Source: Armatimonadota bacterium (GTDB lineage: Bacteria > Armatimonadota > Chthonomonadetes > Chthonomonadales > Chthonomonadaceae). Taken from it: DNA of 64,000 nt. Positions 1-64,000 of the stretch are shown piece after piece (the first letter of the stretch is position 1; each line of letters opens with the position of its first letter). The notes under the pieces were generated by a model, which saw only the letters and a list, made by a program, of their open reading frames with translations, ran no database searches and was not told where the DNA came from. The DNA lies in the NCBI GenBank assembly GCA_028871815.1, contig JAGWMJ010000001.1, positions 186,001 through 250,000 on the forward strand, read 5' to 3'. Both the position numbers and the translations under genes were made by a program.

Positions 1-693
1 CACGACTATGTGTTCATGGTGATCAACCTCATAGGCACCACGATCACGCCATGGGGCCAGTTCTACATCCAGTCGTCGGTGCGCGACAAGGCGATCAAGC
101 CGGCTGAGTATCCCTACACGCGCATCGACGTGCTGTTCGGAGCCTTCTTCACCAACTTCATCGCATTCTTCATCATTGTCGCGTGCGGCGCCACGCTGTA
201 CGCCGTCGGGCATCGTTCCGGCCTGGAAGATGCCGGGCAGGTGGCCGCTGCGCTGCGGCCGATCGCCGGCAGTCTGGCCACCGTCCTGTTTGCCGTCGGG
301 CTGTTCAACGCCTCCTGCTTTGGGGCGATCACGGTTCCGCTCTCCACAGCGTACGCGGTCACGGAGTCGCTCGGCACCGAATCGGGGCTGGGTTACCGAC
401 GCCAGGAAGCGCCGCTCTTCGTGGGCATTTTCACGCTGCTGCTTGCGGTGTCGGCAATCACTGTGCTGGTTGGCCGCAACTATCTCACCCTCCTCATCCT
501 TCTGCCCAACGTAGTGGGCGGTGCGCTGCTGCCGATCATTCTCATTCTTACGCTTAAGCTCATCAACAACCCGCGCATCATGGGCAAGCACACCAACAGC
601 CGCAGTTACAACGTGATTGCGTGGATCACAACGTGGTTGTTGATCGCACTGACCCTGGTCTTGATCATCACCACGCTGTTTCCTGGCCTTTGA
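1..693 (+). CDS. Nramp-family divalent metal transporter, C-terminal part (5' end outside window)
   Basis: The reading frame is open from the first base, so the true start lies upstream; the first possible internal start is GTG at 10. The visible 230 residues contain about six hydrophobic segments with the arrangement of the C-terminal half of Nramp (MntH-like) proton-coupled Mn2+/Fe2+ importers of the inner membrane, including a TPWGQFYIQSSV segment typical of the family. The metal-binding DPGN motif of TM1 would be upstream and cannot be checked. The stop lies 5 bp before the next gene on the same strand. Some other APC-superfamily transporter is less likely. Confidence 0.8.
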   Translation, partial: HDYVFMVINLIGTTITPWGQFYIQSSVRDKAIKPAEYPYTRIDVLFGAFFTNFIAFFIIVACGATLYAVGHRSGLEDAGQVAAALRPIAGSLATVLFAVGLFNASCFGAITVPLSTAYAVTESLGTESGLGYRRQEAPLFVGIFTLLLAVSAITVLVGRNYLTLLILLPNVVGGALLPIILILTLKLINNPRIMGKHTNSRSYNVIAWITTWLLIALTLVLIITTLFPGL

Positions 694-698
694 TCACG

Positions 699-1712
699 AT
701 GATGTCGATGAATGATCCTGCCGCTCGGCTGCGGCAACTGCTGGGTGGCGGCATGGAGCTGCCGGTGATGCAGGCGCCCACGGGGAGCATCGCGACGCCG
801 GAACTGGCGGCCGCGGTGAGCGCGGCCGGCGGCATCGGCTCACTCGGCTTGACCTGGCATACGCCCGAAGCGGCGGCGGATGCCGTGCGAAGAACGCGGC
901 TGCTGACGGTGGCGCCGTTTGTCGCCAACTTTGCGCTGGCCTTTGACCCGGTAGGTCTGCCGGCCGTTTTAGAGGCCGGCGTGCCTATTGTGTCGTTCTC
1001 GTGGGGTGATCCGGCGCCGTACGCGCCGCTGCTCAGGTCGGCGGGTGTGCCGTTCGGTGTCCAGGTGGGTTCGCGCCAGGAAGCCGCAGTCGCGCTGGGG
1101 AGCCGACCCGACTTCCTGATCTGCCAGGGCGTAGAAGCGGGCGGACACGTGCAGTCGAGCGCGTCACTCGGCAGCCTGATGAACGCCGTTGCTGCTTTGG
1201 GCAGCGACACGCCCCTGATTGCCGCAGGTGGGATCGCCGACGCGGAAGGCATCGCCGGGGCGCTGCTGGCCGGAGCCTGCGCGGTGATACTTGGCACCCG
1301 TTTTGTGGCGACGATCGAGAGCGGGGCGCACGAGGTGTACAAGCATCGCCTCACGACGGCCGACGGCAGCGATACCCGGTTGACATTCTGCTTCCGCGAC
1401 GGCTGGCCGGACGCGCGGCACCGGGTACTGCGCAACCAAACCCTGGAGATGTGGGAAGCGGCCGGATCGCCCCCGCCGCGCGAGCGTCCGGGCGAGGGCG
1501 ATGTTACCGCGATGCGTCCGGACGGCAGCCGCGTGCTGCGCTACGATGATGCCGCTCCGCGCGCCGATATGACGGGCGATGTCGAGGCCATGGCCATGTA
1601 CAGCGGCACCGGATGCGGCCGGATTCGCGAGGTGGTAAGCGCCGGCCCGCTTACCCGGGTGCTTGGCGAGGAGGCGCTGGAGCGGGCGCGATTACTGACT
1701 GCAAACGGGTGA
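699..1712 (+). CDS. Nitronate monooxygenase-like flavoprotein (2-nitropropane dioxygenase family)
   Basis: An FMN-dependent TIM-barrel protein of about 337 residues. The N-terminus has PVMQAPTGSIATPELAAAVS followed by AGGIGSLG, and the middle carries CQGVEAGGH, the family signature around the active-site histidine; AAGGIAD and GTRFVAT later form the FMN phosphate site. The family oxidises alkyl nitronates, but many members have other or unknown substrates. Start codons ATG 699, 702 and 708 are all possible and none has a clear Shine-Dalgarno sequence; an upstream extension to 621 would lie inside the preceding gene. It may be co-transcribed with the Nramp gene. The family call is strong; the substrate is not known. 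Confidence 0.85.
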   Translation: MMSMNDPAARLRQLLGGGMELPVMQAPTGSIATPELAAAVSAAGGIGSLGLTWHTPEAAADAVRRTRLLTVAPFVANFALAFDPVGLPAVLEAGVPIVSFSWGDPAPYAPLLRSAGVPFGVQVGSRQEAAVALGSRPDFLICQGVEAGGHVQSSASLGSLMNAVAALGSDTPLIAAGGIADAEGIAGALLAGACAVILGTRFVATIESGAHEVYKHRLTTADGSDTRLTFCFRDGWPDARHRVLRNQTLEMWEAAGSPPPRERPGEGDVTAMRPDGSRVLRYDDAAPRADMTGDVEAMAMYSGTGCGRIREVVSAGPLTRVLGEEALERARLLTANG

Positions 1713-1769
1713 CGGGCCAAGCCGGCGCGAATTGCGCGCAGCGGCAACGTTATCGGGTCGTCAGCGCGG

Positions 1770-2810
1770 TCAAACCCGGTCAGCCGGGGCAGCCGCCCTT
1801 GACAGCCTGTCGTGAACAGCCAGCCAATCCTCGCCGGATGGCGGGTCATCCACAACGATGCGATCGACGCTCCGGGCGTCCAACGCGCGCAGCGCGGCGT
1901 ACAACAGATGCGCGTACCCGGCGGCGGCGTCAGGCATGCGAATGGCGTGCAGCCGCGCGGACGCCACAGCAGTCGAACCGGACATCGTGAGCCAGCCGAC
2001 CGCCAGCCCTGCTTCCACGGCGCTCCGCACCGCATCGTGCGCGGCGGCAGCCGGTACAACGATGACCTGCGCCTGCGGCGCATAGTGCCGCGGCAGCATC
2101 CCCGGGGAGCGCAGCGGGCCCTCGCCGTGTTGATCCACCGCGGAGATTGAATCCGGGGCAAGGCCGAGGGCCAATGCGATTTGAGATGGCGAGATTGGCC
2201 CAGGTCGAAGGATGCGCGGCATCGGCAGGGTGCAGTCAACCACCGTCGATTCGAGGCCGCACTCCGTTGGCCCGCCATCCAGGATAATGTGGACGAGGCC
2301 GCCGAGTTCGGCGCGGACGTGCTCGGCCGTCGTTGGGGAGATACGGCTCGATCGGTTGGCGCTTGGAGCGGCGACCGGGACGCCCGCCGCATGAAGGAGC
2401 GCTTGCGCAACGAGATGTGATGGCACGCGCAGCGCCACCGTAGGGCCACCGGCTGTAACGATATCGGGAACAACTGCGCTGCGCGGCGTCACGAGGGTGA
2501 GGGGACCGGGCCAAAACACGGCGGCAAGCTGCCGGCATACTTCGCTCCATGCTGAACCAAGCGCTGCTGCCGCATCGGCGTCGGGCACGTGCACAATCAC
2601 CGGGTTGTGCGCCGGTCGGCCCTTTGCCGTGAATATGCCGGCCACGGCATAGGGATCGAGCGCGTTGGCGCCCAGGCCATAGACCGTTTCGGTCGGGAAT
2701 GCCACGAGGCGTCCGCTTCGAAGAGCGGCTGCCGCAACCGCGATCGTTTCGGTAGCCGGCTGCGCAGGATCAACGGCCAGGATGCGAGTGCCTGGTTTAC
2801 GACGTGGCAT
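1770..2810 (-). CDS. sua5: L-threonylcarbamoyladenylate synthase, long Sua5 type
   Basis: Makes threonylcarbamoyl-AMP from threonine, bicarbonate and ATP, the first step of the universal t6A37 tRNA modification. The YrdC domain (about residues 10-190) shows FPTETVYGLGANA, KGRP and SANRSS motifs. The linker PGMLPRHYAP and a following C-terminal domain mark the long Sua5 form rather than short TsaC. Length is 346 residues. ATG codons at 2816 and 2810 both overlap the end of the upstream BtpA-family gene (stop at 2797), so it is probably translationally coupled in the operon with cdsA and the btpA-like gene. Confidence 0.92.
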   Translation of the reverse strand: MPRRKPGTRILAVDPAQPATETIAVAAAALRSGRLVAFPTETVYGLGANALDPYAVAGIFTAKGRPAHNPVIVHVPDADAAAALGSAWSEVCRQLAAVFWPGPLTLVTPRSAVVPDIVTAGGPTVALRVPSHLVAQALLHAAGVPVAAPSANRSSRISPTTAEHVRAELGGLVHIILDGGPTECGLESTVVDCTLPMPRILRPGPISPSQIALALGLAPDSISAVDQHGEGPLRSPGMLPRHYAPQAQVIVVPAAAAHDAVRSAVEAGLAVGWLTMSGSTAVASARLHAIRMPDAAAGYAHLLYAALRALDARSVDRIVVDDPPSGEDWLAVHDRLSRAAAPADRV

Positions 2811-3633
2811 GCACATCGGGCCCGTGTCGCAGCGCGCGCACCAACGCTCGCACGCGGTCTGCATCGATCGGCGCGGAGACGTCGCCGTTGCGCTTCAGCG
2901 AAGTGCCTACGATGAAGCCGGCCGCATGCGGCAGGTACTCTCCGACGCGCTCCACGGAGGCTCCGCTGCCGACAAGCACCGGCGTGCCGGGCAGAGCCTG
3001 GGCAACGCGGCGCACTTCGCCGGCATCCGCGGGTTGACCGGTGGTTGAGCCGGAGACGATGATGGCCGCAGCCCCGCCTCTACCCGCTGCGTCGGCGGCA
3101 GCGCGCTCCACGGGATACGTGCCTAACGTGGCGCCGTGCTTCACGTCCACGTCGGCCCACAACTGCACGTTGGCGCCCAGCCGACTCCTGTAGGCCACGG
3201 CGCTTCTTGCCGCGCCTTGCAGGATGCCCTGATCGGTGACAGCCGCGCCAACAAACACATTGATGCGCACGAAGGCGCCGCCGCAGAGATGCGCGATTGC
3301 AATGGCAGACCGCGCGTCGTTGCGCAAGACGTTGAGGCCCATCGGCAGCTGCACGGCACGCCGCACCGCTGCGGCCGCCAGAGTCATGCCTGCAAGTGTA
3401 TGCCGCGGCACGCGGCGCCGCGCGAATGGCCCGTCGAAGAAGTTCTCCACGATAACGGCCACCGCGCCTCCGGATTCCAGCGCACGAGCGTCGCGGCATG
3501 CCTGCCGGATGGTCGCCGCGAGGCTTTGCGAGCAACTGTTGGCGCCCGGCAGCGCCGCCAGATGAACCATACCGGTTACGCCGGGCTGCTGAAAAAACTC
3601 CGCCGGAAGCTGCGTCGCGCCGCTGCCGGACAT
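2797..3633 (-). CDS. BtpA/SgcQ family protein
   Basis: A TIM-barrel protein of about 278 residues. It has the family pattern GMVHLAALPG near the N-terminus, GAVAVIVENFFD, MGLNVLRND and a C-terminal LVGSGASVERVGEYL. Cyanobacterial BtpA is needed for stable photosystem I, but the family is widespread in non-phototrophs where its role is unknown, and nothing phototrophic is visible here. Its start (ATG 3633, or GTG 3636) overlaps the cdsA stop in a GTGATG arrangement, and its end overlaps the sua5 start, so the three genes look coupled. Confidence 0.88.
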   Translation of the reverse strand: MSGSGATQLPAEFFQQPGVTGMVHLAALPGANSCSQSLAATIRQACRDARALESGGAVAVIVENFFDGPFARRRVPRHTLAGMTLAAAAVRRAVQLPMGLNVLRNDARSAIAIAHLCGGAFVRINVFVGAAVTDQGILQGAARSAVAYRSRLGANVQLWADVDVKHGATLGTYPVERAAADAAGRGGAAAIIVSGSTTGQPADAGEVRRVAQALPGTPVLVGSGASVERVGEYLPHAAGFIVGTSLKRNGDVSAPIDADRVRALVRALRHGPDVHATS

Positions 3634-4520
3634 CACCGCTGGACCAGCAGCAGGAAGAGCAGCGCACAGGCCGGCGCGGTGAACATGAGGCTGTCCAACC
3701 GGTCGAGTATGCCTCCATGCCCGACCACGATCGAGCCGAAATCCTTGACGTTGGCGGTGCGCTTAAGCAGCGATTCGAAGAGATCACCGCATTGGCCCAA
3801 AAAGCCCGCGCAGAATCCGAAGCTGATTCCGACCACGGCCGGTACATGCATCGCCAGGCCGATCCCAAGGCCGGCCAGGATTCCGGCCACGAAGCCGGCA
3901 GCCGCACCTTCCCATGTCTTTTTGGGGCTGAGTTTCGGCGCCATGAGCCGCCTACCCCACTTTTTGCCGACCAGAAACGCGGCCGTATCAACGGCCGTAA
4001 CACACAGTGACGCCAGCAGCAGCAGCCAGCCACCGGGCGTTCCGAGTTTTTCGTTGAGCGGCACATGGGGCATTGCGTAGAGAGCGGCCATACCGGCAAA
4101 GGTACCACCCAGCCAGATGTTGAGGAGCACGCCATAGAACCGGCGTGCGCCAGGCGGCAGCGTGGCGGAGTCGGCGCTTCGACCACCAAACTCGAGCAGC
4201 GCCATAACCACTGCGGCCGGGGCAACCACGGCTGCGAAGTGCAAAGCCGGGTCGTGACTGGCGGCAGCGACCAGCACGGGATAGATCAGCGCGGACCATG
4301 CGATAACGGTCTGAACCGGGCTCCGCGTGAGAGCACGGTACGCGGTAACGGCCTCGAGAATCCCCACGGCCATCACAAGTTCCAGCGCCACCAGGAAAGG
4401 TACGGGCGGCAACATGCAGATAACAATGAACAGCAGAACGCCCACGATTCCGGTGACAAATCGCACCGTCATGCCTGCCGCGCCGGATGTTCCGCCGGAG
4501 TGTGTGGTAGGGCCAGCCAT
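3633..4520 (-). CDS. cdsA: Phosphatidate cytidylyltransferase
   Basis: Converts phosphatidic acid and CTP to CDP-diacylglycerol, the branch point of phospholipid synthesis, in the inner membrane. About seven hydrophobic segments precede the CDS signature near the C-terminus: SPKKTWEG, then GQCGDLFESLLKR, KDFG, and GHGGILDRLDS. Length 295 residues matches the family. ATG 4520 is preferred; GTG 4550 would add ten unlikely residues. First gene of a coupled operon with the btpA-like gene and sua5. Confidence 0.93.
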   Translation of the reverse strand: MAGPTTHSGGTSGAAGMTVRFVTGIVGVLLFIVICMLPPVPFLVALELVMAVGILEAVTAYRALTRSPVQTVIAWSALIYPVLVAAASHDPALHFAAVVAPAAVVMALLEFGGRSADSATLPPGARRFYGVLLNIWLGGTFAGMAALYAMPHVPLNEKLGTPGGWLLLLASLCVTAVDTAAFLVGKKWGRRLMAPKLSPKKTWEGAAAGFVAGILAGLGIGLAMHVPAVVGISFGFCAGFLGQCGDLFESLLKRTANVKDFGSIVVGHGGILDRLDSLMFTAPACALLFLLLVQR

Positions 4521-4571
4521 CGGGTGCAGTTTACCGCAAGCGGGCGACACACTCGGCTCGGCTCCCTGCCG

Positions 4572-5897
4572 CTACTGCGCTGCGAGTTCGGCCTTTCGCC
4601 TCGCGATTTCGCCGATGGCCCGCTTCTCGCGCAGTAGAAGCAGCACGCCGGCGCCGGCGAGGACGCCTACCGCGCAAACGGCAAACACCACGCGATATCC
4701 GCCCCTGCCTATGAGCCAGCCGGTGATGGCAACCGCGGCGGGCTGCATGATCGAGAGCGCTGAGGTCTGGAGCCCCGTATACAGGCCCATCTCCTCCGCG
4801 GGAATCAGTTCGGTAAGCAGCGGATAAGCGGATGCCGCCTGCGCCGCGTTGCCGATGCCTGCCAGCACCATCACCAGCCGTATCTGAGCAACTGTGTGTA
4901 CCACCAGCCCGCCGAGGCAGGCAGCCGCGATGAGCGTCAACCCTGCAAGCAGCATCCGCCGGCTACCCAGCCGGTCGGTGAGCCAACCGGCCGGCAGCAC
5001 CGCTGCAGCGGTGGCCGCCATCAGGACCAGGAACATGCCTTCCGCAACCGCGTCCGTAGTGTGTCCAATTCGAGTCACAAACAGTGTGAGGAACGGAAGC
5101 ACCGCGCTGATGCCGGCGCCGGCCACGCAGAGCGCCAGAATGCTGATGGCAGCCTGCCGCAGCGTGGCCAGGCCGCGCAGCGCGAACAGAGTGCGATTGG
5201 CGGCGGCCCGAATCCGCGCGCCGGGTTGCGCGACCTTGCGACGTTGTGCGAAACGGTTGGGTCGCTCGCCGATACAACAGATGGTGAAAACGGCAGTGCC
5301 GAGCATCAGGGCCGCCGTGACTGCGAACAGGCCGGCGGGCCGCGCAAATGCCGCGCCGGCAAGCAGAGCCGGCAGCAGGAGAATACCGGCCTGGCCGGCG
5401 TTACCGAAGAGCGCCCAGACCGCCTCAACGCGCCCACGCTGCACCTCCGGCGTTATATCCGGCATCAGCGCCACGTAAGGGTCGTATGCAAAATTGAACG
5501 TTGCGGTGAAGGCAACGATGCACGCCACCATGGCGGCAAGACGCAGATGCGGCGCAAGGTGCGCGCAAAGCGGTGTGACGATGAGAAAGAGAGCGCAGAT
5601 CGGGGTGAAGAGCACCATGAAAGGCCGGCGGCGTCCCAGCGCGCTGCGACTCCCGTCGCTGACTGCCCCCACAACGGGCTGGAGCACGGTGCCTTCGATG
5701 GAGTGCGTACTTCCGGCCAGGCCGAGAAGTACGTTGTTGTGAGTGAATTGCTTCAGGTAGAGGGGAAGAACGGCATTGTTAAATGAGAAGAATGCACCGT
5801 AGCCCAGGTTGGCGACGCTGTAGACCAGCGCTCGCCACAGACCTAGCGGCGGAATGCCCTTGTCATCCGCTGTGCGTGGCAGTGCTTTTGCGCTCAT
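4572..5897 (-). CDS. MFS transporter, sugar-transporter-like (GPH/SUT flavour)
   Basis: A 441-residue protein with about twelve hydrophobic segments. The loop between TM2 and TM3 reads SDGSRSALGRRRPFM, similar to the SDRTRSRWGRRRP type motif of GPH and sucrose/proton symporters, and a second loop has DRLGSRR. The substrate is not deducible; a sugar is an inference from that loop. ATG 5897 begins a sensible hydrophilic N-terminus, whereas an extension to 6050 would overlap the neighbouring nucleotidyltransferase gene. It lies 7 bp after that gene's stop and upstream of cdsA on the same strand. Confidence 0.85.
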   Translation of the reverse strand: MSAKALPRTADDKGIPPLGLWRALVYSVANLGYGAFFSFNNAVLPLYLKQFTHNNVLLGLAGSTHSIEGTVLQPVVGAVSDGSRSALGRRRPFMVLFTPICALFLIVTPLCAHLAPHLRLAAMVACIVAFTATFNFAYDPYVALMPDITPEVQRGRVEAVWALFGNAGQAGILLLPALLAGAAFARPAGLFAVTAALMLGTAVFTICCIGERPNRFAQRRKVAQPGARIRAAANRTLFALRGLATLRQAAISILALCVAGAGISAVLPFLTLFVTRIGHTTDAVAEGMFLVLMAATAAAVLPAGWLTDRLGSRRMLLAGLTLIAAACLGGLVVHTVAQIRLVMVLAGIGNAAQAASAYPLLTELIPAEEMGLYTGLQTSALSIMQPAAVAITGWLIGRGGYRVVFAVCAVGVLAGAGVLLLLREKRAIGEIARRKAELAAQ

Positions 5898-5904
5898 GGA
5901 GATG

Positions 5905-6768
5905 TTATTCGGACCGTCCACGCTGCGCGGCGTAGCTGCGCGCGTACATGAGATCGGGCGGCGTATCGATATCAAAAGCCAGGGCCGGTGGGGCTGCGGG
6001 AACCGCGGCCACCGTGCAGCCCAGGATGCGGCCGACACGCCGCTCGGCAAACTCCACCGTGAGCCTGCCTGTGTACAGACCTACAATGGCTCGGATCCCC
6101 ACCAACATGGCCATCTTCGGTTGGCTTTTGCGCGCGGCAAAGGCAGCTTCCAGCCGAACACGGATCGTCTCGAGGCGCCGGAGATCGACCACGAAGGCGG
6201 AGGTCATCGTGACGTGGCCGCTTCGCAGGCGCACCCAGCGGTTTTCGAGCCCGGGATAGAGCGCCTCCATCTCCGTCCGGCCGACCAGACCCGCGGCAAC
6301 CTCGGCACCGGGTGGGCACGAGGCCAGAAACGCGGTGACGTCGGCCGCGGTGACAAACGGCAGGTCGGTGGCCAGTATCAGCGCCCTTTCGGCGCCGAAC
6401 TCCTGAAGCCTGCGCGCTGCCAGGAGGATGTTGGCCGGGCCGGTATCGGCTTCGGCGATCGCGGCGTCCACGCCCAGTCGCACAGCCTCGGCGAGCGCTT
6501 CCGGCGGACCGGCCACCACGCAGGGTCCGATCCGGGCAGTCTGCCTGCATGCGGCGATCGCCGTCTCGAGGAGCGTGGCGCCGGCGATGCGGACCAGCGC
6601 TTTCACGTTATGCCCGGCAAGCTCATCCATCGGCGCCGCAAGACGGCCGCCAGCCGGCAGGACGGCGCCTAGAAGCCCGCCGCCGCTTCCGCCATCAACC
6701 ACGATGCTCTGGAGCAGTGCGGTGGCGACAAGGCAGGATGTAAGCATGCCGGTGGCGAAATCCGCCAT
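5905..6768 (-). CDS. MobA-like nucleotidyltransferase (NTP_transf_3 fold)
   Basis: A predicted nucleotidyltransferase of the MobA/molybdenum-cofactor and sugar-nucleotide group. It shows a modified LPAGG nucleotide loop, a KALVRIAG segment (the usual K-x-L motif), and LILATDLPFVTAADV, whose Asp is the usual metal ligand. The 20-odd residues before LPAGG are atypical, so the start could be ATG 6768 or GTG 6702; neither has a clear ribosome site. The product nucleotide is unknown. It reads away from the histidine kinase gene and probably heads a transcript with the MFS gene. Confidence 0.75.
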   Translation of the reverse strand: MADFATGMLTSCLVATALLQSIVVDGGSGGGLLGAVLPAGGRLAAPMDELAGHNVKALVRIAGATLLETAIAACRQTARIGPCVVAGPPEALAEAVRLGVDAAIAEADTGPANILLAARRLQEFGAERALILATDLPFVTAADVTAFLASCPPGAEVAAGLVGRTEMEALYPGLENRWVRLRSGHVTMTSAFVVDLRRLETIRVRLEAAFAARKSQPKMAMLVGIRAIVGLYTGRLTVEFAERRVGRILGCTVAAVPAAPPALAFDIDTPPDLMYARSYAAQRGRSE

Positions 6769-6852
6769 GCAGGCAGGCGCCGAATGGAGTTTGTGCGCTG
6801 AAGTTCACCGGGTACGCAGCCTGGCTTTGCTGGTCATGATGCCAACAGGTTG

Positions 6853-8922
6853 ATGAAGAACGACTCTCTTGTTATGCCGGATGTTAACGGCCCCGTAGTA
6901 CCATCGGCACGCGACCCGCTGATGCTGGACGATGCCACGCTGGAGTCGGCGCCGTTTTGCGCGGTGGTGGTACACGCGAAAGACTACCGTATTGCACGCG
7001 TAAACCGCGCCGCCGCGGCGCTGGCGCGGCGGGTTTTGGGCATTGACCATCTTGAGGGGCAACCTCTTCGAGTGTTGGCTCCCGATATGGAAGAGGCGCT
7101 GCTGGGCGTACTGGCCGAATGCATCCGGACACGCTCTCCCATGAGAATGCAGAGGATTGAGTACCGGAGCCCACGCGGGCGCAAGTACTTTCTGGATTGG
7201 AGCCTGCTTCCGCTGATCGACTCGACCGGCGAAGTAGATCGCCTGTTTATCATAGCCATTGACATGACCGTGCGTGAAACCGCCAAGGCGCAGTCGGCAG
7301 CTCTGGAGGCGCTCCGCACGCGCTCGATGGTGGAGGCTGTTTCGCAGGCGATCTGTTCCACGTTGGATCCGGATGAACTGGTCCATCGCGTCTTCGCCGA
7401 GCTTCAGGCGATTGGTGCGTTTTTGCGCATCAGCATTTTCCGACCCACGGTACGTAACCACGAATGGCGCCTTTCTGCCGCCTGGAGCGCAGTCGACTCG
7501 CCGCTGTGGCCCGAGGTTGGTCACACCTATCTATGGCCCGACCTCTTTCAGATGGAGACGCGCATCTCGGATTGCCTCTCGTACCGGCCCGATGTGGCTG
7601 GAGATGGCCTGCTGCTGTCGCCGGTTTTGACCGAACTGGGTGTGGGCAGCTCGTTGAGCGTAAAGCTCCGCAGCCAGAACCGTACCCTGGGTGTATTGAA
7701 TCTGATGCGGACGGAACAGGACGCATTTCCAGCACGCGAGCGCGCGCTGTTTGAAGCGCTGGGACCGTACCTTGCGACTGCTCTGCACAACTGCGACGTG
7801 TACCGGTCGCTGAAGGATGCGCACGGAGCTGTGGTCCGGGCGGAGGCCTGGCGCGCCATCGGTGAGTTGGCGAGCGGCATGGCCCACAACCTGAACAACC
7901 TGCTTGCGGCGATACTGGGATACACCGAGCTGATCCGTGACGAAGCGCCGGACGCGGATGCGGTACGACGCGACGCCACGATCATCGAGCGCGCTGCCCT
8001 GGATGGCGCGGAGATCGTGGGCCGGGTACAGCGGTTCGCGCGGTCGTCGCAGAGCGCTCAGCGCGAAGTTACCGGGCTCGGCCGCCTGATCGCCGACGCG
8101 CTGACTTTGACGCGTCCAAGCTGGGACCGGGCGAACGGCGCCACGATCACGGTGGCCGAGGCGCTGCCGAAGGACGTGGAGGTGCTGGTGAGCCATGCCG
8201 AGTTGCGAGAAGTTCTGGTGAACCTTATTCGCAATGCGTGCGATGCCATGCCCGGCGGTGGCACGCTTTCGGTGCGGTGCTTCCAGCACGGCGGCGAGGC
8301 GATCGCGGAGATCATCGACACGGGAACAGGCATCGAGCCGGAGACAAAGACCCGGCTGTTTGAGCCTTTCTTCACCACGAAGGGGAGTGAACACGGCCTG
8401 GGCCTGGGACTTTCCATCTCGTGGAATGTTGTGCACCAGCACGGCGGTTCGATGGAGGTGGAGAGCACGGCCGGGCATGGCGCCACTTTTCGCGTTCGCC
8501 TGCCCCTGGCGGGCCCGGCCGCACCGGCCTCCCTGCCGGTATTTGACGCCGCGCCCGAAATCGGCACTGTGGCGCTGATCGACGCCGACGCCGAAGACCG
8601 GGCAGCCATCGCGCGCCTGCTGCAGGAGTCGGGTGGCGCGGTGCACGAATTCGACACCGGCGGGAGAGCTCAGGCGTGGCTCCGAACGAACGCCGGCCGG
8701 CGATGCACGGCCATCGTGTCGGCCATAGGCACCCATTCTCCCGTTCAGTGCCGCGTGCTTGAGCGCATCCACGACAAGTACCCGCAGATGCGGTTGGTGA
8801 TGATACGGAACTCCGACGCGGCGCCGGCGATGCCGGTGTCGGCGCACTGCACAGTGCTCAGCCGGCCCGTGATCGGCGAGAATCTGCGTAGCGCGCTTCA
8901 GCCCGCTGCCGATCCCCACTGA
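6853..8922 (+). CDS. Hybrid sensor histidine kinase: PAS-GAF-HisKA-HATPase with degenerate receiver
   Basis: A 689-residue soluble sensor kinase. Order: PAS-like domain (about 25-140), GAF-like domain (about 155-310), HisKA with phosphoacceptor H345 in MAHNLNNLLAAILGY, and a HATPase_c domain with N-box NLIRNACDAM, G1 DTGTGIEP and G2 HGLGLGLSIS. The last 120 residues have receiver-like spacing and the acidic pocket start (LIDADAED), but the phosphoacceptor Asp position reads IVSAIG and the conserved Lys-Pro is SRP, so this domain should not accept phosphate. No transmembrane segment is seen. No response regulator lies next to it. ATG 6853 is chosen over TTG 6850. Confidence 0.88.
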   Translation: MKNDSLVMPDVNGPVVPSARDPLMLDDATLESAPFCAVVVHAKDYRIARVNRAAAALARRVLGIDHLEGQPLRVLAPDMEEALLGVLAECIRTRSPMRMQRIEYRSPRGRKYFLDWSLLPLIDSTGEVDRLFIIAIDMTVRETAKAQSAALEALRTRSMVEAVSQAICSTLDPDELVHRVFAELQAIGAFLRISIFRPTVRNHEWRLSAAWSAVDSPLWPEVGHTYLWPDLFQMETRISDCLSYRPDVAGDGLLLSPVLTELGVGSSLSVKLRSQNRTLGVLNLMRTEQDAFPARERALFEALGPYLATALHNCDVYRSLKDAHGAVVRAEAWRAIGELASGMAHNLNNLLAAILGYTELIRDEAPDADAVRRDATIIERAALDGAEIVGRVQRFARSSQSAQREVTGLGRLIADALTLTRPSWDRANGATITVAEALPKDVEVLVSHAELREVLVNLIRNACDAMPGGGTLSVRCFQHGGEAIAEIIDTGTGIEPETKTRLFEPFFTTKGSEHGLGLGLSISWNVVHQHGGSMEVESTAGHGATFRVRLPLAGPAAPASLPVFDAAPEIGTVALIDADAEDRAAIARLLQESGGAVHEFDTGGRAQAWLRTNAGRRCTAIVSAIGTHSPVQCRVLERIHDKYPQMRLVMIRNSDAAPAMPVSAHCTVLSRPVIGENLRSALQPAADPH

Positions 8923-8998
8923 GCCGGCGCCACTCCCTGCCGCAGGCAGCGTGGGCGGGCGGCCAGGCAATCCAGACACTTTTGCGAGGGAGTAACCA

Positions 8999-9772
8999 AT
9001 GCGATTGAGCTGCTGCGCGTACAGCTATCGGCAGGCCCTCCAGGCCGGTTCGATGAGCCTGGAACAGTTTGTGACCACATGCCGCGACCTGGGCTTGACC
9101 GGCGTGGAGTTGACCTCCTACTACTTTCCCAGTACGGACCGCAGCTACCTGAACCGGTTGAAGCGGCACTGCCATGCGAGCGGCATCAGCGTTTCGGGCT
9201 GCGCGGTGGGCACCGACTTTGCTGCCTCGGACGAAGCGGTACGCGCCAAACATCTCGAAACCACACTGGCCTGGCTGGAGCATTGTGTGGCGCTGGGCGC
9301 GCCGACGCTGCGGGTGTTCGCTGGATATGTCCGCCCTGGCGAGGACGCACAAGCGGCGCGCAGACATGTGGTGGAGTGTTTGCAAACATGCGCTCCCACC
9401 GCGGAGGCATGCGGCGTGGTATTGGCGTTGGAGAACCATGGCGGCCTGACAGCGACGCCGGAGCAGACCGTTGCGCTGCTGGATGCCGTGGACCACGACT
9501 GGGTCTGCCTGAATCTGGATTGCGGCAACTTCGGCGGGGACTTCTACGCCGGATTTGAACAGTGTGCACCCTACGCTGTCGCCTGCCACGCCAAGGTTCA
9601 TGCCCAACCGGAGCCATCCGGTCTCAGGCCCGAAGTGGACTACCGGCGGGTTCGCCGAATTCTGGAGGAGGCCGGATATCGGGGCTGGCTGGCGATTGAG
9701 TACGAAGAGGAGGCGCCCGCGGAGAGCGGCGTACCGAGCTTTGCCGCGAGCCTGCAGGCCGCGCTGAATTAG
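8999..9772 (+). CDS. Sugar phosphate isomerase/epimerase family TIM barrel
   Basis: A 257-residue xylose-isomerase-like TIM barrel (AP endonuclease 2 family). Visible metal-site segments are LENHGG, LDCGN, HAKVHA and the C-terminal AIEYEEE. Such proteins isomerise or epimerise sugars or inositols; the substrate is not deducible. A good Shine-Dalgarno AGGGAG at 8986-8992 lies just ahead of ATG 8999. The next + strand gene is purC, with a convergent predicted small RNA between. Confidence 0.85.
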   Translation: MRLSCCAYSYRQALQAGSMSLEQFVTTCRDLGLTGVELTSYYFPSTDRSYLNRLKRHCHASGISVSGCAVGTDFAASDEAVRAKHLETTLAWLEHCVALGAPTLRVFAGYVRPGEDAQAARRHVVECLQTCAPTAEACGVVLALENHGGLTATPEQTVALLDAVDHDWVCLNLDCGNFGGDFYAGFEQCAPYAVACHAKVHAQPEPSGLRPEVDYRRVRRILEEAGYRGWLAIEYEEEAPAESGVPSFAASLQAALN

Positions 9773-9779
9773 GCTGTGT

Positions 9780-9945
9780 ACAAAAGGGGGCGGCGCCTCC
9801 GCGTTACCGCTGCGGCGCCGCCCCACGAATTGGGGTCATGTATGAGGCTATCCTTCACTCAGTGCGCCTGGAATAGCCAGCCGGAGGATCGGCCGGCCTC
9901 ACTGAAGTGCGCATCTTGCCGGGGCAAAGCCATTCCATAAGGAAC
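9780..9945 (-). ncRNA. Candidate small RNA between the isomerase gene and purC
   Basis: A minus-strand promoter at 9952-9980 points into this interval and a terminator with a T-run closes it, giving a transcript of about 165 nt with no convincing reading frame. Complementary segments can form a 9-bp stem (GGAATGGCT with GGCTATTCC, two wobble pairs) around smaller hairpins. Two related 16-nt elements, CCTTCACTCAGTGCGC at 9852-9867 and CCTCACTGAAGTGCGC at 9897-9912 (plus-strand text), each form a CAC/GUG mini-hairpin. I do not recognise the family; 6S RNA is possible by size and by a purine-gene neighbour but was not shown. Confidence 0.45.
9782..9824 (-). terminator. Rho-independent terminator of the predicted minus-strand small RNA
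   Basis: A perfect 11-bp GC stem (9787-9797 pairing with 9814-9824) has a 16-nt loop. Read on the minus strand it is followed by C and then TTTT (complement of 9782-9785), the layout of an intrinsic terminator. On the plus strand no T-run follows, though the hairpin may still help end the upstream isomerase transcript. Confidence 0.6.
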
Positions 9946-9951
9946 GTGTTA

Positions 9952-9980
9952 AGTTTAGCACACTCCCATCACTCTGTCAA
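9952..9980 (-). promoter_or_regulatory. Sigma-70-type promoter for the predicted small RNA
   Basis: On the minus strand there is a perfect -35 TTGACA (complement of 9975-9980), a 17-bp spacer and a -10 TAAACT (complement of 9952-9957; 4 of 6 consensus matches). No protein gene lies downstream in this orientation. Confidence 0.55.
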
Positions 9981-10032
9981 GCGGTGGCGGAAGGTACCAT
10001 CTTTGGCGTAGGTCGCACGACGGAGGGAATGA

Positions 10033-10968
10033 GTGCAGGAAGCCATTCTTCATACGCGTATTCCTGGGCTGGCCGCGCCGAGAAGCGGTAAGGTTCGGGA
10101 TTGCTACGACCTGGGCGGTCTGCTCCTTCTGGTGGCCACCGACCGGATCTCTGCGTACGACGTAATTATGCCGAACGGCATTCCCGGCAAAGGGAAGGTT
10201 CTCACGCAGCTCTCCGCATTCTGGTTTGGGAAGCTGCCTTCGGATGTGCCTACTCATCTGGTTTCCGCGGATGACGAATCGATACTGGACGCGCTGATGA
10301 GCGAGGGTCTGCGCATAGATGAGACTCTTGCCGCCCTGCTGAAGGGCCGGACTACGCTGGCGCTGAAGGCGACTCCGATACCCATCGAGTGCGTTGCAAG
10401 AGGCTACCTGGCAGGGTCGCTGTGGCAGGAGTATCGCGACGCGGGCGGAGAGCAGCACGAGGTGAACCTCCACGGCACCCCACTGCCGGCTGGGCTTACC
10501 GAGTCGAGCCGCCTCGCCCATCCGATTTTTACTCCCGCGACCAAGGCCGAAAGCGGCCATGACATCAACATCGGCATGGAGGAGGTCGCGGCGATCACAT
10601 CGCCCTCGCTGGCCGAGCGGCTGCGAGCGACAACTCTGCAGCTGTACGCCACCGCGGCAGCAAGAGCTCTTGAGCGCGGGATCATCATCGCCGACACCAA
10701 GTTTGAATTTGGTTGGCACTCGGGCGAGTTGAGGTTGATCGATGAGGCTTTGACGCCCGACTCGTCGCGATTCTGGGACGCGGCCGCCTACGAGCCCGGT
10801 CGTTCACAAGCCTCCTTTGACAAGCAGTTTGTTCGCGATTGGCTGATTGAATCGGGATGGAACAGAACGCCGCCCGCGCCGATGCTGCCGCCGGAGGTGG
10901 TTCAGGGCACCGTAAACCGGTACTGCGAGGCATTCCGCCGGATCACCGGCGCTGAACCGGCGCTGTAG
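10033..10968 (+). CDS. purC: SAICAR synthase (phosphoribosylaminoimidazole-succinocarboxamide synthase)
   Basis: Joins CAIR and aspartate with ATP in de novo purine synthesis. The 311-residue protein has the family N-terminal GKVRDCYDLG, the LVATDRISAYDVIMPNGIPG segment, ECVARGYLAGS and the C-terminal IADTKFEFG and DEALTPDSSRFW motifs. The length fits the longer SAICAR-synthase subgroup. The start is GTG 10033, preceded by GGAGGG at 10022-10027 with 5-nt spacing; the nearby ATG at 10029 is out of frame. It stands alone, not in a purine operon. Confidence 0.96.
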   Translation: MQEAILHTRIPGLAAPRSGKVRDCYDLGGLLLLVATDRISAYDVIMPNGIPGKGKVLTQLSAFWFGKLPSDVPTHLVSADDESILDALMSEGLRIDETLAALLKGRTTLALKATPIPIECVARGYLAGSLWQEYRDAGGEQHEVNLHGTPLPAGLTESSRLAHPIFTPATKAESGHDINIGMEEVAAITSPSLAERLRATTLQLYATAAARALERGIIIADTKFEFGWHSGELRLIDEALTPDSSRFWDAAAYEPGRSQASFDKQFVRDWLIESGWNRTPPAPMLPPEVVQGTVNRYCEAFRRITGAEPAL

Positions 10969-10980
10969 CGCAGCGGCAAA

Positions 10981-12270
10981 TCAACGCGCCGCGCGCCGGC
11001 CCTGCTCCTGGTAAGCCGCGACGCGTCCGGCCAGGTAGTGCGTAACGTGGGCATCCACCAGGATGGCATCGTCGGCGTACTCCACGCGCGCCACCCGACC
11101 GTATTCGTAGCACTGGGCAACCAGATCGCTGCGGCTGTAGGGAAGCTTCAGGTGAACCTCCACCAGCAGGTCCTCGAGCGTAGCAACAACGCGCCGCACA
11201 AGGTGGGGAATGCCCTCGGCGGTTGTTGCCGAGATGTAACATGCGTTCTCGTCTTCGGCCACAAGCTGGCGCAGTTCGTACTTGTCGACAACCAGATCGG
11301 CTTTGTTATAGACGGTGACTACAGGCTTGTCGGCAATCTGCAGGCTGCTGAGCACCTCAAGCACGGCGTCATGCTGTTGATCGCGATGCGGGTGGTGGGC
11401 ATCCACAACGTGGATCAGGAAGTCGGCCTCCAGCGTCTCCTCCAGCGTGGCGCGAAACGATGCGACGAGATGCGTAGGCAGGTTGCGGATGAACCCTACC
11501 GTATCGGTTACCAGAATGGCCCAGCCATCCGGGAGAACCACGCGGCGGGTGGTGGGGTCCAGCGTGGCAAAGAGCTGCGGGTCGGCGTAAACCTCGCTGC
11601 CGGAAAGCGTGTTGAGCAGGGTCGATTTGCCGGCGCTGGTGTATCCCACCACGGCCGCGGTTGGAAACGGCAGATTGCGCCGGTGCGTTCTCTGCTGCTG
11701 CCGAGCGCTGCGCACTTCCGCCAACTGTGCCTCGAGGTCGTTAATGGTGTCGCGCACTTTGCGGCGGTCGGTTTCCAGCTTGGTTTCGCCAAACCCGCCG
11801 CGGACTCCGATGCCGCCCTGCTGCCGTTCGAATTTGGTATAGAGGCTGCTCAGCCGGGGAAGCAGATAGGTGAGCTGCGCCAGCTCAACCTGCAGTTTTC
11901 CCTCCCGGGTGCGGGCGCGCTGCGCGAAGATATCCAGGATCAGCTGCGTGCGATCGATTACGCGACATTTGACCGCTTCTTCCATGTTGCGCGCCTGTGT
12001 GGGCGAGAGCTCGCTATCTACGATGACCAGATTTGCGCTGGCATCCAGCACACCGGCGTAGAGTTCCTCCACCTTGCCGGGGCCGATAAAGGTGCGTGGA
12101 TCCGGCCGGTCGCGTTTCTGGTAAAAGTCGCCCACCACGAGCGCGCCGGCTGTTGCGGTAAGCTCATTAAGCTCTTCCAGCGCCCACGGACGCAGCGTTT
12201 CATCGGGCTCAACCGAAACCAGCAGAGCCCGTTCCACATCATTCACTTCGTGCACAGGGCGCCGATTCAT
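10981..12270 (-). CDS. hflX: GTPase HflX
   Basis: A ribosome-associated GTPase that splits stalled or hibernating ribosomes. The N-terminal HflX domain includes the glycine-rich GGIGVRGGFGETKLETDRR segment, and the G domain has Walker A GYTSAGKST, DTVGFIRNLP (G3) and NKAD (G4). Length 429 residues from ATG 12270; the upstream GTG/ATG options to 12300 add unconserved residues. Convergent with purC, the two stops being 12 bp apart. Confidence 0.95.
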   Translation of the reverse strand: MNRRPVHEVNDVERALLVSVEPDETLRPWALEELNELTATAGALVVGDFYQKRDRPDPRTFIGPGKVEELYAGVLDASANLVIVDSELSPTQARNMEEAVKCRVIDRTQLILDIFAQRARTREGKLQVELAQLTYLLPRLSSLYTKFERQQGGIGVRGGFGETKLETDRRKVRDTINDLEAQLAEVRSARQQQRTHRRNLPFPTAAVVGYTSAGKSTLLNTLSGSEVYADPQLFATLDPTTRRVVLPDGWAILVTDTVGFIRNLPTHLVASFRATLEETLEADFLIHVVDAHHPHRDQQHDAVLEVLSSLQIADKPVVTVYNKADLVVDKYELRQLVAEDENACYISATTAEGIPHLVRRVVATLEDLLVEVHLKLPYSRSDLVAQCYEYGRVARVEYADDAILVDAHVTHYLAGRVAAYQEQGRRAAR

Positions 12271-12342
12271 GCTGCGAGTGTGCCATAGCGCGCCCCGCAA
12301 GTCAAGGCGAGTCGTTCATTTCAGTCTACCGGGAGGTTCACC

Positions 12343-13113
12343 ATGGTAACGTTAAACAGGCGGCAACGGCGGCGTGTGGAGGGCGAGATCCGCGCCGAGG
12401 TTGAAACGCGGGAGGTTTCACCGGAGCGCCTGGCGCTGGTGCTATGCGACGTTTGGGATCAACACTGGTGCCGCGCCGCGGCCGATCGCGTGGACGAGCT
12501 GGCGCCGGCGGTGGATCGCGTAGTGCGGTGCGCTCGCGAACTTGGCGCGCACATCATTCACGCTCCCAGCGACGTTATGGGCCACTACGAGGGCTCGGTC
12601 GCGCGGCTCCGCGCGATGGAAGCGCCGAAGGCAGACCCACCTCCACTCCGGCCACCGGCGGAGGAGCCACCACTCCCGGTCGACGTTTCGGACGGCGGCT
12701 GCGAATCGGAGGGAGCGACTCCGGACTGGGTCTGGTCGCGACAGCATGCCGCGATCGGCATCGAGGATTCCGACGCCCTTTCGGATGTTGGCGACGAGGT
12801 GTACAACCTGCTTCGGATGTGGCGCATCGAAACGGCGCTGATGATGGGCGTGCACACCAATATGTGTGTGCTGAACCGGTCCTTCGCGATCCGCGCGATG
12901 CTGAGCCGCGGCGTAGATGTTGTGCTGGTGCGCGATCTCACCGACGCCATGTACAGCCCGTCGATGCCGCCTCATGTAAACCACTTTGAAGGCGTGAACC
13001 TGGTGGTTCAACACATCGAGACGTGGCTGTGCCCCAGTATCCTCAGCACCGATATAACGGGTGAAGCGGCGTTTCGATTCCGCGATGACACCGGCGGCCT
13101 GGCGTCTCGATAA
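12343..13113 (+). CDS. Isochorismatase-family cysteine hydrolase
   Basis: A 256-residue member of the isochorismatase/nicotinamidase fold. The catalytic Asp is likely D36 in LVLCDVWDQHW and the nucleophile C175 in GVHTNMCV. The usual catalytic Lys before the third strand appears to be Arg (R133 in WSRQHAAI), so ordinary amidase chemistry is uncertain. A proline-rich insertion lies around residues 96-112. A strong Shine-Dalgarno GGGAGG at 12331-12336 fixes ATG 12343. Substrate unknown. Confidence 0.82.
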   Translation: MVTLNRRQRRRVEGEIRAEVETREVSPERLALVLCDVWDQHWCRAAADRVDELAPAVDRVVRCARELGAHIIHAPSDVMGHYEGSVARLRAMEAPKADPPPLRPPAEEPPLPVDVSDGGCESEGATPDWVWSRQHAAIGIEDSDALSDVGDEVYNLLRMWRIETALMMGVHTNMCVLNRSFAIRAMLSRGVDVVLVRDLTDAMYSPSMPPHVNHFEGVNLVVQHIETWLCPSILSTDITGEAAFRFRDDTGGLASR

Positions 13114-13120
13114 CGCGCCG

Positions 13121-14128
13121 CTACCGCAATGCCAGTTGTGGATCGCGCGGTCGCGGCAGACCGTACCACGCGTCATTGCAGGCGGCCAAATCCTCCTCCG
13201 TGAGGCTGAGCGTCGGCGCCGCCAGCGTATCCGCTAGCTGCTCGGGCCGCGTTGCGCCGACGATTGCGCTCGTTATCCCGGGCTGCTGGAGGATCCACGC
13301 CACGGCCGCTTGCGCAAGCGGTATGTTCTGTGGCCCGAAGTGCGCGGCAAGCCGCTCAACTGCCTCAAACTGTGCCTGCTTCCAGTAACGGTCAAAGTAG
13401 ATCGGCGAGCGTCCCTGGAAGACATCGAAGCGCGTACCAGCCGGCGCGGGCGATCCCTCGCGGTATTTACCGGTAAGGAAGCCGCCCGCCAGCGGGTTGT
13501 AGGGTATGACGCCAATGCCCTCGTCGCGGCAGATCGGCAAAACCTCATCTTCGATCGACCGGAACAGCAGGTTGTAACGGGGCTGGATGCAGTCAAAACG
13601 AGCGATGTTGAGACGATCACTCGTCCAGAGCGCCTTTGCCAGCTGCCAAGCGCCGAAGTTGGAGCAGCCGATGTACCGTACCTTGCCGCTGTGGACCAGG
13701 TCGTCAAACGCGCGGAGCGTCTCCTCGATCGGCGTTTCAGAATCGGGCGAGTGTGCCTGATAGAGGTCGATCCAATCGGTCTGGAGCCGGCGGAGGCTGG
13801 CGTCCACGGCCTCGATGATGTGCTTCCGCGACAGCCCGGAGTTCCAGGGCAGCTGACCCATACCGGCGCGGCACTTGGTGGCGAGAACAAAGCCGTCACG
13901 TTTACCGCGCAGCCAGCGGCCCACAATATCTTCGGTTCGGCCGGATACGCCGGATTCGACAGGAACGGGATAGACGTCGGCGGTATCGATAAAGTTGACG
14001 CCGCCCTCCGACGCACGGTTCATGATCTCGACCGAAGCGGCCTCGTCGCACTGTGCCCCGAAGGTCATGGTTCCCAAACATATTACGGACACTTTCAGGC
14101 CGGTGCGGCCCAATCTGCGATGCTGCAT
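13121..14128 (-). CDS. Aldo/keto reductase
   Basis: A 335-residue NAD(P)H-dependent oxidoreductase with the (beta/alpha)8 AKR fold. Visible: LGRTGLKVSVICLGTMTFG, FIDTADVYP (catalytic Asp and Tyr), KC (catalytic Lys in LATKCRAG), QAHSPDSETP (catalytic His), IGCSNFG, and a C-terminal AIVGATRPEQL cofactor site. The start is ATG 14128, with GGGAG about 11 nt upstream. The substrate is unknown. It is divergent from hpnJ. Confidence 0.92.
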   Translation of the reverse strand: MQHRRLGRTGLKVSVICLGTMTFGAQCDEAASVEIMNRASEGGVNFIDTADVYPVPVESGVSGRTEDIVGRWLRGKRDGFVLATKCRAGMGQLPWNSGLSRKHIIEAVDASLRRLQTDWIDLYQAHSPDSETPIEETLRAFDDLVHSGKVRYIGCSNFGAWQLAKALWTSDRLNIARFDCIQPRYNLLFRSIEDEVLPICRDEGIGVIPYNPLAGGFLTGKYREGSPAPAGTRFDVFQGRSPIYFDRYWKQAQFEAVERLAAHFGPQNIPLAQAAVAWILQQPGITSAIVGATRPEQLADTLAAPTLSLTEEDLAACNDAWYGLPRPRDPQLALR

Positions 14129-14256
14129 TGTAATCTGCGCTCCCTTCGCCACGTTCGATCGGACCGTTACGTTTTACCCGGTTCGAACGACGGCCGGCGG
14201 CCTGTCAGGCGCGTGGGTCGCAGAGGTATACTGAAGCAGTATCGGTTATAGGTTCA

Positions 14257-15714
14257 ATGGCAATAAAAACGCTGTTTCTCAGTCCCCCTTCGTTCGACGG
14301 CTTTGATGGCGGAGCCGGCTCCCGCTACCAGGCGAAGCGCGAAATCACGTCCTACTGGTATCCCACGTGGCTGGCACAGCCGGCCGCCATGGTGCCCGGC
14401 AGCCGGCTGGTCGATGCGCCGCCGCATCACCTGAACGTGGATGACATGCTGCGCGAGGCGGCCGAGTATGAGCTGGTGGTGATGCACACCAGTACGCCGT
14501 CGCTGGCCAATGACGTGGAGTGTGCTCGCCGCATCAAGGCTGTGAGCCCATCCACCAAAGTCGGCTTTATAGGGGCGCATGTAGCCGTCCTTCCGGAGAA
14601 GACTCTCACCGATCATCCGGTCATCGATTTTGTCTGCCGCCACGAATTTGACTACACGTGCAAGGAGTTGGCCGAAGGGCGTGACTGGAAGGATATCGCC
14701 GGTTTGAGCTGGAGGGCCGATAACGGCGAGCTTCAGCGCACGGGCGATCGCGAGCTGGTGCCGGATTGGGACGTGATGCCGAGCGTGATGCCGGTTTACG
14801 CGCGGGATTTAGATATCCGCAAGTACTTCATCGGCTACCTTCTGCACCCGTATGTGTCGTTTTACACCGGCCGTGGCTGCCCGGCAAAGTGCACCTTCTG
14901 TTTGTGGCCGCAAACCATCGGCGGGCACAAGTACCGCAACAAATCTCCTCTGGCCGTTGCCCGCGAGATGGAGGAGGCTCGCGCGCTATTTGGTGACACC
15001 GTCCGTGAATACATGTTTGACGACGACACCTTCACCATCGATCGCGAGCGCGCCGTGGCGATCAGCCATCACATGAAGCGCCTGAAGCTCACCTGGAGCT
15101 GCAATGCCCGCGCACATGTGGATTACGACACGCTGAAGCAGCTGCGCGATAACGGCCTTCGACTGCTGCTGGTGGGCTTTGAATCGGGCAATCAGCAGAT
15201 ACTCAACCGGATAAAGAAGGGCATCAAGCTGGATATGGCGCGGGAGTTCATGGCCAACTGCCGCAAGCTGGGCATCAAAGTCCACGGCACCTTCATCATC
15301 GGGCTGCCGATCGAAACGCGTGAAACGGTTGAAGAGACGATCCGGTTTGCGCAGGAGCTCGATCCGCATACGATCCAGGTCTCGATCGCCGCACCATATC
15401 CCGGTACCGAACTGTACGATCAGGCGGTTGCAAACGGCTGGTTTGCGCGCGATGGTCTGATCGCAAGTTCCGGTATTCAGACCTCCACGCTGGAGTATCC
15501 CGATCTGTCGACGGCTGAGATCGAGGATGCGGTGGAGCAGATGTACCGCCGGTTCTACTTCCGGCCACGTCCCATTCTGCGCATCGTCCGCGAGATGGCG
15601 GCTGACCGCCAGATGCTGGTACGGCGCCTGCGCGAAGGTGGCGAGTTCTTCACCTATCTCCGCGACCGCAAAGAGCAGTCTCGCCAGCGCGGAGCGGAAG
15701 CTCTGGCGCGCTGA
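14257..15714 (+). CDS. hpnJ: Hopanoid-associated B12-binding radical SAM protein HpnJ
   Basis: Acts in hopanoid side-chain tailoring; in Burkholderia hpnJ is required, with hpnI and hpnK, for the cyclitol ether of bacteriohopanetetrol, where it is thought to contract the sugar ring. The N-terminus (LFLSPPSFDGFDGGAGSRYQ) and PTWLAQPAAMVPGSRLVDAP follow the HpnJ subfamily closely. A B12-binding-like domain (about 1-170) precedes the radical SAM core with C208, C212 and C215 in GCPAKCTFC. Length 485 residues. A TATACT at 14227-14232 could be the -10 of its promoter, but the -35 is weak. hpnK lies 5 kb downstream; no other hopanoid gene adjoins. Confidence 0.92.
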   Translation: MAIKTLFLSPPSFDGFDGGAGSRYQAKREITSYWYPTWLAQPAAMVPGSRLVDAPPHHLNVDDMLREAAEYELVVMHTSTPSLANDVECARRIKAVSPSTKVGFIGAHVAVLPEKTLTDHPVIDFVCRHEFDYTCKELAEGRDWKDIAGLSWRADNGELQRTGDRELVPDWDVMPSVMPVYARDLDIRKYFIGYLLHPYVSFYTGRGCPAKCTFCLWPQTIGGHKYRNKSPLAVAREMEEARALFGDTVREYMFDDDTFTIDRERAVAISHHMKRLKLTWSCNARAHVDYDTLKQLRDNGLRLLLVGFESGNQQILNRIKKGIKLDMAREFMANCRKLGIKVHGTFIIGLPIETRETVEETIRFAQELDPHTIQVSIAAPYPGTELYDQAVANGWFARDGLIASSGIQTSTLEYPDLSTAEIEDAVEQMYRRFYFRPRPILRIVREMAADRQMLVRRLREGGEFFTYLRDRKEQSRQRGAEALAR

Positions 15715-16999
15715 CGGCGTAACAAGGTTCAAGCTCATTCAGCAGCAGCCTCGCGTTGTGATTGTGGGTGGTGGGTTTGGCGGCCTTGCAGCAGCGCGCG
15801 CCCTCTCGCGAGCGCCGGTGTTCGTGACCGTTATCGATCGCAGCAACAGCCACCTGTTTCAGCCGCTGTTGTACCAGGTAGCCACGGCCGGGCTTTCGCC
15901 GGCCGACATCGCCCGGCCAATCCGGAACATTCTGCGGCGACAGCTGAATGCAGACGTGCTGCTGGCGGAAGTCACCGGTGTAGACCTCGACCGACGGCGG
16001 GTGAACCTGGCCGGAGGAGACTCGCGGCCCTACGACTATCTCGTACTCGCCACCGGCGCCGTGGATTGCTACTTCGGGCATGATGACTGGGCTTTTGCAG
16101 CGCCGGGCCTGAAGGGCATTCCCGGAGCGACGCACATACGCTCCCGAATTCTCCGCGCTTTCGAGAAGGCCGAAGCGGAGTCGGATCAAGGTCGGCGGAA
16201 CCGACTGCTGACGTTTGTGATTGTGGGCGGCGGACCGACTGGTGTGGAGATGGCGGGAGCCATTGCCGAACTTGCGCGGTTGGCGCTGCCGGCCGATTTT
16301 CGACACATCGATACCAGGTCGGCTCGGATCATCCTTGTGGAGGCCGGCCCGCGCCTGCTGGCGGCATTCAGCGAACCGCTTTCAGCCGCGGCGCGCAGGC
16401 GGCTTGAGCGAATGGGCGTCGAGATTCGGTGCGGCTCGCGCGTGGAGACGATCGATGGCGTTGGTGTATTTGCCGCGGGAGAAGAGATCCCTGCCGAGAC
16501 GGTTATCTGGGCTGCCGGCGTTACAGCCACTCCGGTCTGCCAGTGGCTGCGTTGTGAATGCGGCAGCGGCGGCCGTGTTCCGGTTCTACCGGATTTGAGC
16601 ATCGAGGGCCGGCCGGAGGTATTCGTGGTGGGCGACGCCGCGCTGGTAAAGCGGGGTCACGACTATGTTCCCGGCCTGGCGCCTGCCGCGCAGCAGGAGG
16701 GGCGATACGCTGCCAGTGTGATCGCCGCACGCGCCGCGGGCCGTCCGGACCCGAAACCGTGGGTCTATCTCGACAAGGGCATGATGGCTACGGTTGGACG
16801 AAAGTTTGCCGTTGCACAAGTCGGACCACTGAAGCTGACCGGAGTCGCGGCATGGTTGGCATGGATGGCCATTCACGTCTACTACCTGATCGGGTTTCGC
16901 AGTCGCCTGCTGGTGATGCTGGAGTGGGCGTGGGCGTACTTTACGTTTCAGCGCGGCGCCCGGCTGATCACCGTGCCGGCGGATGACGCAAACAGTTGA
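15638..16999 (+). CDS. ndh: NDH-2 type NADH dehydrogenase (FAD)
   Basis: A single-subunit, non-proton-pumping NADH:quinone oxidoreductase at the inner membrane. Two Rossmann motifs are visible: VVIVGGGFGGLAAARAL for FAD and VIVGGGPTGVEMAGA for NADH. HLFQPLLYQVATAGLSP, VIWAAGV and VFVVGDAA are family signatures, and hydrophobic C-terminal residues (AWLAWMAIHVYYLIGFR) suggest membrane contact. The start is unclear: conserved sequence begins only at about 15750. ATG 15527 and GTG 15638 overlap hpnJ, and GTG 15758 would cut into the first strand; an ATT at 15737 behind AAGG is possible. The 3' end is followed closely by the GH35 gene. Confidence 0.9.
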   Translation: MASSSPISATAKSSLASAERKLWRADGVTRFKLIQQQPRVVIVGGGFGGLAAARALSRAPVFVTVIDRSNSHLFQPLLYQVATAGLSPADIARPIRNILRRQLNADVLLAEVTGVDLDRRRVNLAGGDSRPYDYLVLATGAVDCYFGHDDWAFAAPGLKGIPGATHIRSRILRAFEKAEAESDQGRRNRLLTFVIVGGGPTGVEMAGAIAELARLALPADFRHIDTRSARIILVEAGPRLLAAFSEPLSAAARRRLERMGVEIRCGSRVETIDGVGVFAAGEEIPAETVIWAAGVTATPVCQWLRCECGSGGRVPVLPDLSIEGRPEVFVVGDAALVKRGHDYVPGLAPAAQQEGRYAASVIAARAAGRPDPKPWVYLDKGMMATVGRKFAVAQVGPLKLTGVAAWLAWMAIHVYYLIGFRSRLLVMLEWAWAYFTFQRGARLITVPADDANS

Positions 17000-17039
17000 A
17001 AGATCGCCGTTGTGTGGCCGGGGCAGAAGGAGCGTGAAC

Positions 17040-18881
17040 ATGGTTCGGAATTGTGCTGCTTTTGTAGTGACGCTAGCTGTTGTTGCGGCGGCTGTTCCTG
17101 CCATGGCCGCAATCGGCGGTGCTCCGCCCGGCTACTGGGCATCGCCAGCAACTGGCCGGCACACGTTCTCGATTGCCGGCGGCAGCTTTCTGCTGGATGG
17201 CCATGACTTCTACTTCCGGTCCGGCGAGATACATCCGTCACGCATCCCGCGAAAGTACTGGCGATTGCGCCTGCGGACCATGAGAGCTGCCGGATTGAAT
17301 GCCGTATCCGTCTACATCTTCTGGAACGAGCAGGAGCCGGAGCCAGGCAGATTCAACTTCCGTGGCCGCGCCGACATCTCGCGCTTCCTGACGATTGCGC
17401 AGCAGGAGGGGTTGTGGGTGATTCTCCGGCCCGGCCCCTACTGCTGCGCAGAGTGGGAATTCGGTGGTTACCCCTACTGGCTTCTGAATGAGCCTGGCTT
17501 GCGGCTGCGGAGCCGTGATCCGCGCTTTCTGGCCTTTGTACGGCAGTATATGCTGAAGCTGGGCAGCGAGCTGCATAAAAACCTGGTGACCCACGGCGGC
17601 AACGTTTTACTTACGGCCGTGGAGAACGAGTACGGGTCTTATGGAAGTGATCTGGGCTACATGGAGAGTTTGAAAAGCATTTTCCGGGATGCCGGCTTCA
17701 ACACACCCCTCTTTACGTGCGATGGTGGCGGCGAAATGGCGGACGGCCATATTCCTGGAGTGCTTCCCGGACTCAACGGCGGCGGAGGCCCGGATGCCAA
17801 GCGCCTGATCGACCGCTTTTACCCCGGCGGCCCATATCTCTTTCCGGAAGTGTATCCCGGCTGGCTGGATCATTGGGGTGAAGCTTTCAACCGCTCCGGC
17901 GCGGCCGGGGTTGCGCGCGGCGCCGATCAGATGATCGCAAACGGATTCTCGTTCAACTACTACATGTTTTGCGGCGGCACCAACTTTGGTTTTGACAATG
18001 GAGCCAACTACAGCGACCATTACCAGCCTTCGATCACCAGCTACGACTACGACGCGCCGATGGACGAATCGGGTCGGCCCACGAAGAAGTATATGCTGCT
18101 TCGGCAGGTGCTGCTGGCGCACCTGTCTCCGGGCGAGGTTGTGCCACCGATTCCGGAAATGCCGCCTGTCATCTCCGTGCCGAACATCGCGCTGAGCGAG
18201 CAGGGTTCGCTGTTGGCCAACGCCGGGCCGGCCATCCCTTCGGCCACGCCAATGAGTATGGAGCAGCTGTCACAAGCGACTGGCTTCGTAGACTACCGAA
18301 CTACTGTCGACGGGCCTCTGGATGCCGAGTTGCGGTGCGGCGCGGTGCGCGACTACGCCATCGTGATGCTCGATGGCAAAACGGTTGGCGTAATGGACCG
18401 CAGGCTGCACCAGAACAGCTTGCCGCTCTCGCTGCATGCGGGTGCAGTTCGGCTGGACATTCTGGTGGAGAACGGCGGGCGGATCAACTACGGGGGCAGA
18501 ATAACGGACAACCACCAGGGCATTGTTGGCGGCGTCACACTGAACGGCAAACCGTTGACCGGCTGGTTGAACTACCGGCTGCCGCTGAACCGGCCGAATG
18601 CATTCCATTTTGACGGGAGCACGGCCATCGCGCCAACGCTCTACAAGGGCGAGTTTGGTCTGGAGAGCGTCGGCGATACGTGGCTGGATATGCGAACCTG
18701 GCACAAGGGGGTGGCCTGGATCAACGGTCACAACCTGGGACGGTTCTGGTCGATCGGGCCTCAACAGGCACTGTACGTGCCGGGCGTTTGGCTGCGGAAG
18801 GGTCAGAACACGGTGATCGTGCTGGAGGAGTCGCCCACCAGCCGGCCGCGCCTTAGAACCGTGAACCACCCAATTCTGTAG
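17040..18881 (+). CDS. Beta-galactosidase, glycoside hydrolase family 35, exported
   Basis: Hydrolyses terminal beta-galactosides outside the cytoplasm. A signal peptide (hydrophobic FVVTLAVVAAAVPAMA) is followed by the GH35 barrel: GEIHPSRIPRKYW, VYIFWNEQEPEPG, RPGPY, the acid/base E197 in VENEYGSYG and the nucleophile E270 in PEVYPGWLDHWG. C-terminal beta domains carry WINGHNLGRFWSIGPQ, which is typical of the family. Length 613 residues. ATG 17040 has AAGGAG at 17027-17032; the frame opens earlier, but only this start gives a normal signal peptide. Confidence 0.93.
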   Translation: MVRNCAAFVVTLAVVAAAVPAMAAIGGAPPGYWASPATGRHTFSIAGGSFLLDGHDFYFRSGEIHPSRIPRKYWRLRLRTMRAAGLNAVSVYIFWNEQEPEPGRFNFRGRADISRFLTIAQQEGLWVILRPGPYCCAEWEFGGYPYWLLNEPGLRLRSRDPRFLAFVRQYMLKLGSELHKNLVTHGGNVLLTAVENEYGSYGSDLGYMESLKSIFRDAGFNTPLFTCDGGGEMADGHIPGVLPGLNGGGGPDAKRLIDRFYPGGPYLFPEVYPGWLDHWGEAFNRSGAAGVARGADQMIANGFSFNYYMFCGGTNFGFDNGANYSDHYQPSITSYDYDAPMDESGRPTKKYMLLRQVLLAHLSPGEVVPPIPEMPPVISVPNIALSEQGSLLANAGPAIPSATPMSMEQLSQATGFVDYRTTVDGPLDAELRCGAVRDYAIVMLDGKTVGVMDRRLHQNSLPLSLHAGAVRLDILVENGGRINYGGRITDNHQGIVGGVTLNGKPLTGWLNYRLPLNRPNAFHFDGSTAIAPTLYKGEFGLESVGDTWLDMRTWHKGVAWINGHNLGRFWSIGPQQALYVPGVWLRKGQNTVIVLEESPTSRPRLRTVNHPIL

Positions 18882-18918
18882 CTCAGGCCGGCTTCCCGGC
18901 AATCAGGTTCGACGCCGA

Positions 18919-19185
18919 TTAGTGGGGCGCGCTACCGCCAGGCGTTGGCTCCGGCGTACCACCCATCCATTTGGAGTTCGCCTCGCCCTGCCGCTTGGCG
19001 GCCGCCTTGGCGGCCTGCTGCTGCAAGAAAGCTTGCGCGGACGCCGGTATGCCGCCCTTTGGCGGACCGGCCTTGATGGCTGAGAGGTCGGATTTACTCA
19101 TAGAGGGCCCGGTCTGACACCCAGCCAGTCCGGCAATGGCCGACACCGCGACGGCGGCGAGTAGGATGCGATTTATGGTTCTCAT
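18919..19185 (-). CDS. Small predicted lipoprotein
   Basis: An 88-residue protein with a short basic start, a hydrophobic stretch (ILLAAVAVSAIAGLAGC) and a lipobox LAGC, so probably lipid-anchored. The mature part is rich in Ala, Lys and Gln (FLQQQAAKAAAKRQGE), then Gly/Pro-rich, with no recognisable domain. It lies downstream of the prepilin-like gene on the same strand, separated from it by a strong hairpin. Function unknown. ATG 19185 is chosen because it gives a normal signal sequence. Confidence 0.6.
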   Translation of the reverse strand: MRTINRILLAAVAVSAIAGLAGCQTGPSMSKSDLSAIKAGPPKGGIPASAQAFLQQQAAKAAAKRQGEANSKWMGGTPEPTPGGSAPH

Positions 19186-19229
19186 GGGTTCAATCTGGGC
19201 TCGCGACAAACACGACCACGGTCAGGTAG

Positions 19230-19261
19230 CATCCGGCGGCCAGATGGCTGGCCGCCGGATG
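19230..19261 (-). terminator. Strong hairpin downstream of the prepilin-like gene
   Basis: A perfect 14-bp inverted repeat (CATCCGGCGGCCAG with its complement) has a 4-nt loop and lies 31 bp after the stop of the prepilin-like gene. No T-run follows, so it would be a T-poor terminator or an RNA-stabilising element. Confidence 0.5.
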
Positions 19262-19291
19262 TTGAACCTCAGGCGGAAGCGATCGAGCCAG

Positions 19292-20110
19292 CTACTGGCG
19301 CGTAACGTTCCACATGTTGTTTTGCGGCTGATTCTGCGGATCCGGATCCGTGGCCGGCGGATGCATCGCTTTGGCGTGGCCATCGACGAATGCGAAGTTG
19401 GCCATAGCGGTGTGAACCGGCATGACCGAGCCGTTCGGTCCGGTGTAGTCGTAAGGATTCCCGGGCGCGAGCGTGCCGTTGGCGATAGCGCCGTCAGGAA
19501 TCTCGCCGGGACCTGTGTAGGTATCCCACCAGTTGACGCCAGTCACCATACAGCCGGGACCCCAGTAGTAGGTTGCGCCGGCGTCGCCGTCGGTAAGTAC
19601 ACCGACGTAGACCGAGTCACGCTCGGAGAGCATGATCGACTCCGCCGGGCGTCCTACGCTGGCGTCGTTCTGGGTGATGGTCCCCATCCAGGATGGCTGC
19701 GCGAGGCCCATAACGCCGAACACGCTCCAGTGCGCTCCGTCCCAGTTCATGTAGCCGTTGGAGACGTACGACATGCGCGGGCCGGCCCAGGAGTATCCGG
19801 ACGGCGGTGCGGGCGCCGGATCATCCGGGCAGCGAAGAATCTGAAGATTCTTGATGTAGGGTTGGGTCAGCACGTACCACGTGCAATCCCACCAGGAGTC
19901 CTGGAGACCCGTCGGAAAGACCTCGTCATAATCCTGATCATACATCAGGACGGAGAGGGCGAGCTCCCTGGTATTGGAGAGGCAGGATATGCCTCGGGCT
20001 TTTTCCCGTGCTTGGGCGAAGACAGGAAAGAGGATCGCTGCTAGTATGGCTATAATTGCAATAACCACGAGAAGTTCGATCAGGGTGAATGCAGAACTGC
20101 GTTGTCTCAT
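19292..20110 (-). CDS. Type IV pilin-like / DUF1559-type pseudopilin with H-X9-DG C-terminus
   Basis: A 272-residue protein with a prepilin N-terminus: a short leader ending in SSA, then FTLIELLVVIAIIAILAAIL with the conserved Glu at +5 and the FPVFAQAREKAR continuation I associate with Armatimonadota. The rest resembles the DUF1559 class, ending with ANFAFVDGHAKAMHP. Such proteins are numerous in their hosts and thought to be secreted or assembled by a type II/IV-pilus-like machine; none of that machinery is in the window. The start is ATG 20110 with GGAGG (complement of 20122-20126). Its transcript has a long leader. Confidence 0.85.
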   Translation of the reverse strand: MRQRSSAFTLIELLVVIAIIAILAAILFPVFAQAREKARGISCLSNTRELALSVLMYDQDYDEVFPTGLQDSWWDCTWYVLTQPYIKNLQILRCPDDPAPAPPSGYSWAGPRMSYVSNGYMNWDGAHWSVFGVMGLAQPSWMGTITQNDASVGRPAESIMLSERDSVYVGVLTDGDAGATYYWGPGCMVTGVNWWDTYTGPGEIPDGAIANGTLAPGNPYDYTGPNGSVMPVHTAMANFAFVDGHAKAMHPPATDPDPQNQPQNNMWNVTRQ

Positions 20111-20113
20111 CTT

Positions 20114-20152
20114 GCGGAAAACCTCCGCGGCGCCTCGATTTAAAGGCGCCGC
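20114..20152 (-). promoter_or_regulatory. Overlapping hairpins at the ribosome site of the prepilin-like gene
   Basis: In the mRNA an 8-bp stem GCGGCGCC/GGCGCCGC (20145-20152 with 20127-20134, 10-nt loop) ends directly at the GGAGG ribosome site. A second, 5-bp stem GCGGA/TCCGC (20124-20128 with 20114-20118) would enclose the site and shares bases with the first. The two cannot fully form together, so this could tune translation. Confidence 0.35.
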
Positions 20153-20473
20153 CGTTGCGCCACATGAATTTCCCGTCTGCCAGCACGACTTCCTCAGCGC
20201 ACTACCCCTTCGGCCGGCTCCGTCGACAATCTGCCCCGGGACACCGGGCCACAACCCAAGCGGCTGCGGCCGGGCGCCTTCTCAAAACAGAACTGCCTCG
20301 GCGGTCGCCAAAGCGGGCTGCACAGCGCTCAGGCTATGCTGGTTTCTACCCCGGATCGACTCCCCTTGACTTGGCCTGAGCGCCGCACGGACTTCGTGCC
20401 GGTGCGGCGAGCACGCTGCTGCCAGAGTACGTCGATGTGCGATCCGAGGTTCATCGTTAAATCATTGTGAGCT

Positions 20474-20501
20474 ATTTTACAATACTTCGCGGATTTGTCA
20501 A
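20474..20501 (-). promoter_or_regulatory. Sigma-70-type promoter upstream of the prepilin-like gene
   Basis: On the minus strand there is a perfect -35 TTGACA (complement of 20496-20501), a 16-bp spacer and -10 TAAAAT (complement of 20474-20479; 5 of 6). It points toward the prepilin-like gene and predicts a leader of about 355 nt, which contains a further 8-10 bp hairpin at 20381-20409. Confidence 0.55.
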
Positions 20502-20718
20502 GGGTTTGGGCGAAAAAACTTGTAAACTGCTGCGTACAGGCTCATCCACCGTGCGCGGGGAAACGCGCTTTCCCTGTTCAGCACCTTCCGCGGCCACAGA
20601 CCGAATAGCTCACGCCGTGGATGGGTGGGCCAAACGGATTATGGCCGTAGAGAGTACGGTTGACGACGCCTCCGATGTTATTGGCTCCACAGCCAAACTC
20701 CTGCCTTACGTTGCTGCC

Positions 20719-21612
20719 ATGAAGCTGCTGATTGTAAATGCGGATGATTTTGGGATGACTGCACGCGTGAACGCCGCGGTAATCTCGTCGCATCGCTCCG
20801 GGGTGCTCACCAGCGCCAGCCTGATGACGGCAGAAGTTGCATTTGAGCAGGCAGTCTCACTCGCCCGCGACAACGCCGACCTTGGTGTGGGTCTGCACCT
20901 TGCGTTGAGCTGTGACCGTAGCCTGCTGGGCCACGGGCGACTCACCGCAATCACAAGACGCGATAACAGGTTCCACAAAAACCCAGCGTTTGCCGGCCTG
21001 CTTTATGCGCTGTCCGGCACGGCCTTCCGGCAGGCCGCAGAGGAGATGCGCGCGCAGTTCCAGCGGTTTTCCGACACCGGCCTCCCATGGTCTCACGTTG
21101 ATGGGCACCAGCACATGCACATGCACCCACGGGTGTGGAGGTACATGTTGGGGCTTTGCGCCGAGTACGGCGTCTATCGGCTGCGCGTTCCGCACGAACC
21201 GTTGATCGCTCACTTCCGGCTTCGAGGCGACGGTCCCGGCATCAACACGGCCGGGCTCTGTATGCTTCGCGCCATTCGTCGCCGCAACCTGGCGGAGCTG
21301 GATCGACGCCGCGCGGACGGCGTTCGCTGGTTTGTGTGCGATCAATCGTTCGGCACGCTGCAAAGCTCGAACATGAATACTGCGTACGTGGAGGCGCTGA
21401 TCGGACGGCTGGGCGACGGTACGTTTGAGATCTACGCGCATCCCGGCACGGCCTATGCACGCCGGTCGCAACGCAAGCACGACGAAATCGATGTGGAGCA
21501 CGCCGCATTGATCAGCACCTCGGTGCGCCTCGCTGTAACCGCGGCGAGGTTCCGCCTGTGCACCTATGCCGAAGCGGCCGCGAGTGAACAATGCAGCCCC
21601 GGCCGCGTCTAA
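20719..21612 (+). CDS. hpnK: Hopanoid-associated YdjC/ChbG-family deacetylase HpnK
   Basis: In hopanoid producers HpnK removes the acetyl group from N-acetylglucosaminyl-bacteriohopanetetrol made by HpnI. The protein (297 residues) opens with LLIVNADDFGM (metal-binding Asp pair) and GVLTSASLM, has LGVGLHLAL, and the histidine cluster HVDGHQHMHMHP that binds the catalytic metal. It matches HpnK better than general ChbG proteins, which is a judgement from motifs. ATG 20719 is preferred; ATG 20641 would add 26 unconserved residues. The sigma-factor gene starts 32 bp downstream. Confidence 0.85.
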   Translation: MKLLIVNADDFGMTARVNAAVISSHRSGVLTSASLMTAEVAFEQAVSLARDNADLGVGLHLALSCDRSLLGHGRLTAITRRDNRFHKNPAFAGLLYALSGTAFRQAAEEMRAQFQRFSDTGLPWSHVDGHQHMHMHPRVWRYMLGLCAEYGVYRLRVPHEPLIAHFRLRGDGPGINTAGLCMLRAIRRRNLAELDRRRADGVRWFVCDQSFGTLQSSNMNTAYVEALIGRLGDGTFEIYAHPGTAYARRSQRKHDEIDVEHAALISTSVRLAVTAARFRLCTYAEAAASEQCSPGRV

Positions 21613-21644
21613 ACGCCCGGTAAGTGCCGACTGCGGAGTGTGCG

Positions 21645-22235
21645 ATGGTCGCGATGGGGAAGCTTATGGTCGCGGACGCCGCGCTTGTCAAGCGCGCTCA
21701 GGCCAATGACCGTGCTGCGTTCAACGATATTGTGCTGCGCTACAAGGCGCGCGTCTACAATTACGTCTACCGGATGGTTCACTCTGCGACCGAAGCAGAA
21801 GACCTGACTCAGGAGACGTTTGTGAAGGCATACCTGAGCATCGGCTCGTTCCAGAGCCGTGCCAGCCTGAATACCTGGCTCTACCGAATCGCTACAAATG
21901 TGTGTATCGACTTCAGCCGACGCAACCAGAAGCTGCAGAACACCGTCTCACTCTCAGCCGAGACAGAAGCCGACGATGACGAACGAGAACTGCCGGACGC
22001 GACTTTTGATCCGCAGCGGCTGGCGCTGAACCGCGAGTTGGGCGACAGACTGGATTTGGCTTTGCAGGGCCTGCCGGAGAAGCTGCGGACCGTAGTGCTT
22101 CTGTATGACGTGGAGGGATTGGCATACGATGAGATTGCCGGGATACTCGGCTGCCCGCTGGGCACCGTGAAGAGCCGGCTGTTCAACGCTCGGGCATCGC
22201 TGCGCGAGCGGCTCTCACCGTACCTGATGGCATGA
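21645..22235 (+). CDS. ECF-type RNA polymerase sigma factor
   Basis: A 196-residue group IV sigma factor. Region 2 spans LVKRAQANDRAAFNDIVLRY to the -10-recognition part SLNTWLYRIATNVCIDFSRR, with EDLTQETFVKAY between. Region 4 has LPEKLRTVVLLYDVEG and a helix-turn-helix LAYDEIAGILGCPLGTVKSRL. It is followed by a zinc-type anti-sigma and an RseB-like gene, the layout of RpoE-class envelope-stress systems. ATG 21645 has GGAG seven nt upstream. Target promoters were not determined. Confidence 0.93.
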   Translation: MVAMGKLMVADAALVKRAQANDRAAFNDIVLRYKARVYNYVYRMVHSATEAEDLTQETFVKAYLSIGSFQSRASLNTWLYRIATNVCIDFSRRNQKLQNTVSLSAETEADDDERELPDATFDPQRLALNRELGDRLDLALQGLPEKLRTVVLLYDVEGLAYDEIAGILGCPLGTVKSRLFNARASLRERLSPYLMA

Positions 22236-22274
22236 CGACTCGCCGGAGCCTGCTCCGGCCGACAGGTAAAAGAG

Positions 22275-22814
22275 ATGGCAAGTACTAATAGAATGCAAAC
22301 TGAGTGTGACGCGATTTCCGCGCTACTACCCGGCCTGGCCGGCGATCAGCTCTCGACGCGCGAGGCGTGGAGGGTTGAGCGTCACCTGCCGAATTGTACC
22401 GAGTGCGCGGCGCTGGCTCGCCAGTACTATTTGCTCGCAGATGCGCTGCGATCCGCGCCGGGCCACGACACCGGGCTCAACTTTATGGCAAGACTGCACG
22501 AGCGACTGGATGTTCTTGAGCCGGTTCGCGCCCACCATCGAGTCGGCGATATGGTGCGCGGCTGGCTCGGTGGGCTGCTTCCGGCCACGGCCCAGGTTCG
22601 CCGGCCTGTCATCGGCCTGGGCGTCGCTGCTGCCCTGACCGGTGCGGCGGTCCTCATGATGTGGCCCGCCGGCGCGCCGCAACTGACAGCCATCTCTCAA
22701 ACATCGCTCGCGCGCAACACGGCAATCACCGCCAGCAATCCGTTTGATGATCCTGTCGCCGCTCAACTGCAAGCGCGGTCCGCGGCCACCGCAGCGAGAA
22801 CGACAAGCGAATGA
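22275..22814 (+). CDS. Anti-sigma factor with zinc-finger (ZAS) domain
   Basis: A 179-residue predicted anchored anti-sigma factor. The N-terminal domain has the H-x3-C-x2-C zinc pattern in HLPNCTECAAL. A single transmembrane segment (GLGVAAALTGAAVLMMW, about 116-134) leaves a C-terminal part outside of about 45 residues. It should hold the adjacent ECF sigma factor inactive at the membrane. Its TGA overlaps the next gene's ATG in ATGA, suggesting coupled translation. Confidence 0.88.
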   Translation: MASTNRMQTECDAISALLPGLAGDQLSTREAWRVERHLPNCTECAALARQYYLLADALRSAPGHDTGLNFMARLHERLDVLEPVRAHHRVGDMVRGWLGGLLPATAQVRRPVIGLGVAAALTGAAVLMMWPAGAPQLTAISQTSLARNTAITASNPFDDPVAAQLQARSAATAARTTSE

Positions 22815-23935
22815 AGCTGGCGCCTCGGTCGAACCCCCTTCAAACCGGCAGGCAGCGGTGGCGATGTCGCGCTCTTTGCGTGCCAATCGCCGCCGCAGTG
22901 CTCACCCTGCTATGGGCAACGCCTCCTGCTGCGGCCCAGCGAGGCCGGCCGAGATTGCCGCTACGACTACGGCTGCAGCGCCCTGCCGTGCGCGTGTTGG
23001 GCAGGCATCCCGGCGGTCCTATTGCAAACCGCCGCGTGCTGCAGCTTCTCGCCCACATGGTGCACCCCACCGCCGAATACAGCGGCACGCAGGTAACGCA
23101 ACGCGGCGGCGTGGTATCGCGCCAGCAGATTGAAGGCGATACGCGCGGACGGGTTGTACGCACATTTCTTGCACCGCCGGATATGGCCGGGGATGTTATG
23201 ATCGTTGGACCAAAGCAGTACCGGTACTACCACCGCCGCACCAACACGCTGGATGTTGCGCTTTGGCCCACGCAATGGAACGCCAACGTGCAGCGATTCC
23301 TTCTGCTGGTGCAACGCGGCGTGGTTCAGGCCGCGGTTGTTGGGCAAGAGACCATCGCCGGACGGAATGCCGCCATTGTTGCCCTTACAGCCGGGGCACA
23401 CCAGATGAAGTACTGGATCGACATGCCTACCGGCATCGAACTGCAGAATGAGGTTTCGGGACCATCCGGGCTAATATCGCGGTCGTACCTCGAAAGCGTT
23501 ACGGTTGGCCCCACCGCGCAAGTGCAGCCCAGCGCATTCAACCTGCGTATTCCCAACGCTCGCGTGAACACACTCTACCCAGGTGACCAGTTTCAAACTC
23601 TCGCGGAAGCCGCGCCCCATTCGCCATTTGCCGTGCTGCAGCCCACACGACTGCCACCCGGTTACTCACCACACGGCGTCTGGGTTTTTGGCGGCAGGAA
23701 CCCGAATCCGAGGGCGACGTCATTGCTGTTACGGTACAGCAACGGCGTGAGCAGCTTCAGCCTGTATCAGCATATTGCGCCCGCGACGGTGCGGGCGCAG
23801 GTTCCAGCGGCCTTCACCTTCCGCAGGAGCGTTGAGCGCTGGGTAGTTTCCGACGGGCAGCGAACCGTAGTCGTGATCTACATGGGAGATCTTTCGCCAG
23901 CGAATGTGCGCGCGGTTTACGAGTCGCTGCGCTAA
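22811..23935 (+). CDS. RseB/MucB-like periplasmic regulator
   Basis: A 374-residue exported protein. After a signal peptide (CVPIAAAVLTLLWATPPAAAQ), residues about 80-250 resemble the LolA/RseB fold with a repeated-strand pattern (YSGTQVTQRGGVVSRQQ, IVGPKQYRYYHRR, YWIDMPTGIEL), and the end resembles the MucB/DUF4367 C-terminal domain (VLQPTRLPPGYSPHGVWVFG). In RpoE systems RseB binds the anti-sigma periplasmic domain and senses envelope damage. The gene is coupled to the anti-sigma gene by a 4-bp overlap. The family call rests on layout and context. Confidence 0.75.
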   Translation: MKLAPRSNPLQTGRQRWRCRALCVPIAAAVLTLLWATPPAAAQRGRPRLPLRLRLQRPAVRVLGRHPGGPIANRRVLQLLAHMVHPTAEYSGTQVTQRGGVVSRQQIEGDTRGRVVRTFLAPPDMAGDVMIVGPKQYRYYHRRTNTLDVALWPTQWNANVQRFLLLVQRGVVQAAVVGQETIAGRNAAIVALTAGAHQMKYWIDMPTGIELQNEVSGPSGLISRSYLESVTVGPTAQVQPSAFNLRIPNARVNTLYPGDQFQTLAEAAPHSPFAVLQPTRLPPGYSPHGVWVFGGRNPNPRATSLLLRYSNGVSSFSLYQHIAPATVRAQVPAAFTFRRSVERWVVSDGQRTVVVIYMGDLSPANVRAVYESLR

Positions 23936-23952
23936 CGGTGCGCTTCAATGCC

Positions 23953-23988
23953 AATCCGGGCGGACAGCCATGGCTGCCCGCCCGGATT
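23953..23988. terminator. Bidirectional hairpin between convergent rseB-like and foldase genes
   Basis: An 11-bp stem (AATCCGGGCGG with CCGCCCGGATT) extends by five more pairs after one mismatch, closing a 2-nt gap that must open into a slightly larger loop. It sits between two convergent stop codons and could stop transcription from both sides, though no T-run is seen. Confidence 0.5.
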
Positions 23989-24017
23989 GCGACCTGCGCT
24001 GCCGAACCGCCTGACCG

Positions 24018-25211
24018 CTACGGATGGTGCGGCGGCGGTCCTTGCTGTTGGGGCGAGCGGCCGTTATTTGGCGGCACGGGACCGCCCGGCCTTGGCGGCA
24101 CCATGGCGGGAGGCGCCGGCCGCAGGTAGTTCTCGATCTTGCTGCTGCTCATCAAAGCCGACATCAGGTTGTTGCGCGTGGAGGCAAGGTAACTCTGGAG
24201 TGCAGTTTCGCGCGCGGCCGGGCTTATGTCTTTCCCCAGCTTCTCCACCTCAATCAGGTGATATCCGAACGTTGAGAGCACCGGTTGGCTGAGCACTCCA
24301 GGCTTGAGCGCAAAGGCGGCGTTGTCGAACTCCGGCACCATACTTCCACGCAGAAACACACCCAGGTCACCGCCGCGGTCCTTGGTGCCCGCATCATCGC
24401 TGAATGCTTTCGCCTCTTCGGCAAACGTCTTCTTCTTGCTTCGGATATCGGCGGCCACTTGCTGCGCCTTCGCCAGTGCGGCCTTCTGAGCTGCCGCGTT
24501 AGCCTGCGGATCCGGCTTGCCTGTGGAACTCACCGGATTCGTGATTTTAAACAGGATGTGGCGAGCCTGCAAGAAGTCGTTCGGGCCGATCGGGTGGCCC
24601 AGCTGCTGCTCCAGCTGCTTCTGAGTGATGTCATCCATCAACACCTGAAGCCGAATGTTCTGCTCAAGCTGTTCCCGCGAGAAGTTGCGCTGCGCCAGGA
24701 ACTGGTCATCCGTCACGCCGGCGGGGATGATACCCTCCTTGTGAAGTTGCGCAAACAGCTCGGCTATGCGCGCCTGGACCTGTGCTGGGGTAGCAGTGAC
24801 GCCAACCTTGGCCGCCTTTTGATCCAGGGCCCGCTCCATGAGCATGCTCTGCAGTCCGTTCTGCACAATGATCGGTGGGTTGGCGCGGACAGCCGCAATC
24901 GCCTGAGCCTGCGTAACCGTGTATGTCGCTGCGTGGGCCGGCCCAAAGAGCGCTGCAGCAACATCGATACCAACGGCACTGGCCACCGCCTGCTGAAACT
25001 GCTGCGGATTGCTGGTCTTGAGGAAGTCCAGAAACTGCGCCCATGTGATGGGCTGACCATTTACGCGGCCAACCACGTCATTCGGCCCTGTTGGGCGGGG
25101 CGCCGCGGGCTGTTGAATGGGAACCGGCGGGCCCTGGGCCAGTGCTTTGCCTGCCGGCGCAAGCGTAATAGATGTGGCCAGCAAAAGGCCACCGATTGGA
25201 AACTTCAACAC
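24018..25211 (-). CDS. Exported parvulin-type peptidyl-prolyl isomerase / foldase
   Basis: A 397-residue periplasmic PPIase of the SurA/PrsA group. The N-terminus is a signal peptide (FPIGGLLLATSITLAPAGKALAQ). A SurA-N-like chaperone region (about 40-215) is followed by a rotamase domain with ARHILFKI, FSDDAGTKDRGGDLGVF and FGYHLIEVEK. The tail is proline-rich. The start is GTG 25211 because AGGAG (complement of 25216-25220) stands just before it; the frame is open to 25385 without conserved sequence. It is convergent with the envelope-stress operon, with which its role would fit. Confidence 0.88.
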   Translation of the reverse strand: MLKFPIGGLLLATSITLAPAGKALAQGPPVPIQQPAAPRPTGPNDVVGRVNGQPITWAQFLDFLKTSNPQQFQQAVASAVGIDVAAALFGPAHAATYTVTQAQAIAAVRANPPIIVQNGLQSMLMERALDQKAAKVGVTATPAQVQARIAELFAQLHKEGIIPAGVTDDQFLAQRNFSREQLEQNIRLQVLMDDITQKQLEQQLGHPIGPNDFLQARHILFKITNPVSSTGKPDPQANAAAQKAALAKAQQVAADIRSKKKTFAEEAKAFSDDAGTKDRGGDLGVFLRGSMVPEFDNAAFALKPGVLSQPVLSTFGYHLIEVEKLGKDISPAARETALQSYLASTRNNLMSALMSSSKIENYLRPAPPAMVPPRPGGPVPPNNGRSPQQQGPPPHHP

Positions 25212-25376
25212 GAGGCTCCTTTCAAGGATCCGAGGAATGCCGAAACGGTTCACCGTCAAGCACATGATCCGGCGACGCCCGGAGGCGTTTTCCGCACCCA
25301 TACTTATACGCCACGCGGGCAAGAACCTGTTTCCAACAAGCGGCGGATGCTCGGTTCTGACGCTGCCGGCCGTACA

Positions 25377-25405
25377 GTATAACACGACCGCTCAGCTCGA
25401 TTGAA
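25377..25405 (-). promoter_or_regulatory. Possible promoter of the foldase gene
   Basis: On the minus strand -10 TATACT (complement of 25377-25382; 5 of 6) lies 17 bp from TTCAAT (complement of 25400-25405; 3 of 6 to TTGACA). It would start a leader of about 160 nt for the foldase mRNA. The -35 is within the end of the upstream peptidase gene. Confidence 0.35.
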
Positions 25406-26477
25406 AATCGGCGTTATAGCCGTACTCACGCGTATGGGCAACCTTGAGCCACGCGGCGAGCAGTTGAATTGCGCCTGCGATATCCTCCACATTAGCCATT
25501 TCATTCACCGTATGCACGTAACGCGTTGGAACAGATAGTGTGAAGCTGGGAACGCCGGCGCGGCTTCTCTGTATGGCGCCGGCGTCGGTACCACCGGCAG
25601 GAAGAACTTCCAACTGATATTTGATGGAGTTCTCATCGGCCACGTCACGGAAGTGACGGACCAATCTGGGATGACACAGCAGCGATGAGTCGGTGATTTT
25701 GACAGCGCACCCTTCTCCGAGCTCGGTCACATGTTCGTGGTCTGCGGGACCGGGATAGTCATTGGCCAATGTAACATCCAGCGCGATCCCGATATCAGGT
25801 TCCAGCGCCCATGCCGCCGTGGTGGCGCCGCGCAGGCCCACCTCCTCCTGAGTGGTGGCGGCCGCAAGGATCGTGGCCTCCGTTTTCTCGGAACCCAGCA
25901 GGCGGAGCGCTTCCAGCATCACGAAGACGCTGAGGCGATTGTCCAGCGTTTTACTCACCACCACGTCGCCGATACGTTCGGCGGTGCGATCCATCGTCAC
26001 CATATCGCCTGGCTCAACCTCTGCCTTGACTCGATCGGCGGGCATGCCGAGATCCACAAACATCTCCTCCACACGGGGCGGTTTGCGTGCGTCGTCTGCG
26101 CTGAGCATATGGATCGGCTTGGATGCCTGCATGAGAGCACCACGCAGCACGGCCCCGCGGTATCCGTGTACCAGCACGCGCTGGGCCACCATATTCCGCG
26201 CATCCCAACCGCCGACGGGCTTGAGCCGCAAGAAGCCGCGTTTATCCACGTGCTTCACCATAAAGCCTATCTCGTCCAGATGCGCGGCAACCATCACGCG
26301 CGGGTGCTGGCGGTGACCATTCCTTGTGCCTGTGAGGTTTCCCATCACATCGCACTCCACGGAATCGACCAGCCCTCGCATCTCGGCTGCTACGAGCGCG
26401 CGGATCGGCTCTTCACGGCTGCTAACGCCGGGCGTTTCACAGATCCGCTTGAGGAGATCGAAATTGATGTCGGTCAT
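25392..26477 (-). CDS. M42 family metallopeptidase (cobalt-type aminopeptidase)
   Basis: A 361-residue dinuclear metal aminopeptidase of the M42 group (some annotated as endoglucanases). Visible ligands and motifs: AAHLDEIGFMV (His/Asp), SKTLDNRLS (bridging Asp), TTQEEVGLRGA (catalytic and binding Glu), ALDVTLAND and PTRYVHTVNEM (last His). Probably cytoplasmic and multimeric as in the family. ATG 26477 has GGAG seven nt upstream, and it overlaps the stop of the upstream glycosyltransferase gene in ATGA. Confidence 0.93.
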   Translation of the reverse strand: MTDINFDLLKRICETPGVSSREEPIRALVAAEMRGLVDSVECDVMGNLTGTRNGHRQHPRVMVAAHLDEIGFMVKHVDKRGFLRLKPVGGWDARNMVAQRVLVHGYRGAVLRGALMQASKPIHMLSADDARKPPRVEEMFVDLGMPADRVKAEVEPGDMVTMDRTAERIGDVVVSKTLDNRLSVFVMLEALRLLGSEKTEATILAAATTQEEVGLRGATTAAWALEPDIGIALDVTLANDYPGPADHEHVTELGEGCAVKITDSSLLCHPRLVRHFRDVADENSIKYQLEVLPAGGTDAGAIQRSRAGVPSFTLSVPTRYVHTVNEMANVEDIAGAIQLLAAWLKVAHTREYGYNADFQSS

Positions 26478-28036
26478 GGATAGCTCCTGGAGGTGACGGC
26501 AGGCTCGGGATGTCGATGAAATACGTAGAAGTCGGGTGGGCGGCCAGGCACTCGGAACGAACGCACGAAAAGATACTTCGACGAGGGCAGCGGCACGCCC
26601 TGCCTGCCCAGGGTGCGTATCTCCGCCGGACGCAGGCACAGCCAGTCCGGCCGCAGCCGGCGAACGATATCGCCGAGCGGCTGGGCTGTACGGTATGAAG
26701 CGAGCACCTCCGGCGATACCAGCGCAATCTGGTCCAGGATCGGCCTATGCGAATAGTAGCCCACATAGCCGATCGGCTCAAGGAAGATGCGTTCGTTGCG
26801 GGCAGCGTGTTCTCGAAACCAGATGCCCATCGGGCGGCGAAGTGTGTTCTCCACCCACTGAGTGTGCGCCACATCAGCCCGCACGCTGCGCACGTGAACG
26901 GCCCCGACCAGTGCAGCGCCGGCAAGCGCGACCGGCCCGACGCCCTGGAGCCGGCTGCGGGTTGAGTCGCCAAGATGGGCAATCGCAAATCTCACCACCG
27001 CGTCTCCGCCGATGCCGGCTACGATGAGAAACACCGGCCAGGGCGGCAAAAAGTACCACGCGAAGGCCGGCACGTGCGACGTGAGCATCGTTACGTAGTA
27101 GATAGCCAGCCAAAGCAGCGCCGGCGCCAACAGCGGCAGCCCTGTAAGGTGACGGTTGCGCTGAAAGATACGCGCAGCACCAACCAGGAAGCAGCACGTG
27201 AGACCCAATTGCACGGCGCCGCGAAGAAACTGCTGTTCAAATGCCTTGAGGTTCATCGCGCGAAGCGTAAGCCCGCGACCGTAAACCGTCAATTTGGCAA
27301 CCAGCGATAGGGGAATCGGCGAGCCGAAATATACGGTTGCCCAGATCACCCAGGGCAGCGCCACCAGCAGGGACGCGGCAACACCGCGCCATGGAACACA
27401 ACGATTGCGCAGAACCCAGAAGATAACGAGGAGAGCAAGCAGCAGCAGACCGTCGATGCGGAGGAGGAAGAGGAGGCTGCCGAGCAGGCACATCAGCGTA
27501 GGTTGATCCTCGATGAAAGCCAGTATCGCGCCGAGGCTTACGCAGGTTACCAGGCCGGATTCCATGCCGCCGGTGCTGATGTTTATCGGTGTGGAACCAA
27601 CCGCGTAGAGCAGCGCTGCAGCCAGACCGGCCCATGGCAGACCGATCTTTCGCGAGGCAAGAGTCCGCCAGATAAGCCAGCACGTGAGAGAATCGGCGGC
27701 AATGTTTAGCAGCTTTCCACACAAGCCGGCATTGAGGCGCATCGAAGCAAACAGCGCCAGCAGCAGGGTGTATAGCGGCGTGGTTGTGCCCAGCACACGG
27801 TGGCCAGGATTGTAAACAAACCCCAGGCCCTGCGCAATGTTGCGAGCGTAGCGCAGCGTAATCAGAAAGTCTTCCGCCGTACTACCGGTTGTGGTGGAGA
27901 CCCAAATGCGGCTCACAAACGCCAGGATGGCGATCGTCAACGCAGCCAGTGCAAGCCGATGGGCGCGCGCAGCCTGTAACACCGGCACGCCTTGCTGCGA
28001 CTCCGACAAGGGCCGTGCCGCGCTACTCAAGGCCAC
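26474..28036 (-). CDS. GT-C type membrane glycosyltransferase, arabinofuranosyltransferase/mannosyltransferase-like
   Basis: A 520-residue integral membrane protein with about ten hydrophobic segments. After TM1 the loop reads TAEDFLITLRYARNIAQGLG followed by NPGHRVLGTTTPLYTLLLA, a pattern found in polyprenyl-phosphate-sugar-dependent GT-C enzymes, where the acidic residue is catalytic. A soluble part from about 400 to the C-terminus follows. It should add a sugar to an envelope component; donor and acceptor are unknown. The gene end overlaps the M42 peptidase start by 4 bp. Confidence 0.75.
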   Translation of the reverse strand: MALSSAARPLSESQQGVPVLQAARAHRLALAALTIAILAFVSRIWVSTTTGSTAEDFLITLRYARNIAQGLGFVYNPGHRVLGTTTPLYTLLLALFASMRLNAGLCGKLLNIAADSLTCWLIWRTLASRKIGLPWAGLAAALLYAVGSTPINISTGGMESGLVTCVSLGAILAFIEDQPTLMCLLGSLLFLLRIDGLLLLALLVIFWVLRNRCVPWRGVAASLLVALPWVIWATVYFGSPIPLSLVAKLTVYGRGLTLRAMNLKAFEQQFLRGAVQLGLTCCFLVGAARIFQRNRHLTGLPLLAPALLWLAIYYVTMLTSHVPAFAWYFLPPWPVFLIVAGIGGDAVVRFAIAHLGDSTRSRLQGVGPVALAGAALVGAVHVRSVRADVAHTQWVENTLRRPMGIWFREHAARNERIFLEPIGYVGYYSHRPILDQIALVSPEVLASYRTAQPLGDIVRRLRPDWLCLRPAEIRTLGRQGVPLPSSKYLFVRSFRVPGRPPDFYVFHRHPEPAVTSRSYP

Positions 28037-28104
28037 CGCTCAATCCGAACGCAGTCGGGCCGTGCGCGCGCCACGCAACTCGGCGAGGGCAGAGCTTTGG
28101 TTCC

Positions 28105-28857
28105 TCAGCGGTCACGCGGTCCGCTGCGGCGCTTCTCCCACATCGCTTCGATCTCCAGCCTGACACGAGCTCGCGACGCGGATCGACGCTCTCCCCGCGA
28201 AGCCCGCGCTGCTTTTGCCAGGCTGCTGGCAGCGAAACGGCTGAGCTTCACGGTATCGCTGCGCTTTGCCGGCCGCGGAGTCTTGCCATAGGTGCCGTCC
28301 GATATCTGCTGCTCGCGCAGCGCCCGGCGCGCATCTATCGTCTTCTGGGTGATCAGCGTCCGAAGAAGCAGGTCAGCCAATGGATTCAGTACGCAGAAGT
28401 TGCTCTGCATAAAGCGATGGTGCAGGTGATGATGCGCTCGGAGGAACTGAAACCAGCGGAACCGCTCAACGAAGTGGTTCCGGGGAACATGCATGTTCCA
28501 GTGCATGTATTCATAGACCAGGAAGTAAGCCACCACTCCAGCGACACCGCCGAAGAGTGTGTAGTGCACGAAATGGTTGATCAACATCATCACGGGCAGA
28601 TGCAGCGCCACGATTCCCGGCAGCGCGTACGGCTTCAGCAGGATGTGATCGGTGTGGCCCTCTTCCTCCACATAAAAGCTGCCGTCTCCACGGTAGATGC
28701 CGTGATGCTGGACGGTATGGCCGTAGAAAGCAAGCCGTGGCGGCCGCCGCTGGTGCATCCAGTACTTGTGCCAAAACCACTCAAAAAAGCTGCCGTAACT
28801 GATCCATAGGAGAGCGGAAGCCAGTTCGTGAAGAACCGTTGTGGGATTAACGACCAT
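28105..28857 (-). CDS. Sterol desaturase / fatty acid hydroxylase family membrane protein
   Basis: A 250-residue di-iron membrane oxygenase with the eight-histidine pattern: HKYWMH, HTVQHH, HWNMH and HHHLHH, between hydrophobic segments. The family hydroxylates or desaturates lipids, sterols or carotenoids. Hopanoid genes elsewhere in the window make a lipid substrate plausible, but that is inference. The C-terminal 60 residues are basic and unconserved (RASRGERRSASRARVR). ATG 28857 is used. It is divergent from the S66 gene. Confidence 0.85.
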   Translation of the reverse strand: MVVNPTTVLHELASALLWISYGSFFEWFWHKYWMHQRRPPRLAFYGHTVQHHGIYRGDGSFYVEEEGHTDHILLKPYALPGIVALHLPVMMLINHFVHYTLFGGVAGVVAYFLVYEYMHWNMHVPRNHFVERFRWFQFLRAHHHLHHRFMQSNFCVLNPLADLLLRTLITQKTIDARRALREQQISDGTYGKTPRPAKRSDTVKLSRFAASSLAKAARASRGERRSASRARVRLEIEAMWEKRRSGPRDR

Positions 28858-28950
28858 GCATCGACCTCTGCGGACTCGCTGTGGTAGAGAGCCTGACCCG
28901 CCCGCTTAGAATACCCGGTGGAGCGCTTCGACACGCCGACCGGGTACACC

Positions 28951-30009
28951 ATGGCTATGCAGCCACTGCTAAAACCAAACTTGCTGAGGGCCGGTGACCG
29001 CATCGCAGCCGTTTCGCTCTCTTCCGGCGCTGCCGCGCGGTTCCCACACCGCTATCAAGCCGGCTGCCGCCAACTGGAGGCAGAGTACGGCGTAACCGTT
29101 ACCAGCATGCCCAACGCCCTGCGCCCACATGAGTTCCTGGCGGCGAACCCACAAGCCCGGGCGGATGACCTGATTCAGGCGCTGGAAGACGACACGATCT
29201 CGGGGATCTTCTCGACGATTGGCGGTGACGACTCGATTCGCCTGCTGCCACTGATCGACCCGGCCCATATCCGCCGCCATCCGAAGCCGTTTCTGGGTAT
29301 GTCGGACACCACAATTACGCACTTTCAGTTTCTTGCCGCCGGTGTCGCAAGCTTCTACGGTCCGGCAATCATGACAGGCTTTGCTGAGAACTGCGGCATG
29401 CACGCCTACACGCGCGATGCCGTGCGCCGTGCACTTTTCGAGCCTGAAACCGAGCGGCGCCTTCCCGAAAACCCGGAAGGCTGGACGGTGGAGCACCTCG
29501 ACTGGCAGGATCCCGTCAATCAAGGTATCCGGCGTCGGCTGCAGCCGCCGATGCCATGGCGGTTTGCTCAGGGCGAAGGTGTGGTTTGCGGACGCTTGAT
29601 CGGCGGGTGCATCGAGGTCCTGGATTGGCTGCGTGGAACGTCAGTATGGCCTGCAGCCCATGAGTGGGAGGGCTCGATTCTGTTCATCGAGACGTCGGAG
29701 GAGGCTCCGGAACCGCTTGCGATGCTGAGGATGTTGCGGTGCCTCGCAGCTGTTGGCGTGCTTGAACGCGTGGAGGGGGTTCTTCTGGGGCGACCGGGAG
29801 GAGCCAAAGTGGACCCGGCGCGATTTAGCGAGTGGGAAATCGCGCTACTGGGCGCCCTGCGCGAGGCCGGCCGCGAAGATACTGCCGTTGTGACCCGGAT
29901 GGACTTCGGACATACGGACCCGGTGGCCGTGCTGCCGTTTGGCTCGCTGGCGGAAATCGACTGCGTACGCAAACAGATCCGGCTGCACCCGGGCGCTGCC
30001 CTCAAATAG
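28951..30009 (+). CDS. S66 family LD-carboxypeptidase-like peptidase
   Basis: A 352-residue protein of the LdcA/MccF family, which cleaves L,D-peptide bonds in murein peptides or inactivates microcin C-type peptides. The nucleophile Ser is in LGMSDTT, with FSTIGGDDS upstream; the Glu is in LFIETSEE and the His in MDFGHTDPV, completing the Ser-Glu-His triad. The length and the WTVEHLDW and IGGCIEVLDWLRGT segments fit the MccF side of the family. Starts at 28951 and 28957 are possible; no Shine-Dalgarno is clear. Confidence 0.9.
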   Translation: MAMQPLLKPNLLRAGDRIAAVSLSSGAAARFPHRYQAGCRQLEAEYGVTVTSMPNALRPHEFLAANPQARADDLIQALEDDTISGIFSTIGGDDSIRLLPLIDPAHIRRHPKPFLGMSDTTITHFQFLAAGVASFYGPAIMTGFAENCGMHAYTRDAVRRALFEPETERRLPENPEGWTVEHLDWQDPVNQGIRRRLQPPMPWRFAQGEGVVCGRLIGGCIEVLDWLRGTSVWPAAHEWEGSILFIETSEEAPEPLAMLRMLRCLAAVGVLERVEGVLLGRPGGAKVDPARFSEWEIALLGALREAGREDTAVVTRMDFGHTDPVAVLPFGSLAEIDCVRKQIRLHPGAALK

Positions 30010-30014
30010 TGTGG

Positions 30015-30542
30015 CTACGGCCCCTTGTAGGTGAGCGCCGCACGCATGTACCGGGCAAATTCGGGCGCAGGCTCGTAACCGCTGATGTACGAGACCACGT
30101 TGCCTTCAGGCGATACAAAGAGGATGTAGGGAAAGCCGGTAACTCCGACCTCCTTTGCAAGACGGTCAGCAGCGACATCCTTTTCGGGATTAGCTTTCAG
30201 CGTCACGAAGCGCCGGGCCAGAGAACGAACGACCGGATCGGTATAGGTCGTGTGGTCCAGCAGTTTGCAATACTCACACCAGGTTGTATAGAAATCGACC
30301 ATCACCAGCTTATGGCGCAGTCGCGCTATGTGAAAGGCGACGCCTACGTTTTGCTGCCACGAGATCGTTGGCGCCACAACTTTTGCCTTGTGTACCGGAT
30401 GGAGATGATGCGCGGGCTTTGGTGCGTGGTGACCGGCAGCCGGCTTTTTGTGCTTGCCATGATGGCCGGATGGCGCCGCAAGCGCCGAGGACGAGGATAC
30501 GCAGAGGACCAGCGCTGCGGCTACAGAATATGGTTTTCTCAT
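30015..30542 (-). CDS. Exported thioredoxin-fold protein with CxxC
   Basis: A 175-residue protein with a signal peptide (YSVAAALVLCVSSSSALA), a His/Lys/Pro-rich linker (about 28-58), and a thioredoxin domain with active site WCEYCK, cis-proline segment TGFPYILFVSPEG and PVVRSLARRFV. It is probably a periplasmic thiol oxidoreductase of the DsbD-gamma/thioredoxin_7 type. ATG 30554 is an alternative start. It lies 18-30 bp after a second thioredoxin-fold gene that lacks both cysteines, likely in one transcript. Confidence 0.85.
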   Translation of the reverse strand: MRKPYSVAAALVLCVSSSSALAAPSGHHGKHKKPAAGHHAPKPAHHLHPVHKAKVVAPTISWQQNVGVAFHIARLRHKLVMVDFYTTWCEYCKLLDHTTYTDPVVRSLARRFVTLKANPEKDVAADRLAKEVGVTGFPYILFVSPEGNVVSYISGYEPAPEFARYMRAALTYKGP

Positions 30543-30572
30543 GGAGTTCCGCATGCTGCTGTCACATTAGGA

Positions 30573-31037
30573 TCAATCGCGGGCCAATAAATGCTGCATG
30601 GCAGGCAAAAGCGCAGACGCAGGTGTATAGCCGGTAAAGCGATATGCAGGCGATCCGTGGCTGGTGAGGAGTATTGTAGTGGGCCAAACAGTGACGTGAT
30701 AACTCCGGGCCGTTTTCGTATCGAGGGCGCGCTCCAGGCGCACGCATTGAAATCGCGTGCTGAGGTTTTCCACGCCGACATCGGCAAACGTTTCGGCATC
30801 CATTTTGGCCGACCAGCCGCCTGATGCGGATTGGAATGCCAGCAGAACGGGTTCTCTGGTTCGTCGGGACGCACGGAGAGCAGATCGGTACGTTGGCGCC
30901 CAGGTCATCAATCCGCCCGCGCGGCTCTCACGGATTGCACCGAGCACGCCGGCGCCCAGTAACAGCGCCATGAATGGGAGCCAGCCAACCGCTCGTTCCA
31001 CGGCTCGTATCAGCTTCGTGTGAAGGTTCTTGTGCAT
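30573..31037 (-). CDS. Membrane-anchored thioredoxin-fold protein lacking active-site cysteines
   Basis: A 154-residue protein with an N-terminal hydrophobic anchor (GWLPFMALLLGAGVLGAI) and a thioredoxin-like domain aligned with its neighbour: LLAFQSASGGWSAKMDAETF corresponds to the CxxC region, with Gly and Ser replacing the two cysteines. The cis-proline region is VTVWPTTILLTSHG. It cannot do ordinary disulfide exchange, so a binding or scaffold role is inferred. ATG 31037 is the first ATG; a TATAAT lies upstream. Confidence 0.7.
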   Translation of the reverse strand: MHKNLHTKLIRAVERAVGWLPFMALLLGAGVLGAIRESRAGGLMTWAPTYRSALRASRRTREPVLLAFQSASGGWSAKMDAETFADVGVENLSTRFQCVRLERALDTKTARSYHVTVWPTTILLTSHGSPAYRFTGYTPASALLPAMQHLLARD

Positions 31038-31060
31038 AAGCTGCAACGGGTTGCGCCCGC

Positions 31061-31066
31061 ATTATA
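31061..31066 (-). promoter_or_regulatory. Possible -10 element of the thioredoxin-pair transcript
   Basis: A perfect TATAAT on the minus strand lies 24 bp upstream of the start codon of the cysteine-free thioredoxin gene. No good -35 is found 16-18 bp further upstream, so it is only a candidate. Confidence 0.3.
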
Positions 31067-31090
31067 GCGCAGATTGGAGCACACTGCGCG

Positions 31091-31615
31091 TCAAGCTGCC
31101 GGCGGAGCATCCTGATCGGGCACCAGCGCGGCGTCCAACTTGCGTCCCTGTGTCTTGAGGAGCTGCAGGATCAAATCGGCCTGGTACTCCAGGTGCTCCA
31201 GGATCAGCTCAACCTCCTTCTCGGCCTTCACGTTGACTTCAAAATCGTTCTGTGCGCGCAGTTCGGAGTGGCGGCCCTGGAGATTTTGACCAACCATAAT
31301 CAGCGGCATCAGCAGGATCTGTATCACGTTGCTGATGAGGAGGTAGGCAACGAACGCGGGAAACGGGTCAAAGGCGTGGAGGCGCAGCGCCGGCAGCTCA
31401 GAGGCGGCAATGTTGTAGCCGGTCCAGACGACAGTCCAGACCAGGATGATAAGGAAAAAGCCCATCGTCCCTACTCTTTCGGTTATGAGGAGGGCTGCGC
31501 GGTCCAGCATGGTGAGGCTCTGCTCATGCTCGGAGTTGATATCGCGTGGCGGTTTGATGCGCTTTCGCAGCTCAGCGAGCTTGGGCGGGCGGGCCGGTGG
31601 TGTTGCCTGAGTCAT
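31091..31615 (-). CDS. DUF1003 family membrane protein
   Basis: A 174-residue inner-membrane protein. After a basic N-terminus (LAELRKRIKPPRDINSEHEQ), two hydrophobic segments (MGFFLIILVWTVVWTGYN and AFVAYLLISNVIQILLMPLI) flank FDPFP, the core pattern of DUF1003. A long acidic helix with EKEVELILEHLEYQADLILQ follows. The function of the family is unknown. ATG 31615 has GGAG eight nt upstream. It is divergent from the esterase-like gene; a palindrome GGCAGGAATCCTGCC lies between them at 31697-31711. Confidence 0.88.
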   Translation of the reverse strand: MTQATPPARPPKLAELRKRIKPPRDINSEHEQSLTMLDRAALLITERVGTMGFFLIILVWTVVWTGYNIAASELPALRLHAFDPFPAFVAYLLISNVIQILLMPLIMVGQNLQGRHSELRAQNDFEVNVKAEKEVELILEHLEYQADLILQLLKTQGRKLDAALVPDQDAPPAA

Positions 31616-31787
31616 CCGTTGGCTCCTGTCATTTCCGCGGTGGTAACTGCCGGTGCGGCCGAGCGTACGGTCGTTTTGAGCTATTGTCCGGCACGGGGCA
31701 GGAATCCTGCCTGCGCAACGTAAGAGGCATTGTGGGGTCAAACATAAACTGTTGCTTGCACACGTGAGGACTGGGCGGGAGGGTCCA

Positions 31788-33116
31788 TTGAGAATTCGAG
31801 TGGTAGGTTTGCCTGCCGTGCTGTGCTCGGCGGCCTGGTTGGCGGCAGTTGGCGCGCGTGCCCGCGCAGAAATTACCCTGGCCCCGATATTCGGCGCCGG
31901 CGCGATACTTCAACGGGACGCGCCCCTGACCATCTGGGGCACGGCCCAGGACGCCGAGCGCATATCGGTAACGCTCAATGGACACCATGTAACCACAGTG
32001 GCGTCGAACGGCAAGTGGCACGCCGTCTTTCCCGCCATGAAAGCGGCCGGCCCGGTAACTCTGGAGGTGGCCGGCAGCAACACCATTGTTCGGCACGAAC
32101 TCTGGATCGGCGAGGTGTTTCTCTGCACAGGCGGCAGGTTGGTTTCGGCGCCGCTGCCGACCGGCTCGACGCCAGGCACACTGGATCAGGCGCCTCCAGT
32201 TCGCGTGCTTTATGCAGGGTCCAATGCGGGACAAGCTGGTTGGCAGGAAGCCCGTTCCGCGATGCCATCGGCTGCCATGTTCGCGTTCGCGCAAGCGCTG
32301 CGGCAATCGACGCATACGGCGGTCGGGCTGGTCGTGGCCGTTGACCGTTCTGCGCCGATCTCATCGTGGATAGCGCCAGGCTCTGAACCCGGTTCACCGG
32401 CAGCCGTGACGACAGCGACTGCGGCGGGCCCTGCGTTTTCGAAGTTGATTGCACCGCTGGCGCCATACAGTTTCGGGGCGGTGATTCTGGCGCCGGGCGT
32501 TGCCGACCTTGCCGAGGCCTCCGCCTGGCGCGCCCGGGCGGGCTGGCTTATCTCCGGTTGGCGCAAGCTATGGAGCCAGCCACTTCCGTTTGTGCTGGTG
32601 CAGGCGCCGGGGCACACCGGTCCCGGCAGCATGGGCGGTTGGCCCGAATTGCGCGAGGCGGAGTTGGGCGCCAGTACGACGACGGCCGGAGTTGCGCTGG
32701 TGGTTACGGCGGACCTGGCGCCAGATGATGCCTCCGGCGATAAGAACCCATCGACGATAATTGGTCAACGGCTGGCTGCAACCGTGCAGATGTTCGGCTC
32801 CGGGTTCACAGGTGGTCCAACCGGGCCGCGGCCGATCGGCATGCAGCGGGAGATGAATCAGTTCCTGGTGACTTTCGACCATGTCGGAAAGGGACTTATC
32901 GCTCCAGGCGGCGAACTGGACGGCTTCGAAGTTCAGGACAAAGGCGGTTTGTGGCATCCCGCAGAGGCGTTTATCCGCCGGGGTAACACCGCTATCGTGT
33001 TTTGTGAAGGGGTGGATCCGCCGGCAGCGGTGCGGTATGGCTGGGCCGACGCTCCGCAGATGAACCTGGCGAACAGTGACGGCGCCCCGGTTTCGCCATT
33101 CCGTCTGACACCCTAA
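31788..33116 (+). CDS. Sialate O-acetylesterase homologue without catalytic residues (exported pseudoenzyme)
   Basis: A 442-residue exported protein with the layout of SGNH sialate O-acetylesterases: signal peptide to about residue 27, then LAPIFGAGAILQRDAPLTIWG and a beta domain, GPVTLEVAG, IGEVFLC, FSKLIAPLAPYS and a WPELREAEL segment. The nucleophile block CSGQSNM is CTGGRLV here (Ser to Arg117), the WYQGESN block is ILAPGVAD, and the His-containing DIHP block is replaced near DKNPSTIIGQRLA. The reading frame is intact, so it is not a pseudogene in the ordinary sense. TTG 31788 with GGGAGG upstream is the likely start. Confidence 0.8.
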   Translation: MRIRVVGLPAVLCSAAWLAAVGARARAEITLAPIFGAGAILQRDAPLTIWGTAQDAERISVTLNGHHVTTVASNGKWHAVFPAMKAAGPVTLEVAGSNTIVRHELWIGEVFLCTGGRLVSAPLPTGSTPGTLDQAPPVRVLYAGSNAGQAGWQEARSAMPSAAMFAFAQALRQSTHTAVGLVVAVDRSAPISSWIAPGSEPGSPAAVTTATAAGPAFSKLIAPLAPYSFGAVILAPGVADLAEASAWRARAGWLISGWRKLWSQPLPFVLVQAPGHTGPGSMGGWPELREAELGASTTTAGVALVVTADLAPDDASGDKNPSTIIGQRLAATVQMFGSGFTGGPTGPRPIGMQREMNQFLVTFDHVGKGLIAPGGELDGFEVQDKGGLWHPAEAFIRRGNTAIVFCEGVDPPAAVRYGWADAPQMNLANSDGAPVSPFRLTP

Positions 33117-33589
33117 GTGGCGTGCAGCTGCTTGCGCATGAGGCGGTGCTCAATATTGGCATCCAGGAACACGGGTCCCTCAGCGGAATAGCCCAACGCT
33201 TCGTAGAAGGGAATGGCATGCAGTTGCGCGTCGAGCTTTGTGCTCTTGATGCCAAGCCGCCTCGCCTGCGCCTCGACGGCCGCCATCAGGAGTCGTCCGA
33301 CGCCGTGCCGGCGGTGCCGGCGCAGAACGGCAACGCGGCCAATCTTGCCCGCGCCACCGGCCAGTACGACCAGCCTTGCCGCCCCAACAGCCTCCTGCGC
33401 GCCGCTCGAATGGAAGAGCGCGAGAAAATGGTAGGCCGTGTCGTCCCAGGCATCCAGCTCCTCCTCTTGTGGCACCAACTGCTCGACCACAAACACCGTT
33501 ACGCGCACGTCAAAAGCTTGAGCGCGATCTTCCGCGGAGGTTGCCGCCACAACCGAGTAGCGGGGAGGTTCTTGAACCGATGGCGGCAT
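33113..33589 (-). CDS. GNAT family N-acetyltransferase
   Basis: A 158-residue GNAT protein resembling the YjcF/ElaA-type group: VRVTVFVVEQLVPQEEELDAWD near the N-terminus, and the acetyl-CoA loop RRHRRHGVGRLLM, then FYEALGYSAEG. Substrate unknown. ATG 33589 begins the conserved part; the frame upstream to 33709 is unconserved and runs into the divergent gene. Its stop overlaps that of the convergent esterase-like gene by 4 bp. Confidence 0.88.
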   Translation of the reverse strand: MPPSVQEPPRYSVVAATSAEDRAQAFDVRVTVFVVEQLVPQEEELDAWDDTAYHFLALFHSSGAQEAVGAARLVVLAGGAGKIGRVAVLRRHRRHGVGRLLMAAVEAQARRLGIKSTKLDAQLHAIPFYEALGYSAEGPVFLDANIEHRLMRKQLHAT

Positions 33590-33688
33590 GGAGTCACCTA
33601 TTCCCCCAACAGGCGCCGCCTTCCTCGGTCCGCCAATCGGCCCACAATTGCTGAAACCGCGGCGGAACCGGCGTGGTAAGCTAAGATT

Positions 33689-34471
33689 GTGGATGCGCAG
33701 CCACCACATACACCCTATCGCCCCACCGAGCCGGTGGTTTTGCCGACGGAGCCGACGCGAAGCGTAACGGACATTATCGCGCAGTTGCAGCGCGATGCCG
33801 ACACGGAGCGGAGTTTGGCGCGCCGCCGCCGGGCGCGCATAGCTTTGCTGGTTGTGGGCCTGGCGCTACTTTGGCGATGGATCCATGTTTTCCCATGGTG
33901 GCTCTGGGTGGCAGGCGGCGTCGGCGTTACCAACGATCTGGCGATGCTCCGGAGGCGCCGCGCGGCATCCGCACAGCAGCTCGGCAACACGGCAGATCCC
34001 ATCGCAATCGGACCGCTGCTCGCCGTTGCCGTGCGCGACAGCCAGGAGAGCGTTCGGCGGGCCGCTCGTGATGCTCTCTGCAAGCTCCTGCCACGGGCCC
34101 GGGCAGACACGGCCGCACAGATTTCCGCTGGACAGATGGAGTGCCTGGTTTTGTTGATGCAGCATGGCAGCACGGAGTTCACGATCGCTGGACTGCAGGC
34201 TTTGGAACAGGTCGGTGATGACCGAACCGAGCCGCTTGTGGAGCAGCTTGCCACCAGCCGGATCCCGGCAGTGAGGTCTGCGGCGCTGCGGGCGCTGCCT
34301 TTTGTGCAGCAGCGCGCCACGATACGCCGCGACTCCGCCATGCTGCTGCGGGCTGCCGGCGCCGCAGAGACTACGGCTTCGCCGGCGGAGCTGCTGCGAA
34401 GCGCCGGCGCAGCGGCGGTTGAGCCGGCGGAGCAGCTTCTGCGACCCGGCGCGAACACCGAAAACGCGTGA
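33689..34471 (+). CDS. Membrane-anchored HEAT-repeat-like protein
   Basis: A 260-residue protein with GTG start. A basic stretch RRRRARIA precedes a hydrophobic region (about 50-85). The remainder is alpha-helical with HEAT-like units (VRDSQESVRRAARDALCKLL, IPAVRSAALRALPFV), suggesting protein binding. The C-terminus holds a short repeat, ELLRSAGAAA and MLLRAAGAAE. Its TGA overlaps the GTG of the GH20 gene, so it may be coupled to it. No specific function can be assigned. Confidence 0.7.
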   Translation: MDAQPPHTPYRPTEPVVLPTEPTRSVTDIIAQLQRDADTERSLARRRRARIALLVVGLALLWRWIHVFPWWLWVAGGVGVTNDLAMLRRRRAASAQQLGNTADPIAIGPLLAVAVRDSQESVRRAARDALCKLLPRARADTAAQISAGQMECLVLLMQHGSTEFTIAGLQALEQVGDDRTEPLVEQLATSRIPAVRSAALRALPFVQQRATIRRDSAMLLRAAGAAETTASPAELLRSAGAAAVEPAEQLLRPGANTENA

Positions 34472-37359
34472 ACGTACGCACGAACTGGGCCGCAACTGCC
34501 GGTTCGGTGGCCGCCTGCCTGCTCAGCGGCCTGCTGGCCGGCGCACGGGCAAATTGCGAGATACCGGGGCAATCGCAACCGCGTTGGTCCGCCGGTGGAG
34601 TTGATCTGTCGGTTGCCGGTGTGCCACTGCTCGCCGGCGGATTGGTACAGTTATTCACTGCCGCCGGCGCCGGCGTGTACAGTTCCGGCGGCTCGCCACC
34701 GCAGGTCACCGCGATGGCGCTTGCCGGCGGCGGATGGCAATACGTTGCCAGGTATACCGGCCCGCAGCAGTTCACGGCTGCCGAGACTGTGACGGTCGCC
34801 GCCGGCCGCGTGACCTGGGCGCTGACAGCCCAGCAGAATGGCCCGGCGCCTGTCCGGATGGAGTGGAACGCGGCTCGCATTCCAGCCGCTATATTGGTCG
34901 GGTGCGACTACCGCGCGACCAACCTCGGCGGCGTGGATGTTTCCGGCACCGTCGGTTACCTGCCGGCGAGCGGCGACATGCTCGCCGCATCGCTCGGCGG
35001 GATTGTGACCTCGCTGGCGCTAAAGCACACCGGAGGCGGTTACCTTCGCTTTTCTGCGCCTGCCGGTGAGGGCTTCCTGTTGTTTGACGCACGACGGGAT
35101 GTCTGGCTGGAAGGCCAACGCGTATTCTGGCTCGGCGTACCGGACGTGACGCTGGTACCCGGACGCCCGGCGCGGCTGCAGATCGAGCTGGCCATCACGA
35201 CGCCTGCCATCGGAGCAGCGGTACCAGACGTCAGCATTCCGTCACCGGCTGCGCCGGTGGCACTCGCGAAAGAGCCGGCTCCGGCACTTTTGGACGCTGA
35301 CGGCAACCCGATCCTGATCCCGATGCCCAAAGAGGTGCGATTTACCAGCAACCGCATGCGGCTCCGCGGCACAGTCCCGGTGTGGCTGCCCCGGTCCACG
35401 CGCAGATTTGCACGTCTGGAGGCTGCCGTGCGCAGGCTGACCCGGCGCTGGCAGCGCCGGTACCGCGTCCGGATGCCAATTCGATGGGGTGCATGGAGCG
35501 GGCGCGGCATCGGTGTATCTGTTTCGCGGGCCGGCGCGCTGCCGACCGATTCTCCTGCCGCACCGCGAGAGGCGCAGGGCTACGCACTCACGGTCACGGC
35601 ATCCGGTGTGGCGATTACAGGCACCGATGAGCGAGGAGCATGGTATGGACTGCAGACGCTGAGGCAGCTTGTGATGCGTTCGCCGCACGGTGAGGCGTGG
35701 CTGCACGGCGTTGAGATTACCGACTGGCCGAGTCTCGCCTTTCGTGGCGCCCACCTCTTTGTAGGCAAGCATGCGCTGCCGTTCCACACTCGGTTGATTT
35801 CACACATTTTCGGCCGGTTCAAGCTGAATGCGCTCGTTCTGGAGTGTGAGTACTCCCGGTGGAAATCACATCCGGAAATCCGCGTCCCGGAAGCGATGCC
35901 CCTCCGCGACCTGCGGGCCGAGGTCGAGTTTGCACGACGGCGCTTTTTGCAGCCGATACCGTTGATCCCGTCGCTGAGCCACACGGACTGGATCTTCAAG
36001 AATGGACGCCACCTCACGCTGGCGGAAGACCCGGCGAGTCCACACGCCTACGACGTATCCGACCCACGATCGTATCAGATCCTGTTCGATGTATATCGTG
36101 AGGCGATCGGTATTTTCCGCCCGAGCGCTTTCCACATTGGGCACGACGAACTCCTCTCCGCGGGATCTTCAGCACCTGGCGCCTATCCTTTCCGCGCAAA
36201 CCACCGCGGCGCCGGCACAGCACAACTTTTTTCCGGCGACGTCTGGCGCATCGACGCTTTCCTGCGCGCCCAGAACATCCGACCGATGATGTGGGCCGAC
36301 ATGCTGCTTGCTCCCTCGGATGGCAATCCGGCGCGATATCCCCGGTTTCCGGCGGCCAACGCACCAACCGCGGCGGCAGCGCAGGAGATGAGGCAGAATC
36401 TGCCCGGGGACATGATCCTGGACGACTGGCGATATGAACCCGGCAGTGAGCAGCGCAATGGATTGAACCTGTTTCTGAACAGCGGGCATGATGCAATTGG
36501 CTGCAGCTGGTTCCAACCGCAGAATATCCGTGGTTGGGCGCTTCAATGTGTGCGAAAAGGCGCCCTGGGCCTGCTGCAGACTACGTGGGCTGGATATAAC
36601 AGCGGTGAAGCGCTTCTGCACACGCAGCTGCGCCAGTTTGACGCTTTTGTACTGGCCGCAGAGTACAGCTGGAGCGGAACGAAACTGCAGCCCGGCGACG
36701 GTTCCTCACCGCCGGCGGCCGGCACGCTCCCGTGGAATGCGCGCGACGTTTTCATTCGCTCCTGGAGCCGGTCGTCCCAAAGCACAGCAAGCGGCTGGAC
36801 GATTAACCTGAGCCAGGGCACGAACATGCAGCTCGCGGCGCCGAGATCGCACGGTCTCCCCTGGTCTGCGCCTCGAACCGCCTCGGCAGCCTGGAGCGCT
36901 AGGGATCCCCTCGATGGCGCGGTAGTGCAGAGCGAAAAGGTTCCGACAGGCGTCTGCCTGCGCAGCCGCCTGGAGGTGAACCGAGGCGAGGTCGGACCCG
37001 GCGCCATCGTACTGCACCCCAACGCACGCGCCGGCCATATCGCGCTCCTGCAGGCATGCGCCTTCCCATCACCGGATGGTACGACCGTGGCAACAGTGAC
37101 CCTGAGCTACGCGGATGGCGGCCAAGCCGAACTTCCTCTGCGGTATGGCCGCGAAACCGGCGCTCTGGATGACAACGGCGAGCCGGCCGGAATGACCACC
37201 GCGCTGATCCCCTGGCGGGCCGATGCCGCTGCGGCGCCACTGTGGCTCCGGATTTGCACGCTGACCAACCCGCAACCGGGCAAGCGGATCGCGGCCATTC
37301 GCATCGCCGCGATCGACCCGGTGGCTGCACCGGTTCTGTTCGGCATCACGGGCTGGTAG
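34468..37359 (+). CDS. Exported beta-N-acetylhexosaminidase, glycoside hydrolase family 20
   Basis: A 963-residue enzyme for removal of terminal beta-GlcNAc or GalNAc. A signal peptide (VAACLLSGLLAGARA) is followed by an unassigned beta-rich domain (about 30-260), a GH20b-like domain (PMPKEVRF to YGLQTLRQLV), and the barrel starting at DWPSLAFRGAHLF. The substrate-assisted catalytic pair is D560-E561 in FHIGHDELL; the usual GGDE is GHDE here. A C-terminal domain follows about residue 750. Start is GTG 34468 overlapping the previous stop. The 3' end overlaps the convergent ankyrin gene by 14 bp. Confidence 0.85.
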   Translation: MNVRTNWAATAGSVAACLLSGLLAGARANCEIPGQSQPRWSAGGVDLSVAGVPLLAGGLVQLFTAAGAGVYSSGGSPPQVTAMALAGGGWQYVARYTGPQQFTAAETVTVAAGRVTWALTAQQNGPAPVRMEWNAARIPAAILVGCDYRATNLGGVDVSGTVGYLPASGDMLAASLGGIVTSLALKHTGGGYLRFSAPAGEGFLLFDARRDVWLEGQRVFWLGVPDVTLVPGRPARLQIELAITTPAIGAAVPDVSIPSPAAPVALAKEPAPALLDADGNPILIPMPKEVRFTSNRMRLRGTVPVWLPRSTRRFARLEAAVRRLTRRWQRRYRVRMPIRWGAWSGRGIGVSVSRAGALPTDSPAAPREAQGYALTVTASGVAITGTDERGAWYGLQTLRQLVMRSPHGEAWLHGVEITDWPSLAFRGAHLFVGKHALPFHTRLISHIFGRFKLNALVLECEYSRWKSHPEIRVPEAMPLRDLRAEVEFARRRFLQPIPLIPSLSHTDWIFKNGRHLTLAEDPASPHAYDVSDPRSYQILFDVYREAIGIFRPSAFHIGHDELLSAGSSAPGAYPFRANHRGAGTAQLFSGDVWRIDAFLRAQNIRPMMWADMLLAPSDGNPARYPRFPAANAPTAAAAQEMRQNLPGDMILDDWRYEPGSEQRNGLNLFLNSGHDAIGCSWFQPQNIRGWALQCVRKGALGLLQTTWAGYNSGEALLHTQLRQFDAFVLAAEYSWSGTKLQPGDGSSPPAAGTLPWNARDVFIRSWSRSSQSTASGWTINLSQGTNMQLAAPRSHGLPWSAPRTASAAWSARDPLDGAVVQSEKVPTGVCLRSRLEVNRGEVGPGAIVLHPNARAGHIALLQACAFPSPDGTTVATVTLSYADGGQAELPLRYGRETGALDDNGEPAGMTTALIPWRADAAAAPLWLRICTLTNPQPGKRIAAIRIAAIDPVAAPVLFGITGW

Positions 37360-38674
37360 TGGTTATAGCAGCGGCCGATTTTGACGCGCCGCGAATCCGG
37401 GCCTCGAGCAGCGCTGTGACCTGCGGATGGTTGTAAGTCTTTGCCCAGGCGAGCGCCGACCAGCCGCGGGCGTCCAGCATATTCGGGTCGGCGCCGGCAT
37501 CCAGAAGCGTTCTGGCGTTGTTTGCACTGCCCTGCGCTGCCGCCACCATCAGCAGCGTCATGCCATCCGCGGAGTGTTGGCGCTGGTTTGGGCTTGCCCC
37601 ATGCGCGATCAGCGCCTTCACCGCCGCAAGTGGAAGAGCCTGCTCCATGGCGACTTCCATCGGGCTTTGGGCCTTGGCATGCAGCGCTCCCGGCGCAGCC
37701 TCGGGCGGCGGCGGTACCACGGTGGGCTTCGCGCCATGGTTCAGCAGCCAGAGCATCAAAGGTGTATCGCGAATCTGAAGCGATGCGACCAATGCGGACT
37801 CACCATCTACCGTGAAGTTCACATCGACGCCCATCTGCACCATCTGCTCTACACGAGGCAGGTCACCTGCAAGCGCCGCCGCGACCAGAAACTGGTTGCG
37901 ATCCTTCCGCCCCATCAAGGGTGCGCCTGCCGCCCTGGTTCCCCGGCGCAGCAGCTGCTCAATCGCTGCTACGGTTTTTGGGTGCCTACCGATTTCCGCC
38001 AGGCAGAGTGGCGTATCGTGGTAGACGGTGTGGACGTTCAGGTTGGCGCCGAGCGCAACAAGCTCCCGCACCTCGGCCGTTCGACCGCGCATCGCCGCCA
38101 GTTCCAGGCTCACATCGGCAGAGGAGGGATCGACGCGCAGCAGTTTGCGCAGGAGTGGCTTGGGCGCCGAGTTCTTCAGGGCAAACCGGATCGCGTCATC
38201 GTTCGGCCTGGCTCCAGCGTCGGCCAGCGTTTCGGCAGTGCCCCATTCTCCGCTGACCATCGCTGCCGCCAGCGCGGTGGTATCGATCTGGCCCGGAATT
38301 GAGATCGCGGCCGCCGGACTCGCTCCCTGCGCGATCAATTGCCGACATACCACCACGCTGCCATCCTCGGCGGCGCGAATAAGCTGGGCGTTTAATGAGA
38401 GCTTTGCTCCGAGGCCTCTCAGAATGTGTACCATGGCATCATTCCGCTGAACCAGCGGCGCGTCCGCCACATCGCGTTGGGCGAGTATCTGACGTGGATC
38501 CGCACCGTTGGCCAAATCTCGCCGCACGCGAGCCACGTCTCCGTTCGCGAGCGCGAATTGAACGTCTCGATCAGCTATTCGCGCACGCGCCGCTCGCGCC
38601 CGATAGAACAGGATGACCAGCAAAGCGGCAGCCAGCGCACCGCCGACCAGCCCGCGCAGCAGCCTGGCGCTCAT
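37346..38674 (-). CDS. Membrane-anchored ankyrin-repeat protein
   Basis: A 442-residue protein with one N-terminal transmembrane segment (LVGGALAAALLVILFY) and about ten ankyrin-like units, the clearest being DGMTLLMVAAAQGSANNARTLLDAGADPN and the unit at about 260-300. They should form a protein-binding solenoid outside the membrane. Its ATG overlaps the stop of the Gfo/Idh/MocA gene upstream (ATGA). No partner is evident. Confidence 0.85.
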   Translation of the reverse strand: MSARLLRGLVGGALAAALLVILFYRARAARARIADRDVQFALANGDVARVRRDLANGADPRQILAQRDVADAPLVQRNDAMVHILRGLGAKLSLNAQLIRAAEDGSVVVCRQLIAQGASPAAAISIPGQIDTTALAAAMVSGEWGTAETLADAGARPNDDAIRFALKNSAPKPLLRKLLRVDPSSADVSLELAAMRGRTAEVRELVALGANLNVHTVYHDTPLCLAEIGRHPKTVAAIEQLLRRGTRAAGAPLMGRKDRNQFLVAAALAGDLPRVEQMVQMGVDVNFTVDGESALVASLQIRDTPLMLWLLNHGAKPTVVPPPPEAAPGALHAKAQSPMEVAMEQALPLAAVKALIAHGASPNQRQHSADGMTLLMVAAAQGSANNARTLLDAGADPNMLDARGWSALAWAKTYNHPQVTALLEARIRGASKSAAAITTTSP

Positions 38675-39642
38675 CCGGCCAGCAGCTCCTGCGCCAGGAT
38701 GAGGTCCGCCGCCGCCATCGTCTTCACGGCGTCGGCAAAGCAGGAGGATGGCTCCGGACCGCCCCGAAGCGCGTCGAGGAATTCGCGGATTTTGGCGCGG
38801 AAGCCACCGAGGATCCAGGGACGGCTGTCACCGGCGATGGTGGCGGCGTCAAAGCTCTCCCCCTCCAGACGGCCGTCGGCGTACAGGTTTCCACCGGTTT
38901 CCAGTTCCAGCTCTGCGCAGATGGAGGGCGCGTGGATCTGCACCCGGAAGGTGCGCCGGCCGCTCGTCCAGCTGTTGGCCAGCATGCCCACCGAGCCGTT
39001 GTCGAATTCGATCATCGCGCTGAAGAAGTTGATATCCGGTGTACCGATACGCCGGGCGGCCGATTGAATGCGCACAATCTCGCCGCGGCAAAGCCATCGG
39101 AGTGTATCGATGGCGTGCACGCCGTCATCCATCATGTGATCGCGGGCATCGAGGTATGGAGCGGGCGAGCATTTGTAAAACTCGCAGACGGCATGCGTCA
39201 CCGGACCGCGTTCGCGGCACCTGATCGTCATCTCGCGGAGGATCGGCGAGCTTCGCCGCTGGAAGCTCACCTGCGTTACGCAGCCATTCTTGTCGGCAAG
39301 ATGCGCCAGCGCCCGCGCCTGATGCACGGTAATGCCCATCGGCTTTTCGATGTACAGCGGGCAGCGACGTTCGAGGAGCCAAACCCACAGCGGAAACATG
39401 ATATTGGGCTGGCCGATGCACCACACCGCTTCCGGCTCGACCTCATCCACCATCCTCTGATAGTCGATAAAGCGCCGAGCGTGGTTAAGGGAGTGGCGCT
39501 CGCACGTTTGCGCCATTCGCTCTTCGTTGAGATCACATACGGCCGCAACCTCCGCATCCGGGAATGAAATGAGCGACGGATAGTGCACGGCGTTTGCCAT
39601 GGCGCCGCATCCGATGCAGGCGATTCTTATCGGTGAACTCAT
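38671..39642 (-). CDS. Gfo/Idh/MocA family oxidoreductase (first)
   Basis: A 323-residue NAD(P)-dependent sugar or inositol dehydrogenase-like protein. The Rossmann motif is IACIGCGAMANAVHYPSL, the EKP motif is YIEKPMG, and the catalytic region has DDGVHAIDTLRWL. Substrate unknown. ATG 39642 has GAGGT eight nt upstream. It follows the TIM-barrel/SDR fusion gene after 18 bp, suggesting an operon for degrading a sugar derivative. Confidence 0.92.
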   Translation of the reverse strand: MSSPIRIACIGCGAMANAVHYPSLISFPDAEVAAVCDLNEERMAQTCERHSLNHARRFIDYQRMVDEVEPEAVWCIGQPNIMFPLWVWLLERRCPLYIEKPMGITVHQARALAHLADKNGCVTQVSFQRRSSPILREMTIRCRERGPVTHAVCEFYKCSPAPYLDARDHMMDDGVHAIDTLRWLCRGEIVRIQSAARRIGTPDINFFSAMIEFDNGSVGMLANSWTSGRRTFRVQIHAPSICAELELETGGNLYADGRLEGESFDAATIAGDSRPWILGGFRAKIREFLDALRGGPEPSSCFADAVKTMAAADLILAQELLAG

Positions 39643-39660
39643 GTCCGGTGACCTCACAGC

Positions 39661-41295
39661 CTAGGCAATGCGCATGGTAAGGCCGCCATCGATCGTAACC
39701 GTTTCTCCCGTAATGTAGTCGTTGGCCAGGAGCATCCGGATCACTGATGCCACCTGCCCGGCACTGCCCTCGGAATGAAGCGGCACGCGGTTGTTGAGGT
39801 TGTGCGCTTTCGCCTCCGGCGTCATGGTCTGATGGAAGCGCGTCCGGATAATGCCCGGCGCCACGCAGTTCACACGGATATTATCCTCTGCCAGGTCACG
39901 GGCGAGCACACGCGTAAACTGGGGCAGCGTGCCCTTGACTACACCGTAAGCCGCTGCACCAGCGCAACCACGCAAACCGGCAGCGGATGAGACCAGCACG
40001 TCGGCGCCATATCCGGCCCGCTTCTGATACGGCGCAACGGCCCGAGCGAGATGAAATACAGCGTGGACGTGCAGGTCGAACGCGCCAAGCCATGCCTCCT
40101 CGGAGACTTCCAAAATCGACCCTGGTACCGGTCCACCGGCCGAGTGCACCAGCGCTTCGAGCCCGCCCAGTTGCTGTGCGGCTTGCAATACCGCAGACCG
40201 ACAGCCCTCCCCGGACTGCAGGTCCATCTGGATATGCTCGCACTGCCGGCCGGATTGCCGTATCTCTGCCTGCAGATCCATCGCCTCGGCATCCGCGTTG
40301 CGCGACACCACTGCGAGCCTGGCCCCATGCTGCGCGAGAAGCCGCGCGGTGGCGGCGCCGATCCCGTGCGTACCGCCTGTAACCAGACACCTCAAGCCTT
40401 CGATCTCCAACGTCCCTCCTTGCACGCAGAGCGCTGCGGGCCTATGTGGAACCGCCGGCGTGTCGTGAAACAGCGAGTGCGCAAAGGCAACGTCCACGCT
40501 AATGAGGCGATCCACAGCTGCAGCGTCGGAGTACTCGGCGGTGAGGCAGACCACGCCATCCCACTCTCGCCGCCGCAGTTCTGCCGCCACGCGCGGCCAC
40601 GAGGCCAATCCCAGCCTTCCGGCGGTGAACCAGTGCTGCCACTCGGCGACCTCGGCCTCTGGTCCGTTGGTCCGGCGCCAGATCGCGTTCTTGAGGTTCA
40701 CCATCCGCAGGTATGGCCAGATGATGTCGATGGCGTCTTCCGGCTCCTCACCGTTCAAAGCGTTGTGCGCGGCGTCCCACACGGCCGCAATAGCCTCTCG
40801 CGGGTAGGGTTCGCACAATCGGAGCAGCCCTAACGCGTTGGGAATGCACCTTCCGCTGTGATTCTGCAGGCCCAGGGTAACGCCGTGCTTCAACAGCAGC
40901 GGCGCCAGTTGATCGAACTCGCGCCGCAACCGCTCTTCCGTGGCGCGGTAGCCGGCCGCATCTACATTGAGGCAGACACGGATCACCGGCACTCCAGCCT
41001 CGGAACAGGCCGCCAAAGATCGTTCATCGGTTGGGCCGGCGATACTCTCTATGGTAAGCCCATAATCCGCCAGCATACGAGCGGCCTGCGACAGTTCGGC
41101 CACTCGATCCGGTGGCACCGGATATCCGGGCCGAACCGGGAGTTCAATGCCATTGAATCCAAGTGACGCAACCATCGCTCCAAGCTCCGGCAGAGCGAGG
41201 TGCGGCCATGGCTTTGTGAAAACTGTGAACTTGATGATGTTAACCCACCGAGAAGACGACGTACATGGCAGTTCGGCTTGCCACCTGCGAATCAC
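39661..41295 (-). CDS. Fusion of TIM-barrel sugar isomerase and short-chain dehydrogenase
   Basis: One uninterrupted 544-codon frame. Residues about 19-275 form an AP-endonuclease-2-type TIM barrel (IKFTVFTKPWPHL, FNGIELPVRPG, LGLQNHSG, VWDAAHN, LTAEYSD). Residues 300-544 form an SDR with cofactor loop VTGGTHGIG (306-313), Ser436, Tyr450 and Lys454 in AYGVVKG, and the C-terminal ITGETVTIDGG. Within the join, AGGAGG (complement of 40415-40420) precedes an in-frame TTG at 40410, so the SDR might also be made separately. GTG 41295 is the only ordinary start; conserved sequence begins near 41240. Confidence 0.85.
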   Translation of the reverse strand: MIRRWQAELPCTSSSRWVNIIKFTVFTKPWPHLALPELGAMVASLGFNGIELPVRPGYPVPPDRVAELSQAARMLADYGLTIESIAGPTDERSLAACSEAGVPVIRVCLNVDAAGYRATEERLRREFDQLAPLLLKHGVTLGLQNHSGRCIPNALGLLRLCEPYPREAIAAVWDAAHNALNGEEPEDAIDIIWPYLRMVNLKNAIWRRTNGPEAEVAEWQHWFTAGRLGLASWPRVAAELRRREWDGVVCLTAEYSDAAAVDRLISVDVAFAHSLFHDTPAVPHRPAALCVQGGTLEIEGLRCLVTGGTHGIGAATARLLAQHGARLAVVSRNADAEAMDLQAEIRQSGRQCEHIQMDLQSGEGCRSAVLQAAQQLGGLEALVHSAGGPVPGSILEVSEEAWLGAFDLHVHAVFHLARAVAPYQKRAGYGADVLVSSAAGLRGCAGAAAYGVVKGTLPQFTRVLARDLAEDNIRVNCVAPGIIRTRFHQTMTPEAKAHNLNNRVPLHSEGSAGQVASVIRMLLANDYITGETVTIDGGLTMRIA

Positions 41296-41372
41296 TTCCC
41301 GGCAGGAATGCTGCGCCGACTAATTCAATACCCCGCCGTATTGCCCGTATCCGCCGATTCGGAGAGGTTACC

Positions 41373-42140
41373 ATGACCGCAGACACGGCCTCGAGCGACA
41401 CGATCACTCTGGAAGCGCGTCTTGACGCGCTTGAAACCCACGGCTATGTCGTGATTCCGGCCGCGCTTACTGCGGATGAGACGGAGCGATGCCGAACGGC
41501 GCTGAATATGGCGCGAGCGAACGGCTGGGAAGAGGGGCTGAACGCGGTCGGCAACATGTGGTTCGATCACCTGCTGGAGCAGAACCCTGAAGTATTCCGG
41601 CCGCTCATCGCGCACCGCTCCGTGCGCCCGTACCTGGAAGCGCTCTACGGACCCCAATGCCAGCTGCGCCGCCTGAGGGCCCATATCAATCCCGGTGAGT
41701 ACCTGCAGGAGTGGCACATGGATTTCTACGGATACTGGCATCAACCGCTTCAGCCGCGCTACGCCGTGCGCGGTACCGGCATCAACACCACCTTCTATTT
41801 TCAGGATAATGGTCCCGGTGTTGCGCGGCTTACATTTGTAAAGAACGGCCACAAGTCGGCGCCGCCAGCGGAGTTGTTCACGACGCAAGGCAGGACCAGC
41901 GATCACTCCGCGTTTGAGCGCTGGTGCTACCAGCAGGAGCAGGAAACAATCTATCCCAAGGCGGGCGAGGCGGTCCTCTTCTTTTCGCACATTCCGCACC
42001 AGGGCGCTAAAGAGGATGCCTCAGCGGAACGCTCGAATGTGGTGTGCCACTATCAGGGCAATCCATTCTATACCGGGCTGCCGCATGTGTCGGTACCCCT
42101 GGGCGATCCCGGCGTCTTTCCGATAGCGCAAGGCGCCTGA
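41373..42140 (+). CDS. Phytanoyl-CoA dioxygenase (PhyH) family protein
   Basis: A 255-residue Fe(II)/2-oxoglutarate oxygenase. The iron ligands are the HxD of QEWHMDFYG and the distal His of FFSHIPHQG; an Arg that could bind 2-oxoglutarate is a few residues beyond (SAERSNVV). PhyH-family members hydroxylate varied small molecules; the substrate here is unknown. ATG 41373 has GGAGAGG upstream; the open frame back to 41265 is unconserved. The next gene begins 4 bp after its stop. Confidence 0.9.
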   Translation: MTADTASSDTITLEARLDALETHGYVVIPAALTADETERCRTALNMARANGWEEGLNAVGNMWFDHLLEQNPEVFRPLIAHRSVRPYLEALYGPQCQLRRLRAHINPGEYLQEWHMDFYGYWHQPLQPRYAVRGTGINTTFYFQDNGPGVARLTFVKNGHKSAPPAELFTTQGRTSDHSAFERWCYQQEQETIYPKAGEAVLFFSHIPHQGAKEDASAERSNVVCHYQGNPFYTGLPHVSVPLGDPGVFPIAQGA

Positions 42141-42144
42141 ACCG

Positions 42145-43134
42145 ATGCCGAGGCACTATCTCTGCGTGAAAACCTCCTCTGCGTTTTCGATCGATGGCAA
42201 TGTGCACAAGCCGGAGTGGGATGCGGCGCCCTGGACGGAGGACTTTGTGGATATTGAAGGGTCGGCGAAGCCGCTGCCGGCGCTTCGCACCCGTGCCAAG
42301 CTCCTTTGGGATGATGAGTACCTGTACATTGCCGCTGAACTTCAGGAGCCGGATGTTTGGGCTACCCTGACGCAGCGGGATTCGGTGATATTCCACGATA
42401 ACGACTTTGAAGTGTTCATCGATCCTGACGGAGATAATCACGAATACTACGAGCTTGAGATCAACGCCCTGAATACCGTGTGGGATTTGCTGCTGATAAA
42501 GCCGTATCGCGACGGCGGTCCACCGGTCACCGGCTGGGATATTGCGGGCCTGAAATCGGCCGTTCAGGTTCAAGGCACGTTGAACCGGCCAGGTGACGTC
42601 GACCGTGGCTGGAGCGTGGAGCTGGCCCTGCCGTGGCACGCCCTCGCCGAATGCGCTCACCGCCGCACACCACCGCAGGATGGTGATCAGTGGCGCATCA
42701 ACTTTTCTCGCGTGGAGTGGGACGTCCACGTTGTGGATGGCAGTTACCGGAAGATTGACGGGCGGCCCGAGCATAACTGGGTCTGGTCGCCCCAGGGTGC
42801 GATCAACATGCACATGCCGGAGATGTGGGGATACCTGCAGTTCTGTACGGCGCCCTTTGGCGCGGCAGCGTTCCGGCCGGACGCTGCCGTTCCTGCGCGT
42901 GAACTGCTGATGCGGATCTACTTTGCGGAGCACGCATGGCGCACCGCGCACGGGCGATTCACCGCGAACCTGGCGGATCTCAACATCGCACCGACGTCTG
43001 GGCCTTCGATCCGGCCGCCGATCCACCTCGAAGTGTCCGAGATTGGGTTTCTGGCGTCGGTTACGGTGGAGCGCTCTCCCGGCGTAACCGAGCGCTGGCA
43101 CGTCAAGGATGACTCGCGACTGTGGAAGCAGTAG
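42145..43134 (+). CDS. CBM9-like carbohydrate-binding family protein
   Basis: A 329-residue protein with a family 9-type sugar-binding beta-sandwich over about residues 10-235: FSIDGNVHKPEWDAAPWT at the start, AKLLWDDEYLYIAAEL, DNDFEVFIDPDGDNHEYYEL, GWSVELALPW and WRINFSRVEW. No signal peptide and no catalytic domain are visible, so it may be cytoplasmic or a binding accessory. It is probably co-transcribed with the PhyH gene. Confidence 0.85.
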   Translation: MPRHYLCVKTSSAFSIDGNVHKPEWDAAPWTEDFVDIEGSAKPLPALRTRAKLLWDDEYLYIAAELQEPDVWATLTQRDSVIFHDNDFEVFIDPDGDNHEYYELEINALNTVWDLLLIKPYRDGGPPVTGWDIAGLKSAVQVQGTLNRPGDVDRGWSVELALPWHALAECAHRRTPPQDGDQWRINFSRVEWDVHVVDGSYRKIDGRPEHNWVWSPQGAINMHMPEMWGYLQFCTAPFGAAAFRPDAAVPARELLMRIYFAEHAWRTAHGRFTANLADLNIAPTSGPSIRPPIHLEVSEIGFLASVTVERSPGVTERWHVKDDSRLWKQ

Positions 43135-43176
43135 GTTGACGTGCGCGGCCAGGTGTTTTCGCTGAGTGTCGGTTGA

Positions 43177-45597
43177 TCACGTCGGCGGCGCGAGGAGATA
43201 CCGCACACCGCGGAGGGCATGGAACACCAGTAGGTTTGGCTCCGGCCGTTGAACGGCCGTCGAGGAGGGTGCAAGCTGCAGCCGCCGCACTGAACGTACG
43301 CGGCAGACCCGGTCGGCGTTTGCCGTGACGGCGGCTTCCGTGATGCGGTTACGGCTCCAGGTGATGTCCACCTCGAAGCCGCCGCGGGCGCGCAGACCCC
43401 GTACCGAGCCGGAGGGCCACGCATCGGGGAGCGCCGGCAGAAGGTGGATCTCGCCGGCGTGGCTTTGTAAAAGCATCTCGGCGATACCGGCGCATCCCCC
43501 AAAGTTTCCATCGATCTGAAACGGTGGGTGGGTGTCGAACATGTTGGGCAGCGTGGAGCCGTGCAGCAGCGCTTTGAGGTGCGTCCAGGCTTCGTTGCCG
43601 TTTTCGAGGCGCGCCCACAGGTTGACGATCCAGGCGCGACTCCAGCCCGTGGCGCCGCCACCGTGGGCAAGCCGGCGTTCGAGGGAGGCCCGGGCGGCGC
43701 GCGCAAGGTCCGGCGTGCCACGAGGCGTGATCTGGCTGCCCGGATGCAGCGCGAAGAGGTGCGACATGTGCCGATGACCCGGTTCCGGCTCCTCGAAATC
43801 CTCGATCCACTCCTGCAGCTGACCGAAGCGGCCAACTTGATACGGCGGCAGACGGTCCAGCGCATGCCGGAGACGGCGGCTAAGGGCGGCGTCCTCACCC
43901 AGAGTATGCGTGGCTTGAATGCAATGCTCGAACAGATTGTGGAGGATGCCGGTATCCATGGTCGGCCCATAGCAAACGCTGCCGACCTGGCCATCGGCGG
44001 TCCGAAAGCTGTTCTCGGGTGAAATCGACGGCGCCAGCACCAGCCAGTTGTGCGATGGCTCTTCGGTGAGCGTGTTCAAAAAGAACTCGGCGCACTCGCG
44101 CAATATGGGCCATACACGGCGCAGATAGGCACGATCTTGCGAGAACTCATAGTGTTCCCACAGGTGCTGGCACAGCCAACCTGCCGCGGCAGGGTACTGG
44201 CCCCAGGATGGCCATTCGCCCGGTGAGGTGAATCCCCAAACATTGCTGATGGTATGCACCACCCAGCCGGACGAGCCGTAGTAAGCAGCGGCGGTTTTGC
44301 GGCCCGGCTTGCGCAGAGAATCGATGTACTGCAGGAAAGGCTTGTGGCACTCCGCCAGGTTGGTGGGTTCGGCCGGCCAGTAGTTCATCTCGTCGTTGAT
44401 GTCGTGATGGTAGTCGCCGTTCCAGGGAGTCTGTATGGTGGCCGCCCAAAGCCCCTGAAGGTTTGCAGGCAGTCCGCCGGGCCGTGAGCTGGAGATGAGC
44501 AGGTAGCGGCCAAACTGGAAGTAGAGGGCAGCAAGGGCTGGATCGGCCGTCCCGGTCTTCAGCCACTCATCGGTGGGTTGAGCCGCTCCACCATTGGCGC
44601 CCAGCCGGAGGGAGACGCGGCGGAAGAGGCGCCGGTGACTCCGCAGGTGCGCCGATCGTAAGGCGGCGAATGAACTGCTCGCCGCGCGCCGCAAATTGGC
44701 ATCGGCGACCTCTTCATACGCGTCCGAGCGGTAATTGGTAGCTGCAGTAACAATAAGCCGCAGCGCCGTAGCGCCGTCAATACGCAGCCCGGTTCCTTCC
44801 ACGCTGATCGATCCGCCGTCCGCCACCGCCTGCAGGAGTACGACCGCCTTCATCCCGCCCTTCAGGCTGATGGCGGAGCGAAGCAGACCGTGGCCGGTTG
44901 CGCTGGTTTGAGCCGCTTCGATGCGCGACAGCCGTACGGTGCAGGTGATCGCACCGGGCGTGGAAGCGGTAATCTGGGTGACGATGGCCGCGGCCGGCGC
45001 ACTGGCAAACGTCTGCCGGCGCCATCGGACGCCCTCCACGGTGTACTGAACCGAGGCAATTGCGGAGTCGAGGTTGAGCGATCGCCGGTAGTTGGTAAAC
45101 CGCTCATGACCGGGCGACGTGATGAGCAGATCACCCAGCGTTTCGTAAGAGCCATATTGAGCTGCGGCGCCGTTACCGCTGGATGAACCTGGGCCACGGC
45201 ATACAAATCGCTTTGCCGTGACGTTGAGAGCATCCACATACCTTCCAGCGAACAGCAGAGCGCGAATCTCCGACAGGTGGCTGAATGCTGCCGCATCGTC
45301 CGAATCCTGCCGCTCACCCGACCACAGGCTCTGTTCGTTGAGCTGGCAGCGCTCGTCTACAACGCCACCATATACCATGGCGCCAAGACTGCCATTTCCG
45401 ACCGGCAATGCGTGCAGCCAACCAGACCCATTTTGCCACTCGTTCGCGGCGCCGGCAGGAGGAACTTCGGCCGGCTGACGGTACCAGAGTTCGAGCGGTT
45501 GTGGGGGTTCGGTGTGCATTGCCGGCGCCACTATCGCCGCAGCGCCGCCCGCTAAAAGCCCGCGGCGGCTTATGCGCGGGCCGCGGCTACGCGCCAT
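43177..45597 (-). CDS. GH95 family glycoside hydrolase (alpha-L-fucosidase/galactosidase type), Tat-like signal
   Basis: An 806-residue exported enzyme. The N-terminus [12 protein letters not shown] looks like a Tat signal. The N-terminal beta domain opens with [16 protein letters not shown] and [13 protein letters not shown], the catalytic (alpha/alpha)6 region has [13 protein letters not shown] and [16 protein letters not shown], and the end has [17 protein letters not shown] and [14 protein letters not shown], all GH95 hallmarks. It would release alpha-1,2-linked fucose or L-galactose. The start overlaps the end of the second Gfo/Idh/MocA gene by 11 bp. Confidence 0.93.
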
Positions 45598-46627
45598 AGA
45601 TTTCGCGGTCTATCTCGGCCACCGTTACCGTGCGCTGCTCGGAGGCGCTGCGATCCAGAGCGAAGCAGATCGCGTGCGTTTTCACGGCATCCGCCAGGTT
45701 CACGTGGGATTCGCTGTTGCTGCGTATGCAGTCGATAAAGTGGTTGATCTCACCGTCGAAGGGGTGGTGCGACACATCGCCGCTGCTCGGAGTGATGAGC
45801 GGTGTTGTGATCCAGTCGTTTTGCCCGGCGAAAAACTCCTGCGCGAATATCCGGTTATCTCGGATCGCCCCGTCCTCGCCAAGCAGGTCGATGTTGAACT
45901 GGTACGGACACTTCGCATCAAAGGAGGCCGAGACCTTGCCGATCGCTCCCGACTGGAACCGCAGAATTCCCACGAGGTTGGTATCGTACTCGTACTCCGG
46001 GTTCCGCTTGTTCGCGAAGGCGCTCACCGTTTCCACATCACTCTGCACGAAGTAGCGAATCGCGTCCACGGCGTGGCAGCCGGCCGAGAGCAGAACGCTT
46101 CCTGCGGCCTTTCGCGTAACGTTCCATCGGTACTGGCTGTACTGTGGGCCAATGTGATGCCAGTAATCGGTTTCGGCATAGTAGATCGGTCCGATAGCCT
46201 CTTTATCCAGCATCGCGCGGATCCACTGGAACTGCGGGTTCCAGCGAAGAACGAAGCTGACCACCGTCTTTACACCGGCCTCTTGCACGGCCTGGAGCAT
46301 TTTGCCCAGTGATGCCGGATCGTTGGCCGCCGCCTTTTCAATCAACAGGTGCTTGCCCGCTCGGGCGGCCGCTATGGCAACCTCCGGATGTGTATCGGGC
46401 CGTGTGCAGATGGAGATCGCGGAAATCGCGGGGTCGGCCAGTATCTCCTCCAGTCGCTCGTAGATCTGCACCTCTCCGAGGCCGGTATCGGCTGCCTGTG
46501 CCTGAGCGCGCTCACGCGAGCGGCTGCAAAGCGCCACCACCCGGCAGTTGGAGTTTTTGCGGTACGAACGGATGTGCTCGCTGGAGACCCAGCCGATGCC
46601 CACCACGCCTATGCCAATCTGTTCCAT
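45587..46627 (-). CDS. Gfo/Idh/MocA family oxidoreductase (second)
   Basis: A 346-residue NAD(P)-dependent dehydrogenase-like protein. Motifs are [14 protein letters not shown], the EK segment LLIEKAAA (EKP with the proline replaced by alanine), and [11 protein letters not shown] around the active site. ATG 46627 is fixed by AAGGAGG just upstream. It has its own predicted promoter and overlaps the GH95 gene, so the two likely act on one substrate chain, such as fucose-containing glycans (inference). Confidence 0.9.
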
Positions 46628-46660
46628 GGAAACTGCCTCCTTACGCCGCCTGCATGGCGC

Positions 46661-46690
46661 ATTGTACAGGCAAATCGTCGCAGGGCTCAA
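46661..46690 (-). promoter_or_regulatory. Promoter of the Gfo/Idh/MocA-GH95 operon
   Basis: On the minus strand TTGAGC (complement of 46685-46690; 4 of 6) is 18 bp from TACAAT (complement of 46661-46666; 5 of 6), about 34 bp ahead of the start codon. Confidence 0.45.
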
Positions 46691-47087
46691 GTGCAGGCGT
46701 GGGCTCATCGAAAACCTGACCGACGTAGGACAGCCGCCTCACGGTAGAACCTGACCGAAGATCCGGAAGGCTTGCGGGCCTTTAAAAACGAATCACGGGG
46801 CACTCGATGAGTCGGCGCCGGCAGCATGACTCCATGCAAAGCGGTATCGCCAGTCGGGGCGGTGGCGGAAGTCGGTTATCGTGAGTTTTGCGAAGCTACA
46901 GGCATCCACCGCAGGTAGGTGTCGGCGGTAGCATCCCGTGTCGGAAGTGACGGAAGAGAAGAGCCATCACTCGTGAGGTAGGAGGAGGAGCCACGAGGCA
47001 AACGCCTGACGTCCGGGCTCCCAACGCTGCAGGAGAGCTGTCAGCGTCACCGGGAGACGCGCGTCTCGGCGGAGCGTGCCGCGCGGT
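46691..47087. other. Geneless stretch between the oxidoreductase promoter and the RHS fragment
   Basis: About 400 bp with no convincing reading frame on either strand. It is rich in GGAGG- and GTCGG-like purine runs. I looked for group II intron ends and the domain V hairpin, for tRNA and for a transposase remnant and found none. It may be debris from the event that cut the RHS gene. Confidence 0.4.
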
Positions 47088-47990
47088 TCAAACGGATGAG
47101 CGCCGGCGCCCGCTGCCCGCCGCAAGCCATCGTGACCAGACTTTCGGCGCGCATTTCACGCCTGGCGTCGTTACACAAGGATTTGGTGCCTCCTCGGCTT
47201 TGCCAAGCTTACGCTCTATCGTGCCGAGCTCGGACCTGGTCAGCACGAGGCATAGTTGCTGCACCCACCGAGCCGCGTCATTCCCCACGTAACCATAAAC
47301 GATCGTCCCGCCGGCCATGCCGATGGGATCCCGGTTTACGAACCTTCCCTGTACCGGATCGTAGTACCGGTAACCCAGCAGCTGCAGGCCGGTTTCTGTG
47401 TCGCTATAGTACCCATATTGTGAGCCAAAGCCCGAGTACGGATCGGTTGCCGTACCGGAGATGGAGCGGGCGGCGAAGGCGTCGAAGTCGAACGAGGCGA
47501 GAACGGAATCGCTGGAGTTGACGTCTTCGGCCGGGTTGCCCTGCGGATCGAAGGCGTAGAAGATACTTGAAGTGCCTGCATGGCGCGAGAGCAGACCGGT
47601 GGGGCCGAAGGTGTTTACCGCGCTGACCGCACCGGTACTGTCGATTTCGCAGATCGGCGTTATGCCGTCGTAGAGAAAGTACGTGGTTCCGGAGGAGTTG
47701 GTCTTCCACGCTCGCAGGCCATCAATCGTATAGCCGGCCGTGAGCGCCGTGCCGTACGCGGTCATCCGGCTTTCGGGGTCGAAGCTCAACGTGGCTCCGG
47801 AATAGGTGGTCGGATTGCCGCTGCCGTCAAACGTTTCGGCCGTGTTCTGGTTGTCGGCATTAAACGTCTGCGCAGCGTTTCGGAAGGTCGTCGGGTTGCC
47901 GGCCGAAAGCCGCGTCCCCAACAAGGATGGAGCGGGTCTGCGGTAGAAATCTGCGGGGGTAAATGCATCGTTTTGCAGGGCCGGCGGAGA
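47088..47990 (-). pseudogene. RHS-repeat core fragment
   Basis: The frame is open from 47990 with no ATG, GTG or good start (only TTG 47924), and upstream parts of an RHS protein are absent. It holds YD-type repeats (GNPTTYSGATLSFDPESR, YTIDGLRAWKTNSSGTTYFLYD) and the RHS core LLGYRYYDPVQGRFVNRDPIG. The usual NDPxxWVDPSGL end reads NDAARWVQQ, after which about 65 unrelated residues follow. So both ends are lost. RHS genes often carry variable toxin tips; none is recognisable here. Confidence 0.75.
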
Positions 47991-48000
47991 TTACCTGGTT

Positions 48001-48783
48001 ATGAGTCTGCGCGTACTCGCTGTAATGCCGCACCCGGACGATGTGGAGATTCTATGTGCCGGCACACTGATCCGGCTTGTGGGGCTTGGCCACCAGATCC
48101 ATATCGCCACGATGACGCCAGGAGACAAGGGTTCCAATGAGCTGTCACGCGAAGAGATTGCCGCTGTGCGGCGTGGCGAGGCCGCGGACGCGGCGAAATC
48201 AATCGGCGCGGCGAGCTGTGAGTGCCTGGAGTTTGCCGACCTGGAAATCTGTTTCGATAATCCGGCACGCAAAAAGGTCGCCGGATTGCTGCGGCGCATT
48301 CAGCCGCATATGGTGATCACCACGCCGCCGCAGGACTATATGTTGGACCACGAAATCACTTCAAGCCTGGTGCGTGACGCGTGTTTCAATGCCACCGTCC
48401 GGAACTACGAAACGGAGGCTGGCGAGGCGGTTCTGGAGGCGCTGCCGGCGCTCTACTACACCGACGCCATCGAGGGCCGCAACCTGTTTGGCGACCCGGC
48501 GCGCATTACGACACTGGTAGATATCACAGCCGAACTCGATGGTAAGGCCGCGGCGCTGAGCTGCCACGCCAGCCAGAGCGAGTGGCTCCGGCGGCAGCAC
48601 GGTCTGGACGCCTACGTAGAGGCGATGCGAACCTGGGCCGGCGTGCGTGGGCGGCAGATGGGAGCCGGCGCGGCGGAGGCATTTTGCCAGCATCGCGGCC
48701 ATCCACACCGCCAGGATGATCAACTATTGGAGCTGATGATGCCGCGAGCCGTAGCCGTGGAGAATGGAGAGGTGAAGCTTTGA
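48001..48783 (+). CDS. PIG-L/LmbE family N-deacetylase
   Basis: A 260-residue zinc deacetylase of the GlcNAc-PI de-N-acetylase fold. The metal motif is H11-P-D-D14 in [22 protein letters not shown] and [10 protein letters not shown] supply further site residues. Family members deacetylate GlcNAc conjugates, for example in mycothiol or bacillithiol synthesis; the substrate here is unknown. Its TGA overlaps the TTG start of the NagB-like gene, suggesting sequential action on one amino sugar. Confidence 0.92.
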
Positions 48784-49709
48784 CGCGCCCATTGAGCAAG
48801 GTAGCGCCCGACTGGTGGGACTACACGACGCTGGACTCCGAGCTGCTGGAGGATGCCGCCAGGCTGACGGCGGAGGACATCGCCGGGCTGGATCGCGGCG
48901 GCTTCCGAGTGGTGATGTACGACGATCTTTCAGAGTTCTATCTGGCCGAGGCGTTGGAGTACATCTCTTCGTGGCGCCAAGCCACCGCCGACCAGCCCGT
49001 GGGCATCTGCGGTCCGATAGGCCCGACGGAGCAGCTGCCGCTGGTGGCGCAGTTGGTAAACGCGCTTGAGATCGACCTGCGTAACGCGCACTTCTGGGGC
49101 ATGGACGAGTGGCTGGTCAACGGAACCGAGGCGCCCGAGACGCATCCGCTTTCTTTTGCCCGCGCCGACAAGGAGCTTTGCTTCAATCGCATCGAACCAC
49201 GCCTGGCAATGCCGGCCGACAACCTGCACTTTCCCGCTGCCGATGCCGCGGCCTACGAAGCGAGCTGGGAGGGCGTCCGCTGCGCCGTTATGCAGGGCGG
49301 TCAGGGCGAAGTGAAGCACTGGGCGTTCAACGATCCGGCTCGGCGGGAACCGCCTTGGCAGGATGAACCGCCGCCGCCCGAGGTCTATCGCACGTTCGGC
49401 ACCCGCATTGTGGAGCTGCATCCGCTGACCCTGGTTCAGAATGCGCGCACATCCGGCGCCGGCAACCTGCCGTTGGTGCCAAAGCACGCCATCAGCGTGG
49501 GACCGAAACAGACCTGGCGGGCCGAGAAGGTGTCGATCTGGCATCCGGGGCATCACGACAATCCATTCGGCATACGGCTGACGACCTTGATGATTTCGCA
49601 GCGCATCGCCGATACCTCGGTGCCGATGTCACTGCTCTCCGACCATCCCAACGTACAGTTCAACTTCTACCGGCCCGCAATCGGCACGTGCAGCACTGAG
49701 ATGCACTGA
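48780..49709 (+). CDS. NagB-like (glucosamine-6-phosphate deaminase family) protein with altered active site
   Basis: A 309-residue protein with the isomerase-type NagB/6-phosphogluconolactonase fold: [15 protein letters not shown] in place of the phosphate loop, HFWGMDEWL (D109 matching the conserved LDEY Asp), and KHWAFNDP matching GHIAFNEP. H180 is kept, the Asp two residues before it is Val178, and the Glu five residues after is Asp185. Deaminase activity is therefore uncertain. TTG start overlaps the PIG-L stop (TTGA). In Bacteroidetes the two domains occur fused, which supports a joint role. Confidence 0.78.
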
Positions 49710-49760
49710 CCTGCCCAGCCGCGAGGGCGGCCGGGTAGAATTGCGCCGGGAGGTTGCTAT

Positions 49761-51047
49761 ATGCTTGATATCCGGCTGTTTCGAGAAGAACCCGAACGTG
49801 TGCGTGAGGGATTGGCGCGTCTTGGCGAGGAGACGGCCGTTGTGGACCGCGTTCGCGATGCTGACGAGGCGATCCGTGAACTGAAGACGGCGGCTGAGAC
49901 GCGCAAAGCGGAATTGAACAGCCTGTCGAAGGCAATGGCCAGGGCAACGCCTGCTGAGCGCGAAAGCGCTCGTGGCAATCTGCGAGCGCTGGGCGACGAG
50001 ATCGCCCGTCTGGATGGGCAGCGCAGCACGGCCGAGGACGAGTTGAACCGGCTTCTGCTGGGAATACCAAATCTACCCGACGCGCAGGTGCCGGATGGAG
50101 CAGACGAAAGCGCGAATGTAGTGCTTCGAACGGTGGGCGAACCGCGCACGTTCGATTTTGAGCCGCGCCCACACTGGGAGATCGGGGAGCAGCTGGGGAT
50201 TCTGGATATTCCGCGCGGCGTGAAGGTCAGCGGCGCCCGGTTCTACGTGCTTACCGGCGCCGGCGCCGCGCTGCAGCGTGCGCTGATTTCGTTCATGCTG
50301 GATCTTCACATCCGCCAGCATGGCTACACCGAAGTTTATCCGCCCTACATGGTGAAGCAGGAGTGTCTGGTGGGTACCGGCAACCTGCCGAAGTTTGCTG
50401 AAAACCTGTATCACGACGCGGAGGAAGACTTCTGGCTGATCCCCACGGCGGAGGTTCCGTTGACGAACCTGCACCGGGATGAGATTCTGGATCGCAGTGA
50501 TCTTCCCAGGCGGTATGTTGCCTATACACCGTGCTTTCGCCGTGAGCGTATGAGCGCTGGGCGCGATGTGCGTGGTATCAAACGCGGTCACCAGTTTGAC
50601 AAGGTGGAGATGGTAAAGCTGGTAGAGCCATCTCAGTCAGACGCGGAGCTGCTCTCGCTGATTGGCTGCGCCGAGGCCGTGTGCGCCGCGCTGGAGATTC
50701 CGCACCGCGTGGTGCAGATGTGCACGGGTGATCTCTCGTTTGTATCCGCAGCCAAGCAGGATGTAGAGCTGTGGTCACCTGCCTGCGGTGATTCCGGTGG
50801 TGAGTGGCTGGAGGTCTCGTCCTGCTCGAACTTCCGCGACTATCAGGCGCGACGCACGAATCTGCGCTACAGGCCCGAACCGGGCGGCAAGCCGGCGCTG
50901 GTCCACACACTTAATGGATCGGGTCTTGCGCTCCCCCGCACTCTTATCTCCGTTCTGGAGAACTACCAGGAGGGTGATGGCAGCGTGCGGATACCGCGCG
51001 TTCTGCGCCCTTGGATGGGTGGTGCGGAGAGCATCGCGGCCGATTGA
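49761..51047 (+). CDS. serS: Seryl-tRNA synthetase
   Basis: Charges tRNA-Ser. The N-terminal coiled-coil arm (residues 1-110, with TRKAELNSLSKAMARA) is followed by the class II core: motif 2 TPCFRRERMSAGRDVRGIKRGHQFDKVEM and motif 3 LNGSGLALPRTLISVLENYQ near the C-terminus. The TAEVPLTN serine pocket is present. Length 428 residues is normal. GGGAGG lies about 7 nt upstream of ATG 49761. No tRNA-Ser or T-box was found near it. Confidence 0.97.
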   Translation: MLDIRLFREEPERVREGLARLGEETAVVDRVRDADEAIRELKTAAETRKAELNSLSKAMARATPAERESARGNLRALGDEIARLDGQRSTAEDELNRLLLGIPNLPDAQVPDGADESANVVLRTVGEPRTFDFEPRPHWEIGEQLGILDIPRGVKVSGARFYVLTGAGAALQRALISFMLDLHIRQHGYTEVYPPYMVKQECLVGTGNLPKFAENLYHDAEEDFWLIPTAEVPLTNLHRDEILDRSDLPRRYVAYTPCFRRERMSAGRDVRGIKRGHQFDKVEMVKLVEPSQSDAELLSLIGCAEAVCAALEIPHRVVQMCTGDLSFVSAAKQDVELWSPACGDSGGEWLEVSSCSNFRDYQARRTNLRYRPEPGGKPALVHTLNGSGLALPRTLISVLENYQEGDGSVRIPRVLRPWMGGAESIAAD

Positions 51048-51806
51048 GCCTCGAGCCCTGGGAAGCACAGGCAGCGCAGCTCGGCAGTTGGATTCGACCT
51101 GGGTACGGCCAACAAAGAGCTCGCCGGGTTGCGGTCCAGCCGGGAGGAGTGTGCGCCCGTTAGAGCCAGCCGGGCACCCAGTCCCACGGCGTCGAAACGG
51201 TTCACTCCATTCACGCCAGACCTGTCAGACGGGTCCGCCAGTCCGACGATTCCGGCTTAACTCGGGCGGACCCCGCTGCGAACGGTGCCTGGCGGCGACG
51301 TGCACCGCAGCCAGGTAAAAGCCAGAATCCTCGGACGAGTTCAGCTTCTATCTGGCAGAGTTACTGGTACGCACCGTGTTGCGGCTTGCTGTCGAGCCAG
51401 ATCCCGAACCGCCGCCGTTCCAGCCGCAGGCAGAACCGAGGAACACGACCGCACGGAGGGCCGCCGCGACATGGTATCTCTTCATTGTCTTGCTACGCTT
51501 GGGGGCATGGAGTCGGAGGTCTTGGTATCCGAAGTGGAACCTGCAGACGATTGCCGGAGCGCTGCCGGCGCGGAGGATGGAGCCCCGGCACACCGCCGCG
51601 CACCGTCTTCGGTTTCGCTGTCCACGGCGTCCACGGTTATGTCCACCCGCTCCGGCAGGCACTCCGGGCAGCGTTCGCCGCCGGGCCCTGAACGAAGACA
51701 GGCGCCAGTGTCGGGCGCAGCCACGGCCGACGCTGAATACCAGACCGGCGTCGTATCCGCCGCCGGAGTACGCCGCTGCCGCGGGCAGCCGTCAAGCGCT
51801 GACGCG
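51048..51806. other. Mostly non-coding or decayed stretch after serS
   Basis: No convincing long gene. Long plus-strand frames here are Arg/Ala-rich with no domain and run antisense into the lipoprotein gene. The only item with any protein-like character is a 45-codon minus-strand frame at 51348-51485. Confidence 0.45.
51348..51485 (-). pseudogene. Possible truncated lipoprotein
   Basis: A 45-residue frame starting with MKRYHVAAALRAVVFLGSACG, a lipobox-like sequence, then Gly/Ser-rich GGGSGSGSTAS and a quick stop. It resembles the start of the neighbouring BsuPI-like lipoprotein in layout and may be a decayed relative. No downstream domain is found in any frame. Confidence 0.25.
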
Positions 51807-52364
51807 CTACCTCAGCACGGTTATCGTGACAGGATTGGCTGCGTATTGGTAGGGCGGCTGAGAGGCATCGGCAATGCCGCCGATCGAGCCAGCCAGCCAG
51901 CAGGTTATTTGCCACTTTCCCGGCGGGAGCGCCGGTGCCGTCTCCTGATACGACGCAGTTTCGGAAACGAAGAGCGGAAAGCGCTCAACCTCGAAGCCGG
52001 GCCCAAGTGCCCCGCCAGGCCCGCTAGGTCCGGGGATGAGATCAACGGTTTGCGAGCCACTGACTGCGTCGGCGTGGAACCAAGTGTCGGTTGTCGATAC
52101 GGCGGCCTGATCTACGCTTACGTCGGTGATCGAATACGTGAGCACGATCGGCGCACCCCGCACATACAGACCGTGGTTCGCCGTACCGGTGAATTCGAGG
52201 CCACCGGCCCCGCGCGGCGCCGAGCTAACGGCCGCACTCGGCGCTGCCGCGCTGGCACCGCCATTCCCGCCACAACCGCAAACGGACCCTATGGCGGCGG
52301 CGGACGCCAGCACAAGCACCGCTAATCGCGAGCCGAGTCCGAAATAAAATCGCGGTGAAGCCAT
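51807..52364 (-). CDS. Lipoprotein-like protein with BsuPI-type domain
   Basis: A 185-residue exported protein. Its signal LAVLVLASAAAIGSVCGC ends in a lipobox-like SVCG; a Gly/Ala/Ser linker follows. The rest resembles the BsuPI (intracellular proteinase inhibitor) beta domain: IVLTYSITDVS, then FEVERFPLFVSETASYQE and LPPGKWQITCWLAG. It lies 34 bp after the GloVer-repeat gene on the same strand and could be co-transcribed. Inhibitor function is not shown. Confidence 0.65.
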   Translation of the reverse strand: MASPRFYFGLGSRLAVLVLASAAAIGSVCGCGGNGGASAAAPSAAVSSAPRGAGGLEFTGTANHGLYVRGAPIVLTYSITDVSVDQAAVSTTDTWFHADAVSGSQTVDLIPGPSGPGGALGPGFEVERFPLFVSETASYQETAPALPPGKWQITCWLAGSIGGIADASQPPYQYAANPVTITVLR

Positions 52365-52398
52365 GAGAACCCCTCGGGCGCGCGCGGACCGCGCCGCA

Positions 52399-55050
52399 TT
52401 AGTACGAGAACGAATAGAGGTAGTTAATTACGGAGCCGGTGTTTGTGATGGAGTAGACCACGCCGCTGCCGTAGCCGCCTCCAGCGGCGGTGGTCCCAAA
52501 CAGCAGGCCGTTGGAGTCCGCCACAAGCGTGGCATAAGGCGACGACCCGTCGCCGGCGCCCGGGTTGATCGCGTCGTAGCCCGAGAACGAGTGAATCTGC
52601 GAGTAGACGGAGTTCGAGAGGTCGAACGAGAAGATGGCGCCGAGGTTGTCGTAGCCGCCCTGGTAGGTCTCGCCGTACAGAGTGCCATCGGAAAGCAACA
52701 GGCCCGCGAGAGGCTTGTCGCCGTCGCTTGCGGGATTGTTCGGGCCGAGGTACCCGGTAAACGTATGCAACGGCGCGTAGGTCCCGGCTGTAGTGACCGC
52801 GAACAGCACGCCTTTGCCGCTCGAGCCCCCGGAATCCGTCACGCCATAGAGCGTACTGCCCGACATAATTAACGGCGCGTAGGGATTGGCGCCGTCGGCG
52901 CCGCCGAACGAGTGGAGCTTGCTGGTGATGGTGCCGGCGGTGTTCATCTCGAACAGTTCGCCCGCGTCGTTTCCGCCGCCAGAGAAGCTGGCGCCCCACA
53001 GGTTGTTCGAGCTGTCTATCAGAAACCCGGCGTAGCAGTTCGCTGGCTCGCTGTTCGCCGGGAATGAGTGGTTATAACCACTGAAGTTATGGATGGTGAT
53101 GAAGTTGGTTCCGTCTTGGTCGATCTTGAACGCGGTGCCCATGCCATCGGTGCCTCCGGCATAGGTTGTGCCATATAGCACCCCGCCGCTGTCCTGCGCC
53201 AGCGCGCAGTACGGCATCGCCCCGTCCGCGCCGTCGAAGGAGTGGAGGACAGTCAGGTTCGTCGCTGGATTCTGGTTCGTCAGGTCGATCCGCCACACAT
53301 CCCCGTGGCCCGACGCGCCACCGTTGACCGCGGTTCCATATAGATAGTTACCGATGAGGAGCGGCGTTCCGTACGGATCCTCGCCGTCCGGACCACTGAA
53401 CGCGTGTATTTGTGTGTATACGCCTCCGGGGCTCGTAATCGAGTAGACCGCGCCGCCAGTGTAACTTCCGCCGTTGACGGCAGTTCCATAGAACACGTCC
53501 GGCGCACCCTGCGCAAGCCCAGATGCGGGATACGCACCGTCGATGACTACCTTCGCCCACGTTACGGCCCACGGCATGGTCGACGGGTAGAAGGAGTACT
53601 CCTGGATCGTCCACATGTCGGAATCGTTCACCGGGTCGACAACGGACGTAGTGAAATCGCCCCATCGGTTCAGAGGCGGCACCTCGCTGTCGGGCACGTT
53701 ATAGTTGATCCTGCCGCCTTCAAAGAGCCGGTCCAGTCTGAAGGCGTCAATCGCGTCACCACCGGCCCGAAAAGCATAATCGGCGCTCGGAAACTGATCC
53801 ACCGAGAAGCTGGAGTATCCGAGCAGCACATCGTTATTGACATTGGCGGCGATACCGCCGTACGCATAGGAGACAACGCCGTTGGGATCCTGCAGAATGC
53901 CGGTCTGCTGTACGGTGCCCGAAGTGCTGAGCTGCCACCATTGCACGCCAGCCTGCGTCGGCGAGGCGGCCGGCTCACCCACCGATTGCGCCAGCCAGAT
54001 CGAGCCGTTTCGGAAGCAGCACGAGTTCACACGGTCGTCGAAGATGGCAATGTCGTTGCCACCGCTCTGCGGCAAGTGGTTGCCGGACCAGTCGGCGAAC
54101 GATGACGTTGTGGGGCTTGCAACATAGTCCAGAGCCGCGCCGCCCCCGGAGCCGGTTACCCTGTACAGTTGCACCTGGTCGTCTTGACGATTTGTGGGCG
54201 CAGCCGTATTGGCCGCAATATAGAGATCTGGCTGGGAGCTGCTGTACGTCACGGCGGGCGTTGGGCTGCCAACGGTCGTGGGCGTGACGTTGAACGCCTG
54301 CGCCGCCAGCGCTCCGTCTCGAGGCACCGCGTAGAGGCTGCTTTTCTCGAAGACCCACACGACCGATTTGCTGAAAGTGCTACTCCCCACCGGGACGGCA
54401 TTCAGGCCGATCGCGACCCACGAGGTGTTGAAGCCTGTGCTGGGATAGTCGTACCAGGTCTGGCCACTTGCGTCGTCGCGGAATGCCCAGCCGTTCCAGA
54501 ACTGCGCCGGGTCGTCGCCTTGTGTCGCAGCGATTAGGACCATGGCGTTCGCCGTGTTCCAATTCGCTATCGCGGTAGCAATGTACCGGTCCGAGTAGGG
54601 GTCATACAGGAAGTGCGGGTCCGTCACTTTGTCGAAAGAGTCTCCTGTGACGCTCTCCCAGAATGACAAAAGGTTTGCGTCATAGGTCAGATTGCCGGCG
54701 CGGTCGGTCACCACAACCATATAGTTTGAGCCCGTGAGGATGTAGCTCTTCCCAACAGCGCCCTCGGTGTCTGGCGGCGCGCCGGCGTTACCGCCGAGGT
54801 CGCCGACGATACTGATGGTTTCGGTTGGCGCGGGGGAGAGGATGTTTGTCACCGGGCTGAAGGACTGCGGCGCCGCCGAGCCGCTGGACGTGCTGCCGCC
54901 GTCGGACGCCGTCGCTATTGGTGCGGCGCCAAAGTTGCCTGCGCCGGGAAAAGCGGGCGGGAGGTCCGCGAGCCGGCACCAGCCAGAGGAGACGAGCGTT
55001 GGAGCCGCGCCGCGCGTTTGCGCGCTGGAGGTGCGCGCCACCGTCGTCAA
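52399..55050 (-). CDS. Exported GloVer tandem-repeat protein, currently out of frame with its signal-peptide start
   Basis: The long frame has about 883 residues from TTG 55050. The C-terminal 370 residues hold about seven repeats of roughly 52 residues of the choice-of-anchor GloVer type (for example LYGTTYAGGTDGMGTAFKI and LFGTTAAGGGYGSGVVYSI). The N-terminal 470 residues have no signature I know. Codons upstream of 55050 in this frame encode a perfect signal peptide (FGPALSVAALLVGLTTVA ending TSSAQ) but no start codon before a stop at 55162. ATG 55175 is two bases out of phase across a (GA)14 tract. Role likely cell surface; function unknown. Confidence 0.8.
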   Translation of the reverse strand: MTTVARTSSAQTRGAAPTLVSSGWCRLADLPPAFPGAGNFGAAPIATASDGGSTSSGSAAPQSFSPVTNILSPAPTETISIVGDLGGNAGAPPDTEGAVGKSYILTGSNYMVVVTDRAGNLTYDANLLSFWESVTGDSFDKVTDPHFLYDPYSDRYIATAIANWNTANAMVLIAATQGDDPAQFWNGWAFRDDASGQTWYDYPSTGFNTSWVAIGLNAVPVGSSTFSKSVVWVFEKSSLYAVPRDGALAAQAFNVTPTTVGSPTPAVTYSSSQPDLYIAANTAAPTNRQDDQVQLYRVTGSGGGAALDYVASPTTSSFADWSGNHLPQSGGNDIAIFDDRVNSCCFRNGSIWLAQSVGEPAASPTQAGVQWWQLSTSGTVQQTGILQDPNGVVSYAYGGIAANVNNDVLLGYSSFSVDQFPSADYAFRAGGDAIDAFRLDRLFEGGRINYNVPDSEVPPLNRWGDFTTSVVDPVNDSDMWTIQEYSFYPSTMPWAVTWAKVVIDGAYPASGLAQGAPDVFYGTAVNGGSYTGGAVYSITSPGGVYTQIHAFSGPDGEDPYGTPLLIGNYLYGTAVNGGASGHGDVWRIDLTNQNPATNLTVLHSFDGADGAMPYCALAQDSGGVLYGTTYAGGTDGMGTAFKIDQDGTNFITIHNFSGYNHSFPANSEPANCYAGFLIDSSNNLWGASFSGGGNDAGELFEMNTAGTITSKLHSFGGADGANPYAPLIMSGSTLYGVTDSGGSSGKGVLFAVTTAGTYAPLHTFTGYLGPNNPASDGDKPLAGLLLSDGTLYGETYQGGYDNLGAIFSFDLSNSVYSQIHSFSGYDAINPGAGDGSSPYATLVADSNGLLFGTTAAGGGYGSGVVYSITNTGSVINYLYSFSY

Positions 55051-55109
55051 GCCGACAAGGAGGGCTGCAACGGAAAGGGCTGGACCGAATCGCCTGAAAC
55101 GGCGGGCGG

Positions 55110-55142
<33 letters not shown>

Positions 55143-55225
55143 CGAACCGCCCGCCCGCTTGCTAACGGCGATCATGGTCGGTACACACCTTTCTGCGCCG
55201 GTTTGTGACGGTGCCTCTTCAATCC

Positions 55226-55231
55226 ATTCTA
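55226..55231 (-). promoter_or_regulatory. Possible -10 element for the GloVer-protein gene
   Basis: TAGAAT on the minus strand (5 of 6) would start transcription near 55219, leaving a leader of about 45 nt before ATG 55175, which is preceded by AAAGGTG. The -35 is poor. Confidence 0.25.
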
Positions 55232-55350
55232 CCACATCGCGTAACGTGCCGCTTGATTCCCAACCGGCTGCCTCGCCCGGCCCGACGGGCCTTGCGGCGG
55301 TTCATCGAGGGCGGCCGGCGAGGGATCAATGCGGTGCAAAACCGACCGGT

Positions 55351-56171
55351 CTACAGCGCCCGGACCATAAACAGGATGCAGGCGCAGCGCCGGGTAATGG
55401 CGCCGCCATCGCCGTCACGCGGCGCGCGAATTCCTTCGAAGAGCAGTTGGCGCGCGTCCGGATCGAGAACCACATGGTCGGAGTAGGTTCCAAGGAGCGA
55501 CAGATACTCTGTGGTCGTCAACGTTCGCTGCCGCGGAAACCGCTGCACCTTGACCAGGTGAAATGTGCCGCTCCCTTCGATCTCTGCGCGCGAGGCACCG
55601 TGCCGCTCCTCGACCGTTTGGCTACGCGACCGGCGTGGCATCTCCGGCGCGGTCCGAGTATAGGCAGGCGCGATCTCAGCTTCGAGCGCGGACTCGGCCT
55701 CATCCGGGAGATACCAGAATGGCGCCAGCAGGTCACCCGGCTTGAGCGCCACAGCGCTGCAGGTGTAGCGTAGCCCCCGATCTATCCAGTGAAACGCTTG
55801 TGCAATCGTAACCAGCTCGAACGCGCGCTGTTCCACCGGCCCATCTTCAAAGCTTGTGTGGATAACCTGCCATTTGCTGCGCCGATGAATTTCCGACGCA
55901 GGAACGCCACGAGGTTGGCGCCCGGCTAGATGGCCGTGATATGGAGGTCTCTCGCCGCCAGCTCGGCGGTTGCCTTGCCGGTTTCCGGGCCGATCTCCAG
56001 AACTTGCGCAGCCGCCGGCAGCTGCGAGCAGAGCGAATCGAACAGGTCCGAAGGATAGCCGGGACGCGCCTGGCCGAACTGCTCGGGCATCGTGTCGAAA
56101 ACCGTTCCGAGATCGCTGCCCTCGGCGCCAAGGTACACATCGCCTGGGATGACCGCACTTGCTTCGATCAT
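55351..56171 (-). pseudogene. Class I SAM-dependent methyltransferase pseudogene
   Basis: A decayed paralogue of the gene at 61082-61924. The first part (FDTMPEQFGQARPGYPSDLF, motif I VLEIGPETGKATAELA) ends at TAG 55926-55928, where the intact copy has Glu in LEPGANL. The same frame then continues PGANLVAFLRRKFIG, and near 55870-55885 the homology moves to another frame (VIHTSFEDGPVEQRAFELVT, AFHWIDRGLR, LKPGDLLAPFW). So there is one nonsense change and one frameshift. Confidence 0.8.
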
Positions 56172-56190
56172 GGCGCGATTGCAGCATCAT

Positions 56191-56516
56191 GGGAGAGGAG
56201 CGCGATCAGGACGGCACGAAACTGGGAAGCGCCGGCGCGAGTCTCAAACTTGTTCCGGTAGGTCACATTAGAGAACCTCGGGCGGCACCGTTTCGCGTTA
56301 TTGTCCGGCTTCTAAGAGTGTAATGGAAAAGGGTCGGCTTCCGATTAGGCCCCGGGGCGAACGCTTAGCGGATAAGCGAATCCGGTACAAAAGGTCGCAA
56401 CCGGGCGCGAAGCGACCGGTTGCGACCAATACAGCAAGGGCGAGGCGAGTGGAACGGCGCGTCAGCGCTGGTCCATGAACTGAGGGCAGACTATGGCGCC
56501 TTTTTTCATCAGCCCT
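56191..56516. other. Intergenic stretch upstream of the methyltransferase pseudogene
   Basis: About 325 bp with no convincing gene, repeat or hairpin. The short plus-strand frame beginning at 56493 lies mostly antisense to the PIN-domain gene. Confidence 0.4.
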
Positions 56517-56942
56517 CTAAACCTCACCGGGGTGAACGCTGGTGACATTTGGATAGCGTTGGAAGTCGACCGGGTTCGGCGTCAGGACATGGGTAATGCC
56601 GTAAACGTACATCGCCGCAACCCGGCGAGCATCGTGCACATGAACTCCCTGAACTCCGTGTGCCACTACAACGCGGCGCCACTGTGTATGTGTGGCCGGG
56701 CTATCCGGAAGAAGTGTGAAAAGTCGCTCAAGGAGCTTCAACCCTCGGTCTGCTTCAGCCACAGGGAAACCGAAGCCGCCTCGAACTGAGACCGAGCGTG
56801 TGCATACGTTCCAGAACTCGATGAGATTTTGCGACAGGTAGGTAAGGTTCTGCCCGTCGTTTCGCAAGTCCCGCACGGCGGTCCGGATGGTTATGTGATC
56901 CCCGACGGTGGTCCCCACTGTCCTGAGCAGGATATTTGTACC
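56517..56942 (-). pseudogene. PIN-domain (VapC-like) toxin, probably inactivated
   Basis: The frame has PIN features: LSQNLIEFWNV with the acidic Glu, HTQWRRVVVAHGV, HDARRVAAMYVYGITHVLT with the second Asp, and a DFQRYPNV end. The N-terminal motif LDTNILLR reads LGTNILLR (Gly codon 56940-56942), so the first metal-binding Asp is lost. No ATG, GTG or TTG precedes it in frame near the antitoxin end; the first usable start, GTG 56918, lies after the motif. Decay of an RNase toxin is the simplest reading. Confidence 0.65.
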
Positions 56943-56956
56943 GAGGCGCCACAGCG

Positions 56957-57241
56957 CTAATCGTGCTCCGCGCAGATCGTATCTCGGGAATAGGTTTCCG
57001 ACAGCGGCACTGGCGGCAGTCCTGCGCCTATCGCAGCAAGCTCATCAAGCAGCCGCTCTTCCTCATCCGGTGCGAGGTCACGGATACGAGGGACCGCCAG
57101 GCTCACTTCGAGAATCGCGCGCGCAAGCTCCTGGATGGAGATCCCCTTTTTTTCCGCTTCGGCGCTGAGAACAGCCACGGTCTCGGGCGCCAAATCAATT
57201 TCAAAAACCCTGTCGATCACCTCATAAGCAAAGTATAGCAT
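56957..57241 (-). CDS. Antitoxin-like small protein upstream of the PIN gene
   Basis: A 94-residue acidic protein with an N-terminal FEIDLAPETVAVLSAEAEKKGISIQE, a pattern like ribbon-helix-helix or other VapB-type antitoxins, and an acidic helical end (RDLAPDEEERLLDELAAIG). It directly precedes the PIN-domain frame in the usual antitoxin-toxin order. ATG 57241 is chosen; upstream sequence in this frame is not protein-like. Confidence 0.55.
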   Translation of the reverse strand: MLYFAYEVIDRVFEIDLAPETVAVLSAEAEKKGISIQELARAILEVSLAVPRIRDLAPDEEERLLDELAAIGAGLPPVPLSETYSRDTICAEHD

Positions 57242-57948
57242 GAGCGCGATTCGGCTTACCGAGCTGCCGAAATCATGCAGAGTGATGAGGCGCGGTTGAA
57301 CCCGCCTGCTGCCTGCTATCGCCATTCTTCGCCGTAGGGACGCAGACCGGCAGTCAGGTGCGCGCCGAGTGTACAACCTATCGCACGTATCATAAATCGC
57401 TTGGTGATGTTCTATCCTGGCCACTATGCTGCTCACGCTTGCCATCCAGGTGAACGGCTGAGGTTCTTGAGTGTGCGGTGCCGTGGCCGCTTCGAGCGCG
57501 CTGATGCGATCGGGTGCAGGTGCGAATGCTCCGCCACGGGTCGCCTTGCCCGCGATCCCCTTACCCGCCGCCTCGCTGGGCCTAACCGCCGGGCTATCCG
57601 TGGATGGTAAGCGGTACGAAACTTGTAAATTGCTTGCATTCAACACTTCAATTTGTGTCGCTTGACAATACAAGCCCGCGACGGTAACGTAGTAAGGAGC
57701 AAAGAACCCTAACGCCGTTGTGTCGCTTTTGGATGGACAGGCGCGGCCTTGAGGGCGCTGCTATACCGACGTCGGAGAGTTCCAAAGGAGGAACCTGAAA
57801 TCCCGCGAGACCCGGTTATGACTGCAAAACAGAACTGCGATACTACCCTCACCCACCGCGCGTTCGCGCTGAGCGCATTTCGCGTCTGAGTTGCGCGTCG
57901 AACCATAAAGCGGGCAGCGCCCTTTGTCCGACCTCGCTCACGCTGGCC
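57242..57948. other. Intergenic stretch with a plus-strand promoter
   Basis: About 700 bp without a convincing gene. It contains the promoter at 57662-57690 and, if that is used, a leader of about 250 nt for the exported-protein pair. A 23-codon frame at 57818-57889 in the leader is noted but has no support as a gene. Confidence 0.4.
57662..57690 (+). promoter_or_regulatory. Possible promoter of the unrecognised exported-protein pair
   Basis: A perfect -35 TTGACA at 57662-57667, a 17-bp spacer and a weak -10 TAACGT at 57685-57690 (3 of 6). Confidence 0.35.
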
Positions 57949-59316
57949 ATGGCGGTTCTCACGCTCGGTGCTGCTACCGTTGCACGAGCGCAGGGCGGCC
58001 CCTACTGGAAGATCAGTAACACCTACGTAAAGGCGCTTGCCTGGTCCACAACCAGGTACGGCGTAACGCACACCGGCACAAACACGCTGCCGAATTCGGA
58101 CGTACAGATGGGCGGCAGTGGCTACACGAACGTAAAGCTTGTTGAGACGATTCAGGTAACTCCCACACTCAGCTGGGTGAATGCCGATGGCTCACCGGGC
58201 GTCAACCCACCCTCACCGGTTTACGTAGCGGAGCATGGCTACTCATTCGCTTCCGGCATCGGCGCCACCCTGGCCGCCACCGCAGACGACGGCCTGAGCG
58301 ACACAGAAGTGGCGCAGAACCCGGGCGAACTATCCGAGGGGATCCACCTTATTCAGCGGCAGGGCGGGGGTGGAACAATAACGCTGCCGGCAATCACGGT
58401 AACCACCACGGCTGATGTGAGCGACACCGGGTATGCCCTCGCAGAGGTCAGCTGGTCATTTAGCGTCTACATCGACACACGCGGGGTAACCATCAGCTCA
58501 ACGAACGACCCCACCTACCACAGGGTGGTTGTAAACGGCGCGCCAACGCGGGTGATGGATCTGAGGAATGCCGACGGTTCGCTGGACTGCAACATGGTCG
58601 ATTCTCAGGACGGGTTCCAATACGATAACTATTTCGCCAACCCTTGGGGCGCCTGGCACACGAATAGCACCTACGCGTGGACGGAGAGCACAAACGGTGA
58701 CAATGCCGACGGAACCTTCGGCGGTGGCGCGAATCCCGGAGGCATTGACGAGACCTATGTCGACACCACAAAGGGCGGCGAGGACCAGATCATCCTCGCG
58801 CTCGTTGATCCCTCAGACGGCGCCCAGTGCAAGAACAACTATATGATGCACTTCCACGATAAGTACGAGGATTGGGTGAAGACGAGCCAGGTCGATTATC
58901 CGGCGCCGAATCCGACTAACACAAATCACCCCGGCTGGACAATCGTGGGTGAGTCAACGAATAATACGTCGCTGACGCAGACCTACACCGTCACGATTAG
59001 CCAGTCAGCCACAATGACTGAGAGCGGGACAGTTGGGACCGAATTCGTAACACAGATCGGCGACCCCGCGGCGTACCTTCAGTTCAAGATAAACGACAGC
59101 ATCACATGTGGGAGCCAAATTACGGCTTCCCTCACCCAGTCAATATCGGTGTCAGTAGAGCCATACGCTACGGTGTATGTCTTCACAGCGCCGATATACT
59201 CGGACTTGTATGGCACGTGCAGCCTGTGGGACGCACACGGTTACAACTCCGACGTGGCCTGGAGCGGGGTCTTTTGCGCGGGTGGCGTGCTTCAGGAGGC
59301 GTCGTCCAATGACTGA
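57949..59316 (+). CDS. Unrecognised exported protein, Asn/Thr/Ser-rich
   Basis: A 455-residue protein I do not recognise. A short signal-like start (AVLTLGAATVARAQ) is followed by a beta-rich, low-lysine chain with many Gly, Thr, Asn and Ser, aromatic clusters (GWTIVGESTNN, YDNYFANPWGAWH) and a late run of alternating Thr/Ser/Val (TQTYTVTISQSATMTESG) suggestive of beta strands. Four cysteines are spread through it. The signal is short, and in-frame hydrophobic codons precede ATG 57949 without a start, so the N-terminus may be lost. It overlaps the next gene by 8 bp. Confidence 0.65.
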   Translation: MAVLTLGAATVARAQGGPYWKISNTYVKALAWSTTRYGVTHTGTNTLPNSDVQMGGSGYTNVKLVETIQVTPTLSWVNADGSPGVNPPSPVYVAEHGYSFASGIGATLAATADDGLSDTEVAQNPGELSEGIHLIQRQGGGGTITLPAITVTTTADVSDTGYALAEVSWSFSVYIDTRGVTISSTNDPTYHRVVVNGAPTRVMDLRNADGSLDCNMVDSQDGFQYDNYFANPWGAWHTNSTYAWTESTNGDNADGTFGGGANPGGIDETYVDTTKGGEDQIILALVDPSDGAQCKNNYMMHFHDKYEDWVKTSQVDYPAPNPTNTNHPGWTIVGESTNNTSLTQTYTVTISQSATMTESGTVGTEFVTQIGDPAAYLQFKINDSITCGSQITASLTQSISVSVEPYATVYVFTAPIYSDLYGTCSLWDAHGYNSDVAWSGVFCAGGVLQEASSND

Positions 59317-60211
59317 TATCACCGCCGTCTTCCTGGCAGTCCTCGCTGCCGCGGTAATGGCGCGTCCCGGCAAGGCCGGCACGCGCCTGGCGCCGCAGGT
59401 CAAGAACTCCCTGCCGAATATCATCGGCACCGTCGTATCCAAGCCGCTGCGCTTCTTCGAACTCCCGGCCCTCAAAGCGGCATCGAATGATCTTCAACAG
59501 CCCGGGCCGTGGCCGGCGGCCGCCGCCGCGTTCGCAGCGGATGTCGCTCGCAATCCAAACGATCTCGCAGGATGGGTTGGCCTCTACCAGGCAAATCCAG
59601 ATCGCTGGGCGGCGGACGAACCCGAACTTGTGGCGCAGGTGAAGGCCAGAGCACCAGACGCGACGGCGGTATTCCGGCTGGCCGCCCTGCGCTACTACCG
59701 GGCGCAGGCCCACACCGACGATCCGAAGCACAAGCTAGAGCTGGCGGCGGCCGCCCGGCTCTTTCTGCGGTCATGGCGGCTCGCAAGAGAGCCCATGGCG
59801 GGGTTCATGCTGCTCGAGAATATTCAGTTCTTCGGGCCATTCGACCTCGTCCCGCAATATGACGCCGTGTTTGGGAAGCTGCAGACCAACCTCCTGCAAG
59901 AGTTATCCTCGGAACTCATGGGGGCCGACGCATACCGCGCGTACGTGCGCGCCAAGAAGTTCGCGCTGGATGCCGATCCGCCGCCGGCAAAGATGACGCC
60001 GCGGGGAAACTGGACGATGCTCTGCTGCCTGCTGCGGTGGTGGATTCCGCCAGCGAAGCACTACGTGTATTATCTGGCGCCGCATCAGCCTGGACACCAC
60101 CACGTAGTATTCCTATCCAGGGAGGCTCCGCTGACGCATCAGATGGTTCTGGACCGGCGCTATTATGGAAAGTGGCTGCAGGAGCTCGGGGCAAAGGTGC
60201 CGGTGTATTGA
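59309..60211 (+). CDS. Unrecognised exported protein, coupled to the preceding gene
   Basis: A 300-residue protein with a signal-like N-terminus (ITAVFLAVLAAAVMARPGKA). The middle is helical (AAAFAADVARNPNDLAGWVGLYQ, LRYYRAQA) with TPR-like spacing, and the end has LDADPPPAKMTP, WWIPPAKHYVYYLAP and LTHQMVLDRRYYGKWLQELG. I recognise no family. AGGAGG at 59294-59299 lies 9 nt before ATG 59309. A truncated copy follows directly. Confidence 0.65.
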   Translation: MTDITAVFLAVLAAAVMARPGKAGTRLAPQVKNSLPNIIGTVVSKPLRFFELPALKAASNDLQQPGPWPAAAAAFAADVARNPNDLAGWVGLYQANPDRWAADEPELVAQVKARAPDATAVFRLAALRYYRAQAHTDDPKHKLELAAAARLFLRSWRLAREPMAGFMLLENIQFFGPFDLVPQYDAVFGKLQTNLLQELSSELMGADAYRAYVRAKKFALDADPPPAKMTPRGNWTMLCCLLRWWIPPAKHYVYYLAPHQPGHHHVVFLSREAPLTHQMVLDRRYYGKWLQELGAKVPVY

Positions 60212-60235
60212 GGCCGTTCGGCCTTTCGGGGAGGC

Positions 60236-60996
60236 ATGCGCACTCGGAGGCCGGACAAAGCGTTCCCGCTCCGACGGTGCTCCACCCGTGGCCGGGCGGT
60301 GGTGGCGCACGCGTTCGCTGCCGCAACCGTTCGGAATCCGTACGACCTGGCGGCATGGGTCGGACTCTACCAGGCCGATCCCGACCGCCGGACGGCGGAT
60401 GAGCCGGCACTTGTGCTCCAGGTTCGCGCGAAGAACCCAGCGCCGACGGCGCTCTTCCGGCTTGAGGCGCTTCGCTACTACCGGGCGCAGATGCAGTTCG
60501 ACCATCCACTGAAAGATCCGATGCTGATTTCCTCCATGGTGCTCTTGCTGCGGGCATGGCGGCTTGCACACCAGCCGATGGCCGGCTTGCTGCTGTGGGA
60601 GAACATGATGTTCGTCGGTCCGGGCGTGCCCGGTGCCCCAGAAAGCAGCCAGTTCGGCGGGGCCAACGAGGCGAATCTGGTGCCGGAGCTCGAAGCAGTG
60701 CTGATGCGGCCGGACGCCTACCGCGTATACCTGCGAGACAAGAAATTTCATCTCGACGCGGATCCGCCGCCGGCGAAGATGACGCCGAAACAAAACTGTC
60801 GGATGCTCTGCTGGCTGTTGTGGGTCTTCATACCCCGGCTAGAAACTGGCAGCTTTATCTGGCGCCCAACCAACCGGATCCCCATAATCATGTCTACCTC
60901 AACCGGGAAGTGCCGCTTACGCATGCGATGGTGCTGGGTCGGCGGTATTACCGAAAGTGGTTCCGGGAGTTAGGGGAAACGGCGCCGGAGAAGTGA
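60236..60996 (+). pseudogene. Truncated, frameshifted tandem copy of the preceding gene
   Basis: From about 60290 the translation matches the upstream gene (RNPYDLAAWVGLYQADPDRR, LRYYRAQ, LDADPPPAKMTP). It lacks the first 70 or so residues including the signal. Near 60835 homology leaves this frame and continues in another (ARNWQLYLAPNQPD, PLTHAMVLGRRYYRKWFREL), ending at 60996. A one-base loss or two-base gain explains it. Confidence 0.75.
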
Positions 60997-61003
60997 GGGC
61001 CGT

Positions 61004-61036
61004 CGGGCTTCCGGGGCGAGGGTTTCCGGGAGCCCG
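61004..61036. terminator. Possible hairpin between convergent genes
   Basis: CGGGCT at 61004-61009 pairs with AGCCCG at 61031-61036, with additional CCGG pairing inside. It sits between the decayed tandem copy and the convergent methyltransferase. No T-run; weak evidence. Confidence 0.3.
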
Positions 61037-61081
61037 AATTGCCCGGTACTGCGCCCCTGGATGGGTGGAGTCGAGCGGCTG

Positions 61082-61924
61082 CTACCGGTCGGCTGATCGG
61101 CTGCGCGCGATTCGGCCGATGTGCAGCCTGCAGACGTAGTCACGCGTGATCTTGCCTCCCGCAGCATCAATGACGCTGCGCAGGCCGTCGAACAGTTCGC
61201 GACGGGTCGACTGGGGCAGCGTGGCGTTTTCCGAGTAGGTACCGATCAGCGCCAGATACTCTTCGGTGGCGAAGGTCTTGCTCCATGGAAAGCCACGGAC
61301 CTCAACGCTCTCAAACAGCCCAGTGGCGTTGAACTCGCTCTGCCATCGCTCGTGCTCGCTAACGACCGGCCGGCGCTCGAACCGTGCCGCAAGTTCGGGC
61401 GTCACGCGGCGGTAGACCTGCTGGATCTCATCCTCCAAAGGCGACGGATCATTGGCCGGCGAGTTCCAGAAGGGCGCCAGAACGCCGCCCGGCTTCAGCG
61501 CCAGGGCTGCCCGTTGAAGTCTCGTGGCGGGATCGGTCCAGTGGAACGACTGCGCTGCGGTAACGGCGTCAAATCCGCCCGGTTCCGCGGGCCACGCCTC
61601 GAAGCTGACGTTGAGAACCTCCACATTGCCAAACCCAGCGGTGTTGCGGCGCAAAGCGGCGGCGAGGTTGGCACCGGGCTCGAGACATACCAGCCGGAAC
61701 CCGCAGGCGGCCAGCCCGGTGGTGGCTTTTCCCGTTCCCGCGCCGATCTCCAGTACGCGAGCTGCCGGTGCCACAAGCGCCTGCAGCGTCTGAAACATTT
61801 CGAGCGGATACCCCGGCCGGTGCCGCTCGTAGTCATCCACAATAGTATCAAACACCGCAGCGCGACGGCGACGACCTTCCGCGGACCAGATATCCGGCTG
61901 CTTTTCTCTTCTGCTCTCCTTCAT
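61082..61924 (-). CDS. Class I SAM-dependent methyltransferase
   Basis: A 280-residue soluble methyltransferase. Motif I is VLEIGAGTGKAT, followed by LEPGANLAAALRR, FDAVTAAQSFHWTDPATR and LALKPGGVLAPFW, typical of methyltransf_11/25 proteins close to the ubiquinone/menaquinone type. The N-terminus FDTIVDDYERHRPGYP matches small-molecule methyltransferases. Substrate unknown. ATG 61924 is preferred over the frame start at 61942. A broken paralogue lies at 55351-56171. Confidence 0.9.
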   Translation of the reverse strand: MKESRREKQPDIWSAEGRRRRAAVFDTIVDDYERHRPGYPLEMFQTLQALVAPAARVLEIGAGTGKATTGLAACGFRLVCLEPGANLAAALRRNTAGFGNVEVLNVSFEAWPAEPGGFDAVTAAQSFHWTDPATRLQRAALALKPGGVLAPFWNSPANDPSPLEDEIQQVYRRVTPELAARFERRPVVSEHERWQSEFNATGLFESVEVRGFPWSKTFATEEYLALIGTYSENATLPQSTRRELFDGLRSVIDAAGGKITRDYVCRLHIGRIARSRSADR

Positions 61925-62079
61925 GGCTCGGTTATAGCACAACCGCTGCGTGACCGCGATGCTTGAACGAGTTGATACTTATGCAGGATATCAGGTTCGG
62001 CGGCTATACTTTACAGGTTCTGATCGTGGTCGTGCGCCGACTTCGGCGGGCGCACATCGCTCCTGGCCGCCTCTTCCTT

Positions 62080-62715
62080 ATGCGCACCTTGCTGACCGGA
62101 TATGGACCTTTCGGCGCTGTAGCCGCAAACCCCAGCCAGAGCCTGGTGGAGTGGTTTGATCTCACCGGCGCGCCCGGCCACGCGCTGACATGTCTTTCGC
62201 TACCGGTGTCGTACACCCGCGCGATGGCGGTGCTGGAGGCCGCTTTGACGACCGGTGTGGATGGTCACCCGTATGATGCCGTGCTCTCATTGGGCGTGGC
62301 TGCCGGCGAAACTGCCTGGCGGGTTGAGCGGCTGGCATTCAACCGCACCGGCCGACCCGATATAGATGGTTATGCACCATCTACGGGTTTGCTGGAGGAA
62401 GCGGGCCCGCCGGAGTTGGAGGCGACACTGCCGTGCGAGATGCTTGCGCAGGCCATTGTAGCGCAAGGTTTGCCGGCCCGGATATCGGATTCTGCCGGCG
62501 ATTATCTATGCAACGCCGCGCTCTACCGGTCGTTGCGGTACGCAGCGCAGGCGGGTGACAGCACGCGGTGCGGCTTCATCCACATCCCATCCGACGTAGC
62601 GGGGAAAACCCGTGAGGATGAGCCAGCGTTCGAGTTTGCCGACCATGTGCGGGCTGTTGAGGCGGCGCTGGAGGCGATACGAAGCGCCATGGCGGCGGTG
62701 GGGGCGACGGCGTGA
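62080..62715 (+). CDS. pcp: Pyroglutamyl-peptidase I (C15 family)
   Basis: Removes N-terminal pyroglutamate from peptides in the cytoplasm. The 211-residue protein starts with LLTGYGPFG, and its predicted triad is E83 in VERLAFN, C144 in SAGDYLCNAALY and H168 in GFIHIP, matching the usual positions almost exactly. The loop before E83 (AAGETAW) differs from the common AGGR. ATG 62080 gives the normal N-terminus; the frame back to 61963 is unconserved. The stop overlaps the GTG of the next gene. Confidence 0.93.
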   Translation: MRTLLTGYGPFGAVAANPSQSLVEWFDLTGAPGHALTCLSLPVSYTRAMAVLEAALTTGVDGHPYDAVLSLGVAAGETAWRVERLAFNRTGRPDIDGYAPSTGLLEEAGPPELEATLPCEMLAQAIVAQGLPARISDSAGDYLCNAALYRSLRYAAQAGDSTRCGFIHIPSDVAGKTREDEPAFEFADHVRAVEAALEAIRSAMAAVGATA

Positions 62716-63602
62716 CCTTTGACCTGGGCAGCTACCTCACCGAACGGCGTACCGCTGTGGAAGCGGCCCTGGAGTTGCTTCTGCCACCGGTGGATCAGCC
62801 GCCGCAGAAGCTTGCTGAGGCGGTGCGATACAGCGTGTTGGCGCCGGGAAAACGGTTAAGGCCCATCCTGGTTATCGCTGCGGCTGAGTGTATTGGCGGC
62901 TCGGCAGAGGATGTTATGGAAACGGCATGCGCGCTGGAGTGCATACACGCCTTCAGCCTGATCCATGACGACTTGCCATGTATGGATAACGACGACTACC
63001 GGCGAGGCCGTCTTACAAACCACAAGGTCTTTGGCGAGGCGATGGCGCTGCTGGCCGGCGACGCCCTCCTGGCGCTGGCGTTTGAACTGATTGCACAGAA
63101 CTCCCGGCGAACGGAGGAGAGCCGGCTTATACCGGTCATCGGCCTTGTGGCGCGCGGGTCGGGGACGTGGGGAATGGTGGGCGGCCAGGTGGCGGATATG
63201 GAGGCGCAGGGACAGCCGGTTACTGCGGACCGGCTGCGGCGCATCCACGAGCGTAAAACCGGTGCGCTAATTACGGCGTCGGTGCTGGCGGGTGGGCTGC
63301 TCGCCGGCGCCAACGATGCCGAAGTGGATTGGCTGACCGACTACGGCAAACACGTTGGCCTGGCCTTTCAGATTGCCGACGACATTCTGGATGTGACCGG
63401 TGATGAGACCAAGTTGGGAAAGCCGGTCGGCAGCGATGAAGAGCGTGACAAGGCCACGTATCCCAAGGTGTTTGGTCTGGATGCCTCTCGCCGGATGGCC
63501 AGCGATGAGGCGGGGCGCGCCGTAGGTTCGCTGACGGGATTTGCGGAGCAGGCCGAGCCGCTTCGATGCATAGCGCGATATGTGGTGGAGCGCGACCTTT
63601 GA
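62712..63602 (+). CDS. Polyprenyl diphosphate synthase (farnesyl/geranylgeranyl type)
   Basis: Condenses IPP with allylic diphosphates to short-chain prenyl diphosphates. The first aspartate-rich motif is D86-D87-LPCM-D92 with a two-residue insertion as in bacterial FPP synthases, and the second is ADDILDVTGD. GKRLRP, GQVADMEAQG and KTGALI motifs are present. Length 296 residues fits IspA. FPP would feed squalene and hopanoids, consistent with hpnJ/hpnK. GTG start overlaps the pcp stop; the last bases overlap the next start. Confidence 0.93.
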   Translation: MTFDLGSYLTERRTAVEAALELLLPPVDQPPQKLAEAVRYSVLAPGKRLRPILVIAAAECIGGSAEDVMETACALECIHAFSLIHDDLPCMDNDDYRRGRLTNHKVFGEAMALLAGDALLALAFELIAQNSRRTEESRLIPVIGLVARGSGTWGMVGGQVADMEAQGQPVTADRLRRIHERKTGALITASVLAGGLLAGANDAEVDWLTDYGKHVGLAFQIADDILDVTGDETKLGKPVGSDEERDKATYPKVFGLDASRRMASDEAGRAVGSLTGFAEQAEPLRCIARYVVERDL

Positions 63603-64000
63603 CGGCTCCCCACGTGCTGGTGGTGGGCTGTGGCGTGGTTGGAGCCATGGCAGCGTGGCGGCTGGCATTGGCCGGCGCCCGCGTAACGGTATTCGAACAG
63701 TTTCAGTTGGATCACTCCAAAGGAAGCTCGCATGGTGAGAGCCGCATCGTCCGCAATGCCTATCCGGAGCCGTTTTACACCGGCCTGATGCGGAGAGCCT
63801 GGGCGCTGTGGGATGAGTTTTGCGACGCCAATCCAACCGAGGAGCTGCTGGTGCGCTGTGGCGGCATAACGCTGGGCCCGCGAGATCATAGCGAAGTCCG
63901 ATCCACGACCGCGGCTCTGGCTGCGAACGGCGTGCAGCACGAAGTCTGGGATAGCCGAGCCGCTATGGCGCGATATCCGCTATTCCACCTTGACCGCGAC
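63599..64000 (+). CDS. Sarcosine oxidase / N-methyl amino acid oxidase family flavoprotein, N-terminal part (runs off window)
   Basis: 134 codons are visible and the frame is open at the window end. TTG 63599 overlaps the prenyl synthase stop (TTGA). The N-terminus has the FAD dinucleotide fold VLVVGCGVVGAMAAWRL, then GSSHGESRIVRNAY, a hallmark of monomeric sarcosine oxidase and N-methyltryptophan oxidase, which oxidise N-methyl amines. The covalent-FAD cysteine region is beyond the window. Substrate unknown. Confidence 0.82.
   Translation, partial: MTAPHVLVVGCGVVGAMAAWRLALAGARVTVFEQFQLDHSKGSSHGESRIVRNAYPEPFYTGLMRRAWALWDEFCDANPTEELLVRCGGITLGPRDHSEVRSTTAALAANGVQHEVWDSRAAMARYPLFHLDRD

Follow-up and report, generated by a model that had tools for sequence, protein, structure and literature searches.

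The window, that is, the whole stretch of 64,000 bases that was analysed, contains on its minus strand an open reading frame of 544 codons (39661..41295), which runs from a GTG at 41295 to a stop codon at 39663-39661 without an internal stop. Reading of the frame and Pfam searches identified a TIM barrel, a linker, and an SDR within it, and the sequence-only reading was correct in describing a one-frame TIM-SDR fusion in which no stop codon separates the two domains. AP_endonuc_2 matched residues 42-255 (E 7e-17, 62.3 bits versus a curated cut-off of 31.1), and adh_short_C2 (PF13561) matched residues 310-540 (E 3e-49, 168 bits). From its front, the frame comprises an N-terminal extension beginning at the GTG (41242..41295), as delimited by alignment with TIM relatives; a xylose-isomerase-like TIM barrel (residues 19-278; 40462..41241); a linker of 17 residues (279-295; 40411..40461); and a classical SDR domain (39664..40410), all on the minus strand. 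The computed mass of the full-length chain is 58.7 kDa. On the same strand, a Gfo/Idh/MocA oxidoreductase gene (38671..39657) starts with a GTG 3 bases past the stop codon of the fusion, or with an ATG at 39642, while a PhyH-like gene (41376..42140, plus strand) is the divergent neighbour. Both had been named earlier as adjoining genes and were recovered by Pfam, PhyH with a weak match of 22.4 bits against a cut-off of 22. The surroundings of the fusion are a sugar-degradation neighbourhood.

The TIM barrel was modelled together with the first 8 residues of the linker. The model (mean pLDDT 95, pTM 0.90) is confident up to model residue 260, corresponding to ORF residue 278, and adopts a TIM-barrel fold, with Art22 (8z1i) as its best match (Z 26.3, rmsd 2.3, 240 residues aligned) and UlaE and BDI_1903 tied near it (Z 25.6 each). 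Further fold matches were AtHYD (8ro4; Z 24.0, rmsd 3.0, 254 aligned, 18% identity), the 3-keto-glucoside 4-epimerase YcjR (6wn6; Z 23.9, rmsd 2.4, 231 aligned), and a 3-keto-glucopyranoside lyase (Z 22.5). The Pfam score, above the curated cut-off, places the barrel in PF01261.

Metal-dependent ketose epimerases of the tagatose/allulose 3-epimerase type coordinate their metal through Glu or His, Asp, His, and Glu on strands 5-8. In the TIM family, two of these four places are taken by Gln126 and Asn182, which are invariant in 51 sequences (window 40438-41241 and relatives). His128, Asp156, and Lys184 are likewise invariant in the 51 sequences, and Glu236 is conserved in at least 90%. In a profile alignment, Gln126 and Asn182 stand opposite the Glu/His and His of AtHYD and IolE; the window family thus differs from AtHYD, which has Glu and His at the aligned places. 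The passages describing AtOGE assign His132, Asp163, His189, and, weakly, Glu233 to the metal, and a catalytic role to His134 (PMC10628242), which the invariant His128 matches by spacing. Because two of the usual metal ligands are replaced, the TIM family is unlikely to be an ordinary aldose-ketose isomerase, as judged from these residues. The earlier proposal that isomerisation is coupled to the oxidation of one sugar found little support: the replacement of the two ligands is family-wide, and the fold relatives include a 3-keto-glycoside epimerase, a lyase, and a hydratase.

The SDR domain carries the motif TGGTHGIG, and Thr12, Gly13, Gly17, Gly19, Ser143, Tyr156, and Lys160 are invariant in 24 sequences, consistent with a classical SDR (TGxxxGxG; Ser, Tyr-xxx-Lys). 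We compared both domains with the strongly conserved columns of their families. The SDR departs at 5 of 87 columns (fourth of 15 sequences) and the TIM barrel at 3 of 72 (approximately tenth of 46), each within the range of its relatives, and by this comparison neither domain looks like a decaying pseudogene. Trees gave no resolved place for either window domain, and one alignment that combined rows of the fusion, TIM, and SDR came out badly mixed.

At the junction, AGGAGG (40420-40415) is followed by GACG and then by an in-frame TTG (40410-40408, minus strand), confirming the positions given in the sequence-only reading. That reading had also taken this TTG for the start of a separate SDR, which the SDR alignment bears out: among 14 close stand-alone relatives, the aligned codon is ATG in nine, GTG in two, TTG in one, ATT in one, and CTG in one, so that 12 of the 14 have ATG, GTG, or TTG there. 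In the closest SDR relative (60% identity; L068:5049-5774), the start column holds ATT, possibly a rare start codon, preceded by GGAGG. Furthermore, GGAG was read by eye within 24 bases upstream of the start column in 10 of the 14 relatives. Within the putative genes of the window, AGGAGG stands 3-16 bases upstream of only two of the 785 in-frame ATG, GTG, or TTG codons, and base composition predicts about 0.002 for such a site ahead of an inner in-frame start codon. The pairing of AGGAGG with TTG 40410 is more than chance, given this rarity and its coincidence with the homologous SDR start. Based on the position of the motif and on the SDR relatives, AGGAGG (40415..40420) is probably the old ribosome site of the SDR, retained. 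The optimum spacing between a ribosome site and a start codon is 5-9 bases, and the four bases found here are short in comparison. To judge from its sequence, this AGGAGG-N4-TTG can probably also serve ribosomes as the start of a free SDR; the computed product would have 249 residues and 26.1 kDa, where the sequence-only reading gave 27 kDa. We found neither a promoter nor a terminator in a scan of 40300-41500, and a tRNA scan of the whole window also gave no hit.

The linker residues (279-295) lack a counterpart in most relatives in the alignment, and the first eight of them, as modelled, have a pLDDT below 50. Stand-alone TIM relatives end 0-14 residues past the Phe of a conserved 'SLF', and 36 of 50 end 1-3 residues past it. 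Since they end just past their last conserved residue, the 17-codon linker is probably a remnant of former spacer DNA. A spacer of 17 codons would be open and in frame by chance about 1 time in 5 (computed), and therefore the fusion can be explained by the loss of a single stop codon, with no call for a special mechanism.

The front of the fusion is less regular. No ATG, GTG, or TTG occurs in the fused frame at the position where the TIM relatives start, and the sole in-frame start codon is the GTG at 41295, approximately 18 codons further upstream and lacking a good ribosome site. The case for a full-length product is weakest here, and the missing start codon also hints at a possible error in the sequence. 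Alternatively, proper initiation of the TIM part may have been lost, so that only the SDR, using its own site, is translated; we consider this very improbable, since conservation of the TIM barrel is on a par with that of its relatives and the frame does offer a GTG upstream of it.

As a check on the fusion, the sequence-only reading had pointed to a search for the same domain pair in other genomes. Across 1,469 other genomes from four phyla, such searches turned up no second TIM-SDR fusion, and the fusion was thus seen in a single lineage only. Within the phylum (291 genomes including the source), 42 genomes had a match at E 1e-45, with both domains matched only in the source genome. In samples of 387, 392, and 400 genomes, rather than complete sets, from three further phyla, 4, 4, and 12 genomes gave matches at E 1e-40, none of which spanned the two domains. 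For each genome, these searches scored the best 3-4 candidates under strict E-values and could have overlooked fusions of distant homologues. The eight genomes of the named loci showed no fusion, and in none of 4,416 matching plasmid records did a single place cover 80% of the query. Judged by titles, no description of a TIM-SDR fusion was found in the literature. The relatives include drafts of Armatimonadetes, Chloroflexi, and Planctomycetota. The TIM-SDR fusion, a minor and rare peculiarity of one genome, joins two enzymes of known types and families and retains a start signal.

Several longer frames were re-read as candidate fusions and rejected. On contig 7 of the source genome, an SDR match (L003) lies in a 492-codon frame that we attribute to chance, because a second frame of 505 codons (2262-3779), by eye resembling a membrane reductase, overlaps its front half in a different register. 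Longer frames occurred elsewhere, of up to 652 codons in the outer phyla and 615 in the phylum, but each of these loci contained a stand-alone TIM or SDR.

The absence of the fusion from every other genome searched raises the question of a sequencing or assembly error, by which an ordinary neighbouring pair of TIM and SDR genes would have lost a stop codon or its frame. Separate TIM and SDR genes, which the sequence-only reading had named, together with reads showing a stop codon near 40410, as the sign of such an error, are present in relatives. Since a normal start codon is missing from the TIM part as well, there may be more than one error in this stretch, and the source genome (3.68 Mb, 98.3% complete) is a draft of 22 contigs. 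Against this, the reading frame is maintained across the two domains and the linker, the contig is 717 kb long, and putative genes add up to 60,471 of the 64,000 window bases, so errors are not rampant. We regard an error as unlikely.

The gene order in relatives bears on how the arrangement arose. Gene neighbourhoods were judged from open frames and tblastn, with some loci stopping at contig ends. Among 50 distinct intact stand-alone TIM loci, a related Gfo gene lies directly downstream of TIM in 16, the two genes overlapping by about 22 bases at one extreme and standing about 294 bases apart at the other, and directly upstream in three; L049, outside this set owing to its split TIM frame, shows the TIM-then-Gfo order too. 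The window Gfo is a relative of these genes. Such pairs, found in this phylum, Chloroflexota, Aerophobetes, and Verrucomicrobiota, have the same order as the window, with identities of 52-60% for Gfo and up to 62% for TIM, but they have no SDR between TIM and Gfo. The TIM family, often paired with Gfo, is an uncharacterised enzyme family. Conversely, no TIM or Gfo relative was found at E 1e-10 near the 14 SDR loci (L068-L081). Since the TIM-Gfo pair is conserved and the SDR lies elsewhere in the relatives, an SDR gene probably entered this pair, with the TIM stop codon now missing. The earlier suggestion of a stop codon lost between two operon genes stands as regards the boundary, where the SDR ribosome site is kept, and is to be refined as regards the operon, the conserved pair being TIM and Gfo. 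Its two options, a lost stop codon and a gene with two products, are compatible with each other.

A functional link between the SDR and TIM is supported by their co-occurrence in the phylum, though confounded by kinship. Seven of the ten phylum genomes with a close SDR (at least 53% identity) also carry TIM (Fisher p 1e-5, kinship ignored); the three without it are 64, 78, and 87% complete. The link is weakened because none of the four out-of-phylum genomes with a close SDR (47-57% identity; G416, G310, G961, and G1211) has a TIM match at E 1e-40.

We favour, with modest confidence, an account in which an SDR gene, bringing a ribosome site and a TTG start of its own, came to stand between TIM and Gfo of a conserved operon. 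With the TIM stop codon missing, the spacer, in frame by chance, would be read as a flexible linker of 17 residues. The course of events is inferred, and the stop codon may have been lost before or after the insertion; the frame, the positions, and the relatives are observed. Translation from the front would yield the 58.7-kDa TIM-SDR chain, ribosomes starting at AGGAGG-N4-TTG would probably add the free 26-kDa SDR, and TIM, SDR, and Gfo would serve one sugar path. More tentatively, the fusion may be fresh, with one message giving both a bifunctional TIM-SDR enzyme and, from the retained site, free SDR, and with fused and free SDR mixed in oligomers. If real, the arrangement illustrates a route to a bifunctional enzyme through insertion of a gene into an operon and loss of one stop codon, the former start remaining as a fallback for the second enzyme.

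RhaEW offers a comparison, its dehydrogenase part being an SDR. It is a rhamnulose-phosphate aldolase fused to a lactaldehyde dehydrogenase, the latter similar to sorbitol-6-phosphate dehydrogenase, and the passages on it report the fusion in several phyla (PMC3870299). Like the window fusion, it combines a sugar enzyme and a dehydrogenase in one chain, there joining two steps of one path; unlike it, its first domain is an aldolase rather than a xylose-isomerase-like barrel, and the window fusion was seen in one genome. The existence of fused dehydrogenases that work in one chain, such as RhaEW (PMC3870299), together with the intact TIM and SDR domains, could suggest an established bifunctional enzyme that is produced solely at full length, with AGGAGG and TTG as unused relics. 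We consider this improbable, as AGGAGG is fully kept although the residues it encodes could use other codons, and no second genome shows a lasting fusion.

For the favoured account, the nature of the sugar path is suggested by two gene clusters. In the levoglucosan cluster lgdA-lgdB1-lgdB2-lgdC (PMC7676230) and the Agrobacterium AtOGE/AtHYD operon (PMC10628242), both concerned with 3-keto sugars, Gfo-type genes lie beside genes annotated as 'sugar phosphate isomerase', and the passages describing these systems, in which Gfo enzymes and such barrels act by oxidation, elimination, hydration, and reduction (PMC7676230, PMC10628242), mention neither a fusion nor an SDR. Because Gfo enzymes work beside such barrels there, the TIM-SDR-Gfo set probably serves a keto-sugar path, by analogy. 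An oxidoreductase would make or remove the keto group, and the TIM barrel, in view of its solved relatives and its Gfo partner, may epimerise, eliminate, or hydrate the keto sugar. If real, the fusion would also tie an uncharacterised SDR to the widespread, uncharacterised TIM-Gfo pair and give a hint toward the substrate.

Other genes were observed near the loci discussed. A related gene of approximately 240-290 residues lies near the TIM-Gfo pair at five loci (L087, L090, L097, L099, and L101), and the three of these that were scanned match Isochorismatase (PF00857); no such gene stands beside TIM-Gfo in the window. Ankyrin-repeat genes lie near the SDR both in the window (37346-38674) and in a relative (L076:4149-5042), probably by coincidence. 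Additionally, a GH20-like gene (34468-37359) and a GH95 glycosidase gene (43177-45597) lie one on each side of the fusion, and the window also encodes a CBM9-type protein (42145-43134) and a second Gfo (45587-46708).
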